This document shows, one piece after another, positions 1 to 59,605 of a DNA stretch of 59,605 nucleotides. Below the pieces are notes generated by a model, which saw only the letters and a program-made list of their open reading frames with translations, made no database searches and had not been told where the DNA came from. The position numbers and the translations under genes are program-made. Numbering within the stretch: the stretch's first letter is position 1; each line of letters starts with the position of its first letter. The stretch is taken from contig JAFEFC010000028.1 of the NCBI GenBank assembly GCA_018240785.1, positions 1-59,605 of the forward strand, read 5' to 3'. This DNA comes from Pseudomonadota bacterium. Lineage in GTDB: Bacteria; Pseudomonadota; Gammaproteobacteria; Burkholderiales; Rhodocyclaceae.

Positions 1-1
1 G

Positions 2-49
2 GTGCGCCTGCTGTGCGAGTGGTACCTGCGCGTGCGCAAGTCGTCGTGA
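2..49 (+). CDS. 3' end of an upstream gene, possibly prkA
   Basis: An open frame enters from the left edge and ends at a TGA at 47-49, giving a 15-residue C-terminus that ends in WYLRVRKSS. A DUF444 (YeaH) gene and a SpoVR gene follow, and in many proteobacteria the gene before that pair is the serine protein kinase prkA (yeaG). The identity is inferred from synteny only; the fragment is too short to recognise. Confidence 0.4.
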   Translation: MRLLCEWYLRVRKSS

Positions 50-120
50 CGGTCGCCGCAGCCTGACCCGCGCCACAATGCGTCGGCGCGAGTCAGGCAG
101 GGTCTGCTTCAGGAGGAGGT

Positions 121-1385
121 ATGGTCCGCATCATCGATCGACGGTTCGACAGCAAGGGCAAGAGCACGGTCAATCGCCAGCGCTTCATGCGCCGCTTCAA
201 GCAGCAGATCCGCAAGGCGGTGTCGGAGGCGATCCACGGCCGCTCGATCCGCGATCTGGATAACGGCGAGGAAGTGTCCATCCCCGCTCGCGATCTGTCC
301 GAACCCACCCTGCACCAGGGCCGGGGCGGCATCTGGGAGCAGGTCTTCAGCGGTAACGACCAGTTTTCGTCGGGCGACCTGATCAATCGGCCGTTGGGCG
401 GCGGGGGCGGTGGCAGCGGCAAGGGCAAGGCCAGCAACGAGGGCGAGCACGAGGATGAATTCGTGTTCCAGTTGTCGCGAGAGGAGTTTCTCGACCTGTT
501 CTTCGAGGACCTCGAGCTGCCGCGGCTGATCCGCACCCAGTTGGCGCGAGTCACCGACTACAAGACCCACCGCGCCGGCTTCACCTCGGACGGGGTGCCG
601 GCGAACATCAACATCGTCCGCTCGATGCGTGGCGCCCTGGGCCGCAGGCTGGCGCTCGGCTCGCCGTATAACGCGCGCCTGCGCGAGCTGCAGCGCGAAC
701 TCGAAGACGTCGTCGCCCGATATGGCGACGACAGCGAGGAGGCGCGCGTGCTGCGCGACGAGATGGGCAAGCTCCGCGCGAAGATCGACAAGATTCCTTT
801 CATCGACAGCTTCGACCTGCGCTACAACAACCGGGTGAAGGTGCCGCGCCCCACCACGCAGGCAGTGATGTTCTGCGTGATGGACGTGTCCGGCTCCATG
901 GACGAAGAACGCAAGTCCACCGCCAAGCGCTTCTTCATGCTGCTGCACCTCTTCCTGACGCGCACCTACGAGCACATCGAAGTCGTCTTCATCCGTCACC
1001 ACACGGTGGCGAAGGAGACCGACGAGGACGAGTTCTTCCACTCGCGCGAATCGGGTGGCACGGTGGTGTCCAGCGCGCTGGTGCTGATGCGCGACATCAT
1101 CCGCGAGCGTTATGCCAACGGGCAATGGAACATCTACGGCGCCCAGGCCTCGGACGGCGATAACTGGGACAACGACTCACCCATCTGTCGCAAGCTGCTG
1201 GACAACGACATCCTGCCCTGGTGCCAGTATTTCGCCTACATCGAGATCACTTCGGGCGATCCGCAGAACCTGTGGCGGGAATACGAGAAGCTGAGCGGCG
1301 CACGTGACAACTTTGCCATGCAGCACATCGAGTCGCCGGCCGACATCTACCCGGTTTTCCGCGAACTCTTCAAGAAGACCATCGC

Positions 1386-1389
<4 letters not shown>
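121..1389 (+). CDS. yeaH: DUF444 family protein YeaH/YhbH
   Basis: The 422-residue product is full length for the YeaH/YhbH (DUF444) family, which is co-transcribed with prkA and spoVR and linked to nutrient stress and stationary phase; its biochemical role is not settled. It starts with [16 protein letters not shown] and has a glycine-rich stretch near residues 90-100. A von Willebrand A-like segment with the metal-site motif DVSGSMDEE lies near residue 260. A strong ribosome site (aggagg) sits 5 nt before the ATG. The stop overlaps the spoVR start by 4 bp, so the two are probably translationally coupled. Confidence 0.93.
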
Positions 1390-2930
<1,541 letters not shown>

Positions 2931-3020
2931 GGGTAAAGGCGGGCACGGGAACCGAGGCGGAAAGCGCGGGCTGCTCGCGATCCGGCCTTAGAATCGGGTG
3001 TCCCTCGTCGGAGAGCCCCA

Positions 3021-4526
3021 ATGTTCCTGCCCACCCCACCCATCTATTCCGTTGCCGGCATCAGGGAGATCGAGCAAAAGCTGATCCCGTCCGCCAGGCC
3101 GCCACTCATGGAGCGTGCCGGACGAGCAGCGGCCGAGGACGCGGTGCGGCTGACCATGGATCGCCCCGGTCCGATCCTGTTTGCCTGTGGCCCGGGCAAC
3201 AACGGCGGCGACGGTTTCGTCATGGCGCGGCAACTGCGGCAGGCCGGTCGTGAGGTGGTGGTCGCCTTTGCCGATGATCCGGCCAGACTGCCCACCGATG
3301 CGGGCAAGGCACACGCCGATTTCATCCATGCCGGCGGCACCACCACCCCCGAGCTGCCGGACCCGCCGGCGAGCGGCTGGGCGCTGGTTGTCGATGCGCT
3401 GTTCGGCATCGGCCTGAAGCGCGGGCTCGAGGGCCGTTACGCGCGATGGATCGAAGGGCTGAACGCCCAACCCGGCGTGCGCATGGCCCTGGATGTACCC
3501 AGCGGACTGGATGCAGACACCGGCCGCCCGACGGGTCCATGTTTTCGCGCCACCCACACCACGACATTCATCGCCCTCAAACCGGGGCTGCTGACCAACG
3601 ACGGGCCGGACCATTGCGGCGAGATTTCGGTGCAGTCGCTCGACATCGACTGCCCTGCGTGGCTGGAACCAAGGGGGTTCGGCGTCACCCCGGCCCTGTT
3701 CGAGTCCTGCCTGCGGCCCCGCCCGCGCAACACCCACAAGGGTCGATACGGCGATGTCGGCATTCTCGGCGGCGACAGTGGCATGGCGGGGGCCGCGCTG
3801 CTCGCCGGCCGCGCTGCGCTCTTCCTGGGTGCAGGCCGCGTCTATGTGGGGCTCATGGATCCGCAGGCGCCCACCGTGGACATCGTGCATCCAGAGCTCA
3901 TGCTCCGCTCAGCCGCGAGCTTGCCGCGTCAACTCAGCGCCCTTGCACTTGGACCCGGTCTCGGCCAGCGCGACGCGGCACGCGTCGAGCTTTCGGCTGC
4001 GATCAGCAGCGCTGCGGCGCTGGTGCTCGACGCCGACGCCCTGAACCTGCTCGCCGCCGCTTCAAGCCTGCACGGCTCCGTTGCCGGTCGAGCCGCTGCG
4101 ACCGTGCTGACGCCGCACCCGGCCGAGGCCGCCAGACTGCTCGCCCGCCAGACCGCCGAGGTGCAGGCAGACCGCCTGAATGCGGCGCTCGAACTGGCGG
4201 CGCGATTCAACGCCTGCATCGTGCTCAAGGGCTGCGGCAGCGTGATCGCCACACCGGATGGCCGTTGGTACATCAACGGCACTGGTCACCCGGGGATGGC
4301 CACCGCGGGCATGGGTGACGTGCTCACCGGCCTCTGTGCCAGCCTGCTCGCCCAGGGCTGGGCCGCCGAGCAAGCCGTCATCGCCGCGGTGCACCTGCAT
4401 GGTGCGGCAGCCGACGTGCTGGCGAGCGAGGGCATCGGGCCGATCGGACTGATCGCCGGCGAAGTGATCGATGCCGCGCGGCGCGTCTTCAACGGCTGGC
4501 TGGAAGAGGCCGTCAGCATGGGCTGA
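3021..4526 (+). CDS. nnrD: Bifunctional NAD(P)H-hydrate epimerase / ADP-dependent dehydratase
   Basis: The 501-residue protein joins the two activities that repair hydrated NAD(P)H. The N-terminal YjeF_N epimerase half carries the phosphate-binding [10 protein letters not shown] motif near residue 56. The C-terminal ribokinase-like dehydratase half carries [12 protein letters not shown] (~245), [10 protein letters not shown] (~370) and [10 protein letters not shown] (~430), the ADP and substrate site. Length matches fused Nnr (E. coli YjeF) proteins. It stands alone on the plus strand, 90 bp after spoVR and 172 bp before nadC. The chosen ATG follows a ggagag ribosome site. Confidence 0.93.
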
Positions 4527-4698
4527 CGCATCGGCCTCCTCGACGAAGCCCAAGCGCCAGGTTGTGCGTAGCGCGCCGGCTTTAATGTTGACTTCGGCCC
4601 CTGCGCGACACTGCAAACGCGCGCGGCGTGCAGCCCGCCGGTGCGAGCGCACGATGCTAGAATCCAGCGCTCCTCACCCTTCAAAGCGATTCACCGCC

Positions 4699-5544
4699 AT
4701 GCTTCCAGATCAGCTTCGCGTCGAAATCCAGCGTAACGTGGCCGCCTCGCTGGCGGAAGACATCGGCACCGGCGACCTCACCGCGCTGCTGATCCCGGCG
4801 GGCTCCGATGCCCGCGGGCGGGTGATCACACGTGAGGAAGCGGTCATCTGCGGAACGGCGTGGTTCGACGCCACCTTTGCCGCATTGAGCCCAAGTGCGG
4901 CAGTCGTCTGGCATGTGAAGGACGGAGACCGGGTCAAGCCGAACCAGGTGCTGTGCGACATCGTTGCCGGTGCCCGCACGCTGCTCACGGCAGAGCGCAC
5001 GGCATTGAACTTCCTGCAGTTGCTGTCGGGCACGGCAACGACGACGCGGCGCTTCGTCGACGCGGTCGCCGGCACGCGCGCAAAGATCGTTGACACCCGC
5101 AAGACCTTGCCCGGGCTGCGCCTGGCGCAAAAATACGCCGTCAAGGTCGGCGGTGGTACCAACCACCGCGTGGGCCTTTACGACGGCATTCTGATCAAGG
5201 AAAACCACATCATCGCTGCCGGCGGCATCCATCAGGTGGTCAGCGAGGCCCGCGCTTTCGCCCCCTCCAACGTCTTCATCGAGGTCGAGGTGGAAAACCT
5301 CGACCAGCTTCAGGAGGCGCTCGATGCCGGGGTGAAGATGATCCTGCTGGACAACATGGACCTCGACCAGATGCGCGAAGCAGTGAGCCTGACTGCCGGG
5401 CGAGCTGAACTCGAGGCTTCCGGCGGCGTGAACCTGGAACGAGTGCGCGCGATCGCCGAAACCGGCGTGGATCGCATTTCCATCGGCAGCCTCACGAAAG
5501 ACATCAAGGCGCTGGATCTCTCGCTGCGCCATGTCGAGAACTGA
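4699..5544 (+). CDS. nadC: Nicotinate-nucleotide diphosphorylase (carboxylating)
   Basis: Quinolinate phosphoribosyltransferase converts quinolinate and PRPP to nicotinate mononucleotide in de novo NAD synthesis. The frame is open further upstream, but the ATG at 4699 gives [14 protein letters not shown] and 281 residues, the usual size. Recognisable blocks are EDIGTGDLT near the N-terminus, [36 protein letters not shown] (active-site lysines and arginines), EVEVENL, ILLDNM and the C-terminal phosphate loop ASGGVNL with SIGSLT. Its position after nnrD groups two NAD-related genes. Confidence 0.95.
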
Positions 5545-5554
5545 AGCCCGCCTG

Positions 5555-5585
5555 CCTTCCGCGCTGCCGACTGCAGCGCGGAAGG
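5555..5585. terminator. Strong hairpin between convergent nadC and sqr
   Basis: A perfect 13-bp inverted repeat (CCTTCCGCGCTGC at 5555-5567, complement at 5573-5585) encloses a 5-nt loop. It lies in the 51-bp gap between the nadC and sqr stops, so it can fold in transcripts from either side. There is no clear T-run on either strand, so it is either an imperfect bidirectional intrinsic terminator or a 3'-end stabilising hairpin. Confidence 0.6.
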
Positions 5586-5595
5586 TGTTCGGCAT

Positions 5596-6873
5596 TCAGT
5601 CGTTTTCGAGGCGCAGGATGCCCAGCGCCTTGAGCACATACTTCTCGTACACCGGCTCGGTCGAGCCCGTCTTCATCTTGTGCAGGAAGTACTTCTCGAA
5701 GGCGATCTTCGCCATGTGCACCCACTTGCCCTTCTTGAACCAGTTGACGTTGCGGGGGGGGATCTGCGGCAGGGCGACGAAGGCAGCACCGGTATCGCCC
5801 ATGTCGGCCAGGCAGATTGCATTCCACGTGGCCTTGGCCGTTGCCGCGCGGCCTTCGATGTCGGCCACGATGTTCTCGACGATGGCGCTCACCATGGTCT
5901 CGATCATGTAGCCGGTCTTGGGCGCACCGGTCGGCACCGGAGTGGCTTCCACCGGCGGAATCGCGACACAGACCCCGGCGGAAAAGATGTTGCGGTACTT
6001 CTTGCTGCGCTGATGTTCGTCGATCAGCACGAAGCCGCGCGGATTTCCCAAGCCTTCCACCGCAGCCACCGCATCCACGCCCTTGAAGGCGGGCAGCATC
6101 ATCGAGAAGCGGAACGCCAGCTCATGCTCGCGCAGCGGATTGCCCATGCCGTCCAGCTCGGTGGTAAACAGCTTGCCCGCCTCCACGCGGGTGGTGCGCG
6201 CATTGGTGATCCACTTGATGTCGCGATTGCGAAACTCGCTTTCGAGCATGGACTTGGAATCACCCACTCCGCCCAGCCCGAGGTGCCCGATGTAGGGCTC
6301 GCTGGTCACAAAAGTGATCGGCACCTTGTTGCGGATCTTGCGGCGACGCAGGTCCGCGTCGACGATGAAGGCGAATTCGTAGGCCGGTCCGAAACAACTG
6401 GCACCCGGCATCGCCCCGATGACGACCGCGCCGGGGTCAGCGAGGAATTTCTCATAGGCGACAAGCGTCTTTTCCGCGTGATCGACGGTGCAGATCGACT
6501 GCGTGTAACCGCCATCCGGCCCCGCTCCAGGTACCTCTTCGAATGCCAGCCGCGGGCCGGTCGTCAGCACCAGATAGTCGTAGTCCAGCATGCTGCCGTC
6601 GGCGAGCTGCAGGCGGTTGTCTTCGGGCGCCAGCGCCGTGACACGCTGCACGACGAAATCGATGCCTTTCTTTTCCAGGTGCGGCCGAACGTGGACGATG
6701 ACGTCCTCGCGCTTGCGCCAGCCCACCGCCACCCACGGATTGGAGGGCACGAACTGGAAATAGTCCGTGGCATTGACGAGCGTCACACGATGCCCGGAAC
6801 CCAGTTTCGCGCGCAACTCATAAGCTGCCGGCATGCCGCCGATGCCGGCCCCCACAACGACGATGTGTGCCAT
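5596..6873 (-). CDS. sqr: Sulfide:quinone oxidoreductase (SQR)
   Basis: This FAD-dependent enzyme oxidises sulfide and passes electrons to the quinone pool at the cytoplasmic membrane face. The N-terminus has the Rossmann motif VVVGAGIGGMPAAYEL. Counting from the ATG at 6873, the three conserved SQR cysteines appear at 128 (QSIC), 160 (GASCFGPAYE) and 354 (AICLADMGD). PVPTGAPKTGYMIE and the amphipathic C-terminal block KWVHMAKIAFEKYFL are also typical. An ATG lies two codons upstream (6879), but GGAGGA ends only 1 nt before it and 7 nt before 6873, so 6873 is preferred. The gene is monocistronic. Confidence 0.93.
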   Translation of the reverse strand: MAHIVVVGAGIGGMPAAYELRAKLGSGHRVTLVNATDYFQFVPSNPWVAVGWRKREDVIVHVRPHLEKKGIDFVVQRVTALAPEDNRLQLADGSMLDYDYLVLTTGPRLAFEEVPGAGPDGGYTQSICTVDHAEKTLVAYEKFLADPGAVVIGAMPGASCFGPAYEFAFIVDADLRRRKIRNKVPITFVTSEPYIGHLGLGGVGDSKSMLESEFRNRDIKWITNARTTRVEAGKLFTTELDGMGNPLREHELAFRFSMMLPAFKGVDAVAAVEGLGNPRGFVLIDEHQRSKKYRNIFSAGVCVAIPPVEATPVPTGAPKTGYMIETMVSAIVENIVADIEGRAATAKATWNAICLADMGDTGAAFVALPQIPPRNVNWFKKGKWVHMAKIAFEKYFLHKMKTGSTEPVYEKYVLKALGILRLEND

Positions 6874-6950
6874 CTCCATCTCCTCCGGGGCGGTCGTTTT
6901 CGTCTGTTGGGTAACCGGCTGCCTGGTCCGCCGCTCAAGCCGCTTGCGAC

Positions 6951-6983
6951 TACATTATTATCATTTGCTTATATTTACAATAG
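6951..6983 (-). promoter_or_regulatory. AT-rich promoter/operator region upstream of sqr
   Basis: A strikingly AT-rich stretch in very GC-rich surroundings lies about 80 bp upstream of the sqr start. On the minus strand it reads TTGTAA, then 17 nt, then TAATGT, a plausible sigma-70 promoter, with several A/T-rich half-palindromes. SQR genes are often controlled by sulfur-sensing ArsR-type repressors that bind AT-rich palindromes, but no such gene is adjacent, so that link is inference. Confidence 0.35.
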
Positions 6984-7039
6984 CCGCCAGGCACGAGCGA
7001 TTCAAGACAGACAAGCGCGCGTGCGCCCCGACCGGGGCC

Positions 7040-7744
7040 CTATTCGATCTCGATCGTGATCGAGGGGTTCTTCCCGCCGCGGCGCCGCCGCTCGGCGCGG
7101 ATCAGGTCCGCGATGTCGGTGTTTGAATTCTGCAGCGCCCAGTCATCCGCGGTGAGCCCCGCATCATTGACGAGATCGAGATCCACCTTCGGTAGCTTGA
7201 GCAAGCGGCGCACGACGTCGATATGCCCGTTGCGCGCCGCGATCATGAGCGGCGTCGACTTGTTCGGCGCCAGCGCGTTGACGTCGGCCCCCGCGGCGAG
7301 CAGCTTCTCAACCAGCGCCAGCCGACCCTCGAACGCTGCGTAGTGCAGCGGCGCCCAGCCGTCCTGGTTCACCGGGGCACCCGCCTTCATCAACCTGTCC
7401 ACAACCTTGTCGTGTCCGGCCAGCACCGCGAGCATCAGCGCCGAGTCCCCGGCGAGATTGCGCTTGCCGGGGTCAGCCCGGTGCTTCAACAGGGCATCGA
7501 CCGTCGCCAGTTCCCCTTCGCGAGCGGCAAGGATCAGCAGGGTGTTGCCCTGCGCGTCGACGGTATCGGGATCGATGCCGCGTTCGAGCAGCCCGACGAG
7601 TTGCGACGTGTCGCCCAGTCTCGCCGAACTCAGGGCGTCCTCGTAGCTGCCGGCGCGGGCCGGTGCAACGCCGACCAGGATGCAGGCGGACGCGGCCAGC
7701 AGGGTACGCGGCACCGCGCGGGAGAAGCGGTCAGATTTGTGCAT
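7040..7744 (-). CDS. Exported ankyrin-repeat protein
   Basis: From the ATG at 7744 the product is 234 residues. It begins MHKSDRFSRAVPRTLLAAS with a hydrophobic run and ends its signal at ARAGSYEDAL, a probable Sec signal peptide. The rest is about five ankyrin repeats (for example GNTLLILAAREGELATVDALL, and DGWAPLHYAAFEGRLALVEKLL), then a charged tail ending RRRGGKNPSITIEIE. The open frame extends 41 codons upstream into tatD, but the signal peptide supports the inner start, which overlaps tatD by 14 bp. It is the last gene of the mltG operon. A periplasmic binding role is likely; the partner is unknown. Confidence 0.85.
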   Translation of the reverse strand: MHKSDRFSRAVPRTLLAASACILVGVAPARAGSYEDALSSARLGDTSQLVGLLERGIDPDTVDAQGNTLLILAAREGELATVDALLKHRADPGKRNLAGDSALMLAVLAGHDKVVDRLMKAGAPVNQDGWAPLHYAAFEGRLALVEKLLAAGADVNALAPNKSTPLMIAARNGHIDVVRRLLKLPKVDLDLVNDAGLTADDWALQNSNTDIADLIRAERRRRGGKNPSITIEIE

Positions 7745-8501
7745 GGCGGAAAAGTCGGAAGAAGTTCTCGGTGGTTGCCTGTTCGATGCGCTCGAGGGGT
7801 TCGTCGCGCAACCGCGCCAGTTCCTCCGCCACATGCACGACCCAACCTGGCTCGTTGGTCTTGCCACGGTGTGGCACCGGCGCGAGGTAAGGGGAATCGG
7901 TCTCGATCAGCAGGCGCTCGAGCGGGATGCATCTGGCCACCTCCTTCAGCTCTTTCGCGTTGCGGAAGGTGACGATGCCCGAGAAGGAGATGTAGAAGCC
8001 CATCTCGAGAGCGGCCTCGGCCACCTCGCGGCTCTCGGTGAAGCAATGCATCACGCCGCCCGCCTCGTGCGCGTCTTCCTCGCGCATCAGGCGCAGGGTG
8101 TCCGCCGCGGCGCTGCGCGTATGCACCACCAGCGGCTTGCCGCAGGCGCGTGCCGCACGGACATGCGTACGAAAACGTGCGCGCTGCCACTCCGGCTCGT
8201 CCTTGTTCCAGTAGTAGTCCAGCCCGGTTTCGCCGATGCCCACCACGCGCGGATGATCCGCAAGGCGGACGAGTTCGGCTTCGTCCGGTTCATGACAGTC
8301 GGCGTTGTCCGGATGCACGCCGACCGTCGCCCACAAGTTGGAGTGGCGCTCGGCAAGTGCGCGCACACGCGGGAAATCTTCGATCCTGACGCTGATGCAC
8401 AGCGCATGAGCTACACGGTTGGCCGCCATCGTGGCGAGAATCTCGTCCTCGCGGGCGACAAGATCGGGGAAATCGAGGTGGCAGTGGGAATCGATGAACA
8501 T
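7731..8501 (-). CDS. tatD: TatD family metal-dependent hydrolase
   Basis: The 256-residue TIM-barrel hydrolase has the metal-binding SHCHLDF near the N-terminus, VGIGETGLDYYW (~90), VVHTRSA, MHCFTES and the C-terminal ETDSPYLAPVPHRGK. TatD-family proteins are metal-dependent deoxyribonucleases. Presence between pilZ and holB is common in betaproteobacteria (as ycfH next to holB in E. coli). It lies 9 bp after pilZ and overlaps the ankyrin gene. Confidence 0.94.
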   Translation of the reverse strand: MFIDSHCHLDFPDLVAREDEILATMAANRVAHALCISVRIEDFPRVRALAERHSNLWATVGVHPDNADCHEPDEAELVRLADHPRVVGIGETGLDYYWNKDEPEWQRARFRTHVRAARACGKPLVVHTRSAAADTLRLMREEDAHEAGGVMHCFTESREVAEAALEMGFYISFSGIVTFRNAKELKEVARCIPLERLLIETDSPYLAPVPHRGKTNEPGWVVHVAEELARLRDEPLERIEQATTENFFRLFRHAQI

Positions 8502-8510
8502 CCGCAGCTT

Positions 8511-8876
8511 TCAGAGGGTGTGAGTCGGTCGGTTGGTGCCCAGGTGCCCTGCCAGGATCTGCTCGATGCGGCCGCGCAGCACCTTTCCTGAATCATCGCC
8601 GGAAAAATGCACGCCGATACCCTGGGTCTTGCCACCCTGCGCACCCGCAGGCGTGATCCAGACCACCGTCCCCGCGATCGGATGCTTTGTCGGATCATCC
8701 ATCAACTGCAGCAGCATGAAGACCTCATCGCCCAGGTTGTAGGACTTGGGCGTGGGGATGAAGATGCCGCCGTTGGTGAGAAAGGGCATGTACGCCGCGT
8801 AGAGGGCGGACTTGGAACTGATGTTCAGGGACAGCACCGTGGGCCGCGCCACCTGGCCCCGAGGTTTGTCGCTCAT
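8511..8876 (-). CDS. pilZ: PilZ domain protein
   Basis: The 121-residue protein is a single PilZ domain of the type IV pilus PilZ class found directly after holB. It contains LSLNISSKSALYAAYMPFL, GGIFIPT and GTVVWITPAGAQGGKTQGIGVHF. The founding PilZ proteins act with PilB/FimX in pilus assembly and often lack a strong c-di-GMP RxxxR motif; none is obvious here, so c-di-GMP binding is doubtful. Its ATG overlaps the holB stop by 4 bp. Confidence 0.9.
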   Translation of the reverse strand: MSDKPRGQVARPTVLSLNISSKSALYAAYMPFLTNGGIFIPTPKSYNLGDEVFMLLQLMDDPTKHPIAGTVVWITPAGAQGGKTQGIGVHFSGDDSGKVLRGRIEQILAGHLGTNRPTHTL

Positions 8877-9928
8877 TCGCGCGCTCCGGTTATGGCCCGA
8901 GCGTAGCGCAGCAGCATGTCCTCCAGGAACAGCCGGAGATTGAGCGGGTGCTGGGCCACGCGGACGATCTGGGCAAACTCATTGTAGCAGTTGCTCACCG
9001 CTGCCACGCTGGCGCGGCTCGCAAGCGCGGACAGCACGGCTTCGTGCGCCGGAAAGAAGCGGACGCGGCCGCCGAGCCGAAGCGCCGCGAGGTCGCTGAC
9101 CCAGCGCTGCATCCAGGCGACGAGCTGGGGCAGGCCGAAACCCGCTGCAGCCGATTCCTTCGCCTTCAGCCAGGACTCCCATTGCGCCGCAACCCGCAGC
9201 GCATTGGCGGTGCTGACCTGGCCCACATCGCGCACGAAGCGAGCCAGCAGGCCGGCACCCCCGGCGGCCGCCAGGCGTTCGGCGGCCAGCGGCATGCCGC
9301 CACACACGCCAAGCAGCGCGGACACTTCCTTTCCCGCCTCGGAACGCCAGTGCGCAAGCGTGGTGTCGTCCGGGCGCGAGAACGCCCATTGCTGGCAACG
9401 GCTGCGTATGGTCGGCAGCAGGCGCCGTGGTTCCGACGAGACCAGCACGAACACGCAGCCGGCGGGCGGCTCCTCGAGCAGCTTCAGCAAGGCATTGGCG
9501 GTGAAGACGTTCATCGCCTCGGCGGGGTCGATCACCACGACCCGCCGCGCGCTGTGGTGCCCGGTGACGCTGAGCGCGGACTGCAGCTCGCGGATCTGGT
9601 CAATGACGATCTGGCTCGATTTCGCCTTGCCGGAGGAGGACTCGCGCGTACCTTCGCCCTCGGCGCCTTCCGCATCCTCGGCGTCGGCGGCGGGGATCAC
9701 CAGATGCAGATCCGGGTGGTTGCCCGACAGCCGCCACAGGCAAGCCTCACAATGCCCGCAGGCCTGGCCGTCGGCGGCGGGCGAGTCGCACAGCAGCCGC
9801 GCAGCGAGCGCCTCCGCCAGCAGACGCTTTCCCAGCCCTGGCGGGCCGACGAAAAGCAGCGCGTGCGGCAGACGCTCGGCGAGATCGACAAGGCGCACCC
9901 AGGTGGGCTGCAGCCAGGGCGGCATCAT
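8873..9928 (-). CDS. holB: DNA polymerase III subunit delta'
   Basis: This subunit is part of the clamp loader that places the beta clamp on DNA. From the ATG at 9928 (a second ATG follows at 9925) the product is 351 residues, beginning [16 protein letters not shown]. It has the P-loop-like [12 protein letters not shown], the zinc-binding run CGHCEACLW, a DExx-equivalent [11 protein letters not shown] and the SRC segment SRCQQW. An acidic insertion ([12 protein letters not shown]) lies after the zinc motif. The upstream open frame only shadows tmk. The start overlaps the tmk stop, indicating coupled translation. Confidence 0.94.
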
Positions 9929-10563
9929 GCGAAGAAACGCTCCGCCAGCAGGCGCTCGATCTCGGCCTGGATGCGCTCGGGCGGCCGGTCCGCGTCGATC
10001 ACGCATACGCGTTGCGGGGCGCTGCGCGCGCGTTCCAGGTAGGCACCGCGCACACGCTCGAAGAAGTGGCGCTGCTCGCGCTCGAAACGATCGGGATGTG
10101 CGCCACTGGCGGACATGCGCGCAGCAGCCACCACCGGCGAGAGGTCGAACACCAGGGTCAGGTCGGGCTGGAAGTCCGGATGCACCCAGGCCTCCAGCGC
10201 GTCGAACTTGTCGCGCGCGAGCCCGCGTCCGCCCACCTGGTAGGCATAGGTGGCATCGGAAAAACGATCGCATACCACCCAGCGCCCCGCCTCGAGCGCA
10301 GGCAGGATGCGGGCGGCCAGGTGCTCGCGCCGTGCGGCGAACATAAGCATCGCCTCGGTCTCGAGATGCATGGGCTCGTGCAGCAGCAACTCGCGCAGCC
10401 GCTCTCCCAGCGGCGTGCCGCCCGGCTCACGCGTCTGCTCGACCTCAATGCCACGCGCGCGCAGCGCCGCAACCGCTGCGGCGATCTGGCTGCTCTTGCC
10501 GGCGCCATCGATGCCTTCGAAGGTGATGAAGCGGCCGCGCGCGGCCGGGCCCCTGTGCGTCAA
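9925..10563 (-). CDS. tmk: Thymidylate kinase
   Basis: The enzyme phosphorylates dTMP to dTDP. The 212-residue product has the P-loop [12 protein letters not shown] (residues 15-26), the DR(Y/F) motif equivalent [12 protein letters not shown], and [14 protein letters not shown]. Size and motifs match bacterial Tmk. It overlaps mltG upstream and holB downstream by 4 bp each, part of the mltG-tmk-holB-pilZ-tatD operon. Confidence 0.95.
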
Positions 10564-11573
10564 TTCGCTCTCCCGTTGCGTATGAAGCGTTCCACTGCCC
10601 TATTGTGTTCGTCGAGGCTGCGCGAGAACTGGCTGCTGCCATCGCCGCGGGCGACGAAATACAGGTAGTCGCTTTGCTGCGGCCGCACCGCTGCGCGCAG
10701 GGCGTCGGGGCCGGGCATCGCGATCGGCGTCGGCGGCAGGCCCGGGCGCGTGTAGGTGTTCCACGGATGGTCCGTGTCCAGATCCTTGCGCCGCAGCTTG
10801 CCGTCGAAGTCCGCGCCGAGACCATAGATCACCGACGGGTCGGTCTGCAGCGGCATGCCGATGCGCAGCCGGTTCGAGAACACCGAGGCGACGAGGCCCC
10901 TGTCGTCCGGCCGGCCAGTCTCCTTCTCGACGATGGAGGCCAGGATGAGCGCCTCGTAGGGGCTCTTCAGCGGCGAGGCCGGATCGCGCTCAGCCCAGGC
11001 GGCTGCCAGCCGCTTCTGCATCGATCCATAGGCACGCCTTAGAACCGCGAGCGCGCCGGAGTGTTTGTCGAAGAGATAGGTGTCGGGGAAGAACAGCCCT
11101 TCAGGATGCGTCTCGCTGGCGCCGATCCGGCCGAGGATATCCGCGTCCGACAGCCCCGCCGTATCGGCGACCAGATCGGGCGTGGTTTCGAGCGCCTGGC
11201 GCACCTGGCGGAAAGTCCAGCCCTCGACCAGCAGCACGGCACCTTGCGAAACGTCGCCATCCGACAGTTTCAGGATCAGTTGCCAGGGTGTCACGCCTGT
11301 GTGCACCTCGTAACTCCCGGCCTTGATGCGATTCGCCCGGCCCGATATCTGCGCCAGCCAGGTGAGGAGACGAGGCTGCACGGCGACGCCGGAAGCGGCG
11401 ATGTGGTTGGCCGCCTGGCGCATCCCGAGGCCACGCTGGACAGTGAAATCGACCACCGGCGCACGCAGCTCGATCGGCTTATGGGCGAACCAGAACCCCG
11501 CGCTGGTGAGCGCGACAACGAACGCAACCAGCATCAGCAGGAATGGCGTGGCACGTCGAAGGAAGTGATTCAT
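10560..11573 (-). CDS. mltG: Endolytic murein transglycosylase MltG
   Basis: MltG cleaves nascent glycan strands and is proposed to terminate peptidoglycan polymerisation. The ATG at 11573 gives 337 residues with an N-terminal membrane anchor ([18 protein letters not shown]...). A LysM-like region and the YceG catalytic domain follow, with the signature [11 protein letters not shown] (catalytic glutamate), [18 protein letters not shown] and [13 protein letters not shown]. The frame continues upstream past the anchor but is antisense to ygfZ there. It is the first gene of the six-gene minus-strand operon, divergent from ygfZ. Confidence 0.94.
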
Positions 11574-11662
11574 GCGAGTTCGTCTGCAGGGCGGCCGCGA
11601 AGCCAGGCGGGGCGGCGGGTGAAACACGTGGCGGCAAGGGCTGCCGCCTGGCGGCGGGGACC

Positions 11663-11668
11663 TATAAT
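11663..11668 (+). promoter_or_regulatory. -10 element in the mltG/ygfZ divergent region
   Basis: A perfect TATAAT occurs 117 bp before the ygfZ ATG in the 211-bp divergent gap. No convincing -35 is visible 17 bp upstream. The opposite strand reads TATTAT at nearly the same place, so the element could also serve mltG. Confidence 0.4.
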
Positions 11669-11784
11669 ACTGCATCGCGCAAGCCGGCCGGCGCCCTCCT
11701 CCACCGTGAATGCCGCGCCACGCGAAACAAGGACGAGACCAGACGGTCTCATCCTTCCCTGCCAGAGAACACGACCCACGAACC

Positions 11785-12816
11785 ATGACTGCCTGGACCG
11801 ACCACCTTGCCCAACAGGGCGCCCGACTCGACGGCGCCTCCCTCTCCTTTGCCGACGCTGAAACCGAAGCCCGCGCCGCCGCAGATGGCACGATCGCCGT
11901 GCCGCTGCTGCACCTGGGCGTGATCCGCTCCGCAGGGCCGGATTCCGCCGCCTTCCTGCACAACCTTGTGTCGAACGACGTGCAGAAGCTCGGCGCCGAT
12001 GCCGCTGCCTGGAACAGCTTCAATTCGCCCAAGGGGCGCATGATCGCCAGCTTCCTGATGTGGCGCGAGGCGGAAGGGCATGCGCTGGCGTTGTCCGCGG
12101 ACATCCTGCCCGCGGTGCTGAAGAAGCTGTCGATGTATGTGCTGCGCAGCAAGGTGAAGCTGGCCGACGCCAGCGCGGATGTCCCGCTGATCGGCGTGGC
12201 AGGCACCCGTGCCCCGGACGCGCTGCGGGCAGCCGGCCTCGCCGTGCCCGCCGACGTGATGACGCTGACGAGCGATGCCGAAGGCAGCCGTTGCATCCGC
12301 ATCGGCGGCGCCCTTTTCCTTGTCGCGACGTCGGCTGCGGCAGCGCCGCGCGTGTTCGATACCCTCGTCGCCGGCGGCGCCACCAAGGCGGGAACAGCAG
12401 CCTGGCAACTCGCCATGATCCGCGCCGGCCTGCCGCTCATCACCGCGGCGACGCAGGAAGAATTCGTCGCGCAGATGCTCAACTACGAGCTGATCGGCGG
12501 CGTGAGCTTCCAGAAAGGCTGTTATCCCGGCCAGGAGATCGTCGCCCGCACGCAATACCTCGGCAAGCTGAAAAAGCGCATGTACCGCATGGCCATTCCG
12601 GCGGGTGCCAGCCCGTCGCCAGGGGCCGATCTCTTCGCTCCCGAATTCGGCGAACAGTCCGCCGGCAAAGTGGTCAATGTCGCGCCCGCGCCCGGTGGCG
12701 GGTTCGAAGCCCTTGCCGTGATGCAGACCAGCAGCGTGGAGTCCGGCCAGATTCGCCTTGGCGCACCCGACGGCGCGCCGCTCACCCTGCTCGGCCTGCC
12801 CTATCCGCTGGCCTGA
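11785..12816 (+). CDS. ygfZ: Folate-binding protein YgfZ
   Basis: YgfZ is a GcvT-like tetrahydrofolate-binding protein needed for repair or assembly of some Fe-S enzymes. The ATG at 11785 gives 343 residues starting MTAWTDHLAQQGARLDG. The diagnostic motif FQKGCYPGQEIVARTQYLGK is at ~residues 242-261 and includes the conserved cysteine; LVSNDVQKL and FNSPKGRMIASF are also typical. It is divergent from mltG and precedes the DUF4936 and NRDE genes. Confidence 0.94.
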   Translation: MTAWTDHLAQQGARLDGASLSFADAETEARAAADGTIAVPLLHLGVIRSAGPDSAAFLHNLVSNDVQKLGADAAAWNSFNSPKGRMIASFLMWREAEGHALALSADILPAVLKKLSMYVLRSKVKLADASADVPLIGVAGTRAPDALRAAGLAVPADVMTLTSDAEGSRCIRIGGALFLVATSAAAAPRVFDTLVAGGATKAGTAAWQLAMIRAGLPLITAATQEEFVAQMLNYELIGGVSFQKGCYPGQEIVARTQYLGKLKKRMYRMAIPAGASPSPGADLFAPEFGEQSAGKVVNVAPAPGGGFEALAVMQTSSVESGQIRLGAPDGAPLTLLGLPYPLA

Positions 12817-12907
12817 GATCGCCACCCTGCACCCGTCCCGCCCTGCCCCAGCGCGGGCGGGAGCGCAGATCCTTGAACGTGTGCCCTTGCGCGGAAGGCG
12901 TGAGCCC

Positions 12908-13195
12908 TTGGTCAGCTACTACATCTACTACCGCGTCCGAACCGACATTTCGCGCGCGATCGCGGTCGCCGCCATAGGCAGGCTGCAGGCGGCGCTGACA
13001 CACCGCGCCGGCGTGACCGGGCGCCTGCTGCAGCGGGACGACGATCCCCAGACGTGGATGGAAATCTACGACAACGTCAGTGACGCCGCCGCCTTCGACG
13101 CGGCCCTGCGCGAGGAAGTCGAGGCTGCGCGCATCACCAGCCTGCTGGCTGACGACGGCAAACGCCATGTGGAGCGCTTCGTTTCATGTGCCTGA
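12908..13195 (+). CDS. DUF4936 family protein
   Basis: The most likely start is a TTG at 12908 preceded by GGAAGG at 9 nt, giving 95 residues beginning with the conserved (M)VSYYIYYRV. A ferredoxin-like alpha/beta pattern with TWMEIYDNV and a C-terminal HVERFVSCA fits DUF4936, a small family of unknown function seen beside NRDE genes in betaproteobacteria. The 3' end overlaps the NRDE start by 10 bp, supporting coupled translation. Confidence 0.8.
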   Translation: MVSYYIYYRVRTDISRAIAVAAIGRLQAALTHRAGVTGRLLQRDDDPQTWMEIYDNVSDAAAFDAALREEVEAARITSLLADDGKRHVERFVSCA

Positions 13196-13950
13196 TCGCA
13201 TTCGCCTGGCGCGTCCATCCCGATTCCCCGCTGGTGGTGGTCGCCAACCGTGACGAGTACCTGGACCGCCCCGCCATGCCCGCCCACTGGTGGCAGGATT
13301 CGCCCGACCTGCTCGCCGGCCGCGACCTGGAGGCCGGCGGCACATGGATGGGTGTCGCGCGCAACGGGCGCTTTGCCGCGCTCACAAACTACCGCGACCC
13401 CAGCCGGCGACACACCAATGCTCCCTCGCGCGGCGCGCTGGTGCGGCAGGCGCTCGAGCAGGACGCGGACACGCTCTCAACCCTGCAGGCCGTAGCCGCC
13501 GAGAGCGTGCGCTATGCCGGCTTCAATCTGCTGGTGAGCGATGGCGAAACCATGGGCATCCACGAGAGCACCAGCGGCTCGGTGCGCCTGCTGGAGCCCG
13601 GCGTGTATGGCCTGTCGAATCATCTGCTGGACACGCCATGGCCCAAGCTCAACCGCGCACGACGCCTCCTGGCCGAATGCCTGCCGCGCCTGCCGGCCGA
13701 GGAAGATGTGCTTGCCTTGCTGTGCGATCGCACGGTCGCCGCCGACGACGATCTGCCGCGCACCGGCGTCAGCCTGGAATGGGAGCGCCTGCTGTCATCC
13801 ACCTTCATTCACGCACCCGGCTACGGCACCCGCTGCTCCAGCCTGGTCACGATGGATCGCGAGGGTCGCGCCCAGTTCAAGGAATGGACCTGGGATGAGA
13901 CCGGCGCGCTTCGCAGCCAAGTGCGCCACGACTTCAGGCTCGCGCGCTGA
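13186..13950 (+). CDS. NRDE family protein (TANGO2-like)
   Basis: The 254-residue protein begins MCLIAFAWRVHPDSPLVVVANRDEYLDRP, containing the family-naming NRDE motif with Cys2 immediately after the initiator, as in N-terminal nucleophile folds. GTWMGVARNGRFAALTNYRDP and the YGLSNHLLDTPWPK block are also conserved. TANGO2/NRDE proteins have been linked to haem trafficking and membrane metabolism; the bacterial role is uncertain. Its end overlaps the convergent GNAT gene by 17 bp. Confidence 0.9.
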   Translation: MCLIAFAWRVHPDSPLVVVANRDEYLDRPAMPAHWWQDSPDLLAGRDLEAGGTWMGVARNGRFAALTNYRDPSRRHTNAPSRGALVRQALEQDADTLSTLQAVAAESVRYAGFNLLVSDGETMGIHESTSGSVRLLEPGVYGLSNHLLDTPWPKLNRARRLLAECLPRLPAEEDVLALLCDRTVAADDDLPRTGVSLEWERLLSSTFIHAPGYGTRCSSLVTMDREGRAQFKEWTWDETGALRSQVRHDFRLAR

Positions 13951-14383
13951 GCGGGCGGCGCATCGCGCGGTGGGCAATGCCTGCCTCCATGAAGATCTCA
14001 CCCTCGGCGGCAAACCCGTGCCGGCGGTAAAACGGCTCGGCATGCACCTGGGCGTTCAGCACCACTTCGCCCATGCCGCGCGCGGCAGCCTCTGCGACGA
14101 GTGCCTCGAGCACGACGCCGCCGACACCGCGCTTGCGCCAGGCGGCCGCCACCGCCATGCGCCCGATGTGCCCGTCGGGCAGCAGGCGGCCGGTAGCGAT
14201 CACATCCCCGGCGGCGTTGCGCACGACGGCATGGCGGCAGCTTGGATCCAGCGCGTCCATCTCGAGGTCGGGCGGCACGCCCTGCTCGACGACGAACACC
14301 CGATGTCGCAGCGGTGTCGCCAGTGGCGCAGCCTCGCACCAGTCCATCAGCTCGATGCGCAGATCATCCTGCAAGCCTTTCAT
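13934..14383 (-). CDS. GNAT family N-acetyltransferase (ElaA-like)
   Basis: The 149-residue single GNAT domain has the acetyl-CoA pyrophosphate-binding loop near GRMAVAAAWRKRGVGGVVLEAL (residues ~72-93) and a C-terminal EPFYRRHGFAAEGEIFMEAGIAHRAM typical of ElaA/YjcF-like enzymes. The substrate is not predictable. It starts 4 bp inside the stop of the L,D-transpeptidase gene, so both are probably co-transcribed. Confidence 0.88.
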   Translation of the reverse strand: MKGLQDDLRIELMDWCEAAPLATPLRHRVFVVEQGVPPDLEMDALDPSCRHAVVRNAAGDVIATGRLLPDGHIGRMAVAAAWRKRGVGGVVLEALVAEAAARGMGEVVLNAQVHAEPFYRRHGFAAEGEIFMEAGIAHRAMRRPLSARA

Positions 14384-14859
14384 TCCACGATCTCCACCGA
14401 CGTGCCGGCAGGCACCAGGTCATAAAGCTCGATCACATCGCGGTTGCGCATGCGGATGCAGCCGTGTGATCGCGGCACGCCCATCGGCTGGTCGTCGCCC
14501 GTGCCATGGATGTAGATGTAGCGGCGCATCGTATCGACCCTGCCGAGCCTGTTGCGCCCCGGTTCCTCGCCGCACAGCCACAGGATTCGGCTCAGGATCC
14601 AGTCTCGCCCCGGATGCTCGATCGCAAATCCATCGGTCCACCGCTCACCCGTCGGGCGGCGCCCGCGAAACACCGTGCCGACCGCTGCGCCGGCACCAAT
14701 CTTCGCCCGGATGCGATGCCGGCCGCGCGGCGTGCAGCCGCTGCCCTCCACCTCCCCGGCACCATTGAGCGCGCTCGAGATGGAGTAGCGTCGGATGCAG
14801 GCACCATCGGCGGCATGAAGCTGCAGCGTCTGCCGGCCGAGATCGATGCGGATGTGCAT
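14380..14859 (-). CDS. L,D-transpeptidase (YkuD domain)
   Basis: From the ATG at 14859 the product is 159 residues: a bare YkuD domain with the catalytic signature H118 ... S131-H-G-C134-IR. The family forms 3-3 peptidoglycan cross-links or attaches proteins to the wall. No signal peptide or membrane segment precedes the domain (it starts MHIRIDLGRQTLQLH), unusual for a periplasmic enzyme but seen in several proteobacterial homologues. It sits 14 bp after tadA. Confidence 0.88.
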   Translation of the reverse strand: MHIRIDLGRQTLQLHAADGACIRRYSISSALNGAGEVEGSGCTPRGRHRIRAKIGAGAAVGTVFRGRRPTGERWTDGFAIEHPGRDWILSRILWLCGEEPGRNRLGRVDTMRRYIYIHGTGDDQPMGVPRSHGCIRMRNRDVIELYDLVPAGTSVEIVE

Positions 14860-14873
14860 GCTGCCCGCCGCCT

Positions 14874-15640
<767 letters not shown>

Positions 15641-16501
15641 ATGGACGAATTCGCGCAGCAACTGGCCGCCTTCAAGGCGCAGATAGAACAGGAACTCCAG
15701 GATGGGCGGCTTAGCTTCCCGACCGTGCTCGAGCTCTCGATGCGCATCAAGCAGCTCGCCGACGATCCCAATTCGTCGCTGGGCGACATCGCCACCGCAG
15801 TCCGCGCCGAACCCTTGCTCAGCGCCAAGACCCTGCGCATGGCCAACACGGTTCAGCTCAATCCCTATCAGGCGCAGATCGTCACCGTCAATGACGCGGT
15901 GAGGCGTGTCGGACTGGCGGCGCTGCGCTGTCTCGCCTATGCGGTGGCCGCCGAGCAACTGGCCAAGGACCATCGCTCCAGTCGCATGCGGTTGGTCGCC
16001 TCAGGCCTGTGGCTGCACAGCGTGGATGTGGCCTGCTGGTCCTACGCGCTGTCCGCGCAACTCAAGGTCGCCAACCCCGACAGCGCGCTACTTGCCGGCC
16101 TGATGCGCACCATCGGGCAGTTCTATCTGCTTGCGCGGGCTGCGGATTATCCGGCCCTCGAAGAAGACATCAACCGCTTTGCGGAGTTCGTCGCCACCTG
16201 GGGCAACGCCGTCGGTCACGCCCTGATGGATGCCTTCGACCTGCCCGAGACCATCGTCGAGGCCTTCGACGACGCAGAACTGTTCGGAGACGTCTGGCCG
16301 CCTACCAACCTCAGCGACGTGCTGTTCATTGCCTCGCTGGCAGCGGAAACGCCCAATCCCTTCGACACCATGCTCGGCTCGACACGCCGTCCCGATCTGC
16401 TGAGCATCTGCACCGGCGGCGTCGATCGCAGCGAATTCGAACCGGTGATCGAAGCAGCGCGGGCCACCAAGCAGGAAATGCTGGCGGCGGTGAGTGGATG
16501 A
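15641..16501 (+). CDS. HDOD domain protein
   Basis: The 286-residue protein is a single HDOD domain, the metal-less relative of HD hydrolases often found in signalling networks. Segments typical of the family are FPTVLELSMRIKQLADDPNSSLGDIATAVRAEPLLSAKTLRMAN and VNDAVRRVGLAALRCLAY. No attached output domain is present. It is monocistronic on the plus strand and convergent with kup. Function beyond a signalling role cannot be assigned. Confidence 0.88.
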   Translation: MDEFAQQLAAFKAQIEQELQDGRLSFPTVLELSMRIKQLADDPNSSLGDIATAVRAEPLLSAKTLRMANTVQLNPYQAQIVTVNDAVRRVGLAALRCLAYAVAAEQLAKDHRSSRMRLVASGLWLHSVDVACWSYALSAQLKVANPDSALLAGLMRTIGQFYLLARAADYPALEEDINRFAEFVATWGNAVGHALMDAFDLPETIVEAFDDAELFGDVWPPTNLSDVLFIASLAAETPNPFDTMLGSTRRPDLLSICTGGVDRSEFEPVIEAARATKQEMLAAVSG

Positions 16502-16526
16502 CTGAGCTTGCAGCCCGCAGCGCGGG

Positions 16527-18446
16527 TTACAACTCGACCTGGGTTCCCATCTCGACGACGCGGTTTGGCGGAATGCGGAAATAATCCGCAGCGCTCCCGG
16601 CGTTGCGGAACATCACAATGAAGAGCCGCTCGCGCCATCGAGCCATCCCCGACCCGACGCGCGATACCAGTGTCTCCCGTCCAAGGAAGAACGACGTTTC
16701 CATCGGTTTGTAGCGCAAACCCTTCGCCTCGCACAATTGCAACGCGGCAGGGATGTCCGGCTCGTCCTTGAAGCCATAGCGGATGCGAACCTGGAAGAAG
16801 CCGAAATCCAGTTCGGTCACCTGCACGCGCTCCGCTTCCGCTACGTAGGGCACGTCGGCAGTATCGACCTTCACCAGCAGCACGCGCTCGTGCAGCACCT
16901 TGTTGTGCAACAGGTTGTGCAGCAGCGCGCGCGGCACACCGTCGATCCAGGTGGTCATGAAGACCGCCGTCCCGGCGACCCGCGGCGGCGGTTCGTGGAA
17001 CATCGAGCGGATGAACACCTCCAGCGGGATCGTGTCGCTGCGGACGCGCTCGTTGAGGATGGTGCGTCCGCGTTTCCAGGTCGTGAGCACCGTGAAGATG
17101 GCCGCACCTATCATCAGCGGAAACCAGCCCCCCGCCAGGACCTTGATCAGGTTGGCGGAAAAGAACGCGACATCGACGGTCACGAAGATGGCGAGGAACA
17201 GGATCGAAGGGACCGCTCCCCATTTCCACAACCCGCGCACCACGACAAAGGCGAGCACGGTGTCGATCATCATCGTCAGCGTGACGGCAATGCCATACGC
17301 CGAGGCAAGCGCGCTGGAAGACTGAAAGCCAACCACCAGCGCGACGACTGCGCCGAGCAGCATGAAATTGATCCCGGGTACATAGATCTGGCCGATCTCC
17401 CTCTCCGAGGTATGCAGCGTTCGCATGCGTGGCGCATACCCGAGCTGCATTGCCTGACGGGTGAGCGAAAAAGCGCCGGAAATCACTGCCTGGCTGGCGA
17501 TGATGGTGGCCAACGTGGACAGACCGACCATCGGATAGAGCAGCGGATCCGGAACCAGCATGTAGAAGGGATTACTGACGTTGTCGGTGTGGTCGAGGAT
17601 CAGCGCCCCTTGCCCGAGGTAGTTCACGTACAGGGCCGGGAAGACGAACAGGAACCAGCCCAGCTTGATGGGCCGCCTGCCGAAGTGCCCCATGTCCGCG
17701 TAAAGGGCTTCTCCGCCGGTGATCGCCAGCACGACGGCGCCCAGCGCCAGCCAGCCCAGCAGCGGGCGCTCGCCGAGGAAACCGAAAGCCCATGCCGGAT
17801 TGAGCGCCCGAAGGATCTCGGGATGGAGCATGATGCCGCTGACACCGAGCGCCGCCAGCACGCAGAACCAGCACAACATCACCGGGCCGAAGATCGCCCC
17901 CACGCTGGCCGTGCCGCGCCGCTGCATCAGAAAAAGCGCGATCAGCACCACCAGCGCAACCGGAATGACGAAGGGACGAAACGCCGGGGTCGCCACTTCC
18001 AGCCCCTCCACCGCGGACAGCACGGAAATGGCGGGCGTGATCATGCCGTCGCCGTAGAACAGCGCCGCACCGAACACCCCCAGCACCGACAGCAGCCACG
18101 CCCTGCGGCCTGGCTCGACCACCCGCAAGGCCAAGGACATCAGCGCCATGATGCCGCCCTCGCCACGATTGTCTGCACGCGTGATGAACATCACGTACTT
18201 CGCCGAGACGACCAGCATCAGCGCCCAGAAGATGAGCGAGAGGATGCCGTACACATTCGCCTGGGTAACAGGAACCGCATGCGGTCCGTTGAACACTTCC
18301 TTCAAGGTGTACAACGGACTCGTGCCGATGTCGCCATACACGACCCCGATCGCTGAAACCACGAGGCCGACGATGCCCCCCTTGTGCTCATGGGCCTGGT
18401 CTGCACCCTGTTCAGGGGGCCGTTGTGCCACGGTCGGTGTGTGCAT
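16527..18446 (-). CDS. kup: Low-affinity potassium transport protein Kup
   Basis: The 639-residue transporter has about 12 membrane segments in the first 450 residues and a cytoplasmic C-terminal domain, the normal Kup/HAK/KUP layout. Signature blocks are GVVYGDIGTSPLYTLKEVF near residue 34, TRADNRGEGGIMAL, LFYGDGMITPAISVLSAVEGLE, ALYADMGHFGRRPIKLGWF and GQIYVPGINF. It imports K+ with protons. It stands alone between the HDOD and alpha/beta hydrolase genes. Confidence 0.95.
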   Translation of the reverse strand: MHTPTVAQRPPEQGADQAHEHKGGIVGLVVSAIGVVYGDIGTSPLYTLKEVFNGPHAVPVTQANVYGILSLIFWALMLVVSAKYVMFITRADNRGEGGIMALMSLALRVVEPGRRAWLLSVLGVFGAALFYGDGMITPAISVLSAVEGLEVATPAFRPFVIPVALVVLIALFLMQRRGTASVGAIFGPVMLCWFCVLAALGVSGIMLHPEILRALNPAWAFGFLGERPLLGWLALGAVVLAITGGEALYADMGHFGRRPIKLGWFLFVFPALYVNYLGQGALILDHTDNVSNPFYMLVPDPLLYPMVGLSTLATIIASQAVISGAFSLTRQAMQLGYAPRMRTLHTSEREIGQIYVPGINFMLLGAVVALVVGFQSSSALASAYGIAVTLTMMIDTVLAFVVVRGLWKWGAVPSILFLAIFVTVDVAFFSANLIKVLAGGWFPLMIGAAIFTVLTTWKRGRTILNERVRSDTIPLEVFIRSMFHEPPPRVAGTAVFMTTWIDGVPRALLHNLLHNKVLHERVLLVKVDTADVPYVAEAERVQVTELDFGFFQVRIRYGFKDEPDIPAALQLCEAKGLRYKPMETSFFLGRETLVSRVGSGMARWRERLFIVMFRNAGSAADYFRIPPNRVVEMGTQVEL

Positions 18447-18543
18447 GATGCATTCTTCCGATTGTTCGGGATGCTGCTCAGGGCTTGCGCCACGCGATGG
18501 CCGCCCTCAGCGGCCGGGCCGGCCGCGTCGAGCACACCTCATT

Positions 18544-19500
18544 CTACCCTTGGCGCGCAGCCTTCAACCGCTCGCCCAGCGCACGTGCCGCTCGCGCAAC
18601 ACTCCTGCGCGCCTCCGGAAAGCATTTGCCGAGGGTGAAGTAGCCATGGATCACCCCGGCCACCTCCTCGTAGACCACGTCTCCACCTTCGGCCCGAACA
18701 CGCTCGGCGAATGCCGCACAATCATCCACCAAGGGGTCGAATTCGGCGCTCATCAGCAGCATGGGGGGCAGACCGGCCAAGGATGCGGCGCGCATCGGGG
18801 AGGCGCGCCAGTCCTCTGTGCTGCCGCAGGGCAGATAGTGTCCGAAGAACCAGTCCAGCGTGCCGCGGTCCAGGAAATACCCCTCGGCGTAGCGGCTCCG
18901 GGAAGGACGCTCGCTGACGATCTCGGTGCTGGGATAGATCAGCAGCAGGAAGCCCGGCTGAGGTCCCGCCTCGTCCCTCAGCGCGAGCGCCGTCACCAGC
19001 GACAGGTTGCCGCCGGCGCTGTCGCCTCCAAGGGCGAGGCGGGTAGCGTCGACGCCCAGCAACTCCGCCTGCGCCTGAACCCAGTCGAAGGCAAGTCGCG
19101 CATCATCGCTCGCCGCCGGGAAGGGATGCTCGGGCGCGAGGCGGTATTCGACCGACAGCACCGCGCAACCGGACTGATTGCTCAGTTCGCGGCAGAGGAC
19201 ATCGTGGCTGGCCACATCGCCCACGCACCAGCCACCCCCGTGGAACCAGATCAGCGTCGGCAGCGGCTCGGCGGCATGGCTTTGCAGCGGACGATAGAGG
19301 CGCGCGAGCATGGTCGAGCCATCGGGGCGCGGGATCGGCACCTCGATCGTGGAGGCGACCGCAGGCCCTTCGCCCCGGAAGGCGAAGTGCAGCTTCTGGA
19401 ATGAACGACGCGCCTGATCGACGGACAGGTCATGAAAACGCGGCGCGCCCACGCGGTAAGCCATGTCGAGCAGGGATCGGGCTTCTGGAGTGAGAGGCAT
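18544..19500 (-). CDS. Alpha/beta hydrolase of the HSL (Lip/Est type IV) family
   Basis: From the ATG at 19500 the product is 318 residues. It has the oxyanion-hole motif WFHGGGWCVGD, the nucleophile elbow GGDSAGGNLS and later residues FDPLVDD and GVIHGY supplying Asp and His, the hormone-sensitive-lipase-type triad. Such enzymes hydrolyse short-chain esters. The open frame extends 49 codons further upstream but the typical start MPLTPEARSLLDMAYRVG is at 19500. Confidence 0.9.
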   Translation of the reverse strand: MPLTPEARSLLDMAYRVGAPRFHDLSVDQARRSFQKLHFAFRGEGPAVASTIEVPIPRPDGSTMLARLYRPLQSHAAEPLPTLIWFHGGGWCVGDVASHDVLCRELSNQSGCAVLSVEYRLAPEHPFPAASDDARLAFDWVQAQAELLGVDATRLALGGDSAGGNLSLVTALALRDEAGPQPGFLLLIYPSTEIVSERPSRSRYAEGYFLDRGTLDWFFGHYLPCGSTEDWRASPMRAASLAGLPPMLLMSAEFDPLVDDCAAFAERVRAEGGDVVYEEVAGVIHGYFTLGKCFPEARRSVARAARALGERLKAARQG

Positions 19501-19686
19501 GGCATTCTTCAGGCCGTCGCGCCGGCCCGCGGGTGTCGATGAACGGGGGCGCATTCTACCCGCTGGCCGATGCAGGTCGACCCCGAGCGGCGCGACCGCA
19601 GCACACCGCCATCGGGTGGCGACCGGATTACAATCCAGCTGAAGCACGCATCTAACAGCACTCCCACCGCATCAGGAGAAAATTCA

Positions 19687-20874
19687 ATGGCGACGCCAAG
19701 GAAGTCCACTCCCCCCCACAGGGCCGGCTCCGCGCCCACTACGACGGATTCTGAACTGATTGCGGGCGGGGCCGTGCAGCCACGCCGGGTGGGCGCGGGA
19801 GACACCGCGCCCGAATTCACTCCGCCCGCGATCGAACGTTTCGAGATCGAACAGGCCATCTCCGCAGCGACCGATTCGCAAATGACGGCGGTGACCGACA
19901 TCCTGCAGTCGGACAGGCGCGATATCGGCGCGATCAGGAAGTCACTCGAGGCGATCCTCGCCGGCTCGTCGCCGGACGATATCGCCGCGCTGCGCGAGTC
20001 GCTGTTCCGGGAGGCTCCTGTCGTGGTGGCGAAGCGTCCGGTCAGCCCGGACGACGAGCTGTCCGACGACTGGCGCAGCGGCGGCTACCCGTACCGGAAC
20101 CTGATGTCGCGCAAGAACTATGAAAAGGAGAAATACCGGCTGCAGGTGGAATTGCTCAAGTTGCAGGCCTGGGTAAAGGAAACCGGCCAGCGCGTCGTCA
20201 TCCTGTTCGAGGGCCGCGACGCTGCCGGCAAGGGCGGCACCATCAAGCGCGTCATGGAACACCTGAACCCGCGCGGTGCACGCGTGGTCGCGCTGGAAAA
20301 GCCGACGGAGACCGAGCGCGGCCAGTGGTACTTTCAGCGCTACATCCAGCATCTGCCGACTGCCGGCGAGATCGTGCTCTTCGACCGGTCCTGGTACAAC
20401 CGGGCGGGGGTCGAGCGGGTCATGGGGTTCTGCACGGCGGACGAGTACGCAGAGTTCATGCGCCAGGCGCCCGAATTCGAACGCAATCTGGTACGCAGCG
20501 GCATCCATCTGATCAAGTTCTGGTTCTCGGTGAGCCGGGAGGAACAACGCCGCCGCTTCAAGGAGCGCGAGGTCCATCCGCTGAAGCAATGGAAGCTGTC
20601 GCCCATCGACCTCGCCTCGCTCGACAAGTGGGACGACTACACGAAGGCGAAGGAAGCGATGTTCTTCTACACTGACACTGCCGACGCGCCGTGGACGGTG
20701 GTGAAGTCCGATTGCAAGAAGCGCGCGCGCCTCAATGCCTTGCGCTACGTGCTGCACAAGCTGCCGTATGCCAACAAGAGCCTTGAGCGCATCGGCCCCC
20801 TGGACCCGTTGATCGTGGGCCGCGCCAACGTGGTTTATGAGCGCGGCGAAAAGGACAATGTCGCCCTGTTATGA
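19687..20874 (+). CDS. ppk2: Polyphosphate kinase 2
   Basis: PPK2 transfers phosphate between polyphosphate and nucleotides. The ATG at 19687 is preceded by CAGGAGAA and gives 395 residues: a long low-complexity N-terminus, then the kinase domain. The Walker A GRDAAGKGG is at residues 176-184, followed by NPRGARVVALEKPTETE, the Walker B-containing LFDRSWYNRAGVERVMGFC and the lid region VSREEQRRRFKER. It resembles class I PPK2 with its ~100-residue extension. It is monocistronic. Confidence 0.93.
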   Translation: MATPRKSTPPHRAGSAPTTTDSELIAGGAVQPRRVGAGDTAPEFTPPAIERFEIEQAISAATDSQMTAVTDILQSDRRDIGAIRKSLEAILAGSSPDDIAALRESLFREAPVVVAKRPVSPDDELSDDWRSGGYPYRNLMSRKNYEKEKYRLQVELLKLQAWVKETGQRVVILFEGRDAAGKGGTIKRVMEHLNPRGARVVALEKPTETERGQWYFQRYIQHLPTAGEIVLFDRSWYNRAGVERVMGFCTADEYAEFMRQAPEFERNLVRSGIHLIKFWFSVSREEQRRRFKEREVHPLKQWKLSPIDLASLDKWDDYTKAKEAMFFYTDTADAPWTVVKSDCKKRARLNALRYVLHKLPYANKSLERIGPLDPLIVGRANVVYERGEKDNVALL

Positions 20875-20931
20875 CGCGCATGATGCGTCTTCGTCCCGCG
20901 CGCCCGAAACTTCGTCTTCCGGCGGGCGGCT

Positions 20932-20964
20932 TTCAGGCAGGGTTCAGGTGCCCTGTTTCATAGT
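20932..20964 (+). promoter_or_regulatory. Direct-repeat box and -10 upstream of the PepSY-RR-HK operon
   Basis: Two TTCAGG hexamers (20932-20937 and 20943-20948) are spaced 11 bp start to start. A CATAGT -10-like hexamer follows at 20959-20964, 10 bp after the second repeat. This is the layout of PhoP/OmpR-class regulator boxes that replace the -35, and suggests autoregulation by the response regulator encoded just downstream. There is no separate -35. Confidence 0.45.
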
Positions 20965-21007
20965 GCGCTCCGTCCACCCTCCGGTGGCGTCTTACAGGAG
21001 CCAGTCC

Positions 21008-21352
21008 ATGAAAGCCCGTCCTGCCGTCTCCACCTTCTCCATCAAGTTGTCTTCGGTCCTCTTAGCGCTCGTCGCCGGAGTGACTTGGGTTACCGCGCTG
21101 CCGGCCCGGGCTGACGACAGGCCGCGCGCCGAGGACGTCCGCAAGTTGCGCGAAGAAGGCAAGATCCTGCCGATGGAGGAGATCCTTGCCCGCAGTCGCA
21201 CCGCGCAGCCCGGCCAGGTGGTCGAAGTCGAACTCGAACGCGGAGGCAACCGCTACACTTACGAGGTCAAGCTCATCGACGACGCCAACCGCGTACACAA
21301 GCTCGAGCTTGACGCCGCCACTGGTGAAGTGCTGAGCCGCAAGACGAAATAA
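21008..21352 (+). CDS. Periplasmic PepSY domain protein
   Basis: From the ATG at 21008 (AGGAG upstream) the product is 114 residues with a signal peptide cleaved near ALPARA-DDRPR. One PepSY domain follows (LREEGKILPMEEILARS ... YEVKLIDDANRVHKLELDAATGEVLSRKTK). Small PepSY proteins are frequent first genes in front of PhoPQ-like systems and may modulate the sensor. It lies 3 bp before the response-regulator ATG. Confidence 0.9.
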   Translation: MKARPAVSTFSIKLSSVLLALVAGVTWVTALPARADDRPRAEDVRKLREEGKILPMEEILARSRTAQPGQVVEVELERGGNRYTYEVKLIDDANRVHKLELDAATGEVLSRKTK

Positions 21353-21355
21353 GCC

Positions 21356-22021
21356 ATGCGCCTGCTGCTTGTCGAAGATGATGCCGTGCTGGGCGACAGG
21401 CTGCGAAATCGGCTCGCACAGGAAGGGTATGCCGTCGATCTCGTCGCCGACGGGATCGACGCTGCCCACCTGGGCGCCACCGAGCCCTACGATGCGGTGA
21501 TCCTCGACCTCGGCCTGCCGCGCAAGCCGGGCCTTGCGGTACTGCGCGACTGGCGCGCCGCCGCCAATACCGTCCCCGTGCTCATCCTCACCGCACGCGA
21601 CGGCTGGGCCGAACGCGTCGAGGGTTTGCAGGCGGGCGCAGACGATTACCTCGGCAAACCTTTCCACGCCGAAGAACTGCTTGCACGCATACAGGCCCTG
21701 CTGCGGCGGGCCGCGCCGGTGAATGCGCCCGAACTGCGCGTGGGCGGATGGCGGCTGGACGAGGCGCGCCAGTGCCTCGTCGACGAACACGGGCGCGAGC
21801 AGGCGCTGACCGGCACGGAGTTTCGTCTGCTGCGTTATTTCATGCGCCATCCGGGCGAAGTGCTGTCCAAGACGCGGCTTGCCGAGCACGTGTATGACTA
21901 CGACAGCGAGCGCGACAGCAACGTCATCGAGGTGTACGTGAAGCGCTTGCGGTCCCTGCTCGGACACGACTGCATCGAGACGCGCCGCGGCCAGGGTTAC
22001 CTGCTGCGCCGGGATAACTGA
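21356..22021 (+). CDS. OmpR/PhoP-family response regulator
   Basis: The 221-residue protein has a receiver domain with acidic pocket E7-D8-D9, phosphoacceptor D51 (VILDLGLP) and the GKPF lysine near 100. It is joined to a winged-helix output domain ([33 protein letters not shown] ... [14 protein letters not shown]). It is closest in style to PhoP/QseB regulators. It is co-transcribed with the PepSY and histidine kinase genes. Confidence 0.94.
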
Positions 22022-22047
22022 CGCCGAGCGGGCAAGCGACCGACACC

Positions 22048-23403
22048 ATGAACTCCCTGCTGCGCCGCCTCTCGCTGTCGCTTGCGATCGTCCTCTTGAT
22101 CGCCGGCGCAGCGCTTGCACTGGGACTGCAGGGTTTCCCCCGCGCGCTGGTCGAAGAGTACGTGGCATCGCGACTGCGCCATGACGCCGATCAGCTCCTT
22201 GTCCGAGCGATCGAGGCCCCTGCCGGGGCCGGCGCTCTCGAGGCGGCCCTCAGCGGCGCGACGGGGCCGGCCTACGAGTTGCCGCTTTCCGGGCATTACT
22301 TCCTCGTGCGAAGGGGTGACCAGGTGGTCCGGTCGCGCTCCATGTGGGACGCCGATGTGCCACTGCCACCGTCGCGCGCGAGCAACGAGGAATCCATCTC
22401 GCACCTTCCCGGCCCTGCGGGGCAGCGCCTGCTCGCGTTGGCGCGCCATTACCCGGGCGATGCCCAGGGCCGGGACATCGACATCACGGTGGCCGAGGAC
22501 ATTGCGACCATCGACGATGCCATCGCAGCCTTTCGCGCTCGCATGCTCGCCGGGGTCGGCGTGGCGCTCGTCCTGCTGCTGGCCCTGCAACGCAGGATGC
22601 TGGTGCGCGGCCTTGCCCCTCTGGGCGAGGCGGTGGACGCGTGCCGCCGTCTCGAGAGGGGAGAGGCCACCACGCTGGACGGCGAGGCACCGGTCGAAGT
22701 CCAGCCGATGATCGATGCGGTGAACCGGCTCGCCCACCATCACACCCAACGCCTGGGCCGCATCCGCCACGCCGCAGGAAACCTCTCGCACGCGCTGAAG
22801 ACCCCGCTTGCGGTGCTCGCCCAGACGGCAGAGGAAATCGAGGCGCGCGGAGACATCGCCCATGCCGAAGCGCTGCACGCCCAGATCGATACGATGCGAT
22901 CGACGATCGAACGGGAGCTTCATCGTGCGCGTCTGGCAGGCGCTGGGCCGACGCGGGAATACTTCGATGCCCGCAGCCAACTGGGCGCGCTTGCCGAGGC
23001 ATTGCACCGCCTGCATGCCGACAAGGGCATCACCATCGAACTCGACGTGCCGGACTGCCGCTTTCCGGTGGACCGGGAGGACATGCTGGAACTGTTCGGC
23101 AATCTCCTGGACAACGCGTGCAAATGGGCGCACCACCATGTTCGCGTATCGATCGACGCCAGCGTGGCACCCGGCGAACTTGCCTGTCACATCGATGACG
23201 ACGGTCCGGGCGTCGCGGAAGAGATGCGTCAGCGGCTCGGCACCGCCGGCCTGCGCAGCGACGAGAGTCGGCCGGGCCACGGCCTCGGGCTGGCGATCGT
23301 CGACGACATCGTCGCGCAGTATGAAGGCAGCGTACATTACAGCCGCGCGCCCGCCCTTGGCGGCCTGCGCGTCAGTCTGCGACTCCCCCTGGCGTTCCAC
23401 TGA
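22048..23403 (+). CDS. Sensor histidine kinase (PhoQ-like)
   Basis: The 451-residue membrane kinase has two transmembrane segments (about residues 10-32 and 165-187) flanking a periplasmic sensor of ~130 residues. A HAMP-like linker follows, then the H-box NLSHALKTPLAVL with His248, the N-box NLLDNACKWAHHHV, G1 DDDGPGV and G2 GHGLGLAIV. It is the partner of the regulator 26 bp upstream. The sensed signal is not evident; a PepSY neighbour and PhoP-type box hint at a PhoPQ-like envelope or cation signal. Confidence 0.92.
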   Translation: MNSLLRRLSLSLAIVLLIAGAALALGLQGFPRALVEEYVASRLRHDADQLLVRAIEAPAGAGALEAALSGATGPAYELPLSGHYFLVRRGDQVVRSRSMWDADVPLPPSRASNEESISHLPGPAGQRLLALARHYPGDAQGRDIDITVAEDIATIDDAIAAFRARMLAGVGVALVLLLALQRRMLVRGLAPLGEAVDACRRLERGEATTLDGEAPVEVQPMIDAVNRLAHHHTQRLGRIRHAAGNLSHALKTPLAVLAQTAEEIEARGDIAHAEALHAQIDTMRSTIERELHRARLAGAGPTREYFDARSQLGALAEALHRLHADKGITIELDVPDCRFPVDREDMLELFGNLLDNACKWAHHHVRVSIDASVAPGELACHIDDDGPGVAEEMRQRLGTAGLRSDESRPGHGLGLAIVDDIVAQYEGSVHYSRAPALGGLRVSLRLPLAFH

Positions 23404-23586
23404 ATCACACATCGGCTGAATTGCGTGCGACGCGCGGGCACCGAAACGGCGCGCGCTTGTCTACCTTGTTGTCGGAAATTCGCCCTCGGCGTGCGCACAG
23501 GCTTGTCGGCGCGGGCTCCGGGTTCAGACGGGTCTCCGGCGCCAACAATGGGAGGCGAAGACAGGGGATGAATCCGGGTCGAGGAG

Positions 23587-24189
23587 ATGATCATGACCCT
23601 GCACGACCTTCCCAAGATGTTCTACTCGTATTCCGAGGGCTGGTCCGAACTCCAGCGCATCCATCCCACGATCGCGTGGCTGTTCGTTCTTTACGTGATG
23701 CCGCTGTCGCTGCTGCCGCCGGCAATGGTGACCTATTCCATGGAAATCGCGCCGGGCGCGGTATTTCCGCAGCTCGTGCCGGCATTGAGCGCCTCTGAGG
23801 CCTTCGTAGCCGCCGTCGCATTCTATGCGGCCCAACTGCTGATGGTGTTCCTGATGGCATCCATCATCCAGGACATGGGCGAACTCGTGGATGCCACGCC
23901 CGGGTACCACGACGCGTTCATGCTCGCTGCCATCGCGCCGACACCGCTCTGGCTGTCCTCGCTGGCGCTGTTCGTGCCGTCAGCCTGGGTTGTCGGCGCG
24001 ATCGTGGCCGTGGCCTGGCTGGCGTCGGCGGCACTGATCTTCCATGGCGTCTGCCCGCTGTTCGGCATCACCGACCACGGCAAGGGGCGGCTGATGGGCT
24101 CCTTCGTGCTCGCACTGGGTGTCGTCGCGTGGCTCGCACTGCTGGTGGTGCTCGCCTTGATGCTCAGCATCATCGTCGGCCTGCGCTGA
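23587..24189 (+). CDS. Yip1 family membrane protein
   Basis: The 200-residue protein has five predicted membrane segments and a Yip1-like layout, starting with LPKMFYSYSEGWSELQRIHPTIAWLFVLYVMPLSLLPP and ending in a long hydrophobic C-terminus. Bacterial Yip1-domain proteins have no settled function. An ATG two codons in (MTLHDL) is an equally possible start after GAGGAGATGATC. It follows the histidine kinase by 183 bp. Confidence 0.8.
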   Translation: MIMTLHDLPKMFYSYSEGWSELQRIHPTIAWLFVLYVMPLSLLPPAMVTYSMEIAPGAVFPQLVPALSASEAFVAAVAFYAAQLLMVFLMASIIQDMGELVDATPGYHDAFMLAAIAPTPLWLSSLALFVPSAWVVGAIVAVAWLASAALIFHGVCPLFGITDHGKGRLMGSFVLALGVVAWLALLVVLALMLSIIVGLR

Positions 24190-24399
24190 CGCCTGCAGCA
24201 GCCTGTCGCCGGGGCGGCCTGCGACCGATGGTCGAGCCGCCCCGGTTTACTTCTGCCACCCCTCGTGCGGTCCGTCATGCCGAATGCGAGAGATGTGCAT
24301 CGAAAGATTGGCCGCCCCCAACCTCACCGCGGACGCGCGTAACATGCTTGCATGAATTTCGCTCCGTTCCTGGAGCCCTTTCGCTGGGAGGATGGAATC

Positions 24400-25026
24400 A
24401 TGTCGCGATCCAGGTTCGCTCGACGCGGTGTGCTGGCACTGGCCTTCTCGAGCCTGCTCGCCAGTGCTCCGGCGCTGGCCGACAAACCCGATTTCGCCGG
24501 TGGCGGCAAGGGCGGGAAACCGGAACAACATGAGAAGCACGACAGGCGTGATGCGGACCTGCCCCGTGACAAGGGCAACCGCGATGCCCGCAACCACCGC
24601 GACGCCGACCACGGCCGCGACCAGGGTCGTCCTGATGCTCGCGGCGCCAGGGACCGCGACGATCGTGCCGATCGCGACCAGCGCGACGGGCGCCGTGAAA
24701 GTGTTCGCGAGCACCGGTATTTCGAGGATCGTCAGCGCACCGTCGTGCGCAACTACTACGCCGAGGAGTTTCGCCGCGGACACTGCCCGCCGGGGCTGGC
24801 CAAGAAGCGCAATGGCTGCATGCCACCGGGCCTCGCCAAGCGCTGGCGCATCGGCGAACGCCTGCCGAGAGACGTGGTCTATTACGACCTGCCCGCTGCA
24901 CTGCTGCTGGAGATTGGGCATGCGCCCGCCATGCACAAGTACGTGCGCGTCGGGGCGGACATCCTGCTCATCGCGCTCGGGACCGGCCTCGTGGTGGACG
25001 CCCTCGAGGATCTGAGCGGCATGTAG
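24400..25026 (+). CDS. CigR/RcnB-like exported protein
   Basis: The ATG at 24400 (GGGAGGA upstream) gives 208 residues with a signal peptide ending near SAPALA-DKPD. A long, highly charged Asp/Arg/His-rich linker follows (many DRD, RDA, DHGRD units). The C-terminal domain HCPPGLAKKRNGCMPPGLAKRW...LPRDVVYYDLP and YVRVGADILLIALGTGLVVDALEDL is typical of the CigR/RcnB family. Salmonella CigR is an anti-virulence regulator; the general function is unknown. Confidence 0.8.
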   Translation: MSRSRFARRGVLALAFSSLLASAPALADKPDFAGGGKGGKPEQHEKHDRRDADLPRDKGNRDARNHRDADHGRDQGRPDARGARDRDDRADRDQRDGRRESVREHRYFEDRQRTVVRNYYAEEFRRGHCPPGLAKKRNGCMPPGLAKRWRIGERLPRDVVYYDLPAALLLEIGHAPAMHKYVRVGADILLIALGTGLVVDALEDLSGM

Positions 25027-25103
25027 CGGCTCGCGACCCGGACCACGGCGCCAGACCGTGCCGATCGACGCCAGCCGCGGCGGGCGCCCTCAGGGGCCCC
25101 CGA

Positions 25104-25490
25104 TCAGGAAGCCGGCCCCATCGGCGCGCCGTGGGCATGTGCCTTCAGCGTATCGAGATCCACCAGGCGCAGCGTCAACTCGTTGGTCGCCTCGAGCACG
25201 ACCGGGGGAGCAACGCCCGCCTCCAGCGCCTCCTTCCAGCGCAGCGCACACAAACACCAGCGGTCGCCCGGCTTCAGGCCGGCAAAGCGGTACTCCGGAC
25301 GCGGGGTCGACAGGTCGTTACCCGCGCGTTTCGAAAAGGCAAGGAACTCGGCAGTGGCACGCACACACACCAGATGCCGCCCCACATCCTCCGGCCCCGT
25401 CTCACAGCATCCGGTGCGGTAGAAGCCGGTCAACGGGGCATAACTGCAGGCGAGCAGCAGCCCACCAAGGACGTTGCGTTGTTCGCTCAT
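25104..25490 (-). CDS. DUF2237 family protein
   Basis: From the ATG at 25490 the product is 128 residues beginning MSEQRNVLGG. It has the family signatures TGFYRTGCCETGPEDVGRHLVC and KPGDRWCLCALRWKEAL, with several conserved cysteines that may bind metal. Function is unknown. It is the last chromosomal protein gene before the tRNA-Ser/ICE junction. Confidence 0.88.
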   Translation of the reverse strand: MSEQRNVLGGLLLACSYAPLTGFYRTGCCETGPEDVGRHLVCVRATAEFLAFSKRAGNDLSTPRPEYRFAGLKPGDRWCLCALRWKEALEAGVAPPVVLEATNELTLRLVDLDTLKAHAHGAPMGPAS

Positions 25491-25684
25491 GTTGTTCTCG
25501 TTCGACCGGCGGATACCCAGCGGAGGCATTCCTCCGCTGGGCACCGTATTTCCGTATTCACTCGGGACCAGGACCCACGTCGCGACGCCCCCTCCTCCAC
25601 ACGAAATCCTTCCGCACAGCCGCAAAAACACAGTGCCGGGTCTTCCCCCTCCATTCCTTTGCCGCTAGAATGCGCGGCTTCCAC

Positions 25685-25775
25685 GGAGAGGTGGATGAGT
25701 GGTTTAAGTCGCACGCCTGGAAAGCGTGTTTGGGATAATATCCCAACGCGGGTTCGAATCCCGCCCTCTCCGCCA
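25685..25775 (+). tRNA. tRNA-Ser (GGA anticodon)
   Basis: The 91-nt sequence folds as a class II tRNA. The acceptor stem is GGAGAGG (25685-25691) with CCTCTCC (25765-25771), discriminator G and encoded CCA at 25773-25775. The anticodon stem is CACGC/GCGTG with loop CTGGAAA and anticodon GGA at 25719-25721. A long variable arm (TTTGGGATAATATCCCAA) and a T-arm with GGTTCGAATCC follow. Its 3' end points into the ICE, as for typical tRNA attachment sites. Confidence 0.95.
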
Positions 25776-25789
25776 TAACACTAGCAATG

Positions 25790-25814
25790 ACGCGCCTTTC
25801 GGCGCGTTTTTGTT
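25790..25814 (+). terminator. Intrinsic terminator of tRNA-Ser
   Basis: ACGCGCC (25790-25796) pairs with GGCGCGT (25801-25807) across a TTTC loop and runs straight into TTTTTGTTTT. This is a textbook rho-independent terminator 15 bp after the tRNA. Confidence 0.85.
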
Positions 25815-26069
25815 TTCTAGCCCACCACCGAGCCCACCACTGCATGAGGTACTGTCGCCAGGGCGGCGGTTCTTTGTGTAGCGCGGTCGCGCTGCATCCA
25901 CGCGGACGGAATGGCGCGCGCGCACTCCACCGTCAAGTGCAGGCGGGTCGGATGTCCCCGGGGCGCTGTCCGCAGAGCTGTGTAGGCATTCGAATCGGCT
26001 GCACACGCATGGCTCTTCCATGCCAAGCGGACACGTTCAGTTCGCTCGGCGCCGCGCACCCTTGCTCCG

Positions 26070-26846
26070 TCAGAACACCAACCGCGCGCGGTGGACGAAT
26101 CTTGCCTGGGTGTCCGACAAGGAAGCGTTGCGGCGGAGCAGGTAAGCCATCACGATCGTCGGTGCGCCGGCCAGCGGCCGCACAGCGACGCCGCGGTGCA
26201 GGTAGCTCACCAGTCTCGCGGCGGGCGCAATGGCGATCCCGTACCCGGCGCCAACCAGGGTCATCGCCACATCGAACGTTGCCACCGTTTGCTCGTGCTC
26301 TTTCAGCACGCCATCGAACACGCGCTGCACGGTGATGCGCCACGGTTCATCGGCCGTCGTCTGCGAGCAAATGACGGACTGCTTGAGCACTTCCTGGCAC
26401 GGCACTTCACGATAGGCCAACAGGTGGGAGCGCTTGGTCATGGCGACCGCCAGGGTGTCATGCCACAGCGGCTCGCATATCCAGCCAGGCCACTGCAAGT
26501 CAGTCGCAGACAGCGCAAAGTCGAAGCGGTCGCCCGGCAGTTCCGGGGCTCGACCGGGGTCTGTCCATCCGGCCAGGGCGACATGGGTATCCGGCTCTTC
26601 GGCACGCTGCAGGGCGAGCACGCTGGCAAGTTGGGGCGGCACCCATTCGCCGAGCACGGCCATGCGTATCTCGGCGGTGACGTCACTCGACTCCACGTCC
26701 AACTCCCCCCAGCCCGCAAAATTGCGGCCACTGACTTGATGGCCGCTCAATGAGTTAAGTTTAACGTGGTTTAGATCGTGGCCGCGATCGACGCTTTTGG
26801 CGATGCAAAAGCGTTCGATCCAAAGAGGTCGCCCCACCGGCACCAC
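26070..26846 (-). CDS. LysR-type substrate-binding domain protein lacking the HTH
   Basis: The 258-codon frame contains a LysR effector-binding domain: MAVLGEWVPPQLASVLALQ, RFDFALSATDLQWPGWICEPLWHDTLAVAMTKRSHLL, TVATFDVAMTLVGAGYGIAIAPAARL and a C-terminal LRRNASLSDTQARFV. The N-terminal winged helix of LysR regulators is missing. The first ~40 residues are unlike any LysR part and overlap the divergent XRE gene, so the true start may be a TTG at 26750 or a later ATG. It could be a decayed regulator or a stand-alone ligand-binding modulator. Related HTH-less LysR genes occur at this end of similar ICEs (recollection). Confidence 0.65.
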   Translation of the reverse strand: MVPVGRPLWIERFCIAKSVDRGHDLNHVKLNSLSGHQVSGRNFAGWGELDVESSDVTAEIRMAVLGEWVPPQLASVLALQRAEEPDTHVALAGWTDPGRAPELPGDRFDFALSATDLQWPGWICEPLWHDTLAVAMTKRSHLLAYREVPCQEVLKQSVICSQTTADEPWRITVQRVFDGVLKEHEQTVATFDVAMTLVGAGYGIAIAPAARLVSYLHRGVAVRPLAGAPTIVMAYLLRRNASLSDTQARFVHRARLVF

Positions 26847-27102
26847 TACCTACGAAGCGAAACCAGCCATCGCGTTTGGGGCTGCCGTGCGGGAGGAAAG
26901 AACCAACCAGGGTATCGCTCAGGAAGCGCTGGCCCACATGGCCGGCATCGAACGGTCGCACATGGGCAAGATCGAGCGCGGCGAGCATGTCCCCACGCTC
27001 CCGCTCATCCTCAAGATCGCCCGTGCGCTGAAATGCAGTTCCGCCCACTTGATGACGCTGACCGAAGCCAAGCTGGCGGAGTCGGCCCCATCCGCGGATT
27101 GA
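26803..27102 (+). CDS. XRE-family transcriptional regulator
   Basis: The 99-residue protein (a TTG two codons upstream at 26797 is an alternative start) has a basic N-terminus and one helix-turn-helix: FGAAVREERTNQGIAQEALAHMAGIERSHMGKIERGEHVPTLPLILKIARALKC. It reads toward the relaxase gene, with stops facing each other 26 bp apart. A role in controlling ICE transfer is likely from position only. Confidence 0.88.
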   Translation: MQKRSIQRGRPTGTTTYEAKPAIAFGAAVREERTNQGIAQEALAHMAGIERSHMGKIERGEHVPTLPLILKIARALKCSSAHLMTLTEAKLAESAPSAD

Positions 27103-27127
27103 AAGCGACCCGTGCGGCGACCGCCGC

Positions 27128-28975
27128 CTACCCCTGATCGTCGTCACACTTGCCGCCAAGGGCTGCATCGTCGCGCTTCCCAGCACCGTCGCTGAGCCGC
27201 AGGTAGGGGTTGTCCAGCGGCACTTCGCAGAACAACGCATCCGCGCTGGTGAGCAGATAGCCGTGCAGGCGGCGCGACTTGCGCGGCCCCGTGACTTCGC
27301 AGGTCCAGATGTTCAGCCCGCTGGGCTGCTTGCGGTGCTGTCCCAGCCTCTCGAAGCGCTTCTGTACCCACTGCCACCCCTCCAGCTTCTCCTGCTTTGC
27401 CAGCACAGCGACTTGAAGGAACTCCTGAGCGTAGCGCTGGAACACACCGGGACTGACGAGGTAAGCCGTGCCGGCGACGGTGTGCACCAGGGCCTTGGCG
27501 TCGTTGATGATGAGCTTGCGGGTCTGGATGCTCTGACGCAGCCAGGACATGAGGTGTGCCCCGGAAGGCTCCGTGCGATCCTCGGAAGGCCCGAGACTCA
27601 TCTCCTGCGGGAGTCCGGTCGAAGGCGTCGGCTCAGTCTCGGAGACGGGACAAGCCTTGATCTCCGGTGCTGTGGATGTAGCGCTGTCGCCCAGCAGATC
27701 GAGCAGCGCGGCCACGCCGGTGTCTGCGGATGCGATCGGCGCCGTGGCCGACGGTACAGCTGCGATTCCTTCCACGCGCAGCCCATCACCCACCGCCGGC
27801 GATCGCGGCGTCGGTCCCACCTGCTCCTCTTCGACCAGCACGCGGCCTGCGAACGGCGCCGGCCGGTCGGCGGCATCCCAGATTACCGCCGGCGATACCT
27901 TCAGGAAGGTGAACGTGTGCGACCAGCCGGCGTCGCTCGTGACAACAGCCTTCCAGATCGCCTTGCCATCCGGGGTCGGCTGCACGATGCCATGATCCTG
28001 CAGCACATTGAAGACCGCCGTATTGTTCGCCGGGATACCGTCGACGCCCTGCGACAGCAGATGCGCGCGCAGCTTGTCGGAGACGGTCTTGCTCACCAGC
28101 CACAGCGCGTCCTGGGTCAGCCAGCCGTCCGCCGGCCCCCCATGGTTCAACTTGAGCTCTTCCTTGAGCAGGTAGCGCAAGCCGTCGAGCAGTTTGCGTT
28201 GCAGCGCATGCCGGGGCGCCGTCAGCGCCTTGCTGGGATCGCCGCCGAGTTCCTGGGCGACCGATGCCTGGTCGGCCTGCACGACCAGTTCGCCGAGCGT
28301 GCCGGCGTGCTCGTACTGACCGGCCAGCACGTACAGCAGCGCGGCCCAGAGGTCGGGATAGCCGCTGAGCCAGTCGAAGATGTCCCGATCGAGGAGGTGT
28401 GCGTAGAGCAGCCCTGTGGCGGCGCTGTGCAGGCGGTACTCGCGCTCCCTTCGGTAACGGAAGCGGTACGGCTTTCGCAACGGGCCGTGCCAGGGATGCC
28501 AGATGCTGCCGTCAGCGTGCTCGACGTGCAGATCGACTGCAATCTTGCCGATGTCGTGCAGCAGGGCCGCGTAGGCCGTGCCTGCGGTCCAGGCTTCGGC
28601 CTGGGCCGCCTGTGCCTCGGGCGTGACGCCGGCAGGCAGCAGGTACGACTGCCGCAATTTCAACGCATAGGCGACGATCTCCAGGCCATGATCCAGCATG
28701 CCGCCCGGATAGGCGTGGTGGTGGTTCTCGGAAGCCGGGAACTGCTGGACAAGCTCGGCGTAGCGCTCAAGTGGGGCGAGGTAGAGCGTGGCGAATTGTC
28801 GGCGCGAGAGCGATGTACGCTGCCAGATGTGTTCCAGCAGTTTCTGCCGACGCGGCGTGGCCAGCAGCGATGCGGCCGACTCCGGCCGCATCAACCCTTT
28901 CGGAGCTTCGATGGCGGATGTGGGCGGTGTGCCGGTGGTGGGTGGCACCCGTTTGCGCTGGAACAGCGAGAGCAT
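27128..28975 (-). CDS. traI: MobH-family conjugative relaxase TraI (TIGR03760)
   Basis: The 615-residue protein nicks the ICE at oriT to begin transfer. The N-terminal MobH domain has the three-histidine motif HHH (85-87) followed by LDHGLE (H96) and the HD pair LLHDIGK (140-141), the metal-binding signature of this relaxase class. The C-terminal half ends in a domain with KLIINDAKALVHTVAGTAYLVSPGVFQRYA, as in PFGI-1-type TraI. It is encoded at the tRNA end of the ICE, as usual for the family. The region just upstream is an oriT candidate. Confidence 0.92.
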   Translation of the reverse strand: MLSLFQRKRVPPTTGTPPTSAIEAPKGLMRPESAASLLATPRRQKLLEHIWQRTSLSRRQFATLYLAPLERYAELVQQFPASENHHHAYPGGMLDHGLEIVAYALKLRQSYLLPAGVTPEAQAAQAEAWTAGTAYAALLHDIGKIAVDLHVEHADGSIWHPWHGPLRKPYRFRYRREREYRLHSAATGLLYAHLLDRDIFDWLSGYPDLWAALLYVLAGQYEHAGTLGELVVQADQASVAQELGGDPSKALTAPRHALQRKLLDGLRYLLKEELKLNHGGPADGWLTQDALWLVSKTVSDKLRAHLLSQGVDGIPANNTAVFNVLQDHGIVQPTPDGKAIWKAVVTSDAGWSHTFTFLKVSPAVIWDAADRPAPFAGRVLVEEEQVGPTPRSPAVGDGLRVEGIAAVPSATAPIASADTGVAALLDLLGDSATSTAPEIKACPVSETEPTPSTGLPQEMSLGPSEDRTEPSGAHLMSWLRQSIQTRKLIINDAKALVHTVAGTAYLVSPGVFQRYAQEFLQVAVLAKQEKLEGWQWVQKRFERLGQHRKQPSGLNIWTCEVTGPRKSRRLHGYLLTSADALFCEVPLDNPYLRLSDGAGKRDDAALGGKCDDDQG

Positions 28976-29003
28976 CGCGAACCCCGGATGGAGGGCTGCT
29001 CGA

Positions 29004-29105
29004 GGGCGCCTTTTTGGCCTTTTCAGGATAGGGCCTTTCCCCTTGGCGCCCTTTCTTTGCCCCTTCCCAGCCCTTTGGCCTTTGTCGGAAGCCTTTGGGT
29101 ATAGG
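29004..29105 (-). repeat. AAAGGC-type iterated purine tract upstream of the relaxase (oriT candidate)
   Basis: In the ~200-bp gap upstream of the relaxase start the minus strand carries about seven irregularly spaced units of AAAGG(G)C, giving strong strand asymmetry (purine-rich minus, pyrimidine-rich plus). No gene is supported here. Position next to a MobH relaxase makes it a candidate transfer origin; no nic site can be defined by eye. Confidence 0.4.
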
Positions 29106-29179
29106 GCCGCTGCTGCGCAGGCGCCACGATGAATGCGGCATGGGGCAATCCCGGCAAGTGGGGCGCTGCGGGACGCTCG

Positions 29180-30100
29180 TCAGCTCTGGCCCAAGCCGGT
29201 GTCGAGGGCGGCGGATTGCGCTGCGAAGTCGTCGGGACGGCGCTTGCGGAAGGTTTCGAGATTGGCGAGCTTCCAGCGCAGTGCCGGCAGTTGCGCGGCG
29301 TGTTGGCATTGCAACAGCGACCAGTCCGGTTCTGCGCGCGCAAGCCCGCTCAGAAACCGCCTGTGCGCGGTGCTCAGTCGTTGTGGCAGTTCGCGCCGCA
29401 GCCTGGCGCGAGCATCGAGCAGCATCTCCAGGGAGCAGTCCACTTCGGTCATGCCGACAAAGGCCCGCTCGTACTCGCCGGCGATGTCCTTGTCGTTGCC
29501 GAACAGCACTTCCTGGGGCGGCCGGTTGTGGCCCGCCAGATAGATCACGAAGCACTCGACCATGCCGTCGCTGATGTCGCCCGATTCGTAGAGCTGCCAC
29601 ACGTCGAACAGGTCGCGGGGGTGCTGCCGATCCAGCGCGGCCACCAGCTTGCTGGCGTACAGCTCGTCCGGTGCCAGAACCGGCAGATCGAACTCGACGC
29701 CGAACAGATCGCTGGTCCTGGCGCTCAGCGGCCGCCGCTCGACGGGCAGCACGCTGCCGCGGAACACGACATTGACCTCGATCTTCACCTGGCTGGCGTC
29801 GTTCTCGACGATCAGCTTGGTGTCCCCGAGGTCCTTGGCGCGAACCAGGCGTGTCTGCACGCCCAGTGGCGCAACGCGCGTGGCGATGGCGGCCAGCTCC
29901 TGGTTGATGGCTTGCAGCGCTTCGTCGCGCGGCGTCTGCCACGGGAGGTACACCACGTCGATGTCCACCGACAGGCGCGGCATGTCCCGCACGAAGAGGT
30001 TGATGGCCGTGCCACCCTTCATGGCGAAGATGTCGTTGGCGAACACGTCGGGCGCGACGGCCAGCAGCAGGCGAACGGTATCCGCGTAGGTCTTATCCAT
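29180..30100 (-). CDS. abiEii: AbiEii nucleotidyltransferase toxin
   Basis: The 306-residue protein has the nucleotidyltransferase signature of AbiEii/MenT toxins: KGGTAINLF (residues 28-36) and LSVDIDVVY (D46, D48 probable metal ligands). A C-terminal helical region with DELYASKLVAALDRQHPRDLFDVW follows. AbiE systems act in phage abortive infection and as type IV toxin-antitoxin pairs that stabilise mobile elements; the toxin modifies tRNA. It overlaps abiEi by 8 bp and lies within the ICE transfer region. Confidence 0.92.
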   Translation of the reverse strand: MDKTYADTVRLLLAVAPDVFANDIFAMKGGTAINLFVRDMPRLSVDIDVVYLPWQTPRDEALQAINQELAAIATRVAPLGVQTRLVRAKDLGDTKLIVENDASQVKIEVNVVFRGSVLPVERRPLSARTSDLFGVEFDLPVLAPDELYASKLVAALDRQHPRDLFDVWQLYESGDISDGMVECFVIYLAGHNRPPQEVLFGNDKDIAGEYERAFVGMTEVDCSLEMLLDARARLRRELPQRLSTAHRRFLSGLARAEPDWSLLQCQHAAQLPALRWKLANLETFRKRRPDDFAAQSAALDTGLGQS

Positions 30101-30851
30101 GAGGTCTAAGGCTCAGCAAGGTGCCGTCATCGAGCCGGCTCATCCAGCGCGTGTTGCTGCCGGTGCGAACCGGGTACTGCTCCAGCAGGGCATCGACATC
30201 CACGAGGCTGGTCTCGCGCGCCCAGGTGAGGAACAGGCGCACGGCCTTCACGCTGGCGCAGCAGGACAGCAGTTGCCCGAGCAAGTCCTTGCGGGGGGAA
30301 CGCAGCCCATCAAAGAGGTTGCGGGCCTCTTCGAGGCTCTGCTTGACGCCCGCTTCGTACAGCATCTCCAGAACGGCACGCTCGGGGGCTGCCACCCGCA
30401 GATCCTCGGGCAAGCCAGGCGGCGTGGTCAGGGTCTTGCCGGCCAGCGCCGTGTCCGGCCAGTCGAACAGGCGGGCGTGGACATAGCGGGCCGGAAAGCG
30501 CGAAGTGAACCAGGCCGGCAACGCGCAACGACTGTCGCCCCACAGCACCAGCGCCTCCCGGCTGCCCAGGTTGTGCCGCACGCCCTGCAGGGCCAGGGCG
30601 CTCTTGCCGCCGACGTGCAGGCCGGGCACGCGCTGTTGCAGGAACTTCAGCGCACCGTAGACCCCGAACTCATCGTTCGGGAAGGCATAGACGCCATGGG
30701 CCAAGCGCACGAGCCACCCGCCGTCGGCATAGTGGGCGGCGAGCTGGGGCGACACCCCGAACTGGCTCAGGGTGGCAAGGTCGAATGGCGCCCCCCGGGG
30801 GAGTCCCGCCTGCAGTCGCTTGATTACCTGGTGCCGAGAATTTAAATCCAT
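30093..30851 (-). CDS. abiEi: AbiEi antitoxin (transcriptional repressor)
   Basis: From the ATG at 30851 the product is 252 residues. It has an N-terminal winged-helix domain (MDLNSRHQVIKRLQAGLPRG...LSQFGVSPQLAAHYADGGWLVRLAHGVYAFP) and the C-terminal antitoxin domain (PGLPEDLRVAAPERAVLEMLYE...). AbiEi neutralises AbiEii and represses its own operon. A longer frame begins at 30920 with a hydrophobic stretch unlike the family. There is no ribosome site before 30851, and an inverted repeat abuts the ATG. It is transcribed before the toxin gene. Confidence 0.9.
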   Translation of the reverse strand: MDLNSRHQVIKRLQAGLPRGAPFDLATLSQFGVSPQLAAHYADGGWLVRLAHGVYAFPNDEFGVYGALKFLQQRVPGLHVGGKSALALQGVRHNLGSREALVLWGDSRCALPAWFTSRFPARYVHARLFDWPDTALAGKTLTTPPGLPEDLRVAAPERAVLEMLYEAGVKQSLEEARNLFDGLRSPRKDLLGQLLSCCASVKAVRLFLTWARETSLVDVDALLEQYPVRTGSNTRWMSRLDDGTLLSLRPHG

Positions 30852-30865
30852 GTTATAAAAATAAC
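30852..30865 (-). promoter_or_regulatory. Inverted repeat abutting the abiEi start
   Basis: GTTAT and ATAAC arms are separated by four A/T bases directly before the ATG. On the minus strand TTGATT and TATAAC hexamers with a 17-bp spacer overlap it, promoter-like, but the TATAAC touches the start codon. AbiEi proteins are known to bind inverted repeats in their own promoter, so this is a candidate operator. The promoter reading is doubtful because of the spacing. Confidence 0.4.
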
Positions 30866-31074
30866 ACAGAATCCAATCAACCCCTAGAGCCATTGCAAAA
30901 ACGTGCAGGGAAAGTAGCATAAGGCTTTATTTATCGTGCAGCATCTAATCGACCTTCGGCCCGAGCCAACCCGGCTCTGCCGGCCGCAACCCGCCCTCCT
31001 GATCGCGGTCTATGCTGGAGGGCAGGCCACGACCGGCCGCTCCGCGAGGTGAGGCACCACTGAAGCCGAGGCAT

Positions 31075-31443
31075 ATGAGCATGACCACCCACACGCACAA
31101 CGGGCGCTGGAGCCACCGGCTGGGCCGGGGGGCTGGCCGTGCCTGGCGTGGATACCTGCGCCGCGAGCAGCGTGTCGCCGGCTGGCTGGTGACGCGCGGG
31201 GTGCCTGCGGGCGCAGCGACGGCGGTGCTCTGGATCGTCAAGCTGGCCGTACTTGGCATGCTGCTTTACACCGTATCCTGGCTCGTCCTGCTGCTGGCCT
31301 TTGCGGTGGTCGCCGCATGGCTCGCACGGAACGTCGATTCCGATGATGAGGGCCAGCCGGAATGGCGCGAAGGGCACGGCGGCTTTGGTCTGTACGACAA
31401 GAATGAGTGGCGCCACGACACGGGCGACCCCAACGAGCCGTAG
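31075..31443 (+). CDS. DUF3742 family ICE protein
   Basis: The ATG at 31075 gives 122 residues with a basic N-terminus, a hydrophobic central hairpin (TAVLWIVKLAVLGMLLYTVSWLVLLLAFAVVAAWLA) and a C-terminus WREGHGGFGLYDKNEWRHDTGDP typical of DUF3742. Family members are small membrane proteins near the traG end of PFGI-1-type ICEs. It is the only plus-strand gene within the transfer region. Function unknown. Confidence 0.85.
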   Translation: MSMTTHTHNGRWSHRLGRGAGRAWRGYLRREQRVAGWLVTRGVPAGAATAVLWIVKLAVLGMLLYTVSWLVLLLAFAVVAAWLARNVDSDDEGQPEWREGHGGFGLYDKNEWRHDTGDPNEP

Positions 31444-31470
31444 CGGTTGCAGCGGCACGAGTGAATGCCC

Positions 31471-33000
31471 TTACTTGGCAGCGCCTTTCGCTGCCGTCAT
31501 CGCAAGGCGAGAGCCACCACCTCCAGCCGCCTTTGCGTCGCCGGTAGCGACGGTAAGCGCTCCAAGAATGTTGCCTGCCCGTACACCAGCCCAGGCCAGT
31601 GCCATCACCCAGAACGTCGGCAGCACGATGAACATCATCGCCATGACGAAGTTCAGCAGCATGTCGCCGAACGCATTGTTCAGGCCGATCAAGGGATCAA
31701 AGTTGGCATGCGGCCTGTCGGCGCCAAACCCCCGGCCGTAGAGCGCGTCCAGGAGCGTGCTGTCGATCCAGCGCGCGAGCTGGAACCAGAAATCCACGAA
31801 GAACAGCGCGAACTGGACGCAGCTCACAGTCACCGCCGTCTTCAGGTCGTAGGTGCCGATCAGCAGCACCAGCGGGATGCAGATGACGAGCGCCATCTTG
31901 AGCATCGTCAGCACCATCGGCAGCGCCTGGCGCACCACGTCCATCGCGGGTAAGAAGCCCAGCGCGCCAACGGTCATCCCCAGGTCGCCCGCGCCGCGCG
32001 TGACGATGTTCGGCAGCGTCTTGTCGACCTGGCCGCCGTAGTCGGTGTAGATGGCGCCCTGGTTCATTTTCTGCTGCCGGGGTGAGACGACGGCGCGAAT
32101 CACCGCGTCATTTACCTCGCCTTGCGACAGGAAGCCCACCCAGCGCCCGATGCGGGTCAGCAGGTCCGGGGCGACCTGTGCCAGAAGCCGGCCGCGCAGT
32201 CCCTGATCGCCATCGGCCCACCACTGCCGGCAGGACGGATAGCCTCCGCCGCTGTCTACCTGTGCCAGGCCCGCATCGCGGGCCGCGTCGTAAGGCCAGG
32301 CCGTGCGCGGAGTTTTGGAGCGATAGGTGTCATAGAAGCCGGGCGTGTCGAGGAAGTACCTCGATCCGATCCAGGTGACGTCGTTCATCTGCTCATCGGA
32401 GAGCGTCGGCCGGCTCATGAACAGCTTGGCGCGCGACGGCCCGTAGCAGTCGTTCGTGAAGTCGGCAACCTCCTGTGCCAGCACCGGGTCATCGATGCGT
32501 GTGGCATCGACATCCATGCGAATCTGACGCAGGTCGTTGCCGCAGGGAATCGCTGCCACCGCGGCGCCCGTGACCGCCTTCGAGATGGAATGCATGAAGA
32601 ACCACCACACCGGCACCAGCGCACTCTGGTTGTCGAGCGTGGTGTAGACGTTGGCCCAGCCCGTGTCGTTGGGCAGCGGGACGCTGACCTGACATTGCGC
32701 GGAGCGCGTGGTGTCGAACTTGATCGTGGCGAGATCCACCGGGACGAACGGGATGCCGGCGAACAGGATGACCACGATCGCCACCCACACCCGGTTCTCG
32801 ATGCGCATCGACGACAGCACGCCCTTGTTCCCCTCATCCGCGCCTTCGCTGCGGGCCTTGAGCCATTCCTGGATCACGATCGCCACAAACGGCAGCGCGA
32901 ACACGCCGCTGGCAACGAGGATGTTCCAGATGCCATTGCTGACCACCCAGGCCAGCAGGGTCAGGTAATACTCCAGGTAGTCCGTGGTGTAGAGCGTCAT
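31471..33000 (-). CDS. Conjugal transfer protein with TraG N-terminal-like domain
   Basis: The 509-residue inner-membrane protein begins MTLYTTDYLEYYLTLLAW. It has membrane segments near residues 10-40 and 70-90, a long periplasmic portion with conserved cysteines (CGNDL, CYGPS, CRQWW), and a C-terminal cluster of four or five hydrophobic segments. This matches the TraG N-terminal domain of F-type and ICE systems, involved in mating-pair stabilisation. It is the last gene of the long transfer operon. Confidence 0.88.
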   Translation of the reverse strand: MTLYTTDYLEYYLTLLAWVVSNGIWNILVASGVFALPFVAIVIQEWLKARSEGADEGNKGVLSSMRIENRVWVAIVVILFAGIPFVPVDLATIKFDTTRSAQCQVSVPLPNDTGWANVYTTLDNQSALVPVWWFFMHSISKAVTGAAVAAIPCGNDLRQIRMDVDATRIDDPVLAQEVADFTNDCYGPSRAKLFMSRPTLSDEQMNDVTWIGSRYFLDTPGFYDTYRSKTPRTAWPYDAARDAGLAQVDSGGGYPSCRQWWADGDQGLRGRLLAQVAPDLLTRIGRWVGFLSQGEVNDAVIRAVVSPRQQKMNQGAIYTDYGGQVDKTLPNIVTRGAGDLGMTVGALGFLPAMDVVRQALPMVLTMLKMALVICIPLVLLIGTYDLKTAVTVSCVQFALFFVDFWFQLARWIDSTLLDALYGRGFGADRPHANFDPLIGLNNAFGDMLLNFVMAMMFIVLPTFWVMALAWAGVRAGNILGALTVATGDAKAAGGGGSRLAMTAAKGAAK

Positions 33001-33015
33001 GCCCGCTTCCTGGTC

Positions 33016-33369
33016 TCACCCGTGCCGCAACGCTTGGCCGGCTTCCAGTGCGACCACGGCGATCACGACCGCAATCTCCGTTCGCAGCAGGCGCTGATGC
33101 GTCTCGCGGGACGACTCCCGCCGCAACAGGCGCCGACGCATCCACCACCAGCCGTAAGCCGCCGCCCCGTAGAGGCAAAGCCGCCACACGAAGAAGTGGC
33201 CAGCGTGCGCCTGCAGCCAGTGCTGCCAGCCTTCGACACCGCCGATCATGTGGATGCCGGCGATGTTCACCGCCGCCGCAACTGCCACCACCAACAGAGT
33301 GCACAGCAACGCCACACCGACGCGGCGGTTGAACAGCCAAGGCAACCGCGGCCAGCTCACCCGGCTCAT
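33016..33369 (-). CDS. Small membrane protein in the transfer operon
   Basis: The 117-residue protein has three hydrophobic segments (about residues 17-38, 60-75 and 97-112) and a basic middle (WWWMRRRLLRRE). It overlaps the TIGR03755 stop by 4 bp and precedes the TraG-N gene by 15 bp, so it belongs to the operon. I do not recognise a family with certainty; similar short proteins occupy this slot in related ICEs. Confidence 0.75.
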   Translation of the reverse strand: MSRVSWPRLPWLFNRRVGVALLCTLLVVAVAAAVNIAGIHMIGGVEGWQHWLQAHAGHFFVWRLCLYGAAAYGWWWMRRRLLRRESSRETHQRLLRTEIAVVIAVVALEAGQALRHG

Positions 33370-34772
33370 GGGGCAACGCTCCGTGGCTTCTGAACTTCCC
33401 GCAGCCGGTCGCGCAGGGTGTCGCCCTCGAAGACGCCGCGCGAGCCGGCCGCGCGGGTGCTGTGGCGCTGGACGATCGCCATCGCCGCGTTGCCGGCCAA
33501 CGTGCGGCGCAGCTCCAGCTCAGTCTTGAGGTTGTCGATCTCCTGCTCCAGCGCCTTGTTCTCCTGGTCGACCGCCTGCACGGCCAGTTCGTTGGCGGCG
33601 ACGTTCGGCTCCTTCTTGCCGGTCAGCAACGTGCGTTGCAGCAGCAAGGCCTTCTCCAGCACGCTCGACAGCGCCGCCTCCGACGCCAGGCGCTTGCCCA
33701 GCACGTCCTGGTCGGGTTCGTCACGCAGGGCCTCGATCACGCCGCGGGTAATCGGCAGCGAGCTGCTGCCAGCCGCGTCGAGATTGCTCGGCGTCGTTGG
33801 TCGGGCGCCCGACACCAGTTCCTGCAACACCAGCAGCTTGGTCTCGTACTCTTCCTGAATCACCGGCGTGAGGCCGACGCCTGGCGTGGTCTGGGTCTTC
33901 GTGCAGTTTTCGCAGGTGCGTTGCTCGCGTTCGCCCAGCACGCGGTTCGCAAAGGCCGCGGCCTCGCCAGGCGATGACCACGTCTGGCAAGTCAGGCGGT
34001 TGCCGCAGGCGCCACGCGCGAGCGACGACGTATCGGTGGCGCTGCGGCCGTTGAGCAGGTTGTAGCCCGCACGCGTCACGTCGCCGACCACCTTGATCGA
34101 ACTCTGCCCGGCGCCGCCCGCGCTGCCGCCGCCGACCCAGGGCACGCCGTTGTTCCCCTTGTTGGATTCGGCCTGCTCGACGGCGGAGACGGCATCGGTA
34201 CTGGCGACCGCGTCCCGCAGCGCCATTCCCTCGGCGAGTTGGTCCCAGCCGGCCTGGCCGCCGGCCATTTCCGCCATCCGATTGGCGATGGCCCGGCAGG
34301 TCATCTTCGAGCGATCGAAGTCCAGACGCGCCTGGAGGATGCCGTTGGTCAGCAGGTTGTAGAGCCCCGGGTCGGCGCGCTGGATGATCAGGGCCGGCAG
34401 TGAGGCCACGGCGGCGGTGGCGTTCTGGATCACGTTACTCATGATCGTCTGGAAGCCGTTGGTGATTCCGTTGAGCTGGTTCTGCAGCGTCGTGGTGATG
34501 CTCATGTCGCCGCAGATCAGGTTGCTGTTCCAGCCGACCCCCACACCGATGCCCTGCATGTTGCCGGCGCCGCCCATCGACACGGCACGGCCGCCGCCGA
34601 TGCTGTAAAGGACGTCATCACCGATCACGCTGCCACTGACGCTCACGCCATTGGGATCGATGCGGGTCTGCGCCCAGGCGACGCCGACGAGCAACGGGAT
34701 AGCTGCCACGAGCAGCATGGCCCGCAGGTGCGGCATCACGCAGCGCAGGAAGTCAGGGAGGGATGCGTTCAT
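33366..34772 (-). CDS. ICE protein, TIGR03755 (PFL_4711) family
   Basis: From the ATG at 34772 the product is 468 residues with a signal peptide (MNASLPDFLRCVMPHLRAMLLVAAIPLLVGVAWA). It has the glycine-rich segment SIGGGRAVSMGGAGNMQGIGVG, and conserved cysteines including CGNRLTC and CENC. A coiled coil near residues 395-430 (NKALEQEIDNLKTELELRR) follows. The family resembles TraH/TraW-side assembly proteins in being exported and disulfide-bonded; its exact role is unknown. Confidence 0.88.
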   Translation of the reverse strand: MNASLPDFLRCVMPHLRAMLLVAAIPLLVGVAWAQTRIDPNGVSVSGSVIGDDVLYSIGGGRAVSMGGAGNMQGIGVGVGWNSNLICGDMSITTTLQNQLNGITNGFQTIMSNVIQNATAAVASLPALIIQRADPGLYNLLTNGILQARLDFDRSKMTCRAIANRMAEMAGGQAGWDQLAEGMALRDAVASTDAVSAVEQAESNKGNNGVPWVGGGSAGGAGQSSIKVVGDVTRAGYNLLNGRSATDTSSLARGACGNRLTCQTWSSPGEAAAFANRVLGEREQRTCENCTKTQTTPGVGLTPVIQEEYETKLLVLQELVSGARPTTPSNLDAAGSSSLPITRGVIEALRDEPDQDVLGKRLASEAALSSVLEKALLLQRTLLTGKKEPNVAANELAVQAVDQENKALEQEIDNLKTELELRRTLAGNAAMAIVQRHSTRAAGSRGVFEGDTLRDRLREVQKPRSVAP

Positions 34773-34782
34773 CGTGGGTTTC

Positions 34783-35727
34783 TCACATGAAATCGACGCT
34801 GCCGAGAAAGACCTGGCCACGGCGCCGGCAGCAGGCGTACGGTCGCCACAAGGCCCAGGCGTAGTCGCCTTGCCGGGCCTGCACGCGGGGGCGGCTGTGT
34901 GGGAAGACCACGCAACTGTTCGAGAGCGTCGGCGTCAGCTCCTGCCACTTGCCCGTCGAGGCGTCGGTCTCCATCAGCGCGCCGGCTGGCCAGTAGCCGT
35001 CACGGGCATTGGCCAGCAGCGGCTGGTACACGTGAATCTGGTTGCGGCGCGTCACGATGTCGCCCGCGCGCTGCGCGACCACGGCGCCGCTCTTGTGGTC
35101 GTCGGTCTGATGCAGAAAGCCACCGCGGGGATACACGTTGCCCCAGAGATTCAGGCCAGTGCGCGTACCGATCTCGCGCAGGCCGGGAACCAGCGCTTCC
35201 GGGTACGCCATCTCGGGGACGTTGTAGCGCCAGGCCAGCGTGTCGAGCGTGCTCAACAGATACGGCATGAAGGCGGTGCCTGCACCTTCGCAGGTGTAAC
35301 CGGACGTGCTGGCGAACTGGCGGAACACCATCCCGGCTGGATGGCCGACGACATCGGCGTTCTTGAACTTGGCGAGGTTGTTCTCGTTGTCGTGGTTGGT
35401 CGTACCGTCACCGCCTGCCTTGGCGGTTGGGTTGGGCATGCTCATCGCCCTGACTTCCAGCCAGGGGTTCTCGCCGGTGTTCGAGTAGCTCGACACCACC
35501 GCATCGGGGACGTAGTGGCGCACCTTGACGGAGGTGCGCACCGAACAGCCGAATCGCCCGCAGTTCAGCCAGTAGCAAACGCCCACGACGCGGTAGTCTA
35601 GGCAGTCGCGGGACAGCGCCGACGAGACGATGGTGGCCGTGTCCAGAGCCAACGTCGACGTGGCCGCGCTCAGCAGCAGCGAGGCGACCGTGGCGTGCAA
35701 GCGCGAGGACGCCAACAGGAGGCTCAC
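34783..35727 (-). CDS. ICE protein, TIGR03756 (PFL_4710) family, TraU-like
   Basis: A GTG at 35727 overlapping the TIGR03757 stop (GTGA) gives 314 residues with a signal peptide ending near STLA-LDTATIVSSAL. TraU-like features are CLDYRVVGVCYWLNCGRFGC, HYVPDAVVSSYSNTGENPW and a final WRPYACCRRRGQVFLGSVDF. TraU-type proteins are exported cysteine-rich factors for mating-pair formation. A longer upstream frame exists but reads through TIGR03757. Confidence 0.87.
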   Translation of the reverse strand: MSLLLASSRLHATVASLLLSAATSTLALDTATIVSSALSRDCLDYRVVGVCYWLNCGRFGCSVRTSVKVRHYVPDAVVSSYSNTGENPWLEVRAMSMPNPTAKAGGDGTTNHDNENNLAKFKNADVVGHPAGMVFRQFASTSGYTCEGAGTAFMPYLLSTLDTLAWRYNVPEMAYPEALVPGLREIGTRTGLNLWGNVYPRGGFLHQTDDHKSGAVVAQRAGDIVTRRNQIHVYQPLLANARDGYWPAGALMETDASTGKWQELTPTLSNSCVVFPHSRPRVQARQGDYAWALWRPYACCRRRGQVFLGSVDFM

Positions 35728-36173
35728 GGCTGCGTGCTCCGGTATGCGTCGATGCGCGCAATGGCGCGGGGGACATCGGGCTCGCCGTAGACCACGTAGC
35801 GCCGATCGACCACCACCGCGGGAATCCTGACGATACCCAACCCCCAAGCCTCCGCGACACCCTGATAGGCGTGGCCGATGCGGTGCTGCAGCGCCTCACC
35901 GCCGGCATGCAACCGCTGCCGCACCAGGGCCGCGGCCTGTCGCGGGTCGGTCGGCAGGTGCGCCGCGAGTTCGATCTCGATGCGCGCAGCATGGTCCAGT
36001 TCGATGACCCGCGCGCCAGCCGGAGCCTGCACCGGGTGATGGCTGTCGGTGACGACGAGCACATCGGCGGCGGTTGCGATGGGGCCGAGCAGCGCGGCGC
36101 ACAGTCCGGCGGTCAGTCTGGCCGCCAGGGGACGCCGCGAGGCAGCAGGAAGGTTGGGGGAATGAACCGGCAC
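35724..36173 (-). CDS. ICE protein, TIGR03757 (PFL_4709) family
   Basis: The 149-residue exported protein has a signal peptide ending near GPIATA-ADVLVVTDSHHPV. The domain AAHLPTDPRQAAALVRQRL...GVAEAWGLGIVRIPAVVVDRRYVVYGEPDV resembles the thioredoxin-like TrbC-type fold without a CxxC pair. Such proteins assist pilin or mating-pair assembly. It is separated from upstream radC by 165 bp, while downstream genes are tightly coupled. Confidence 0.87.
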   Translation of the reverse strand: MPVHSPNLPAASRRPLAARLTAGLCAALLGPIATAADVLVVTDSHHPVQAPAGARVIELDHAARIEIELAAHLPTDPRQAAALVRQRLHAGGEALQHRIGHAYQGVAEAWGLGIVRIPAVVVDRRYVVYGEPDVPRAIARIDAYRSTQP

Positions 36174-36338
36174 GGCGCGCCTCCGCGGAGTCGATGCAGG
36201 CTCGTAGTCGAACGCAATGCCGATCAGGGAACGACAAGGAAACCGAAACCGCTCAGCCCCGATTTCCTGCGGAAGAACGAAAAGGAAGCGGGAGCCAATG
36301 GCTCCCGTGGTGATGAAAAAAATGCGTCTGGGATGCTG

Positions 36339-36833
36339 CTACAACAGGCCGGCTTCGGCGAATGAGAACGGACTGCCCTTGCCGACGATGAAGTGATCCA
36401 GCACCCGGACGTCGATGGTGGCCAGCGCGCTCGTCAGCCGCTCGGTGATCGCACGATCGGCGGCTGAAGGCTCGGTTTTCCCCGAGGGGTGCTGATGCGC
36501 CAGGATCAGGGCCGAAGCGTTGAGCGCCAGTGCGCGCTGAACCAAGACCCGTGGATACACCGGCGTCTGGTCGACCGTGCCCTTGAACAGCGGCTCAAAG
36601 GCGAGCACTTGGTGCTGGCTGTTGAGAAACACGACGGCCAGGATTTCGTTCGGCTCCGCGACCAGTTTCAGGCGCAGGTAGTCGCGCACGGCGGCGGGAC
36701 TCTCCAGTACTGGACCGCCCCTGAACACGCGGTTCTCCAGCAGCATGATCGCCTGCCGGATGATCCAGTCTTCGTGCTGGGCGGCGATCAGGGTGAGCGA
36801 CTCCGGGCCGGAGTCGGCGATAACAAGAGACAT
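36339..36833 (-). CDS. radC: RadC family JAB/MPN-domain protein
   Basis: The 164-residue protein is the short, mobile-element form of RadC, lacking the N-terminal helix-hairpin-helix of chromosomal RadC. The JAMM metalloprotease-like site is complete: NEILAVVFLNSQ, then H113-Q-H115-PSG and D126. The family name reflects an old misassignment to DNA repair; ICE copies are often anti-restriction-associated. It interrupts the transfer operon and has its own structured leader. Confidence 0.93.
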   Translation of the reverse strand: MSLVIADSGPESLTLIAAQHEDWIIRQAIMLLENRVFRGGPVLESPAAVRDYLRLKLVAEPNEILAVVFLNSQHQVLAFEPLFKGTVDQTPVYPRVLVQRALALNASALILAHQHPSGKTEPSAADRAITERLTSALATIDVRVLDHFIVGKGSPFSFAEAGLL

Positions 36834-37066
36834 GGCGAACCTCCAATGGATGAGATCGGAGGGCGCCTGCTCCTGGAGGGCAAACCCTCCTGGGACGATA
36901 GGAATGGAACGGGTGACGAGCGGGCATCCACCACCGCAAATGCAGTGGTTGTTCGCGGCAACGGATGCGATGCGAACGGGTTTCGATCAACGCGGACCCG
37001 CCGCGCCGTAGCCTTGAGGATCGATGGCTACCTGGGCATGTCACCGGCACCGCCGGTGGGCATGTC
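36834..37066 (-). promoter_or_regulatory. Structured 5' leader of radC (candidate radC RNA motif)
   Basis: Reading on the minus strand there are, in order: a hairpin with CCGGC/GCCGG inner stem, a GTAGCC/GGCTAC hairpin, a CGCGG/CCGCG hairpin, and, 42 bp before the ATG, a perfect GGAGGG/CCCTCC hairpin (36875-36890) adjacent to TCGTCCCA. The first ~56 bp are nearly identical to 57924-57978 with compensatory changes in the stem. The known radC RNA motif occurs in the 5' leaders of radC, methyltransferase and anti-restriction genes of mobile elements. The leader overlaps the 3' end of the thioredoxin-like gene. Confidence 0.55.
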
Positions 37067-37771
37067 TTCGGAATGGGCAGGTTCGGCAACGGTCGTACCG
37101 CTGGCGGCGAGCAGGTCGATGGCCGACAGCAAGGCATCACCTTCGACAGGCCCGTGCAGCAGGAGGGTCTTGCCGGTCTCGCGGTCGCGCAGTTGCAAGG
37201 CCGGTGTGGCCGCGATGCCCTGCTCCGCGGCTTCCACCGCCTGAGCACGGATGACGGCATCGGGGCGATCGCTCTCGAGACAGCCCTGCATGGCTGGCGT
37301 GAGCTCGGGATAGTGCAGGCTCGCCGGCACACCCTGCCCGTCGCCACGGGTGTTCGCGTAGAGCCACGCCACGGCCTGCCAGAACGTGGTATGTCCCCCC
37401 GTCTCGCCCGCGCACTCCGCCAGGCGTGCCCCGGCCGTCGCGGCCGGCTCGTGCACGGACAGCGGCAGGTGATGCCACTGCCAGTACACCTCGGGATGGG
37501 CGTCGATCCAGCGCTTGAGCGCGGGGAAGTAGGCCCGGCAGTGCGGACACTCCAGGTCGGCGTACCCGATCAACGTGAAGCGCGCATCGGCACGGCCATA
37601 CAGCCAGGGCGGGCCGGCCGGTTTCGGCGCTTCGGACCCGGCGGCGGCCAGGGGCATGGAATCGGTTGCCGGATGCGGCGCGCGCAACAGCATCCACGAG
37701 GCCACTGCAATCGTCGCCACGATCAGCAGACCGATCCGGGGATGACGGAGGGCGAAGGAAGGCATGCGCAT
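37028..37771 (-). CDS. Exported DsbA/DsbG-like thioredoxin-fold protein
   Basis: From the ATG at 37771 the product is 247 residues with a membrane anchor or signal (IGLLIVATIAVASWMLL). The thioredoxin active site CPHC is at residues 75-78 in GYADLECPHCRAYFPALKRW, and a cis-proline-region IAATPALQL follows. It probably forms or isomerises disulfides in the many cysteine-rich exported transfer proteins. It begins 13 bp after the VirB4-like ATPase stop. Its last codons (DMPTGGAGDMPR) lie in the radC leader hairpin. Confidence 0.87.
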   Translation of the reverse strand: MRMPSFALRHPRIGLLIVATIAVASWMLLRAPHPATDSMPLAAAGSEAPKPAGPPWLYGRADARFTLIGYADLECPHCRAYFPALKRWIDAHPEVYWQWHHLPLSVHEPAATAGARLAECAGETGGHTTFWQAVAWLYANTRGDGQGVPASLHYPELTPAMQGCLESDRPDAVIRAQAVEAAEQGIAATPALQLRDRETGKTLLLHGPVEGDALLSAIDLLAASGTTVAEPAHSEDMPTGGAGDMPR

Positions 37772-37784
37772 CGTGTCGCTCCCG

Positions 37785-40673
37785 TCAGGCCAGCGTGCCC
37801 AGCGCCAGCGGTTCGATACCCCGCGCACGGTCGATCTTCTCGGCGACGCGGAAGGCGGCATCCAGCTCACTGATGCCGTGCTGCTGCATCAACTGGAAGC
37901 GTTCGGCCTTCTCCTCGGGCTCGGTCATCGCCATGGCCAAGTAGAGGCTCGGCGGCACGGCGCGGAACAGCGCCTCCATCGACTTCGACAGGATGACGCC
38001 CTCGCTGAACTTGCCGGCCTCCTTGCGCGCCGAGAGCATCAGCGCCTTCTGCGACGCATTGAGTTCGCGAAAGCGCGCGATCTTTTCGACTTCATCGGGC
38101 GGCATCGACAGGCAGATCCACCACTCGATCATGTTGAGCATGGGTTCGGCTGCCTTCGGCAAGTCGTCCAGGTTCTGCGTGGCGAGCCAGAACCAGGCGC
38201 CCAGCTTGCGCCACATCTTGGTGATCTTGACCACGTAGGGCGCGAGCAGCGGGTTCTTCGTGATGATGTGACCTTCGTCCGTCACGTTGATGATCGGCCG
38301 GCCCAGAAACTGGTCGCGCTCGGCGATGTTGTTGACCGTGTTGATGAGCGAGATATAGGCAATCGAGAGTTGGGCGTTGTAGCCCTCGCGCGCGAAGGTG
38401 GCCAGGTCCACGATGGTGATGTCCGCCTCGGGCCACGGCGTGCCGGCCCGGTCGAACATCTCGCCGTCCACGCCCTGACAGAACATCTCCATGGCGTCGG
38501 CCATCTCCAGCAGGCGCGCACGCCGCATCTCCGGCAGCGTGGCATCGCGGGCGCGCTCGCGCAGTGCCTCGCGCACATCGCGGGTCAGTACCGTGCGCCT
38601 CGCCGCTGCGCAGCACTGTGCCGCATCGAGAATGCACTGGCGGATCAGGCTGCGGTCGGCGCGGGTCAGGCGCGCTTCTTCCTTGTCCTCGCCGCCGGTG
38701 ATCATCAGTCGTGCTGTGATCTCCAACTCGCCGAGCACGTCGCGCTGCTCGTCGCCCTCCACTGCCCTGCCGGCATCGGTCTGGTCTTCGTCGAGCGCAT
38801 CGGCGTCCAGCGTCTGTACCTGGCTCGGCGTATCGACCAGGCGCCAGGCGTCGGCGAACGGCGCCAGACTGACGCCCGCGCCCGGCGCGAGCTTCACTCG
38901 ATGCACGGTGAGACCCAACCGTGCCGCGAAGTCGCCGAACAGGCCGAAGCTGTTGCCCGCCTCGACGATGAACAGGCGCGGCCGATAGATCGCCGTCACC
39001 TGGTTCAGGATGTTGTTGAGCGTCGCGCTCTTGCCCGAACCCGTGGGGCCGAACAGGAACAGATGCGCGTTCATCTGCCGGTCGAGGCGGTTCAACGGAT
39101 CGAAGGTGATCGGACCGCCGCCTCGGTTGAAGAACGTGATGCCGGGATGCCCTGTGCCCTGGCTGCGACCCCAGACCGGGGCCAGGTTCGCCGCGTGTTG
39201 CGCGAACATGAGTTGGGTGTACCACTGGCGCTTGTCGGCAGCCGGATCGAACACGCACGGTAGCCAGCGCAGATAGCTGTTCAGCGGCGCCACCTCGTCC
39301 TCTTCACGCACCGGTTGCAGGCCGGCGTTGAGCATCACGTTGACGAGCTGCAGGCCGCGCGCATCAAGCTGTTCCAGGTCGCGGCCCCGCAGGTAGAACG
39401 CCAGCGCGCCACGGTAGAGCTTGTGCGCGCTGCCGATCAGGCCGCGCGCCTGCTGCACGTCCTGCCGGGCCTGCTCCGAGGCCAGGGTCTCGCCGACGGC
39501 CTTCCGGGCGAGGTGGTTGAGGTGCGCCTCGAGCACGTCCTGGGGCGTGGCGACCAGCGTCAGGCACATCACCGTGTCCTCGGGCATCTGGTCGAAGAGC
39601 GCGTTCATGGCATCGCCGCCCTTGCGCGTCTCACCCGTCAGATGACCGGTTGCCGGCGGCGTGCGCAGGCGATCCATCACGATCACCCGATGCGGCATGC
39701 CGTCGAAGAACCACAATCCATTGGACACGTCCGAGCGCGGCTGACCGAAGAACAGCCGTTGCGCGAAGTCGGTGCCGCTGGCGAGTTCGATCTCGCCTTC
39801 CTCCCGCTCCTCCGGATAGCGGGTCAGTGCGTAGAAGCGTTCGCGGTCCTCGGCAGTGGCGCCGAGTACGCTGGGGTTAGGGTTGAACCAGCGCAGCAGC
39901 CAGGCGTGGATGTCCGCCGCGGCGAGACGTCGCGCTTTCACACCGGCATTCGCCAGCCCGCCGGCGAGGCGGTCGCAGATTGTGGTCAGCGCCTGCTCGG
40001 GCGACTGGCCGCGCCGCGCGGTCGGGGCCGCGGAGGTGCGGCGGTAGACGACCATGCGCACGCGCCGGACTTGGCCGCGCCACGGCAGGCGCGTCACGGC
40101 AGTGTCCTCGAACAGGCCACCCGGCTTGGCGATGGCCCGCAGGTGATGGGCGAAGAAGCGCAGGTAGAAGTCACTGAATGCGCTGCCGTGCGCACGCGGC
40201 TGCAGATAGTTCGCCAGCGAGCACAGATAGTTGTCCCAGTTGGCCTCGTCCTGGGCATAGAGCTGCACCACCCAGGGATTGTCGTCCAACTCGTCGAAGG
40301 CGTCCTGCAGGGCGTTCTCCAGCGCATCGCGCGCCTGCCATAGCCAGGCCATCTCGCGGCCCTCGGTGCCGACCGGCGCCAGCTCGAAGAAGGCCGCCAC
40401 CGACTGGCCATCTTCCAGCAACATGCACTTGCTGCCGGGCAGGTACTCGACCCAGGGCAGCAAGTCCGCGAACGACGGCGCGACGCCATAGAGCGCATCG
40501 TGGTCGGCCTGGGTCGCCGACCCGCGCCGGCCCCGGCCGAGCACGCAGCCCGGCTCGGCGACACCCTGTGCCGCCAGCGCCGTTACGTGCCGTGCCCAGG
40601 CATCATCGGCCGCATCCACGGCGTCAGCAGGCGATGCGTCGGCCTTGCGTGACCACGGCAGCGACCAGGCCAT
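37785..40673 (-). CDS. Conjugative transfer ATPase, VirB4/TraC-like (TIGR03744)
   Basis: The 962-residue ATPase powers the type IV secretion apparatus. The Walker A GPTGSGKSATL lies at about residues 541-551. A Walker B region near VTDEGHIITKNPLL and the motif WLATQNLDDLP (about residue 830) follow. An N-terminal TraC-F-type region (LLPWVEYLPGSKCMLLEDGQSVAAFFEL) is present. Length and motifs match the PFL_4706 family. The stop of the lipoprotein gene overlaps its ATG by 1 bp. Confidence 0.93.
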   Translation of the reverse strand: MAWSLPWSRKADASPADAVDAADDAWARHVTALAAQGVAEPGCVLGRGRRGSATQADHDALYGVAPSFADLLPWVEYLPGSKCMLLEDGQSVAAFFELAPVGTEGREMAWLWQARDALENALQDAFDELDDNPWVVQLYAQDEANWDNYLCSLANYLQPRAHGSAFSDFYLRFFAHHLRAIAKPGGLFEDTAVTRLPWRGQVRRVRMVVYRRTSAAPTARRGQSPEQALTTICDRLAGGLANAGVKARRLAAADIHAWLLRWFNPNPSVLGATAEDRERFYALTRYPEEREEGEIELASGTDFAQRLFFGQPRSDVSNGLWFFDGMPHRVIVMDRLRTPPATGHLTGETRKGGDAMNALFDQMPEDTVMCLTLVATPQDVLEAHLNHLARKAVGETLASEQARQDVQQARGLIGSAHKLYRGALAFYLRGRDLEQLDARGLQLVNVMLNAGLQPVREEDEVAPLNSYLRWLPCVFDPAADKRQWYTQLMFAQHAANLAPVWGRSQGTGHPGITFFNRGGGPITFDPLNRLDRQMNAHLFLFGPTGSGKSATLNNILNQVTAIYRPRLFIVEAGNSFGLFGDFAARLGLTVHRVKLAPGAGVSLAPFADAWRLVDTPSQVQTLDADALDEDQTDAGRAVEGDEQRDVLGELEITARLMITGGEDKEEARLTRADRSLIRQCILDAAQCCAAARRTVLTRDVREALRERARDATLPEMRRARLLEMADAMEMFCQGVDGEMFDRAGTPWPEADITIVDLATFAREGYNAQLSIAYISLINTVNNIAERDQFLGRPIINVTDEGHIITKNPLLAPYVVKITKMWRKLGAWFWLATQNLDDLPKAAEPMLNMIEWWICLSMPPDEVEKIARFRELNASQKALMLSARKEAGKFSEGVILSKSMEALFRAVPPSLYLAMAMTEPEEKAERFQLMQQHGISELDAAFRVAEKIDRARGIEPLALGTLA

Positions 40674-41107
40674 CAGTAGTCCTCCACGCGCTCGCCCGGC
40701 ATCGCGTACTGCACGCGCTGGTAGAGCGGGAACACCGTGCTGTAGCCGGGCACCGGCACCGGGTCGGTGCCAGCCAGGTGCGGGAACACGTACATCACCA
40801 GGTCGGGGTTCGGCAGGCGGTGGAACTGCCGGTGAATCTCGTTCTGCGCGGTACGGGTGTAGCGCGCCTGCACGCCGGGCGCCGCCTGCACATCGGCATC
40901 GGCCAGCGGCCGGCGCAGGCCCTGGCGCGCATCGAGCAGTTGCCGCGCGGCCTGGCCGCCGCCCGCGCTGCCGCCGGTTTCCTGATGCCAGATGTCGAGC
41001 ATGGTGCTGTCGCCGTGCGGCAGCAGCTTCTCCTTGCTGGTGGCGCAGCCGCCGAGCAGGGTGGCCGCCAGCAGCACGGCGGCCGCGTCAATCCAGATCC
41101 GAGGCAT
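40673..41107 (-). CDS. Conjugative transfer lipoprotein, TIGR03751 family
   Basis: From the ATG at 41107 the product is 144 residues with a lipoprotein signal (AAAVLLAATLLGGC, lipobox LGGC). The mature part contains YTRTAQNEIHRQFHRLPNPDLVMYVFPHL and PVPGYSTVFPLYQRVQYAMPGE, diagnostic of TIGR03751. It probably sits in the outer membrane as a VirB7/TraV-like component. It overlaps the TIGR03752 gene by 20 bp. Confidence 0.89.
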   Translation of the reverse strand: MPRIWIDAAAVLLAATLLGGCATSKEKLLPHGDSTMLDIWHQETGGSAGGGQAARQLLDARQGLRRPLADADVQAAPGVQARYTRTAQNEIHRQFHRLPNPDLVMYVFPHLAGTDPVPVPGYSTVFPLYQRVQYAMPGERVEDY

Positions 41108-42518
41108 GGGCTTCTCCGGTGCGGTGGTGGACCCGACGCCCCTTGGCGTCGTAGTCGATGTCGAGCGGCTGCTCCAGATGCACGGCCACCCTGGCGCCGG
41201 GCTGCACATAGACCGCCGCGAAGGCCTGGCCGTAGAGCTTGTTGACCCAATCGGCCATGTCGCGCACGCCGCCCGCGAGGATGCGGCCCATCGCTTCATT
41301 GCCGCTGATACCGACAGTGCCCAGCGAGCCGTTGCTGTTGGCGACCACGGCCACACTGCCGCTGTCGGAGTCGATGAGCGAGGCCGCACCGGCCCCGGCC
41401 GCGGTAATGAGCGCCTGGCTGCTCAGGTACTGCTGGGCGTTGCTGCGCCGCTCGCCGCTGACGCAGGGGATGCCGTAGGGGTCGCTGATCCAGCCCAGGC
41501 CGCCCTGGGTGCTGGCCCCGTTCTGGCCCTGGCCGCCGCTGTTGCCGCCCTTGCTGCTGTCCGCCGGCAGTGTGCGGATGGTGCCGTCCTGGAACACGAA
41601 CGTGACCGAGCGGATCTGCCCGCGCACGCACGAGAGGGTCCAGTCGCCCGAGGCCGTGCCGCTGACCACGGCGCCGGCCACGTCCGGGATGTCGATGCCG
41701 TTGGCCGTGAGGTTGTCCGGGCCGATCAGCACCTTGAACGGGTACGGGTCGTTGACGGTTCCATCGATCGGCACACGCCCGATCAGCGCCGTCATGGAAA
41801 CCGACCCCATGAGCGTCGAGTTCGACGGCACGGTATAGACGGCCTTCGTGGATGCGCCCACCGCGCGGCTGCCAACGTCGGCGACGGATTCCACCGCGGT
41901 CGACAGGCTTTTCTGGGCCGGCCCGAAGCTCGATGGAAAGCTCGGCGCCTTGCTGCCGCTCGTGGTGTCCACCTTGGCATCGTCGGGCTCGACCCACTGC
42001 GTGTCACTGGTGCCGCGGTCGAAGCGCTGGTCGTCACCCTCCTCCAGCCCCAGCCCGACGGGCAGGTCGGACGGGCCGCCCTTGCCCGCAAGGCCGTCCA
42101 GTTGCCGCTGCAGATCCTGCATCAAGCCCTGAGTCTGCTGCCTGTCGCTGGCCACTTGGGCGCGCTCCTGCGCCAGGCGGTTGCGTTCGCCTTCCAGCGC
42201 GTTCTGAATGCGCTGGTCGATCGCGCTTTCCCTCGCGCGCAGGCGCTCGTTCTCGGCCCTGTGCTGCTTGTTGTCGCCAAGCGCGCTCTGCAGCTCGGTG
42301 CGCAACTGCTTCACCTGGGCCACCAACGTGGCAACGGTATCGCGCGGCGTGTCGCCTGCGATGCCCAAGGCTTTCATCTCCTCGGGCGTGAGCGTACCGG
42401 CGGCGCCCATGGGGGGCGGCTGGCCGCCGGGGACGCCGGAGAACAGTTTGATGCCAACGAACATCAGCAACAGCGCCATCGGGATCAGCAGCCACTTGAG
42501 CAGCGGATTACTCTTCAT
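41088..42518 (-). CDS. ICE protein, TIGR03752 (PFL_4705) family, TraB/VirB10-like
   Basis: The 476-residue protein has an N-terminal membrane anchor (LLKWLLIPMALLLMFVGIKLF). A coiled coil of about 100 residues follows (QVKQLRTELQSALGDNKQHRAENERLRARESAIDQ...), then a TrbI/VirB10-like domain with VPSNSTLMGSVSMTALIGRVPIDG and YVQPGARVAVHLEQPLDIDYD. It is the likely scaffold bridging inner and outer membranes. It overlaps TIGR03749 by 11 bp. Confidence 0.9.
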   Translation of the reverse strand: MKSNPLLKWLLIPMALLLMFVGIKLFSGVPGGQPPPMGAAGTLTPEEMKALGIAGDTPRDTVATLVAQVKQLRTELQSALGDNKQHRAENERLRARESAIDQRIQNALEGERNRLAQERAQVASDRQQTQGLMQDLQRQLDGLAGKGGPSDLPVGLGLEEGDDQRFDRGTSDTQWVEPDDAKVDTTSGSKAPSFPSSFGPAQKSLSTAVESVADVGSRAVGASTKAVYTVPSNSTLMGSVSMTALIGRVPIDGTVNDPYPFKVLIGPDNLTANGIDIPDVAGAVVSGTASGDWTLSCVRGQIRSVTFVFQDGTIRTLPADSSKGGNSGGQGQNGASTQGGLGWISDPYGIPCVSGERRSNAQQYLSSQALITAAGAGAASLIDSDSGSVAVVANSNGSLGTVGISGNEAMGRILAGGVRDMADWVNKLYGQAFAAVYVQPGARVAVHLEQPLDIDYDAKGRRVHHRTGEAHASDLD

Positions 42519-43422
42519 CGCGTGCGGCTCCTGTCGAGCCGGCCGCAGCAGCCGGCGGCAGGTTCGCGGTGGCGTCGATCGGGCTCAGCGCCGGCAGCAG
42601 CGACTCGGCCAGGCCGTGGCCGCGCGTGACCAGATAGAGCACTGTGGTGTCGGACGGAGTGCCGGCTGGCCCCAGATTCGGATGCTGGAAGGTCGCAGCC
42701 ACGAAGTTCCCCTGCAGGGAACGCGGGTCGAGGTCGACCCAGCGCGCCGAGGTATTGGTGAGGCGGATCGCCGTCACCCACTGGTCGCCCAGGCGCCATC
42801 CGGCCAGTGCCCGCGCGTGCACCGGCAGGGCCGGCAGCAAGGAGTCCAGCTTGAGCTCGCGGCGCAGATTCACGCGCCCGATGCCGGCAACTGGCTCGAC
42901 CGTGCGTAGCGGCGCATACAGGTTCTGCGCGGCATGGCGTGTCAGCACGACCGGGACCGGCGTTTCGCGCAAGGGAGCGGTCTTGTCTGCGGGCGCCTCG
43001 GCCGGCTCGTCTGCGCCGCGTGTTGCACCGCCGCCGTAGCGCTTTGCGGGGGCCTCTGCTTCCACGATGCGCACGGGCTCGAGCGGCGCCTGGTCGTCCT
43101 TTGCCGGCTCGGCGGCGATGTCGATCAGGATCATCGCACCCGATTCCACATCCTGCAGTTGCAGCCGCGTCGGCGGAATCGGCTCGCTCGCCCGCAGGTA
43201 GATCGCGCCCCCTGCACTCTGCACACGCAAGTGGTTGCCGACGCTGGCCGGTACGCCGACGCGCACGTTGCGGTCGATGAAGACCACGCGCTCCTCACCA
43301 ACCACCAGCGGCACCGGCAGCGGCAGACGCTCCCAGCGCAGGATTTCCAGGGCATGGCCGACCGGTACGAACCCGAGGATCAGCAGGATGCCGGCCAGGG
43401 CCGACAAGGCAGCGGACTTCAT
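42508..43422 (-). CDS. ICE protein, TIGR03749 (PFL_4704) family, TraK/VirB9-like
   Basis: The 304-residue exported protein has a signal peptide ending near VGHALEILRWERLPLPVPL. A beta-rich domain with VVGEERVVFIDRNVRVGVPASV and GAIYLRASEPIPPTRLQLQD follows, resembling TraK secretin-like proteins. The C-terminal part contains NTSARWVDLDPRSLQGNFVAATFQHPNLGP. It probably forms the outer-membrane core with the TIGR03752 and TIGR03751 proteins. Confidence 0.89.
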   Translation of the reverse strand: MKSAALSALAGILLILGFVPVGHALEILRWERLPLPVPLVVGEERVVFIDRNVRVGVPASVGNHLRVQSAGGAIYLRASEPIPPTRLQLQDVESGAMILIDIAAEPAKDDQAPLEPVRIVEAEAPAKRYGGGATRGADEPAEAPADKTAPLRETPVPVVLTRHAAQNLYAPLRTVEPVAGIGRVNLRRELKLDSLLPALPVHARALAGWRLGDQWVTAIRLTNTSARWVDLDPRSLQGNFVAATFQHPNLGPAGTPSDTTVLYLVTRGHGLAESLLPALSPIDATANLPPAAAAGSTGAARDEE

Positions 43423-44111
43423 GGGGCGTCTCCCTGCAGGTGGCCGGAAGCGTTGGCGGGTGCACCCGCCTGGGTCGGCGTCGGCGGCGCTTCGATGCGC
43501 TGCGGTGCGCTGGCATAGCAGTCCAGCGCCAGGCCGAAAGGGTTGTGCTCGGGGTCGATGTCCAGCCGGACGACCTTGATGGGGTAGCGCACCAGGGCGC
43601 GCTTGATCTGCTCGGGTCCGTAGTATTCGTCTGCGCTCACGTCGAGCGTGACAATCCAGTCCCGGGAGGAAACCACCTTGACGCGCACGGCCGGGTCTTC
43701 GCCGTAGCCACGCCCGGGAATCTCGTAGATGCCGCGCACGCGCTGACGCAGCTCACCGCTGGTGCGCCGGTACTCGTAGTCCTGTTGCAGAAAGGTCCGG
43801 CAGCCCGGCGTCAGGTAGGACGACAGCGCACGCAGGTTGCGTGCATAGTCCTCCTCGCCATTCGTGGGCCAGCGCTGCACCTGCTGCCAGATGTAGAACG
43901 TGAAGGCATACACGCTCTCGGGCGGCACGTCCCACCACTTGCGCGTGCTGCCCGAGCGCAGATCCGGCGGCACATGGATGGTGAGATCCTTCGGCGCACT
44001 CCACCAACCGAAGCCCAGCAGCAGCGCCACCACGAACAGCGCGCCGGCCCCGAGGCGCAGCGTCTTCACGTGGGCCTGCAGGTGCGCGACCTCGTTCCTG
44101 AACCGGCTCAT
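43419..44111 (-). CDS. ICE protein, TIGR03746 (PFL_4703) family, TraE/VirB8-like
   Basis: The 230-residue protein has one N-terminal transmembrane segment (LRLGAGALFVVALLLGFGWW) and a periplasmic VirB8-like domain (ESVYAFTFYIWQQVQRWPTNGEEDYARNLRALSSYLTPGC ... YPIKVVRLDIDPEHNPFGLALDCY). It overlaps both neighbours by 4 bp, indicating a tightly coupled operon. Confidence 0.89.
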   Translation of the reverse strand: MSRFRNEVAHLQAHVKTLRLGAGALFVVALLLGFGWWSAPKDLTIHVPPDLRSGSTRKWWDVPPESVYAFTFYIWQQVQRWPTNGEEDYARNLRALSSYLTPGCRTFLQQDYEYRRTSGELRQRVRGIYEIPGRGYGEDPAVRVKVVSSRDWIVTLDVSADEYYGPEQIKRALVRYPIKVVRLDIDPEHNPFGLALDCYASAPQRIEAPPTPTQAGAPANASGHLQGDAP

Positions 44112-44521
44112 GGCGCCCCTCGATCAGCACTGCGCCGGGTCGTCCAGTAGCCCGAGCGGGTGATAAGACCCTGCCCGCCCACGAGCGCCGCCAGCGCCGG
44201 GTACCGCAGGGCCAACCGCCACTCGAGCTGTCGGTACAGCCAAGTGTCAGGCCGGCCGCGTTTTTGCGCGCGCAGGAAGCCGCCGCCGACAAAGACGCCC
44301 AGCGCAATGCCGGCGACGATCAGCGTGGGCACCATGGCGATGCTGTGCGTGAGCCAGGCCAGCGGCAGGCCGAGCACAAACCCGGCCGCACCGGACAGGC
44401 CGGCGCAGATCCACAACTCGTCGGCGGTCAGCCCGCGCACGACCACCGGCTGGCGATTCAGCCGATGCGGCAGGAAGGTCACCAGCGTGTCGCACGGAGT
44501 CTCCGAAGGGAGGGCCATCAC
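44108..44521 (-). CDS. Conjugative transfer protein, TIGR03750 family
   Basis: The 137-residue protein begins with the family region LVTFLPHRLNRQPVVVRGLTADELW. It has two hydrophobic segments (about 38-78) and ends GRPDTWLYRQLEWRLALRYPAL. It resembles TraL/VirB3-like inner-membrane proteins. It overlaps TIGR03746 by 4 bp. Confidence 0.87.
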   Translation of the reverse strand: MMALPSETPCDTLVTFLPHRLNRQPVVVRGLTADELWICAGLSGAAGFVLGLPLAWLTHSIAMVPTLIVAGIALGVFVGGGFLRAQKRGRPDTWLYRQLEWRLALRYPALAALVGGQGLITRSGYWTTRRSADRGAP

Positions 44522-44530
44522 TTGCCGCCC

Positions 44531-44917
44531 TTACAGCACGCCGGTGGCCTTGGTGAGCAGCCAGATGCCAACCACCAGCAAGAGCGCGCCCACGGCGACC
44601 GACAGGCCAAACTGGCCCCAGGTGGCGCGACCGGTATGGATCTCCGAATAGCGTGTGTAGGCGTGATAGGACACACCGACGAACATCGAGGCGACCACGA
44701 GCAGCGCGACCAGCAGCACGATGTCGTAGCCGTAGTTCTGGATCGTCTGCATGATGCCGGTGCCGGCACCGCGCGAGGGGTCCTCCATGGTGGGCAGGGC
44801 CGCCCAGGAGGCCGCCGGCGTGGCCGCGATACCCAGTGGGGCGAGCACGGCGGCAATGCGTACGGATGGGCGCGCCGTGGTGCGAACATCAGCGCGATGA
44901 GTAGTCGAAGCGTTCAT
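44531..44917 (-). CDS. ICE membrane protein, TIGR03745 (PFL_4702) family, pilin-like
   Basis: From the ATG at 44917 (AGGG upstream; an ATG at 44935 is also possible) the product is 128 residues. A signal peptide ends near ASWA-ALPTMEDPSRG, and two membrane segments follow (DIVLLVALLVVASMFVG and FGLSVAVGALLLVVGIWLL). The size and two-helix layout suit a VirB2/TraA-type pilin role, though this is inferred. Confidence 0.86.
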   Translation of the reverse strand: MNASTTHRADVRTTARPSVRIAAVLAPLGIAATPAASWAALPTMEDPSRGAGTGIMQTIQNYGYDIVLLVALLVVASMFVGVSYHAYTRYSEIHTGRATWGQFGLSVAVGALLLVVGIWLLTKATGVL

Positions 44918-44940
44918 GGCGATACACCCTTTCATGGTGG

Positions 44941-45180
44941 TCAGGACAGGAGGAAGAAGCTCAGCACCAGGTACATCGCGACGAAACGCACGATGACGCC
45001 GAGGAACTGGCGTTCAGTCAGGCGGTGTTCAGCCCAGCCGACGTAGGCGGTACGCATCGCCCACACGCCCCACAGCAGCAACACGGCGAACACGAAAGCG
45101 AGCACCACGGCAGAGACGGCCGAAGGCGCAAAGCCGCCGGTGGCCTGGAAGGCGGCGACTTGATCGGCAGAGGGGGTCAC
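44941..45180 (-). CDS. ICE protein, TIGR03758 (PFL_4701) family
   Basis: A GTG at 45180, overlapping the RAQPRD stop as GTGA, gives 79 residues beginning (M)TPSADQVAAFQATGGFAPSAV. Two hydrophobic helices (VVLAFVFAVLLLWGVW and FLGVIVRFVAMYLVLSFFLL) are separated by AYVGWAEHRLTERQ. This small pilin-sized membrane protein precedes TIGR03745 in this ICE class. The longer upstream frame is a shadow of the RAQPRD gene. Confidence 0.85.
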   Translation of the reverse strand: MTPSADQVAAFQATGGFAPSAVSAVVLAFVFAVLLLWGVWAMRTAYVGWAEHRLTERQFLGVIVRFVAMYLVLSFFLLS

Positions 45181-45542
45181 GGCGATGGCTCCTCGTCGTT
45201 GGCGCGGTCTCTGTGGACGTAATCGCCGGCCAACGGGACGGGATCGCGCGGCTGGGCGCGCTGGGGCACAAGGTAGTCCTGCAGGCCGGCGCGAACGCGC
45301 TGCAGGTCTGCGTGCAACCGGGCGTAGTCGAAGTGGTAGCGGGCGCGTTCCTGCGGAGCGGTATTGGCGGCGTGCTCGGCGAGGCGGTCGATCAGGTTGA
45401 GTTGGCGGGCGAGCGCAGCGAGCTGCTCGCGCTCCGAGGCGGGGCCATCGGCGGCGACGGCAGGCCGCAGCGCCGAGAACGGCACGGCCAACACAAGGGC
45501 AAACGCAGCCCGTGCGAATATGCTGTAACTGGTCTGTCCCAT
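45177..45542 (-). CDS. RAQPRD family ICE protein (TIGR01690)
   Basis: The ATG at 45542 gives 121 residues with a signal peptide ending near RPAVAADGPASE. A helical domain follows, and the family-naming motif RAQPRDPVPLAGDY is present near the C-terminus (LVPQRAQPRDP). Role unknown; it is always found in this type of transfer operon. It overlaps TIGR03758 by 4 bp and follows TIGR03747 by 112 bp. Confidence 0.9.
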   Translation of the reverse strand: MGQTSYSIFARAAFALVLAVPFSALRPAVAADGPASEREQLAALARQLNLIDRLAEHAANTAPQERARYHFDYARLHADLQRVRAGLQDYLVPQRAQPRDPVPLAGDYVHRDRANDEEPSP

Positions 45543-45654
45543 CGTGCCCTTCCCCACTGAAGCGGATGGGCAGATGTTGTGGTGCAGGCCCGCTTTGCGC
45601 GGCGGGAAATGGGAACTGGGGCATGACCGGATTGATGGGAAGCAGGCTGCGTCG

Positions 45655-46404
45655 TCACAGGTACTTCTTGAACGTCGCTGCCGCAATGCACACCGCCACC
45701 CCCAGCAGCACCGCGCTGGGCAGCAGGATCAGCAGCGGGTTCACGCTGACCGGCAGTGCCAGGTAAGTCACCCACGGCAGCACGGCCAGCGGGGTCAGGC
45801 TGGCCCTGGCGCGGTGATAAATGAACCCCGATTCGCGTCCTGCACCGAAACGGCGGATGTCCCGCCGCACCAGACCATCCACCAGCCCGACGAAGGCGGC
45901 CATCAGGAACAGCGGCAGGGTCAGGCACAGCACCAGCAGCCGCACGAGGAAGACCAGCGTCGTGTAGGCCGCCGCGATCAGGTAGCTCTCCACGTTCACG
46001 TAGACCAAGCCGATGTAATAGCGGAAATCCTTGGTCGGGCGATGGCTGCCGGCGCTGGCCTGCGCCGAGGCGTCGCGTATCCAGTCCAGCAGGCCGCTTT
46101 TCACGAACAGCCAGTCGTAGCCCTGCTCGACCAGCCGGTGCGCGGTGCGCCCCGGCTCCTGCACCAGCGCGCTGCGCGTGAAATGCGTGGAGAGCTGATC
46201 CAGCTCGTAGTGCAGCATGCCCTGCGCGTGGCGCCAGCCCTGCTCGGGCCAGAAGAAATGCATGCCGACGCTTTCGATCAGGATGCACAGCAGCAGCGCG
46301 CCGCACAGCACGCCGAAGAAGCGGAACGGCAACGTGACCAGGCCGGCGATCAGCCCCTGCTGTCGTTGCTGCTGGCGCTGGGCCGCGACGGCCGGATCGC
46401 TCAT
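45655..46404 (-). CDS. ICE membrane protein, TIGR03747 (PFL_4697) family
   Basis: The 249-residue inner-membrane protein has hydrophobic segments near residues 20-45, 125-150 and 205-245. Family segments are VESVGMHFFWPEQGWRHAQGMLHYELDQL, RYYIGLVYVNVESYLIAAAYTTLVF and FVGLVDGLVRRDIRRFGAGRESGFIYHRA. It overlaps the traD stop by 4 bp. Function in transfer is not defined. Confidence 0.88.
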   Translation of the reverse strand: MSDPAVAAQRQQQRQQGLIAGLVTLPFRFFGVLCGALLLCILIESVGMHFFWPEQGWRHAQGMLHYELDQLSTHFTRSALVQEPGRTAHRLVEQGYDWLFVKSGLLDWIRDASAQASAGSHRPTKDFRYYIGLVYVNVESYLIAAAYTTLVFLVRLLVLCLTLPLFLMAAFVGLVDGLVRRDIRRFGAGRESGFIYHRARASLTPLAVLPWVTYLALPVSVNPLLILLPSAVLLGVAVCIAAATFKKYL

Positions 46405-48557
46405 GCTTCGGCTTCTTCAGCGGCGGCCATCTGCTTGAAGTCGTCCAGCAGGTCGTCGGGCAGCGCCTTGTTCTGCAGGCCGGGGAGCCCCTGGTTCTCC
46501 CACCAGTCTCCTGCCTCGACGTAGTGCTGCCGCATGTAGCCTGCCAGCTCCTGAAGATCCCTCGGCATGGCTTCGTCGGGGTCGGGTGCCGGCAGCGGCA
46601 TGCGGACTTTCCAGAGGTTGCCGCCCTCGATCAGCGCGAAGCACTGCCCCTTGGGCAGCGCCACCACATGCGCCGGCTCGATCAGCGGCACGCTGTTGCT
46701 ACTGATGCGGTCCTGGGTGTTGGACGTGAACGCGGTATTGCCGTGCGGGTCGGAGCTGTCGGTGGCGCCGCTCATCAGTGCCGTGGCGTACACCTCGACC
46801 TTGGGCAGTTGTCGCGTCAGCAGCTCGGCAGTGGCGGTCTCGCGCACGCGCAGCATGAACAGGTTGTTGAAGTTGCCGACCACCTGGCCGGCCTTGGCGC
46901 GGTTGCCGATGCGCGCCTCGATGTCGCTCAAGGTCTGCGTGTAGGCCGTCACCTGCACGCCGGCACCGCCGCCTTTGTTGACCATCGGGATGAACTCATC
47001 GCCCATGAGTTCATTGAATTCGTCGGCGTGTACGTTGATCGGGATCCTGGGGCCCACGGCTGCGCCGGGCAGCCCGTCGTCGATGCCGAACTTGTAGATG
47101 TGGCCGGCGACCGAGACCAGATCGCTGAACATCGAGTTGCCCACCGCCGCCGCGACTTCGGCGTCGGACAGCGCGTCCAGCCCCACGTAGACCACCGCGC
47201 GTTTGCGGATGACCTGCATCCAGTCGAAGATCGGCCGCGGGTCGGACAGGTCGGAATAGTTCGGCGCGAGCAGTTGCGCGATCTTGCCGGTGGTGAGCTT
47301 CTCCAGCAACGGCAGCAGCGAGGCGACGATCTTGTCGAAGTACGTCCGGTCGTAGCGCACAGCGCTGCGCAGGCCGTCGAGCACCGGGTCATAGATGCGC
47401 ACCTGGGACAGGTACTGTTCGAGGGCCACCACGCGCTTCTCGCGCCCGATCATGTTGCGCGGGATGTTCCTGTCGTTCAGCCTCGCCTCGAGCTGGACGA
47501 TGACCTCCCAGGCCTTCGGCTCGCTCCTGGCGAAGTAGTGCTGGGCGTACTCGATGAACAGCGCGTCAATGTTGATGACGTGGCGCTGGATCAACAGGTA
47601 GTCCGGCCGCTGCCCCAGTTCGACCAGGGCGCGAGCGATGATGTTGACGAAGCGCCAGGCGAATTCGCGGAACGCGGCGCTGTTGCCTTCACCCGAGAGC
47701 TGTCCGGCGATGCGCGTGGCCACCTCAGAGATCCGCCCGAACCGACCCACGGCGTTGTAGCGCGCCGAGATGTCCGGCCAGCCCAGATGGAAGACGTAGA
47801 ATTCGCCCTCCCGCCCTGCCCGCCTGGCCTCGACGTACATGCGCTTCAACAGGTCCGCATCGCCCTTGGGGTCGAAGACGATCACCACCTCATGCTCGCC
47901 GCGCTCCCTGCGGCGGATGTCCTGGGTGATGAACAGCTCGGCCAGCCGCGTCTTGCCCACGCGCGTGGTGCCCAGCACCAGGGTGTGCCCAACGCGCTCG
48001 CCCAGCGGCAGGGTGACGTCGACCTCGTGCGGCTCGATGCCATGCAGGCGCGGCATTCCCCCGACCGGCGGCAGCGGCCGCGCCGGGTTGAGCGGGCTGT
48101 CCCAGGCCAGCGCGCGCGCCAGCGTCGAGACGGGAAACGGCGCGAACTCGAGCCGCTCCTCCAGCCGCCGGGCGAGGCGGTAGATCGCCGTCGGCTCGAC
48201 GTAACGGCGAAACTCCGGCCGGTAGGTCTGCATCAGCCGGTGCGTGTGCCCCTGCTCCCAGCGAAAGCCCCGGCCGACAAACAGCCTTAGCTCACTCACG
48301 GGGACGTCGCGGCTGGTCATCACGTAGCGCGGCAGGCGGCGGATGTTGCGGCGAAGGCGCAGGATCGCCCAGGCATCGCGCAGGCGAATCGCGCCGAAGG
48401 TCAGGAAGGCCAGCGCCGCGCCCAGGCCGAGCAGCGGGTTCAGCGCGAGCGACCACGGTGCCACCAGGCACAGAATCGCGGCGCCGGCGCAGACCGCCAC
48501 GGTATAGAGCTCCACCGCTGGCCGCAGCAGAACCTCGACCGCATGCGGCTGGGCCAT
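46401..48557 (-). CDS. traD: Type IV coupling protein TraD (TIGR03743, SXT/TOL type)
   Basis: The 718-residue ATPase brings the relaxase-DNA complex to the secretion channel. Two N-terminal membrane segments (VAVCAGAAILCLVAP, LLGLGAALAFLTFG) precede the motor domain. Walker A GTTRVGKT is near residue 195, Walker B includes VIVFDPKGDADLL, and NVHADEFNEL and QVTAYTQTLSDIEAR follow. Length and motifs match the family. It is 8 bp downstream of TIGR03765. Confidence 0.93.
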   Translation of the reverse strand: MAQPHAVEVLLRPAVELYTVAVCAGAAILCLVAPWSLALNPLLGLGAALAFLTFGAIRLRDAWAILRLRRNIRRLPRYVMTSRDVPVSELRLFVGRGFRWEQGHTHRLMQTYRPEFRRYVEPTAIYRLARRLEERLEFAPFPVSTLARALAWDSPLNPARPLPPVGGMPRLHGIEPHEVDVTLPLGERVGHTLVLGTTRVGKTRLAELFITQDIRRRERGEHEVVIVFDPKGDADLLKRMYVEARRAGREGEFYVFHLGWPDISARYNAVGRFGRISEVATRIAGQLSGEGNSAAFREFAWRFVNIIARALVELGQRPDYLLIQRHVINIDALFIEYAQHYFARSEPKAWEVIVQLEARLNDRNIPRNMIGREKRVVALEQYLSQVRIYDPVLDGLRSAVRYDRTYFDKIVASLLPLLEKLTTGKIAQLLAPNYSDLSDPRPIFDWMQVIRKRAVVYVGLDALSDAEVAAAVGNSMFSDLVSVAGHIYKFGIDDGLPGAAVGPRIPINVHADEFNELMGDEFIPMVNKGGGAGVQVTAYTQTLSDIEARIGNRAKAGQVVGNFNNLFMLRVRETATAELLTRQLPKVEVYATALMSGATDSSDPHGNTAFTSNTQDRISSNSVPLIEPAHVVALPKGQCFALIEGGNLWKVRMPLPAPDPDEAMPRDLQELAGYMRQHYVEAGDWWENQGLPGLQNKALPDDLLDDFKQMAAAEEAEA

Positions 48558-48565
48558 GCGCGCAC

Positions 48566-49099
48566 CTACTGCTCGACGCCGGTGGGCGTGATGAGCACCG
48601 GGTAGTGGCGCAGCCCGAGGCGATGGGCCAGGTCGTCACCGGAGGCCGGAGACAGGATGAGGCCGGCAGCCAGGCGGCGCAGTTCTGCGAGGGCCGCAGC
48701 CGAGTCCACGTTGACCACGAGGCCCACGGCGCGCAGATCGTGCAGCGCTTCCTGCCGCTGCTGCAGCCAGGCGCGCGAACGCTCGTCATCGCCGACCAGG
48801 AACAGCGGCGTCAGGCCCGGCGCCCGGATGACCCGGTGCTGCACCTCGCCCGGCGACAGTTGCGTCGAGCGCACCGGCAACATGGCAGCTTCTGCGTCGG
48901 CGGCGTTGCCTACGCGAGGGGCTGGCTTCGGGGCCGGCGGTGTGGCGTGTTCCGGCTGGGGATCCAGGGATTGGTAGTACGGCAGCGCGGAAGCACCGCC
49001 ACGGTCTTCGACAACGATCAGCGGCGCGGAGGCGCTCTCGGCGAAGGCGGTGCACGTGGTCAGCAGCCCGACGGCAGCGATGTGGATGATGGGGTTCAT
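48566..49099 (-). CDS. ICE protein, TIGR03765 (PFL_4695) family
   Basis: The 177-residue exported protein has a short signal peptide (MNPIIHIAAVGLLTTCTAFA). Family features are PLIVVEDRGGASALPYYQSL and a C-terminal GLVVNVDSAAALAELRRLAAGLILSPASGDDLAHRLGLRHYPVLITPTGVEQ, which looks thioredoxin-like with a cis-Pro-type HYPVLITP but no CxxC. It overlaps the transglycosylase stop by 4 bp. Confidence 0.87.
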   Translation of the reverse strand: MNPIIHIAAVGLLTTCTAFAESASAPLIVVEDRGGASALPYYQSLDPQPEHATPPAPKPAPRVGNAADAEAAMLPVRSTQLSPGEVQHRVIRAPGLTPLFLVGDDERSRAWLQQRQEALHDLRAVGLVVNVDSAAALAELRRLAAGLILSPASGDDLAHRLGLRHYPVLITPTGVEQ

Positions 49100-49716
49100 G
49101 GTGTGGTGGCCTGGACGATTGAAATGGGACCGCCTGGGTCGAGCACGCGAGTCAGGTGCCGATGCACACTGCGCCGGTAGCGCGCTGCGGGTGCCCCGCC
49201 GGCGGGCCGGTGGTAGCGGCCGATGGCGAGCAACCAGTCCTCGCCCGGCGTGTGCTGTTCGCGCAGGATTTCCGCAGCGATGGCAAGGTTGCGGTAGGGG
49301 TCCAGCAGCTCGCAGGGCTGCGTGTAGCGATGCGTGTGGTAGCCGAGATTGACCTGGCCCAGGCCGGCGTCGATGCGCTTGGCCGGCGTGTGGGCGAGCG
49401 CCCGGTGCAGCCCGGCGCAGGCGTCAGTGCGGGTGGCATAGCGCTGTGGTACGCCCGCGACGTTGAGCGTCCACGGCCAGGGGATCAGGCGCCCGCGCAG
49501 CCTGGTGCCGCTCTCCTGCAAGGCCACTGCATATAGCACCCTGGCCGGCACGTCTGCGCGGCGTGCCGCCAGTTGATAGGCCGGCGGTGGCACCTCACGC
49601 GCCAAGGCAGCCAATGACCAGCCCCCGGTCGCGAGCAGCAGCGCGGCGCTTACGAAGCGGAGGGCGACGCCGGATAGCCGGAGCTCCCGGCCGAAGGTCC
49701 CTATTGCCGCAGCCAT
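49096..49716 (-). CDS. Lytic transglycosylase (SLT domain) of the transfer system
   Basis: The 206-residue protein has a signal anchor (LRFVSAALLLATGGWSLAALA). The SLT catalytic motif ALQESG (Glu near residue 70) is followed by GLGQVNLGYH and AIGRYHRPAGG. VirB1-like enzymes open the peptidoglycan for the conjugation channel. It overlaps TIGR03759 by 16 bp. Confidence 0.89.
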   Translation of the reverse strand: MAAAIGTFGRELRLSGVALRFVSAALLLATGGWSLAALAREVPPPAYQLAARRADVPARVLYAVALQESGTRLRGRLIPWPWTLNVAGVPQRYATRTDACAGLHRALAHTPAKRIDAGLGQVNLGYHTHRYTQPCELLDPYRNLAIAAEILREQHTPGEDWLLAIGRYHRPAGGAPAARYRRSVHRHLTRVLDPGGPISIVQATTP

Positions 49717-50426
49717 TCGCCGTTCGCCTCGCGCACCACGGCCGGCAGATCGCCGGGCAGGCCGAGCGATAGCCAGCGCCCCGCGTCATGGTTGAGCGTG
49801 ATCGTGCGGGCACGCACCCTGGCCGGGTCGATGCCCACCTCGATGGCCCACTGCCGGATGCGCGCATCGTCCTGGCGGGTACCGACCATGTAGAGATCGA
49901 AGGCGGTGCCGGCCGCCTGCAATTGCTGCACGCGCTGCGCGCACGGTGCGCAGTCGTCCTTGACGAACACCGCCAGGCGCCCGGAGCCGGTATTGCCGGC
50001 CCCCTGAACCTTTGCGCCGGGCAGGCTCACGCGCGGCTGGCCGGGAAACAGGCGCTGCCATGCCTCGTCGTAGGCCCGCTGGTAGGCCAGCGTCTTGCCG
50101 ACGCGCCGGGCCTCGGCCTGCACCTGCAGCTCCGCGTAACGCCTGCGTTCCTCCTCGCTGCGGGCCTCGATGCCCAGCGCCGTGAGCGGATCGAGCGCTG
50201 GCGAATAGACCCCGAGCGGTCCCTGCATCAGCTCCCGGTAGCGTGTCCAGTCTTCGGCACTCAGCCCCCAGTCGCGGGCGTGGGACTCGTCGCTACGGAC
50301 AGTCGCCATCGGCCGCTCGCGGCCGGGGACAGTGGTCGTCGTGGCAGTGGGCTGGGCAACCGCGACCTGGATCGAGCTGGTCAGAAGCGCGACGGTCAGG
50401 AGGTTGACGGTCCTGTGCTGCGTCAC
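49701..50426 (-). CDS. ICE protein, TIGR03759 (PFL_4693) family
   Basis: The 241-residue exported protein starts MTQHRTVNLLTVALLTSSIQVAVA. The family segment WGLSAEDWTRYRELMQGPLGVYSPALDPLTALGIEARSEEERRRYAEL is followed by a thioredoxin-like C-terminal domain with CAPC (VKDDCAPCAQRVQQL). It is a probable periplasmic redox or folding factor for transfer proteins. It lies 9 bp after the coiled-coil gene. Confidence 0.89.
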   Translation of the reverse strand: MTQHRTVNLLTVALLTSSIQVAVAQPTATTTTVPGRERPMATVRSDESHARDWGLSAEDWTRYRELMQGPLGVYSPALDPLTALGIEARSEEERRRYAELQVQAEARRVGKTLAYQRAYDEAWQRLFPGQPRVSLPGAKVQGAGNTGSGRLAVFVKDDCAPCAQRVQQLQAAGTAFDLYMVGTRQDDARIRQWAIEVGIDPARVRARTITLNHDAGRWLSLGLPGDLPAVVREANGEWLRQ

Positions 50427-50435
50427 TTGCCCCTC

Positions 50436-51086
50436 CTATCGCTCAGGCACCGTCAGGCGGCGGACCTCGTCGCCGTGTCGGAAGACGGCACCGCCGTCCT
50501 CCATCACTTCGAGCCGCCAGCCGGCCTCGGTTTCACCGGCTCGCAGCAGACGGGCCTGGGCCAGCGCAGCCGCATCGGCAGGCAGGATCGACAGGAAGCG
50601 TTCGCCGGCTCGCAGCTCGACGCCGATCACCCGGAACGAAGGCTCAACATGCCGAGGCCTTGCCGGTGCGCGTACGGGTGGACGGGAAGCAGCCGTCGGT
50701 GCCGACCGGACGGTGGCAAGGCGCACTTCCAGCCGGTCGATGCGGGTCTGCAAGGACTGCAGATCAATGGTTGGCCTATCGTCGACTGCCTGTTCGAGCG
50801 CTTCTAGCCGTTGATCCAGCGCCACGCGCTCGGATTCATAGCGTCCCAAGGGCAGTGCAGCCGGCTCTTGCCGTTGCTGCTCGATCTCGCGGGCGAGTTC
50901 GGCCAGTTGTGCCTCCAACTCGGAGAGCTGCGTGGCAGGCACGGCATCTTCGGTCCTATCGGCTCGTGTCGACAGGATGACGTGGTCGATCACGACTACC
51001 GCGCTGATGAGCAGCAGCCAGGTGGCCGCGGCCACGCGCAACAGGGTGGTGCGATGCGACCGTTCGGTCTGAGCCGTCGTCATCAT
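50436..51086 (-). CDS. Membrane-anchored coiled-coil protein of the transfer operon
   Basis: The 216-residue protein has one N-terminal transmembrane segment (TLLRVAAATWLLLISAVVVIDHVIL). A coiled coil of about 80 residues follows (ATQLSELEAQLAELAREIEQQRQE ... LQSLQTRIDRLEVRL), then a C-terminal domain with PSFRVIGVELRAGERFLSILP. It is coupled to pilL by a 4-bp overlap. I do not recognise a named family; this position in related ICEs has an uncharacterised protein. Confidence 0.78.
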   Translation of the reverse strand: MMTTAQTERSHRTTLLRVAAATWLLLISAVVVIDHVILSTRADRTEDAVPATQLSELEAQLAELAREIEQQRQEPAALPLGRYESERVALDQRLEALEQAVDDRPTIDLQSLQTRIDRLEVRLATVRSAPTAASRPPVRAPARPRHVEPSFRVIGVELRAGERFLSILPADAAALAQARLLRAGETEAGWRLEVMEDGGAVFRHGDEVRRLTVPER

Positions 51087-51658
51087 GGCTGCACCGCCTC
51101 AGCAAGCGGGAGGGTCGCGGCAGGGTTATCGGCATTTCCGACGGGAGAAGGGATTGCTCCGGCCGGCTCGGCAGGGATCGTGGCCGACGTGAAGCACACC
51201 ACGCGAGCCCCCTCCTCTACGTGCAAGCTCCAGGCCGGACCGGCGAGGGTCAACAGTGCATCGCGCAACACCATTGGCCCGATCCGGTAGTGCGCCGCCG
51301 GCAGCGGGAGGGCGTCCAGGGCATCGGTTTCGGGGCCGCTACAGAGCCGGTAGCCGGAGCGCCGGAGCACATGGTTCAGCGCGTCGCCCACCGTCGCTTG
51401 CACGATGTCGGGCAGGCTCACCTCGATCACCTGCAGCAGCAGATCCCGCTGCGCCTCCGTCGGCTCGAGTTCGACCAGGGTGTAGCGGCCGTAGCGGACA
51501 ACCGGGATGTATTGCGGTGGGGAGATTGCAGGTTCGACCGCACCGGATGAATCGGCTGGCGTTGAGGACGGCGCGGTCGTCGCGCAGCCGGCCACCAGGG
51601 AGGCGGCCAGCGCCAGGCAAGCGCAGGCTGTTCGGCAATACGGGCGGGTTGATGGCAT
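51083..51658 (-). CDS. pilL: PilL N-terminal domain lipoprotein
   Basis: The 191-residue protein has a lipoprotein signal (CACLALAASLVAGC, lipobox VAGC). The PilL N-terminal domain follows: IPVVRYGRYTLVELEPTEAQRDLLLQVIEVSLPDIVQATVGDALNHVLRRSGYRLC, which resembles TcpQ-like secretin partners. In PFGI-1-class ICEs pilL heads the transfer operon, as here. No other type IVb pilus genes (pilN-pilV) are visible in the window. Confidence 0.87.
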   Translation of the reverse strand: MPSTRPYCRTACACLALAASLVAGCATTAPSSTPADSSGAVEPAISPPQYIPVVRYGRYTLVELEPTEAQRDLLLQVIEVSLPDIVQATVGDALNHVLRRSGYRLCSGPETDALDALPLPAAHYRIGPMVLRDALLTLAGPAWSLHVEEGARVVCFTSATIPAEPAGAIPSPVGNADNPAATLPLAEAVQP

Positions 51659-51832
51659 GGATCGGCTCGCTGCGATGCGGAGCCGACACCATCGCCATCC
51701 TGGGATGACACATCAGCAAACAAAGGGAATCGCCGCCTTGCCGATTCCTGGGGCAACGGGCTGCCTGCTGATCAAAAATGCGTCACGGCGCCCAGATGCC
51801 TGAGCGCCGGGCGGTGGCCGAGTTATCGAGAG

Positions 51833-51859
51833 GGTTATCCACAGCATTTGTGGATAACC
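51833..51859. promoter_or_regulatory. Palindrome of two DnaA-box-like sequences
   Basis: An 11-bp perfect inverted repeat (GGTTATCCACA and its complement) is separated by GCATT. Each arm contains TTATCCACA, an exact match to the DnaA-box consensus TTATNCACA. It lies 175 bp upstream of pilL and 51 bp before the CRISPR-like repeat. It could be part of an ICE replication origin, a DnaA-responsive operator, or another regulator's site. Confidence 0.6.
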
Positions 51860-51909
51860 GAAGGGAACTGTCAGGCGACACACGTACCGGCCTGGGGTCG
51901 AGTGGGCGG

Positions 51910-51941
51910 GTCGCGCCCCGCGTGGGCGCGTGGGTTGAAAC
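51910..51941 (+). CRISPR. Solitary type I-C-like CRISPR repeat unit
   Basis: The 32-nt sequence has the type I-C repeat layout: it begins GTCGCGCCCCGCGTGGG and ends GCGTGGGTTGAAAC. The stem is CGCGCCC/GGGCGCG around a CGCGT loop, followed by the 11-nt 3' handle ending TTGAAAC. Type I-C repeats usually end GGATTGAAAC, so one base of the handle differs. No complete second repeat follows. GTCG recurs exactly 34 nt later (51976), but no further similarity is clear. No cas gene is in the window. Confidence 0.65.
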
Positions 51942-52108
51942 TTTTCTACCGCATCGACCGCAAGCAATGGCGCGCGTCGGTAGCCAACCTTCCGGCAACG
52001 ACTGCGCATGTCATGAAGGCGGCCTTACAAACCCTCGCACTTCGGGTAGTGAGCAGGCGGTCGGCGAGCGATACCATTTTTCTGAGCCTTGATAGCCCGA
52101 GTTCCGTC

Positions 52109-52438
52109 ATGCCTTCGAAAACTGCTCTGATCCGTCTCATGCTTGCTGCACTGCTTGTCTCCCCAGCCACGAGCTCGGCCGACGACTTCCGCTCGCCAGG
52201 CGACAAACGCTGGTGGAAGGGTGAATGGAAAGAAGTGTACTGGGATGGGCCTTGTCAGGTGAAATCGGAGTCAAAGCGCGGCGAGTTCAAGCGTGAGATC
52301 AAATGCAAGGACGGCATCGGTGCCGATTGGCGTGGCGAGTGGAAAGATGAGTACTGGGATGGGCCATGCCTCGTGAAGCAGGACGTCAAGCGCGACGAGT
52401 TCAAGGAGGAGGTGAAGTGTGAGCGGCGCCATCAGTAG
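52109..52438 (+). CDS. Small exported protein with duplicated GEWK..YWDGPC motif
   Basis: The ATG at 52109 gives 109 residues. A signal peptide (MPSKTALIRLMLAALLVSPATSSA) is cleaved before DDFRSPGDKRWW. The mature part is two copies of a ~35-residue unit, G-EWK-(E/D)-(V/E)-YWDGPC-x-VK-x5-KR-x-EFK-x-E-(I/V)-KC, each with two cysteines. It is very rich in Lys, Glu and Trp. I do not recognise a family. It is the only gene between the two CRISPR-like elements, and the spacer of the second shares 10 nt with this gene (52362-52371). Confidence 0.72.
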   Translation: MPSKTALIRLMLAALLVSPATSSADDFRSPGDKRWWKGEWKEVYWDGPCQVKSESKRGEFKREIKCKDGIGADWRGEWKDEYWDGPCLVKQDVKRDEFKEEVKCERRHQ

Positions 52439-52519
52439 TCATCAATGCAGTTTCATGGAGTTCCCGTAGCCAAGCGCGAACGGCTCTCGCCCTCCATAGC
52501 GACCCACAGGTGACAGCGC

Positions 52520-52626
52520 GTCGCGCCCCGCGTGGGCGCGTCGGTTGCGTGGGTTGAAACGGCCATGCCTTGCGCGTGAAACATCAAATCGCCGGTCGCG
52601 CGCCCAGTGGGCGCCTGACCTTTCTG
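52520..52626 (+). CRISPR. CRISPR-like mini-array: repeat, 34-nt spacer, degenerate repeat
   Basis: The first unit (52520-52560) equals the repeat at 51910 except for a 9-nt insertion (TCGGTTGCG) before TGGGTTGAAAC. A 34-nt spacer (52561-52594), the normal type I-C length, follows. At 52595 there is a degenerate repeat starting GTCGCGCGCCCAGTGGGCGC. This keeps 19 of the first 23 bases and a 6-bp stem but loses the 3' handle, as terminal repeats of arrays do. There is no further repeat and no cas gene. Confidence 0.6.
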
Positions 52627-52698
52627 GCTCCGCACACTCGGACAGTCGCAATGTCCCGGATCGTCAGCCGGGTGCGCTACCAACGCCGACACTCCCGT

Positions 52699-53013
52699 TC
52701 AGGCGGCTTTCTTGAGGACGGCTGCCGGCACCGGGGCAACAGCCACTCGGTCCCGCAACTCCTTACCCGACTTGAAATGCGGCACGTATTTCCCGGGGAC
52801 ATGCACCGATTCGCCAGACTTCGGGTTGCGGCCCATGCGCGGCGGCCGGTAGTTCAGCGAAAAGCTGCCGAAGCCGCGAATCTCAATTCGACCGCCATGG
52901 GTGAGCGCATCGGTCATTGCGCCGAGGACCATCCTCACCGCCTCTTCCGCATCCCGTGCGACAAGCCGGGGAAAGCGCTGCGCGAGACGGTCGATGAGTT
53001 CTGATTTCGTCAT
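52699..53013 (-). CDS. ihfB: Integration host factor subunit beta-like protein
   Basis: The 104-residue protein matches IHF-beta: [60 protein letters not shown] with the DNA-intercalating proline in GRNPKSG, and [20 protein letters not shown] short extra tail ([12 protein letters not shown]) is unlike the chromosomal form. An ICE-borne copy could help ICE recombination, oriT function or host regulation. It is expressed apart from its neighbours from a nearby -10. Confidence 0.92.
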
Positions 53014-53019
53014 CCGCGG

Positions 53020-53025
53020 ATTATA
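53020..53025 (-). promoter_or_regulatory. -10 element implying leaderless ihfB mRNA
   Basis: On the minus strand a perfect TATAAT ends 6 nt (CCGCGG) before the ihfB ATG, which would place transcription start at or beside the A of the start codon. No ribosome binding site precedes the ATG, consistent with a leaderless transcript. The -35 is weak. Confidence 0.5.
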
Positions 53026-53188
53026 TCAATCGAAACAGTAACTTCACGCTCGAGCAACATCCCGTGCCTGGTCCAGACCCTGAGCATGTAGGGGATTGGC
53101 CATGGCTCCTTCCTCACGATGGGGCAAGTCTGAACTGGGACAGGAAAAAAAGCGGCGACCCATTGGGCCGCCGGGATGTATCAGAGCA

Positions 53189-55462
53189 TCAAGCCCCAAC
53201 CAGTTGCCTGGCGAGCGCGACTTCGACGGAGTCACCGTCCTGGTTGAGGACATCCAGGCCCGACTCGGGCACGTCGCCTGAGGTGCTTTGCGAGACCATG
53301 ATCTTCTTCGCCATCAGGCCCAGGCAGGTCATCTGCGAGGAGTTGGCGTAGCCGAGGTAGATCACCCTCACCGGCTGCTTCTGGCCGATTCGCCATGAGC
53401 GCCGCGCCGCCTGCTGCAACGAATACACGTTGTAGCCCGACTGCAGGAACACGATCGTCGGAAACTCCAGCAGGTCCAGGCCGGTTTTGACCAGTTCCGG
53501 GTTGGTGATGAGCACGTCGATGCCACGGTCCAACTGCTCGGCGATCCAGTCCTCGCGGCGGGCGGCATCCACGCTTGCGCGCAGCACCGCCACCTTGAAG
53601 CCTTCCTGCTCCAGCAGCACCTTCAGGCGCGACGTGGTGTCGCGCGTGCCGGTGTAGACCGAATAGACCAGGGTCTTGCGCCCTTCCCTCTTCTCTTGCT
53701 TGCAGATCTCGATCAGCTCGCGCTCCTTGGGCATCACTTCCAGCTCGTTGAATTGAGCGGGGACGAAGGCCAGGGTGTTGCGCGTGCGCGGGTGCACCAC
53801 CGTCTCCGACCGGAAGCAGCAATCCGGCCAGGCCAGCAGCACGTTGAGGACCACACCGAGCAGCGTGGTGTCGCGCCTCGCCAGTGCCTGCTTCAGCGCC
53901 TGGGTCAGGCGCCCCGCCAAGTCACGGTAGGCCGCGGCCTGCGCCGCATCCATCGCGACCTCGCGGAACTCCTCGTCGTAGGGCGGCAGCACGTTGCCGC
54001 CGATATCCTTCAACTTGAGGAAAACCGTGAACGGCAGGACACAACGCAGCACACCCTTCGGGCCGAAGCCCGGCGCCTTGACCGTGCGCACCGATACCTT
54101 GGTGCCCTTGGCCGTCTTGTGCGCCGTGCCGGTGCTCTCGGAATAGATATCCTTGAGCACCCCATGATCGCGCATGAACGCCATCGCGGCCGACGTCATG
54201 CTGCCGCTCTTGGTCGGCCGGTAGCCGTCTTCGATCATCCTCCCCGGCAGGGCTCGGAACAGCAGGTGGAACAGGTCGTCGCCGTAGCCGCCCATCAGCG
54301 TGCCGGTGAGCAGCAGCGTCTTGCGCGCCTTGGCCGCCAACACCCCCATGGCCTGGCCCTGGGCGGAGCCGCCGTTCTTGTACTCGTGCGCCTCGTCGGC
54401 GATGAGCAGGTCGAACGTGCCCTGGGGAAGCTGCCTCTTGATGAACTCGGACGGCTGGTAGCCGCCCGCGCCGAAGCCGAACTCCATGTTGGCCATCGCG
54501 CGTTCCATCCGATGGGCTTGCCGATCCGAGAAGACCAGCTCGCCGCGGTCGTCCATCAGGTTGATGAACTCGTGGATGTTGTCCCCAAGCATCGACGCGA
54601 GGAAGGCGTCACCGAACTTCTGCATCAGCTTCTGCGCGGTGACCTCCCCGATGGTCGGAATGCGCTTCAGTGCTTTGAGCACGGTCGAGGACTGGTCGCT
54701 GGCGGACAGACCTCTGGGACGGATCAACGACCACAGCGGTGCACGGCAGTGACTGCACTTGCGGCGGCACTCCTCTGCTTCGAGTTCGATCGGGTTGATC
54801 GGCTCGCCGTCGAGGTCGGTGATGATTTGACCGCAGTCCGGGCACGCCGCCACGTCACCGTGAAGCGTGCGCCGGCGAGTGAAGACGGGTTTCCAATGGA
54901 ACCCCATCCGCATCCGCACGCGGCCGAGGACGAAGAACTCCTGACCCTGCGCCGGCACGCCCAACTGCTCGCGTAGCTTCAGCAGCTTGACCAGCGTGTC
55001 CGGGCCATTGAGCACCCAGACCTTGGCGCCGGCCACCGTCTCCTGAATTTCGCGCCGCCACTTGTAGACCAGGTGGGGTGGCGAGAGCACCAGGGTGCGG
55101 CGGTAGCCTTCGGCGTTGAGCACGGCGGCCGTGGCGATGCCGACGGTCGTCTTGCCGCAGCCCATCTCGCCATTGACGATCGCGGCACGTTCGCCGCGAT
55201 CGACCAGCAGCTCGGTGGCGGCATGGACCACATCGGCCTGCGCGGGAAACAGCTTGCGCTTGAGGCCCGCGAGGACGATCTGCCGATGCGCCCGCGGCCG
55301 GCCGGTGTAGACCGGCGGATTGGCGCGGTTGAGCGAATCGAGCAGCTCGTCGCCGAACTCCGATACGAAGTCCTGCAGGCTAAGCGTGAGGGGAGAAACG
55401 GCCGCCTCGAGCAGGTCGCCCTGCACAGCGGTTTCGGGACCGGTTTCAAGATCGAGAGACAT
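53189..55462 (-). CDS. SNF2-like superfamily 2 helicase
   Basis: From the ATG at 55462 the product is 757 residues. Walker A GEMGCGKTTV is at ~96-105, motif II IADEAHEYKN at ~370, motif III TGTL, and the C-terminal RecA domain has LITNPELVKTGLDL and the SNF2-type motif VI QQAARRSWRIGQKQPV. An insert after motif Ia holds two CxxC pairs (CPDC, CSHC), a possible zinc ribbon. A helix-hairpin-helix-like IPTIGEVTAQKLMQKFG follows it. It is the last of four minus-strand genes with GC-rich leaders and lies by a probable DNA methyltransferase. Confidence 0.88.
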   Translation of the reverse strand: MSLDLETGPETAVQGDLLEAAVSPLTLSLQDFVSEFGDELLDSLNRANPPVYTGRPRAHRQIVLAGLKRKLFPAQADVVHAATELLVDRGERAAIVNGEMGCGKTTVGIATAAVLNAEGYRRTLVLSPPHLVYKWRREIQETVAGAKVWVLNGPDTLVKLLKLREQLGVPAQGQEFFVLGRVRMRMGFHWKPVFTRRRTLHGDVAACPDCGQIITDLDGEPINPIELEAEECRRKCSHCRAPLWSLIRPRGLSASDQSSTVLKALKRIPTIGEVTAQKLMQKFGDAFLASMLGDNIHEFINLMDDRGELVFSDRQAHRMERAMANMEFGFGAGGYQPSEFIKRQLPQGTFDLLIADEAHEYKNGGSAQGQAMGVLAAKARKTLLLTGTLMGGYGDDLFHLLFRALPGRMIEDGYRPTKSGSMTSAAMAFMRDHGVLKDIYSESTGTAHKTAKGTKVSVRTVKAPGFGPKGVLRCVLPFTVFLKLKDIGGNVLPPYDEEFREVAMDAAQAAAYRDLAGRLTQALKQALARRDTTLLGVVLNVLLAWPDCCFRSETVVHPRTRNTLAFVPAQFNELEVMPKERELIEICKQEKREGRKTLVYSVYTGTRDTTSRLKVLLEQEGFKVAVLRASVDAARREDWIAEQLDRGIDVLITNPELVKTGLDLLEFPTIVFLQSGYNVYSLQQAARRSWRIGQKQPVRVIYLGYANSSQMTCLGLMAKKIMVSQSTSGDVPESGLDVLNQDGDSVEVALARQLVGA

Positions 55463-55561
55463 GGTGATGCTCCAGAGCAATGGGGCATGCACCTCCCCCA
55501 CGGGGCGATGACATGCCCCGGGGGTGGGACGAACGGAACGGCGCAATGCCGTAGAGGTGGA
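55463..55561 (-). promoter_or_regulatory. Structured leader before the helicase
   Basis: A stem GGGGC/GCCCC (55502-55519) with loop GATGACAT is flanked on its distal side by GGGGTGGGACGAA, the same block found beside the hairpin at 57842-57858. GGGACGA also occurs in the radC leader. Outer runs of C and G allow an alternative longer pairing. It is part of a repeated 5' leader family in this ICE. Confidence 0.5.
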
Positions 55562-55867
55562 TCAATACTCGCTGGGCAGCAGCAGCGTGGTGACGCTGCG
55601 ATCCCATTCGGTGATGATCCAGAGCTTCAGGTTCGGCGTGACCTGGTAGGACGAGAACAGACGATCCTCGCCGGACTTCAGCGCGGCGTCGTTCAGTTGC
55701 CGATCGTCGTCGCTCAGGTCGCCCCAGTCGCCATGGAGATGGCGGCGCAGGAAAGGCGCCGGGTTAAGCCGGCCCTGTCGGACCAGATCGTCGACGCCGA
55801 TGGTCATGACCAACTGCCCCGGTGAAAAGCGTGCTTGCGACGCGAGGTTGATGACTGCGAGTGCCAT
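55562..55867 (-). CDS. Small conserved ICE protein
   Basis: The ATG at 55867 gives 101 residues: MALAVINLASQARFSPGQLVMTIGVDDLVRQGRLNP...FLRRHLHGDWGDLSDDDRQLNDAALKSGEDRLFSSY...LKLWIITEWDRSVTTLLLPSEY. The GDWGDL and W-I-I-T-E-x-DRS-x-T-x-LLP segments are characteristic of a small ICE/plasmid family of unknown function. It lies between the methyltransferase and helicase genes, each preceded by a hairpin leader. Confidence 0.82.
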   Translation of the reverse strand: MALAVINLASQARFSPGQLVMTIGVDDLVRQGRLNPAPFLRRHLHGDWGDLSDDDRQLNDAALKSGEDRLFSSYQVTPNLKLWIITEWDRSVTTLLLPSEY

Positions 55868-55968
55868 GGTGGTTTCTCCTTGCGGAAAAGCGGGCCACGG
55901 CACCCCTTCGGGGCGACATGACCCCGGTGGGTGAAAAGGCATGACGGCGAGCCGTCGGGAAACAAGAA
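55868..55968 (-). promoter_or_regulatory. Structured leader before the 101-residue protein
   Basis: The plus strand reads CCCC-TTC-GGGG-CGACATGA-CCCC (55903-55925), so the central GGGG can pair with either flanking CCCC, a possible two-state switch. CGGGGCGA, ACATG and CCCCGG are shared in order with the helicase leader. A ribosome site (AAGGAG) follows before the ATG. Confidence 0.45.
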
Positions 55969-57078
55969 TCAGCGGATGGTCAACACCTCGCCCCGTGTCG
56001 GGGAACCTGGCGTCATGTCCCAGGCGCGGATGACCGGAACGAACCTGTCGGTGAGGATGCGCGTCTCGGCCACGGAGCCATCGTCGCGTTCGGTGTATTC
56101 CGTCTGGAGTGTTTTCTCCTTGTGGGTATCACCTTTGACGACGAGCACGCGCCCGGTCCTGGACCTCACCGCACCGGAGATCGCACCCGCGGCCAGAGCC
56201 AGGGCGAGATGCCAGTGCGACAAGGCCCGCGCGGGCGGACGCAGCGACTGCTGTGCGGCGGCCAGGTGCGTCTCGAGCGCCGGCCAGAGTCCTTGCAGCC
56301 GGCCGACTTCATCGGCGAACTGCTCGGGCTCCATCGTCACGCGATAAAAGTGCTCCGGCTCGGCCGGACTGACGGGGACGGTGTAAGGCAGGAACGGCCA
56401 TTCGAGCGGCAATTCCTCGGCCTTCGTCTCGCCTTGCCCGATCTGCAGCAGCAGACCACGCGCGGCCTTGGCCGACTCCGACGCCTGGTCGCGCTGGCGA
56501 ACCCGGCGACCGAAGACCACCACCTGCCTGAACTGCGTCTCCACCGCACGGTAGATGCGCAGATCGGCGAAGTGGCGCGTCAGCCATCCGACCAGCTCGG
56601 CGTCGAGCACGTAGGCCGGCACGATGAAGATCAGCACGCCACCGTACTGCAGCAGCGGCAGCGCGCGCTGGTAGAACAGCTTCTCCAGCCGCGCGCGGCC
56701 CTGGCCCTGATACCCGATGTTGCCGTTCACGTCCTTGCTCAGGTCGCCATACGGCGGGTTCAGCCACAACAGCCCGAAGGACTGGCGCGAGATCAAGGTG
56801 TCCATCAGGTCGCCGTGGATGCAGTGATCGACCAGTTGCCGTGCGTGGCGGGCACGCTCGGCGTCGTACTCGACGGCGAAGGCCTGGACCTGCTCACGCC
56901 CGAGGGCGTGGGCGGCTTCGGCGATCGCCACGCCTTCGCCGGCGCAGGGATCGAGGATGCACAGCGGGCCGTCGGCGGGCGCCAGTGCGGCGAGCGCTCT
57001 TTCGAGCGTGGCTTCATCGGTGGGGAAGTACCCGTTCTTCACGAAATTGCGGGCGAGCCGCGGGAACATGAGTGCCAT
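55969..57078 (-). CDS. DUF6094 protein, class I SAM-dependent DNA methyltransferase-like
   Basis: The ATG at 57078 gives 369 residues. The SAM-binding motif ILDPCAGEGVAIAEAAHALG is near residue 45, a motif with acidic residue AFAVEYDAERARHAR follows, and the catalytic LLWLNPPYGD (~105) is the NPPY type used by adenine-N6/cytosine-N4 methyltransferases. The C-terminal domain has no recognised target-recognition repeat. It probably methylates DNA, either protecting the ICE or acting with the neighbouring helicase. It is one of four consecutive minus-strand genes. Confidence 0.85.
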   Translation of the reverse strand: MALMFPRLARNFVKNGYFPTDEATLERALAALAPADGPLCILDPCAGEGVAIAEAAHALGREQVQAFAVEYDAERARHARQLVDHCIHGDLMDTLISRQSFGLLWLNPPYGDLSKDVNGNIGYQGQGRARLEKLFYQRALPLLQYGGVLIFIVPAYVLDAELVGWLTRHFADLRIYRAVETQFRQVVVFGRRVRQRDQASESAKAARGLLLQIGQGETKAEELPLEWPFLPYTVPVSPAEPEHFYRVTMEPEQFADEVGRLQGLWPALETHLAAAQQSLRPPARALSHWHLALALAAGAISGAVRSRTGRVLVVKGDTHKEKTLQTEYTERDDGSVAETRILTDRFVPVIRAWDMTPGSPTRGEVLTIR

Positions 57079-57144
57079 GGGAATCTCCTGGGCATGTCGA
57101 TGGAGGGAAGCGGACATGCGCGTGGGCAGTCCGGTGGGGAGACT
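57079..57144 (-). promoter_or_regulatory. Leader of the methyltransferase gene with ACATGCCCAGG motif
   Basis: The 66-bp gap contains CCTGGGCATGT (57087-57097), an exact 11-mer also present at 37031-37041 and 57945-57955 in the two long leaders. Here it overlaps the ribosome site of the methyltransferase gene (minus strand ACATGCCCAGGAGA). A GCGCATG/CATGCGC-type pairing is possible further upstream. Confidence 0.4.
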
Positions 57145-57801
57145 TCAGGCCACCGCTTCGAGCGGCAGGCCGGAGGTGGTCGGGTACCCGAAGGCCGCCG
57201 TGGTGAGCACGTTGCTGCGGATCAAGCCGCCCAGCGCCTGGGTCAGCGCCGGCACATCGATGGCCAGCCGATGGCCTTCCAATGTCCCGAGGGCAAACGG
57301 AAGACGGGTCAGCATCGACCGAGCCTGCAAAAGGTCCAGCACGATGTCGCGCCAGTGATCGAGCAGCGGCAGCGGGCAGGTGTCGCGCACCAGCGACCAT
57401 AGCCGGTCGACCCGCTGTGCAGACTCGCGCGGGAGCAGCGCCAGCGCGCTGGCGTTTGCCTTGTCCGGCTTCACGGCGCGACGGTCGAACAGCCACACGT
57501 TGGTCAGCGAGCCGAACAGCGTGCGGCGGTAGGCGCGGGTAATGCGCTTCTCCAGGTTCTCGACGTTGCCGACGATGAGCGGGACGCTTGCGCCCTCGTT
57601 GGTGATGACATGGAACTGGTCCAGCCCCTGCGCATCGCGCCCGAGAGTCAGGCGAGCCAGAAACTCCTGGACGGCGGTGTCGCGCGCCCAGATGGACAGG
57701 AAGACCAGGTTGCCGTGCTCGTCACCCACGCAGCCGTCGGCCATGAGGTCGGGGCACTCGTCGATGCGGTACAGCGTCCTGGAAGGATGGGTCGCAGGCA
57801 T
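57145..57801 (-). CDS. Conserved ICE protein of unknown function
   Basis: From the ATG at 57801 the product is 218 residues, without signal peptide or membrane segments. Visible segments are LYRIDECPDLMADGCVGDEHGNLVFLSIWARD, a central TNEGASVPLIVGNVENLEKRITRAYRRTLFGSLTNVWLFDRRA and a helical C-terminus. I do not recognise a domain. It is the first gene of the four-gene cassette with the methyltransferase, 101-residue protein and helicase, and has the longest structured leader. Confidence 0.78.
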   Translation of the reverse strand: MPATHPSRTLYRIDECPDLMADGCVGDEHGNLVFLSIWARDTAVQEFLARLTLGRDAQGLDQFHVITNEGASVPLIVGNVENLEKRITRAYRRTLFGSLTNVWLFDRRAVKPDKANASALALLPRESAQRVDRLWSLVRDTCPLPLLDHWRDIVLDLLQARSMLTRLPFALGTLEGHRLAIDVPALTQALGGLIRSNVLTTAAFGYPTTSGLPLEAVA

Positions 57802-57980
57802 GGTGTTGTCCTCGAAGGAATCGGGGACAGCACGGCCCGCCGGGGCAGTTGCTGCCCCAGGGGTGGACGAAAGCGCCGCAAGCGGCATGGCGAAGAGAAG
57901 GATCTGTGCGTCGCAACGCACCATAGCCTTGAAGATCCTGGCTACCTGGGCATGTTGTCGGCATCGCCGACGGACATGGG
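57802..57980 (-). promoter_or_regulatory. Long structured leader (second copy of the radC-type leader)
   Basis: On the minus strand are, in order: an outer CATGT/ACATG and inner TCGGC/GCCGA hairpin (57951-57978), a GTAGCC/GGCTAT hairpin, a GTGCGT/ACGCAC hairpin, and a perfect 7-bp GGGGCAG/CTGCCCC hairpin (57842-57858) next to TCGTCCACCCC. The first part is almost identical to 37009-37065 with compensatory base changes. This architecture, 5' of a gene in a methyltransferase cassette, fits the radC RNA motif. Confidence 0.55.
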
Positions 57981-58426
57981 GGCAGATTGCTTCAGGCGAT
58001 CAATGGGCCGAAGCGAAAAACCGCCTCGCGGTGTGCCCTTGTTTGGCTGCCTGGCGACAATGCCCTGAGGAGGGCGTCGGCCATCGATACCGTCGATCCG
58101 GTTCGCTGCAGCGAGGTTCGGCAACCCGGGTGAGACCTAGCGGCCGCAAGGATTGGGCAGGTGCGAATGGCCGACAAGCGATCGGGGACCGGTCGGTCGG
58201 CTGTGATGGCCATGGGTCAAGTCGTCGGCCAGTTCAGCCATCCGGGCTACAGCGCCACTATCCAGATGGGATGACCGCTTGCGCGGTTCACCGACTTCCG
58301 CTAGCGACCCATTGCTGACGTCGGTGCCGCCGGAAAGCTGTCGCTCACCGTCAAAAAACACCGGCCTCCCCCGGCCGAAAGCGCATCCTTCTGCCCGGCC
58401 GGTGATTTGGTAAACTGGGCAAAACG
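57981..58426. other. 446-bp stretch without a gene
   Basis: No coding sequence is convincing here. It likely holds the promoter of the 57145-57801 cassette (minus strand) and, at its right end, the terminator of the small gene at 58427-58741. Confidence 0.5.
58353..58377 (-). terminator. Intrinsic terminator after the 104-residue secreted protein
   Basis: On the minus strand CGGCC pairs with GGCCG around GGGGGA, then GTG and a run of six T (plus-strand A-run 58353-58358). It lies about 50 bp after the stop of the gene at 58427-58741. Confidence 0.65.
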
Positions 58427-58741
58427 TCAATTGCACTGAATATTCGGTCCGTTGGTGATTGCTGGGTTTACCCAAGCGCCAGTTAATTTGTGAGCATTGA
58501 TTGAAGACTTTGCCGATACAGTGAAACTGCCCGAGACGTCTTTTGTCTTCCGCGACCCAAAATCATCATAGGCAAACGTGTAGGAAAATGTACAACTGTA
58601 TGACCGATCCTCACTATTTGCCGCATCAATGAAATAATATGAGCCCGACCAGTAGCTCTTAATTGATGGGGCTCCAAAAGCAGGCATTGCGCATACTAGG
58701 ATTGCTGGTGCAATAAGCAATTTAATCGCAGTATTTTTCAT
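58427..58741 (-). CDS. Small secreted protein, AT-richer than the ICE
   Basis: The ATG at 58741 gives 104 residues with a clear signal peptide (MKNTAIKLLIAPAILVCAMPAFG). The beta-rich, Tyr/Ser/Thr-rich mature part (APSIKSYWSGSYYFID...YSCTFSYTFAYDDFG...IQC) has two cysteines. GC content is visibly lower than surrounding ICE genes, suggesting recent acquisition. A GGTGCC-type weak ribosome region precedes it. No family recognised. Confidence 0.72.
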   Translation of the reverse strand: MKNTAIKLLIAPAILVCAMPAFGAPSIKSYWSGSYYFIDAANSEDRSYSCTFSYTFAYDDFGSRKTKDVSGSFTVSAKSSINAHKLTGAWVNPAITNGPNIQCN

Positions 58742-58910
58742 GGGTGCCTCCGCAGTTGATTGGGGATACTCCGCGAACATAAGCAATTTCCATTGCCCTG
58801 ATCTGAGTTAGCCGGCTCCGCAGGTGAAGCGGTCTTCGTTATCCCAGACGCCGCGTACCCTGCAGCCATATACATTGATCTTTGTCGTGATCCACGCGCC
58901 AGTGAAATAT

Positions 58911-59180
58911 CTACTTACAATTGTCGTAGCACTTCTTTTGTTGAGTGGAACATACCATTTCCGAAGAGTTCTCTTTGCATTTGTCGTATTGTTTGTCGCA
59001 GCGACTCATACAAGAAGTATCGTTGTACGCCAGATTTACTCGTGGAAAATCCTCCGACGTTCTCTTGGAGGAGGCTGCCCCCTTCGGCTGAGAACTGCTG
59101 CTGGACATGCTCTGTTCTGAGGAAAACGCAAGAGTGGAAACCAGCGCTGCCGCGCAGACGATTGCTCTGGCTAGCTTCAT
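58911..59180 (-). CDS. Small secreted cysteine-rich protein
   Basis: The 89-residue protein has a signal peptide (MKLARAIVCAAALVSTLAFS), a serine-rich linker (SSEQSMSSSSSQPKGAASS) and a cysteine module C-x3-C-x6-C-x8-C-x6-C-x3-C (TSCMSRCDKQYDKCKENS...VCSTQQKKCYDNC). The symmetrical twin CxxxC pattern suggests a helical hairpin held by disulfides. An AGGAGA ribosome site precedes the ATG. Function unknown; low GC like its neighbour. Confidence 0.72.
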   Translation of the reverse strand: MKLARAIVCAAALVSTLAFSSEQSMSSSSSQPKGAASSKRTSEDFPRVNLAYNDTSCMSRCDKQYDKCKENSSEMVCSTQQKKCYDNCK

Positions 59181-59497
59181 GTGCTTCTCCTTTCCTGATG
59201 AACGTTAAGAGATGGGATTTCTCCCGACTGAAACTTTGTCTTAGGACAGCGGATTTGCTGCGTAACATGTCAAGCCGCGCCATAGCATTGAAGGTAACGT
59301 CCAAGAAAAATCAATAGACGTTTCTTGCTAAGATTTCCGAGGTCTATAACTACCCTCGAGAGCCCAGTAAGGAAGCAGCTACCCAGGAAACTGACCGCTC
59401 AGCGACGCCAGTCTTCAAGGACCGCCGGCGACGGACATGCCCCCTTCGGTTCCATTGATTCAACATAGACGAGCGCCAACGAACTACAAGTGAAATG
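59181..59497. other. Intergenic region without a recognised gene
   Basis: About 317 bp of mixed composition upstream of the cysteine-rich gene. At 59424-59441 GCCGGCGACGGACATG resembles one arm of the leader hairpin at 57951-57978 and may be a decayed copy. No coding sequence is supported. Confidence 0.4.
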
Positions 59498-59550
59498 TAA
59501 CGGCCATCGGCGGCTGATGGCCGTTATGAACAGCTATCCATAACGGCCAT
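59498..59550. repeat. Three copies of TAACGGCCAT, two as an inverted repeat
   Basis: TAACGGCCATC (59498-59508) is inverted at 59516-59526 across a 7-bp spacer, and TAACGGCCAT recurs directly at 59541-59550. The cluster lies 55 bp from the window end, in AT-richer sequence, and probably belongs to the promoter/operator or origin region of the next gene to the right. Confidence 0.6.
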
Positions 59551-59605
59551 TATGCCCAGCTCCCAGTTATTAACAGTTGCGGTGCGGGCCGCGTCATCGC
59601 AGGAG

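Follow-up and report, generated by a model that had tools for sequence, protein, structure and literature searches.

Orphan array remnants are characterized by few altered repeats, a truncated end and the absence of cas genes. The locus described here shares these traits, but differs from such remnants in possessing one perfect repeat, in its location on an ICE and in the presence of a gene between the repeats. It lies within contig C20 of a 4.71-Mb genome, and "the window" denotes the whole 59,605-nt stretch of this contig that was analysed.

Repeat units have been surveyed in prophages, plasmids and IMG/VR viruses (PMC10651486). In the available part of that report, 82.9% of prophage repeat units occur in a host with the matching CRISPR subtype, candidate RNA anti-CRISPRs (Racrs) are chosen by a promoter within 250 bp upstream, and RacrIC1 inhibits type I-C systems (Camara-Wilpert et al. 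2023, PMC10651486). As with RacrIC1, the repeat is of type I-C, belongs to a mobile element and occurs in a host that has a type I-C system. RacrIC1, as presented there, is located 11 nt downstream of acrIC5 on one transcript, whereas the scans here revealed no promoter and there is no evident acr neighbour. The locus further differs in having two full repeats plus a partial third and in being carried by an ICE. Viral mini-arrays, as described in the accessible part of PMC11656645, also resemble the locus in having few spacers, host-like repeats and no adjoining cas genes. Their repeats are identical to those of the host, whereas the intact repeat in the window differs at 2 of 32 positions, and most of their spacers target related viruses, whereas the spacer here has no target found (PMC11656645). 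We conclude that the locus probably derives from a type I-C array, a piece of which was captured and now lies within a PFGI-1-class ICE.

Repeat units and spacer

The initial annotation described a two-unit array beginning at position 52520. Both units are real, but an intact repeat 610 nt upstream, separated from them by one ORF, was missed. This repeat (GTCGCGCCCCGCGTGGGCGCGTGGGTTGAAAC; 51910..51941, forward strand) has the 32-nt length, the stem and the TGG(A/G)TTGAAAC handle of type I-C repeats, and is near-identical to an array that stands beside type I-C cas genes. The second type I-C repeat (52520..52560, forward strand) is 41 nt long, with GTCGCGCCCCGCGTGGGCGCGT at 52520-52541 and GGGTTGAAAC at 52551-52560. 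The 9-nt insertion reported for this unit lies before the handle end and repeats GCGTGGGTT in tandem, apart from one mismatch (GCGTCGGTT/GCGTGGGTT). The adjoining spacer (52561..52594, forward strand) is exactly 34 nt, as first stated. The third repeat (52595..52614, forward strand) comprises only the 5′ 20 nt, which agree at 17/20 positions, and is cut at the junction with the ICE backbone. It had been drawn to 52626 as a terminal unit that keeps its stem. The 20 nt stand, but backbone begins at 52614 in 5 of 11 related loci and the hairpin pairs are shifted. Its handle was thought to be lost in the manner of a 3′ terminal repeat; instead, the edge of an insert truncates the repeat and so removes the handle. 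The idea of a working minimal array suffers accordingly, as the spacer is not enclosed by two complete repeats, the upstream one having 9 extra nt and the downstream one no handle.

The cluster exceeds chance expectation. With up to 3 mismatches, the 20-nt half repeat has three matches in the window, all within the repeat cluster, against 0.24 expected, and none of 100 shuffles of the window reached three. The 14-nt handle end is not above chance at the same tolerance (7 matches in the window vs 5.5 expected), and only the two exact matches fall inside the cluster. A general repeat finder applied to 52200-53000 did not list the 52520/52595 pair, and Rfam identified no CRISPR family at gathering score over the window.

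Predicted folding does not discriminate among these units. The canonical stem is still possible in the 52520 repeat. Depending on the flanks given, its pair probability ranges from 0.08 to 0.88 in the two full ICE repeats and from 0.0 to 0.75 in two host repeats. The full repeats fold no better than shuffles (z = -0.62 and 0.03). Only the third repeat does (z = -2.89), through a stable hairpin of shifted pairs; the probability of its canonical pairs is 0.0.

The type I-C system of the host

A search of the host for type I-C cas genes and arrays was successful. Contig C33 contains a complete-looking type I-C locus with seven cas genes (Cas3, Cas5c, Cas8c, Cas7, Cas4, Cas1c and Cas2), all over the NCBIfam cut-off, though the Cas3 helicase model only just (104.8 vs 102.45 bits). 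The array that follows these genes has 55 identical repeats (GTCGCGCCCCTCGTGGGCGCGTGGATTGAAAC) and a 56th that is cut by an IS end. The contig stops soon after this end, so the array may be longer. Cas5c, the one family tested across the genome, was found only on C33, and to this extent the earlier description of the ICE units as lacking cas genes stands.

The intact ICE repeat is identical to the host repeat at 30 of 32 positions and to the array repeat of another species in the genus (G008, L013) at 31 of 32. Homologous type I-C repeats therefore exist in relatives, and the agreement with the host repeat, together with the C33 cas genes, upholds the view that the ICE carries type I-C units within a type I-C host. 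The 30/32 match also makes it plausible that the host Cas5c could process the intact ICE repeat. A comparison by eye of the host array's leader with the ICE flank showed no similarity. Of the 54 assembled host spacers, none matches the window with up to 7 substitutions, a result that is compatible with inhibition of the system and provides no evidence for it.

The carrier ICE and the edges of the insert

The carrier is a PFGI-1-class ICE with a MobH/TraI relaxase, TraD, PilL2 and TIGR037xx conjugation proteins. The repeats and a small-protein gene are contained in an insert of ~748 bp (51866-52613; G+C 61% vs 66% for the window), flanked on the left by pilL2 (51083..51658, reverse strand; TIGR03748) and on the right by a gene for an HU-like DNA-binding protein (52699..53013, reverse strand; PF00216). 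The edges were placed by comparison with 11 loci, defined as HU-side matches of at least 82% among the matches listed from a 395-genome family sample; matches of 80% and below were taken as chromosomal HU genes and left out. In five of the 11 (L085, L086, L087, L089 and L090) the backbone match breaks off at 51865 and begins again at 52614. For the nearest locus (L088, 93% on the pilL2 side) the corresponding positions are 51862 and 52627, and in four more distant loci (L091, L092, L093 and L095) the match ends at 51860-51861 and picks up again at 52699-52733. In L094 the alignment covers the HU side alone; the other 10 loci have both flanks. The right edge of the insert cuts the third repeat after its stem, and backbone resumes there.

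No repeat was detected at up to 9/32 mismatches in any of the 11 family loci among the matches listed (2.2-3.4 kb each), while the window's own locus, scanned as a positive control, shows both full repeats. Nor was a repeat detected in five named loci with a related pilL2 (L037-L041; two from Thauera and one each from Cognatazoarcus, Aromatoleum and Hydrogenophaga), which may share species with some genomes of the family sample; L012 and L090 are one genome. The repeats thus belong to an insert seen in no relative examined, and the conservation of layout in related ICEs that the initial annotation looked for is absent from these 11 family and five named loci.

Two other features of the ICE were noted. 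A palindrome of two halves (TTATCCACAGcattTGTGGATAA, 51835-51857) stands beside the insert and is partly kept in five relatives; its halves are DnaA-box-like, presumably. Two radC RNA motifs (RF01754) are located on the reverse strand in or near the ICE, at 36924-37074 and 57851-57988.

IS21-family ends

Three nucleotides inside the left edge of the insert, a 13-nt sequence (TGTCAGGCGACAC; 51869..51881, forward strand) matches the left terminus of IS21-family elements. The same 13 nt make up the terminus on C33, and they recur in L114 and L116 at left ends that adjoin annotated istA/istB. The 13-mer is weak evidence alone and could be due to chance, as 15 of 100 window shuffles hold a match with no more than one mismatch; its place at the edge of the insert speaks for it. 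The insert shows neither a target-site duplication nor a clear second IS21 end. A candidate right end, CGCCTGAC at the right edge, overlaps backbone that is common to relatives.

The same IS21-family terminus cuts into type I-C repeats in two species: in the host array, at the final repeat assembled (G000:C33 near 212980), and in a repeat of G001 (C7; L015 2840-2885). Among 29 genomes of the genus, 13 IS21 ends were found, 2 of which have type I-C repeats within the stretch compared. A degraded IS21-family copy also lies, by eye, beside two type I-E-like repeats on G000:C23 (L045 1500-1690).

These edges suggest how a fragment may have reached the ICE. An IS21-linked rearrangement could have transferred part of a donor array, and since both full ICE copies have G in the handle, the donor repeats would presumably have read GTCGCGCCCCGCGTGGGCGCGTGGGTTGAAAC. 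Probably no selected function keeps the fragment. Taken together, the features of a fragment (an insert absent from the relatives examined, an IS end, a cut repeat, a duplication and the lack of a credible target) carry more weight than those of a working mini-array.

Spacer targets

In a functional mini-array, the 52520 repeat and the 34-nt spacer would yield a crRNA with which host Cas proteins are directed at a competing element. The spacer length fits the host, whose spacers are 33-37 nt long and exactly 34 nt in 14 of 54 cases. No phage match was obtained, and the 19 plasmid matches are at chance level, the best being 24 nt at E = 0.9. Eighteen of the 19 fall on Providencia plasmids (20/21 nt at E = 3), in traN wherever the feature is named, a location that would suit a rival conjugative element; the plasmid matches miss the first 12 nt of the spacer. 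An exact 22-mer core of the spacer is absent from IMG/VR. Within its own genome the spacer matches three places besides itself (20 nt, 3 mismatches) against one for the reversed control, and none of the three is preceded by TTC, the type I-C PAM. Nothing credible emerged from the collected comparison loci at up to 12/33 mismatches, and the 35 nt that follow the intact repeat yield no credible target among plasmids and phages. Hence the competitor targeting envisaged at the outset gained no credible protospacer from these collections, which are incomplete. Given also the 9 extra nt in one repeat and the missing handle of the other, we regard an active mini-array as quite improbable.

Type I-C repeats on viral contigs

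IMG/VR was scanned for the 16-nt repeat end, giving 22 loci for the G form and 93 stretches for the A form, 80 of them listed; the comparison set comprises 101 loci, including L069 and L070. The 16-mer occurs once in 88 of these, twice in 7 and three times or more in 6. A stem matching at 6 of 7 positions is found at the expected place in 47 of the 101 loci, of which 43 were scored solitary, 1 a pair and 3 arrays. Fewer repeats are truly solitary than this score implies: arrays (L117, L135 and L151) are among the 54 loci left out, an additional unit, altered or cut, is present in L047, L049, L163 and L185, and L123 and L131 are on one contig. Single type I-C repeats are nevertheless frequent on viral contigs, in agreement with published solitary repeat units and Racrs. 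The A to G change in the handle was considered as a mark of repeats on mobile elements and was dropped, because the A form is also mostly scored solitary (39 solitary and 2 arrays for A, 4 solitary and 1 array for G, plus 1 mixed pair).

Two-unit arrays with a 34-nt spacer exist on viral contigs (L047, L054, L163 and L185, the last at a contig end). The nearest parallel to the window is L163, in which a repeat, 34 nt and a stem-only repeat are accompanied by another repeat 578 nt away. This independent occurrence of the layout keeps the mini-array idea alive, and a similar unit with a second repeat on a viral contig also counts against a simple array fragment in the window. In L054, two different type I-C repeats are 34 nt apart (13096-13193), and by our own reading the spacer resembles a tRNA gene at its 3′ end. 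Exact type I-C repeats frame short open frames at L131 358-986 and L163 1026-1635.

The gene between the repeats

The ORF between the two full repeats (52109..52438, forward strand) encodes 109 aa with what we read as a signal-peptide-like start, and the product is apparently small and secreted. It contains an internal duplication (two 86-nt copies, 74%) and no Pfam family above the cut-off. Relatives occur in 4 of 394 other family genomes, two of them at 83% (G357) and 77% (G351); these two homologues stand at other places with no type I-C repeats adjoining. More distant relatives (39-45% identity) were identified in 9 of 398 other genomes sampled from the order. Across the stretches compared, none of the 13 loci with relatives of the ORF, which differ in location from the window, has type I-C repeats at up to 9 or 10/32 mismatches; in L033, one 14-mer resembles the handle at 2 mismatches. 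Two Variovorax replicons gave DNA and protein matches, and L031, the one scanned, is without repeats. The IMG/VR search, which reaches close relatives only, confirmed no relative.

The position of this ORF raises the idea of a gene cassette bounded by repeats, in which recombination, or the activity of Cas1-Cas2 at the repeats, would leave single genes of mobile elements flanked by CRISPR repeats. The window pair, 610 nt apart round one ORF, is similar in spacing to the viral pairs (597 nt in L131 and 578 nt in L163). However, the cases are few, the repeats of a fourth pair (L174) are separated by 1874 nt, the repeat copies differ in their flanks and the open frames are mechanical calls. We know of no mechanism for such cassettes, and consider this origin very unlikely indeed.

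Discussion

An alternative to a captured fragment is a Racr. In that case the repeat at 51910-51941 would be transcribed, then bound and cut by Cas5c, and Cas subunits would be tied up in a dead complex, protecting the ICE. The intact repeat is perfect, lies on a mobile element and is of the host's subtype, as a Racr would be, and this counts against a simple fragment. The close match to the repeat of a type I-C host, the frequency of single type I-C repeats on viral contigs (88 of 101 loci bear the 16-nt end once) and RacrIC1 as a published inhibitor of type I-C (in the part of PMC10651486 available) all favour the idea. Measured against a solitary repeat unit, the subtype is that of the host, but the intact repeat is not a single copy, as another full one and a partial one are present. 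Furthermore, no such unit is present in the related ICEs examined, and the edges of the insert are fragment-like. The neighbouring ORF offers little help, since its signal-peptide-like start makes a cytoplasmic Acr unlikely. The region 51640-52720, which reaches 270 bp upstream of the intact repeat, holds no promoter-like site in either of two scans with a simple sigma-70 consensus (0.1 and 0.2 expected), other promoter types being outside these scans; this is weak evidence because almost nothing is expected in GC-rich sequence. Overall, a Racr at this locus appears unlikely. A variant in which the Racr was made from a captured fragment on the integrated ICE, soon after capture, with the intact repeat kept while its neighbours decay, strikes us as equally doubtful.

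A captured array fragment remains our preferred interpretation. One difficulty is that a donor array was not found, the exact intact repeat being present in just 1 of 395 family genomes, the host itself. Such a fragment need not be inert. If transcribed, the intact repeat should be bound and cut by the host Cas5c, so that it could act passively as a decoy even if the locus never evolved for that role.

As a plain array fragment, the insert would be ordinary. If Racrs arise from repeats captured by mobile elements, the insert would be an example of the first step, whether it works or not. It is the defined edges, the absence from the relatives examined and the matching host system that would make it such an example.
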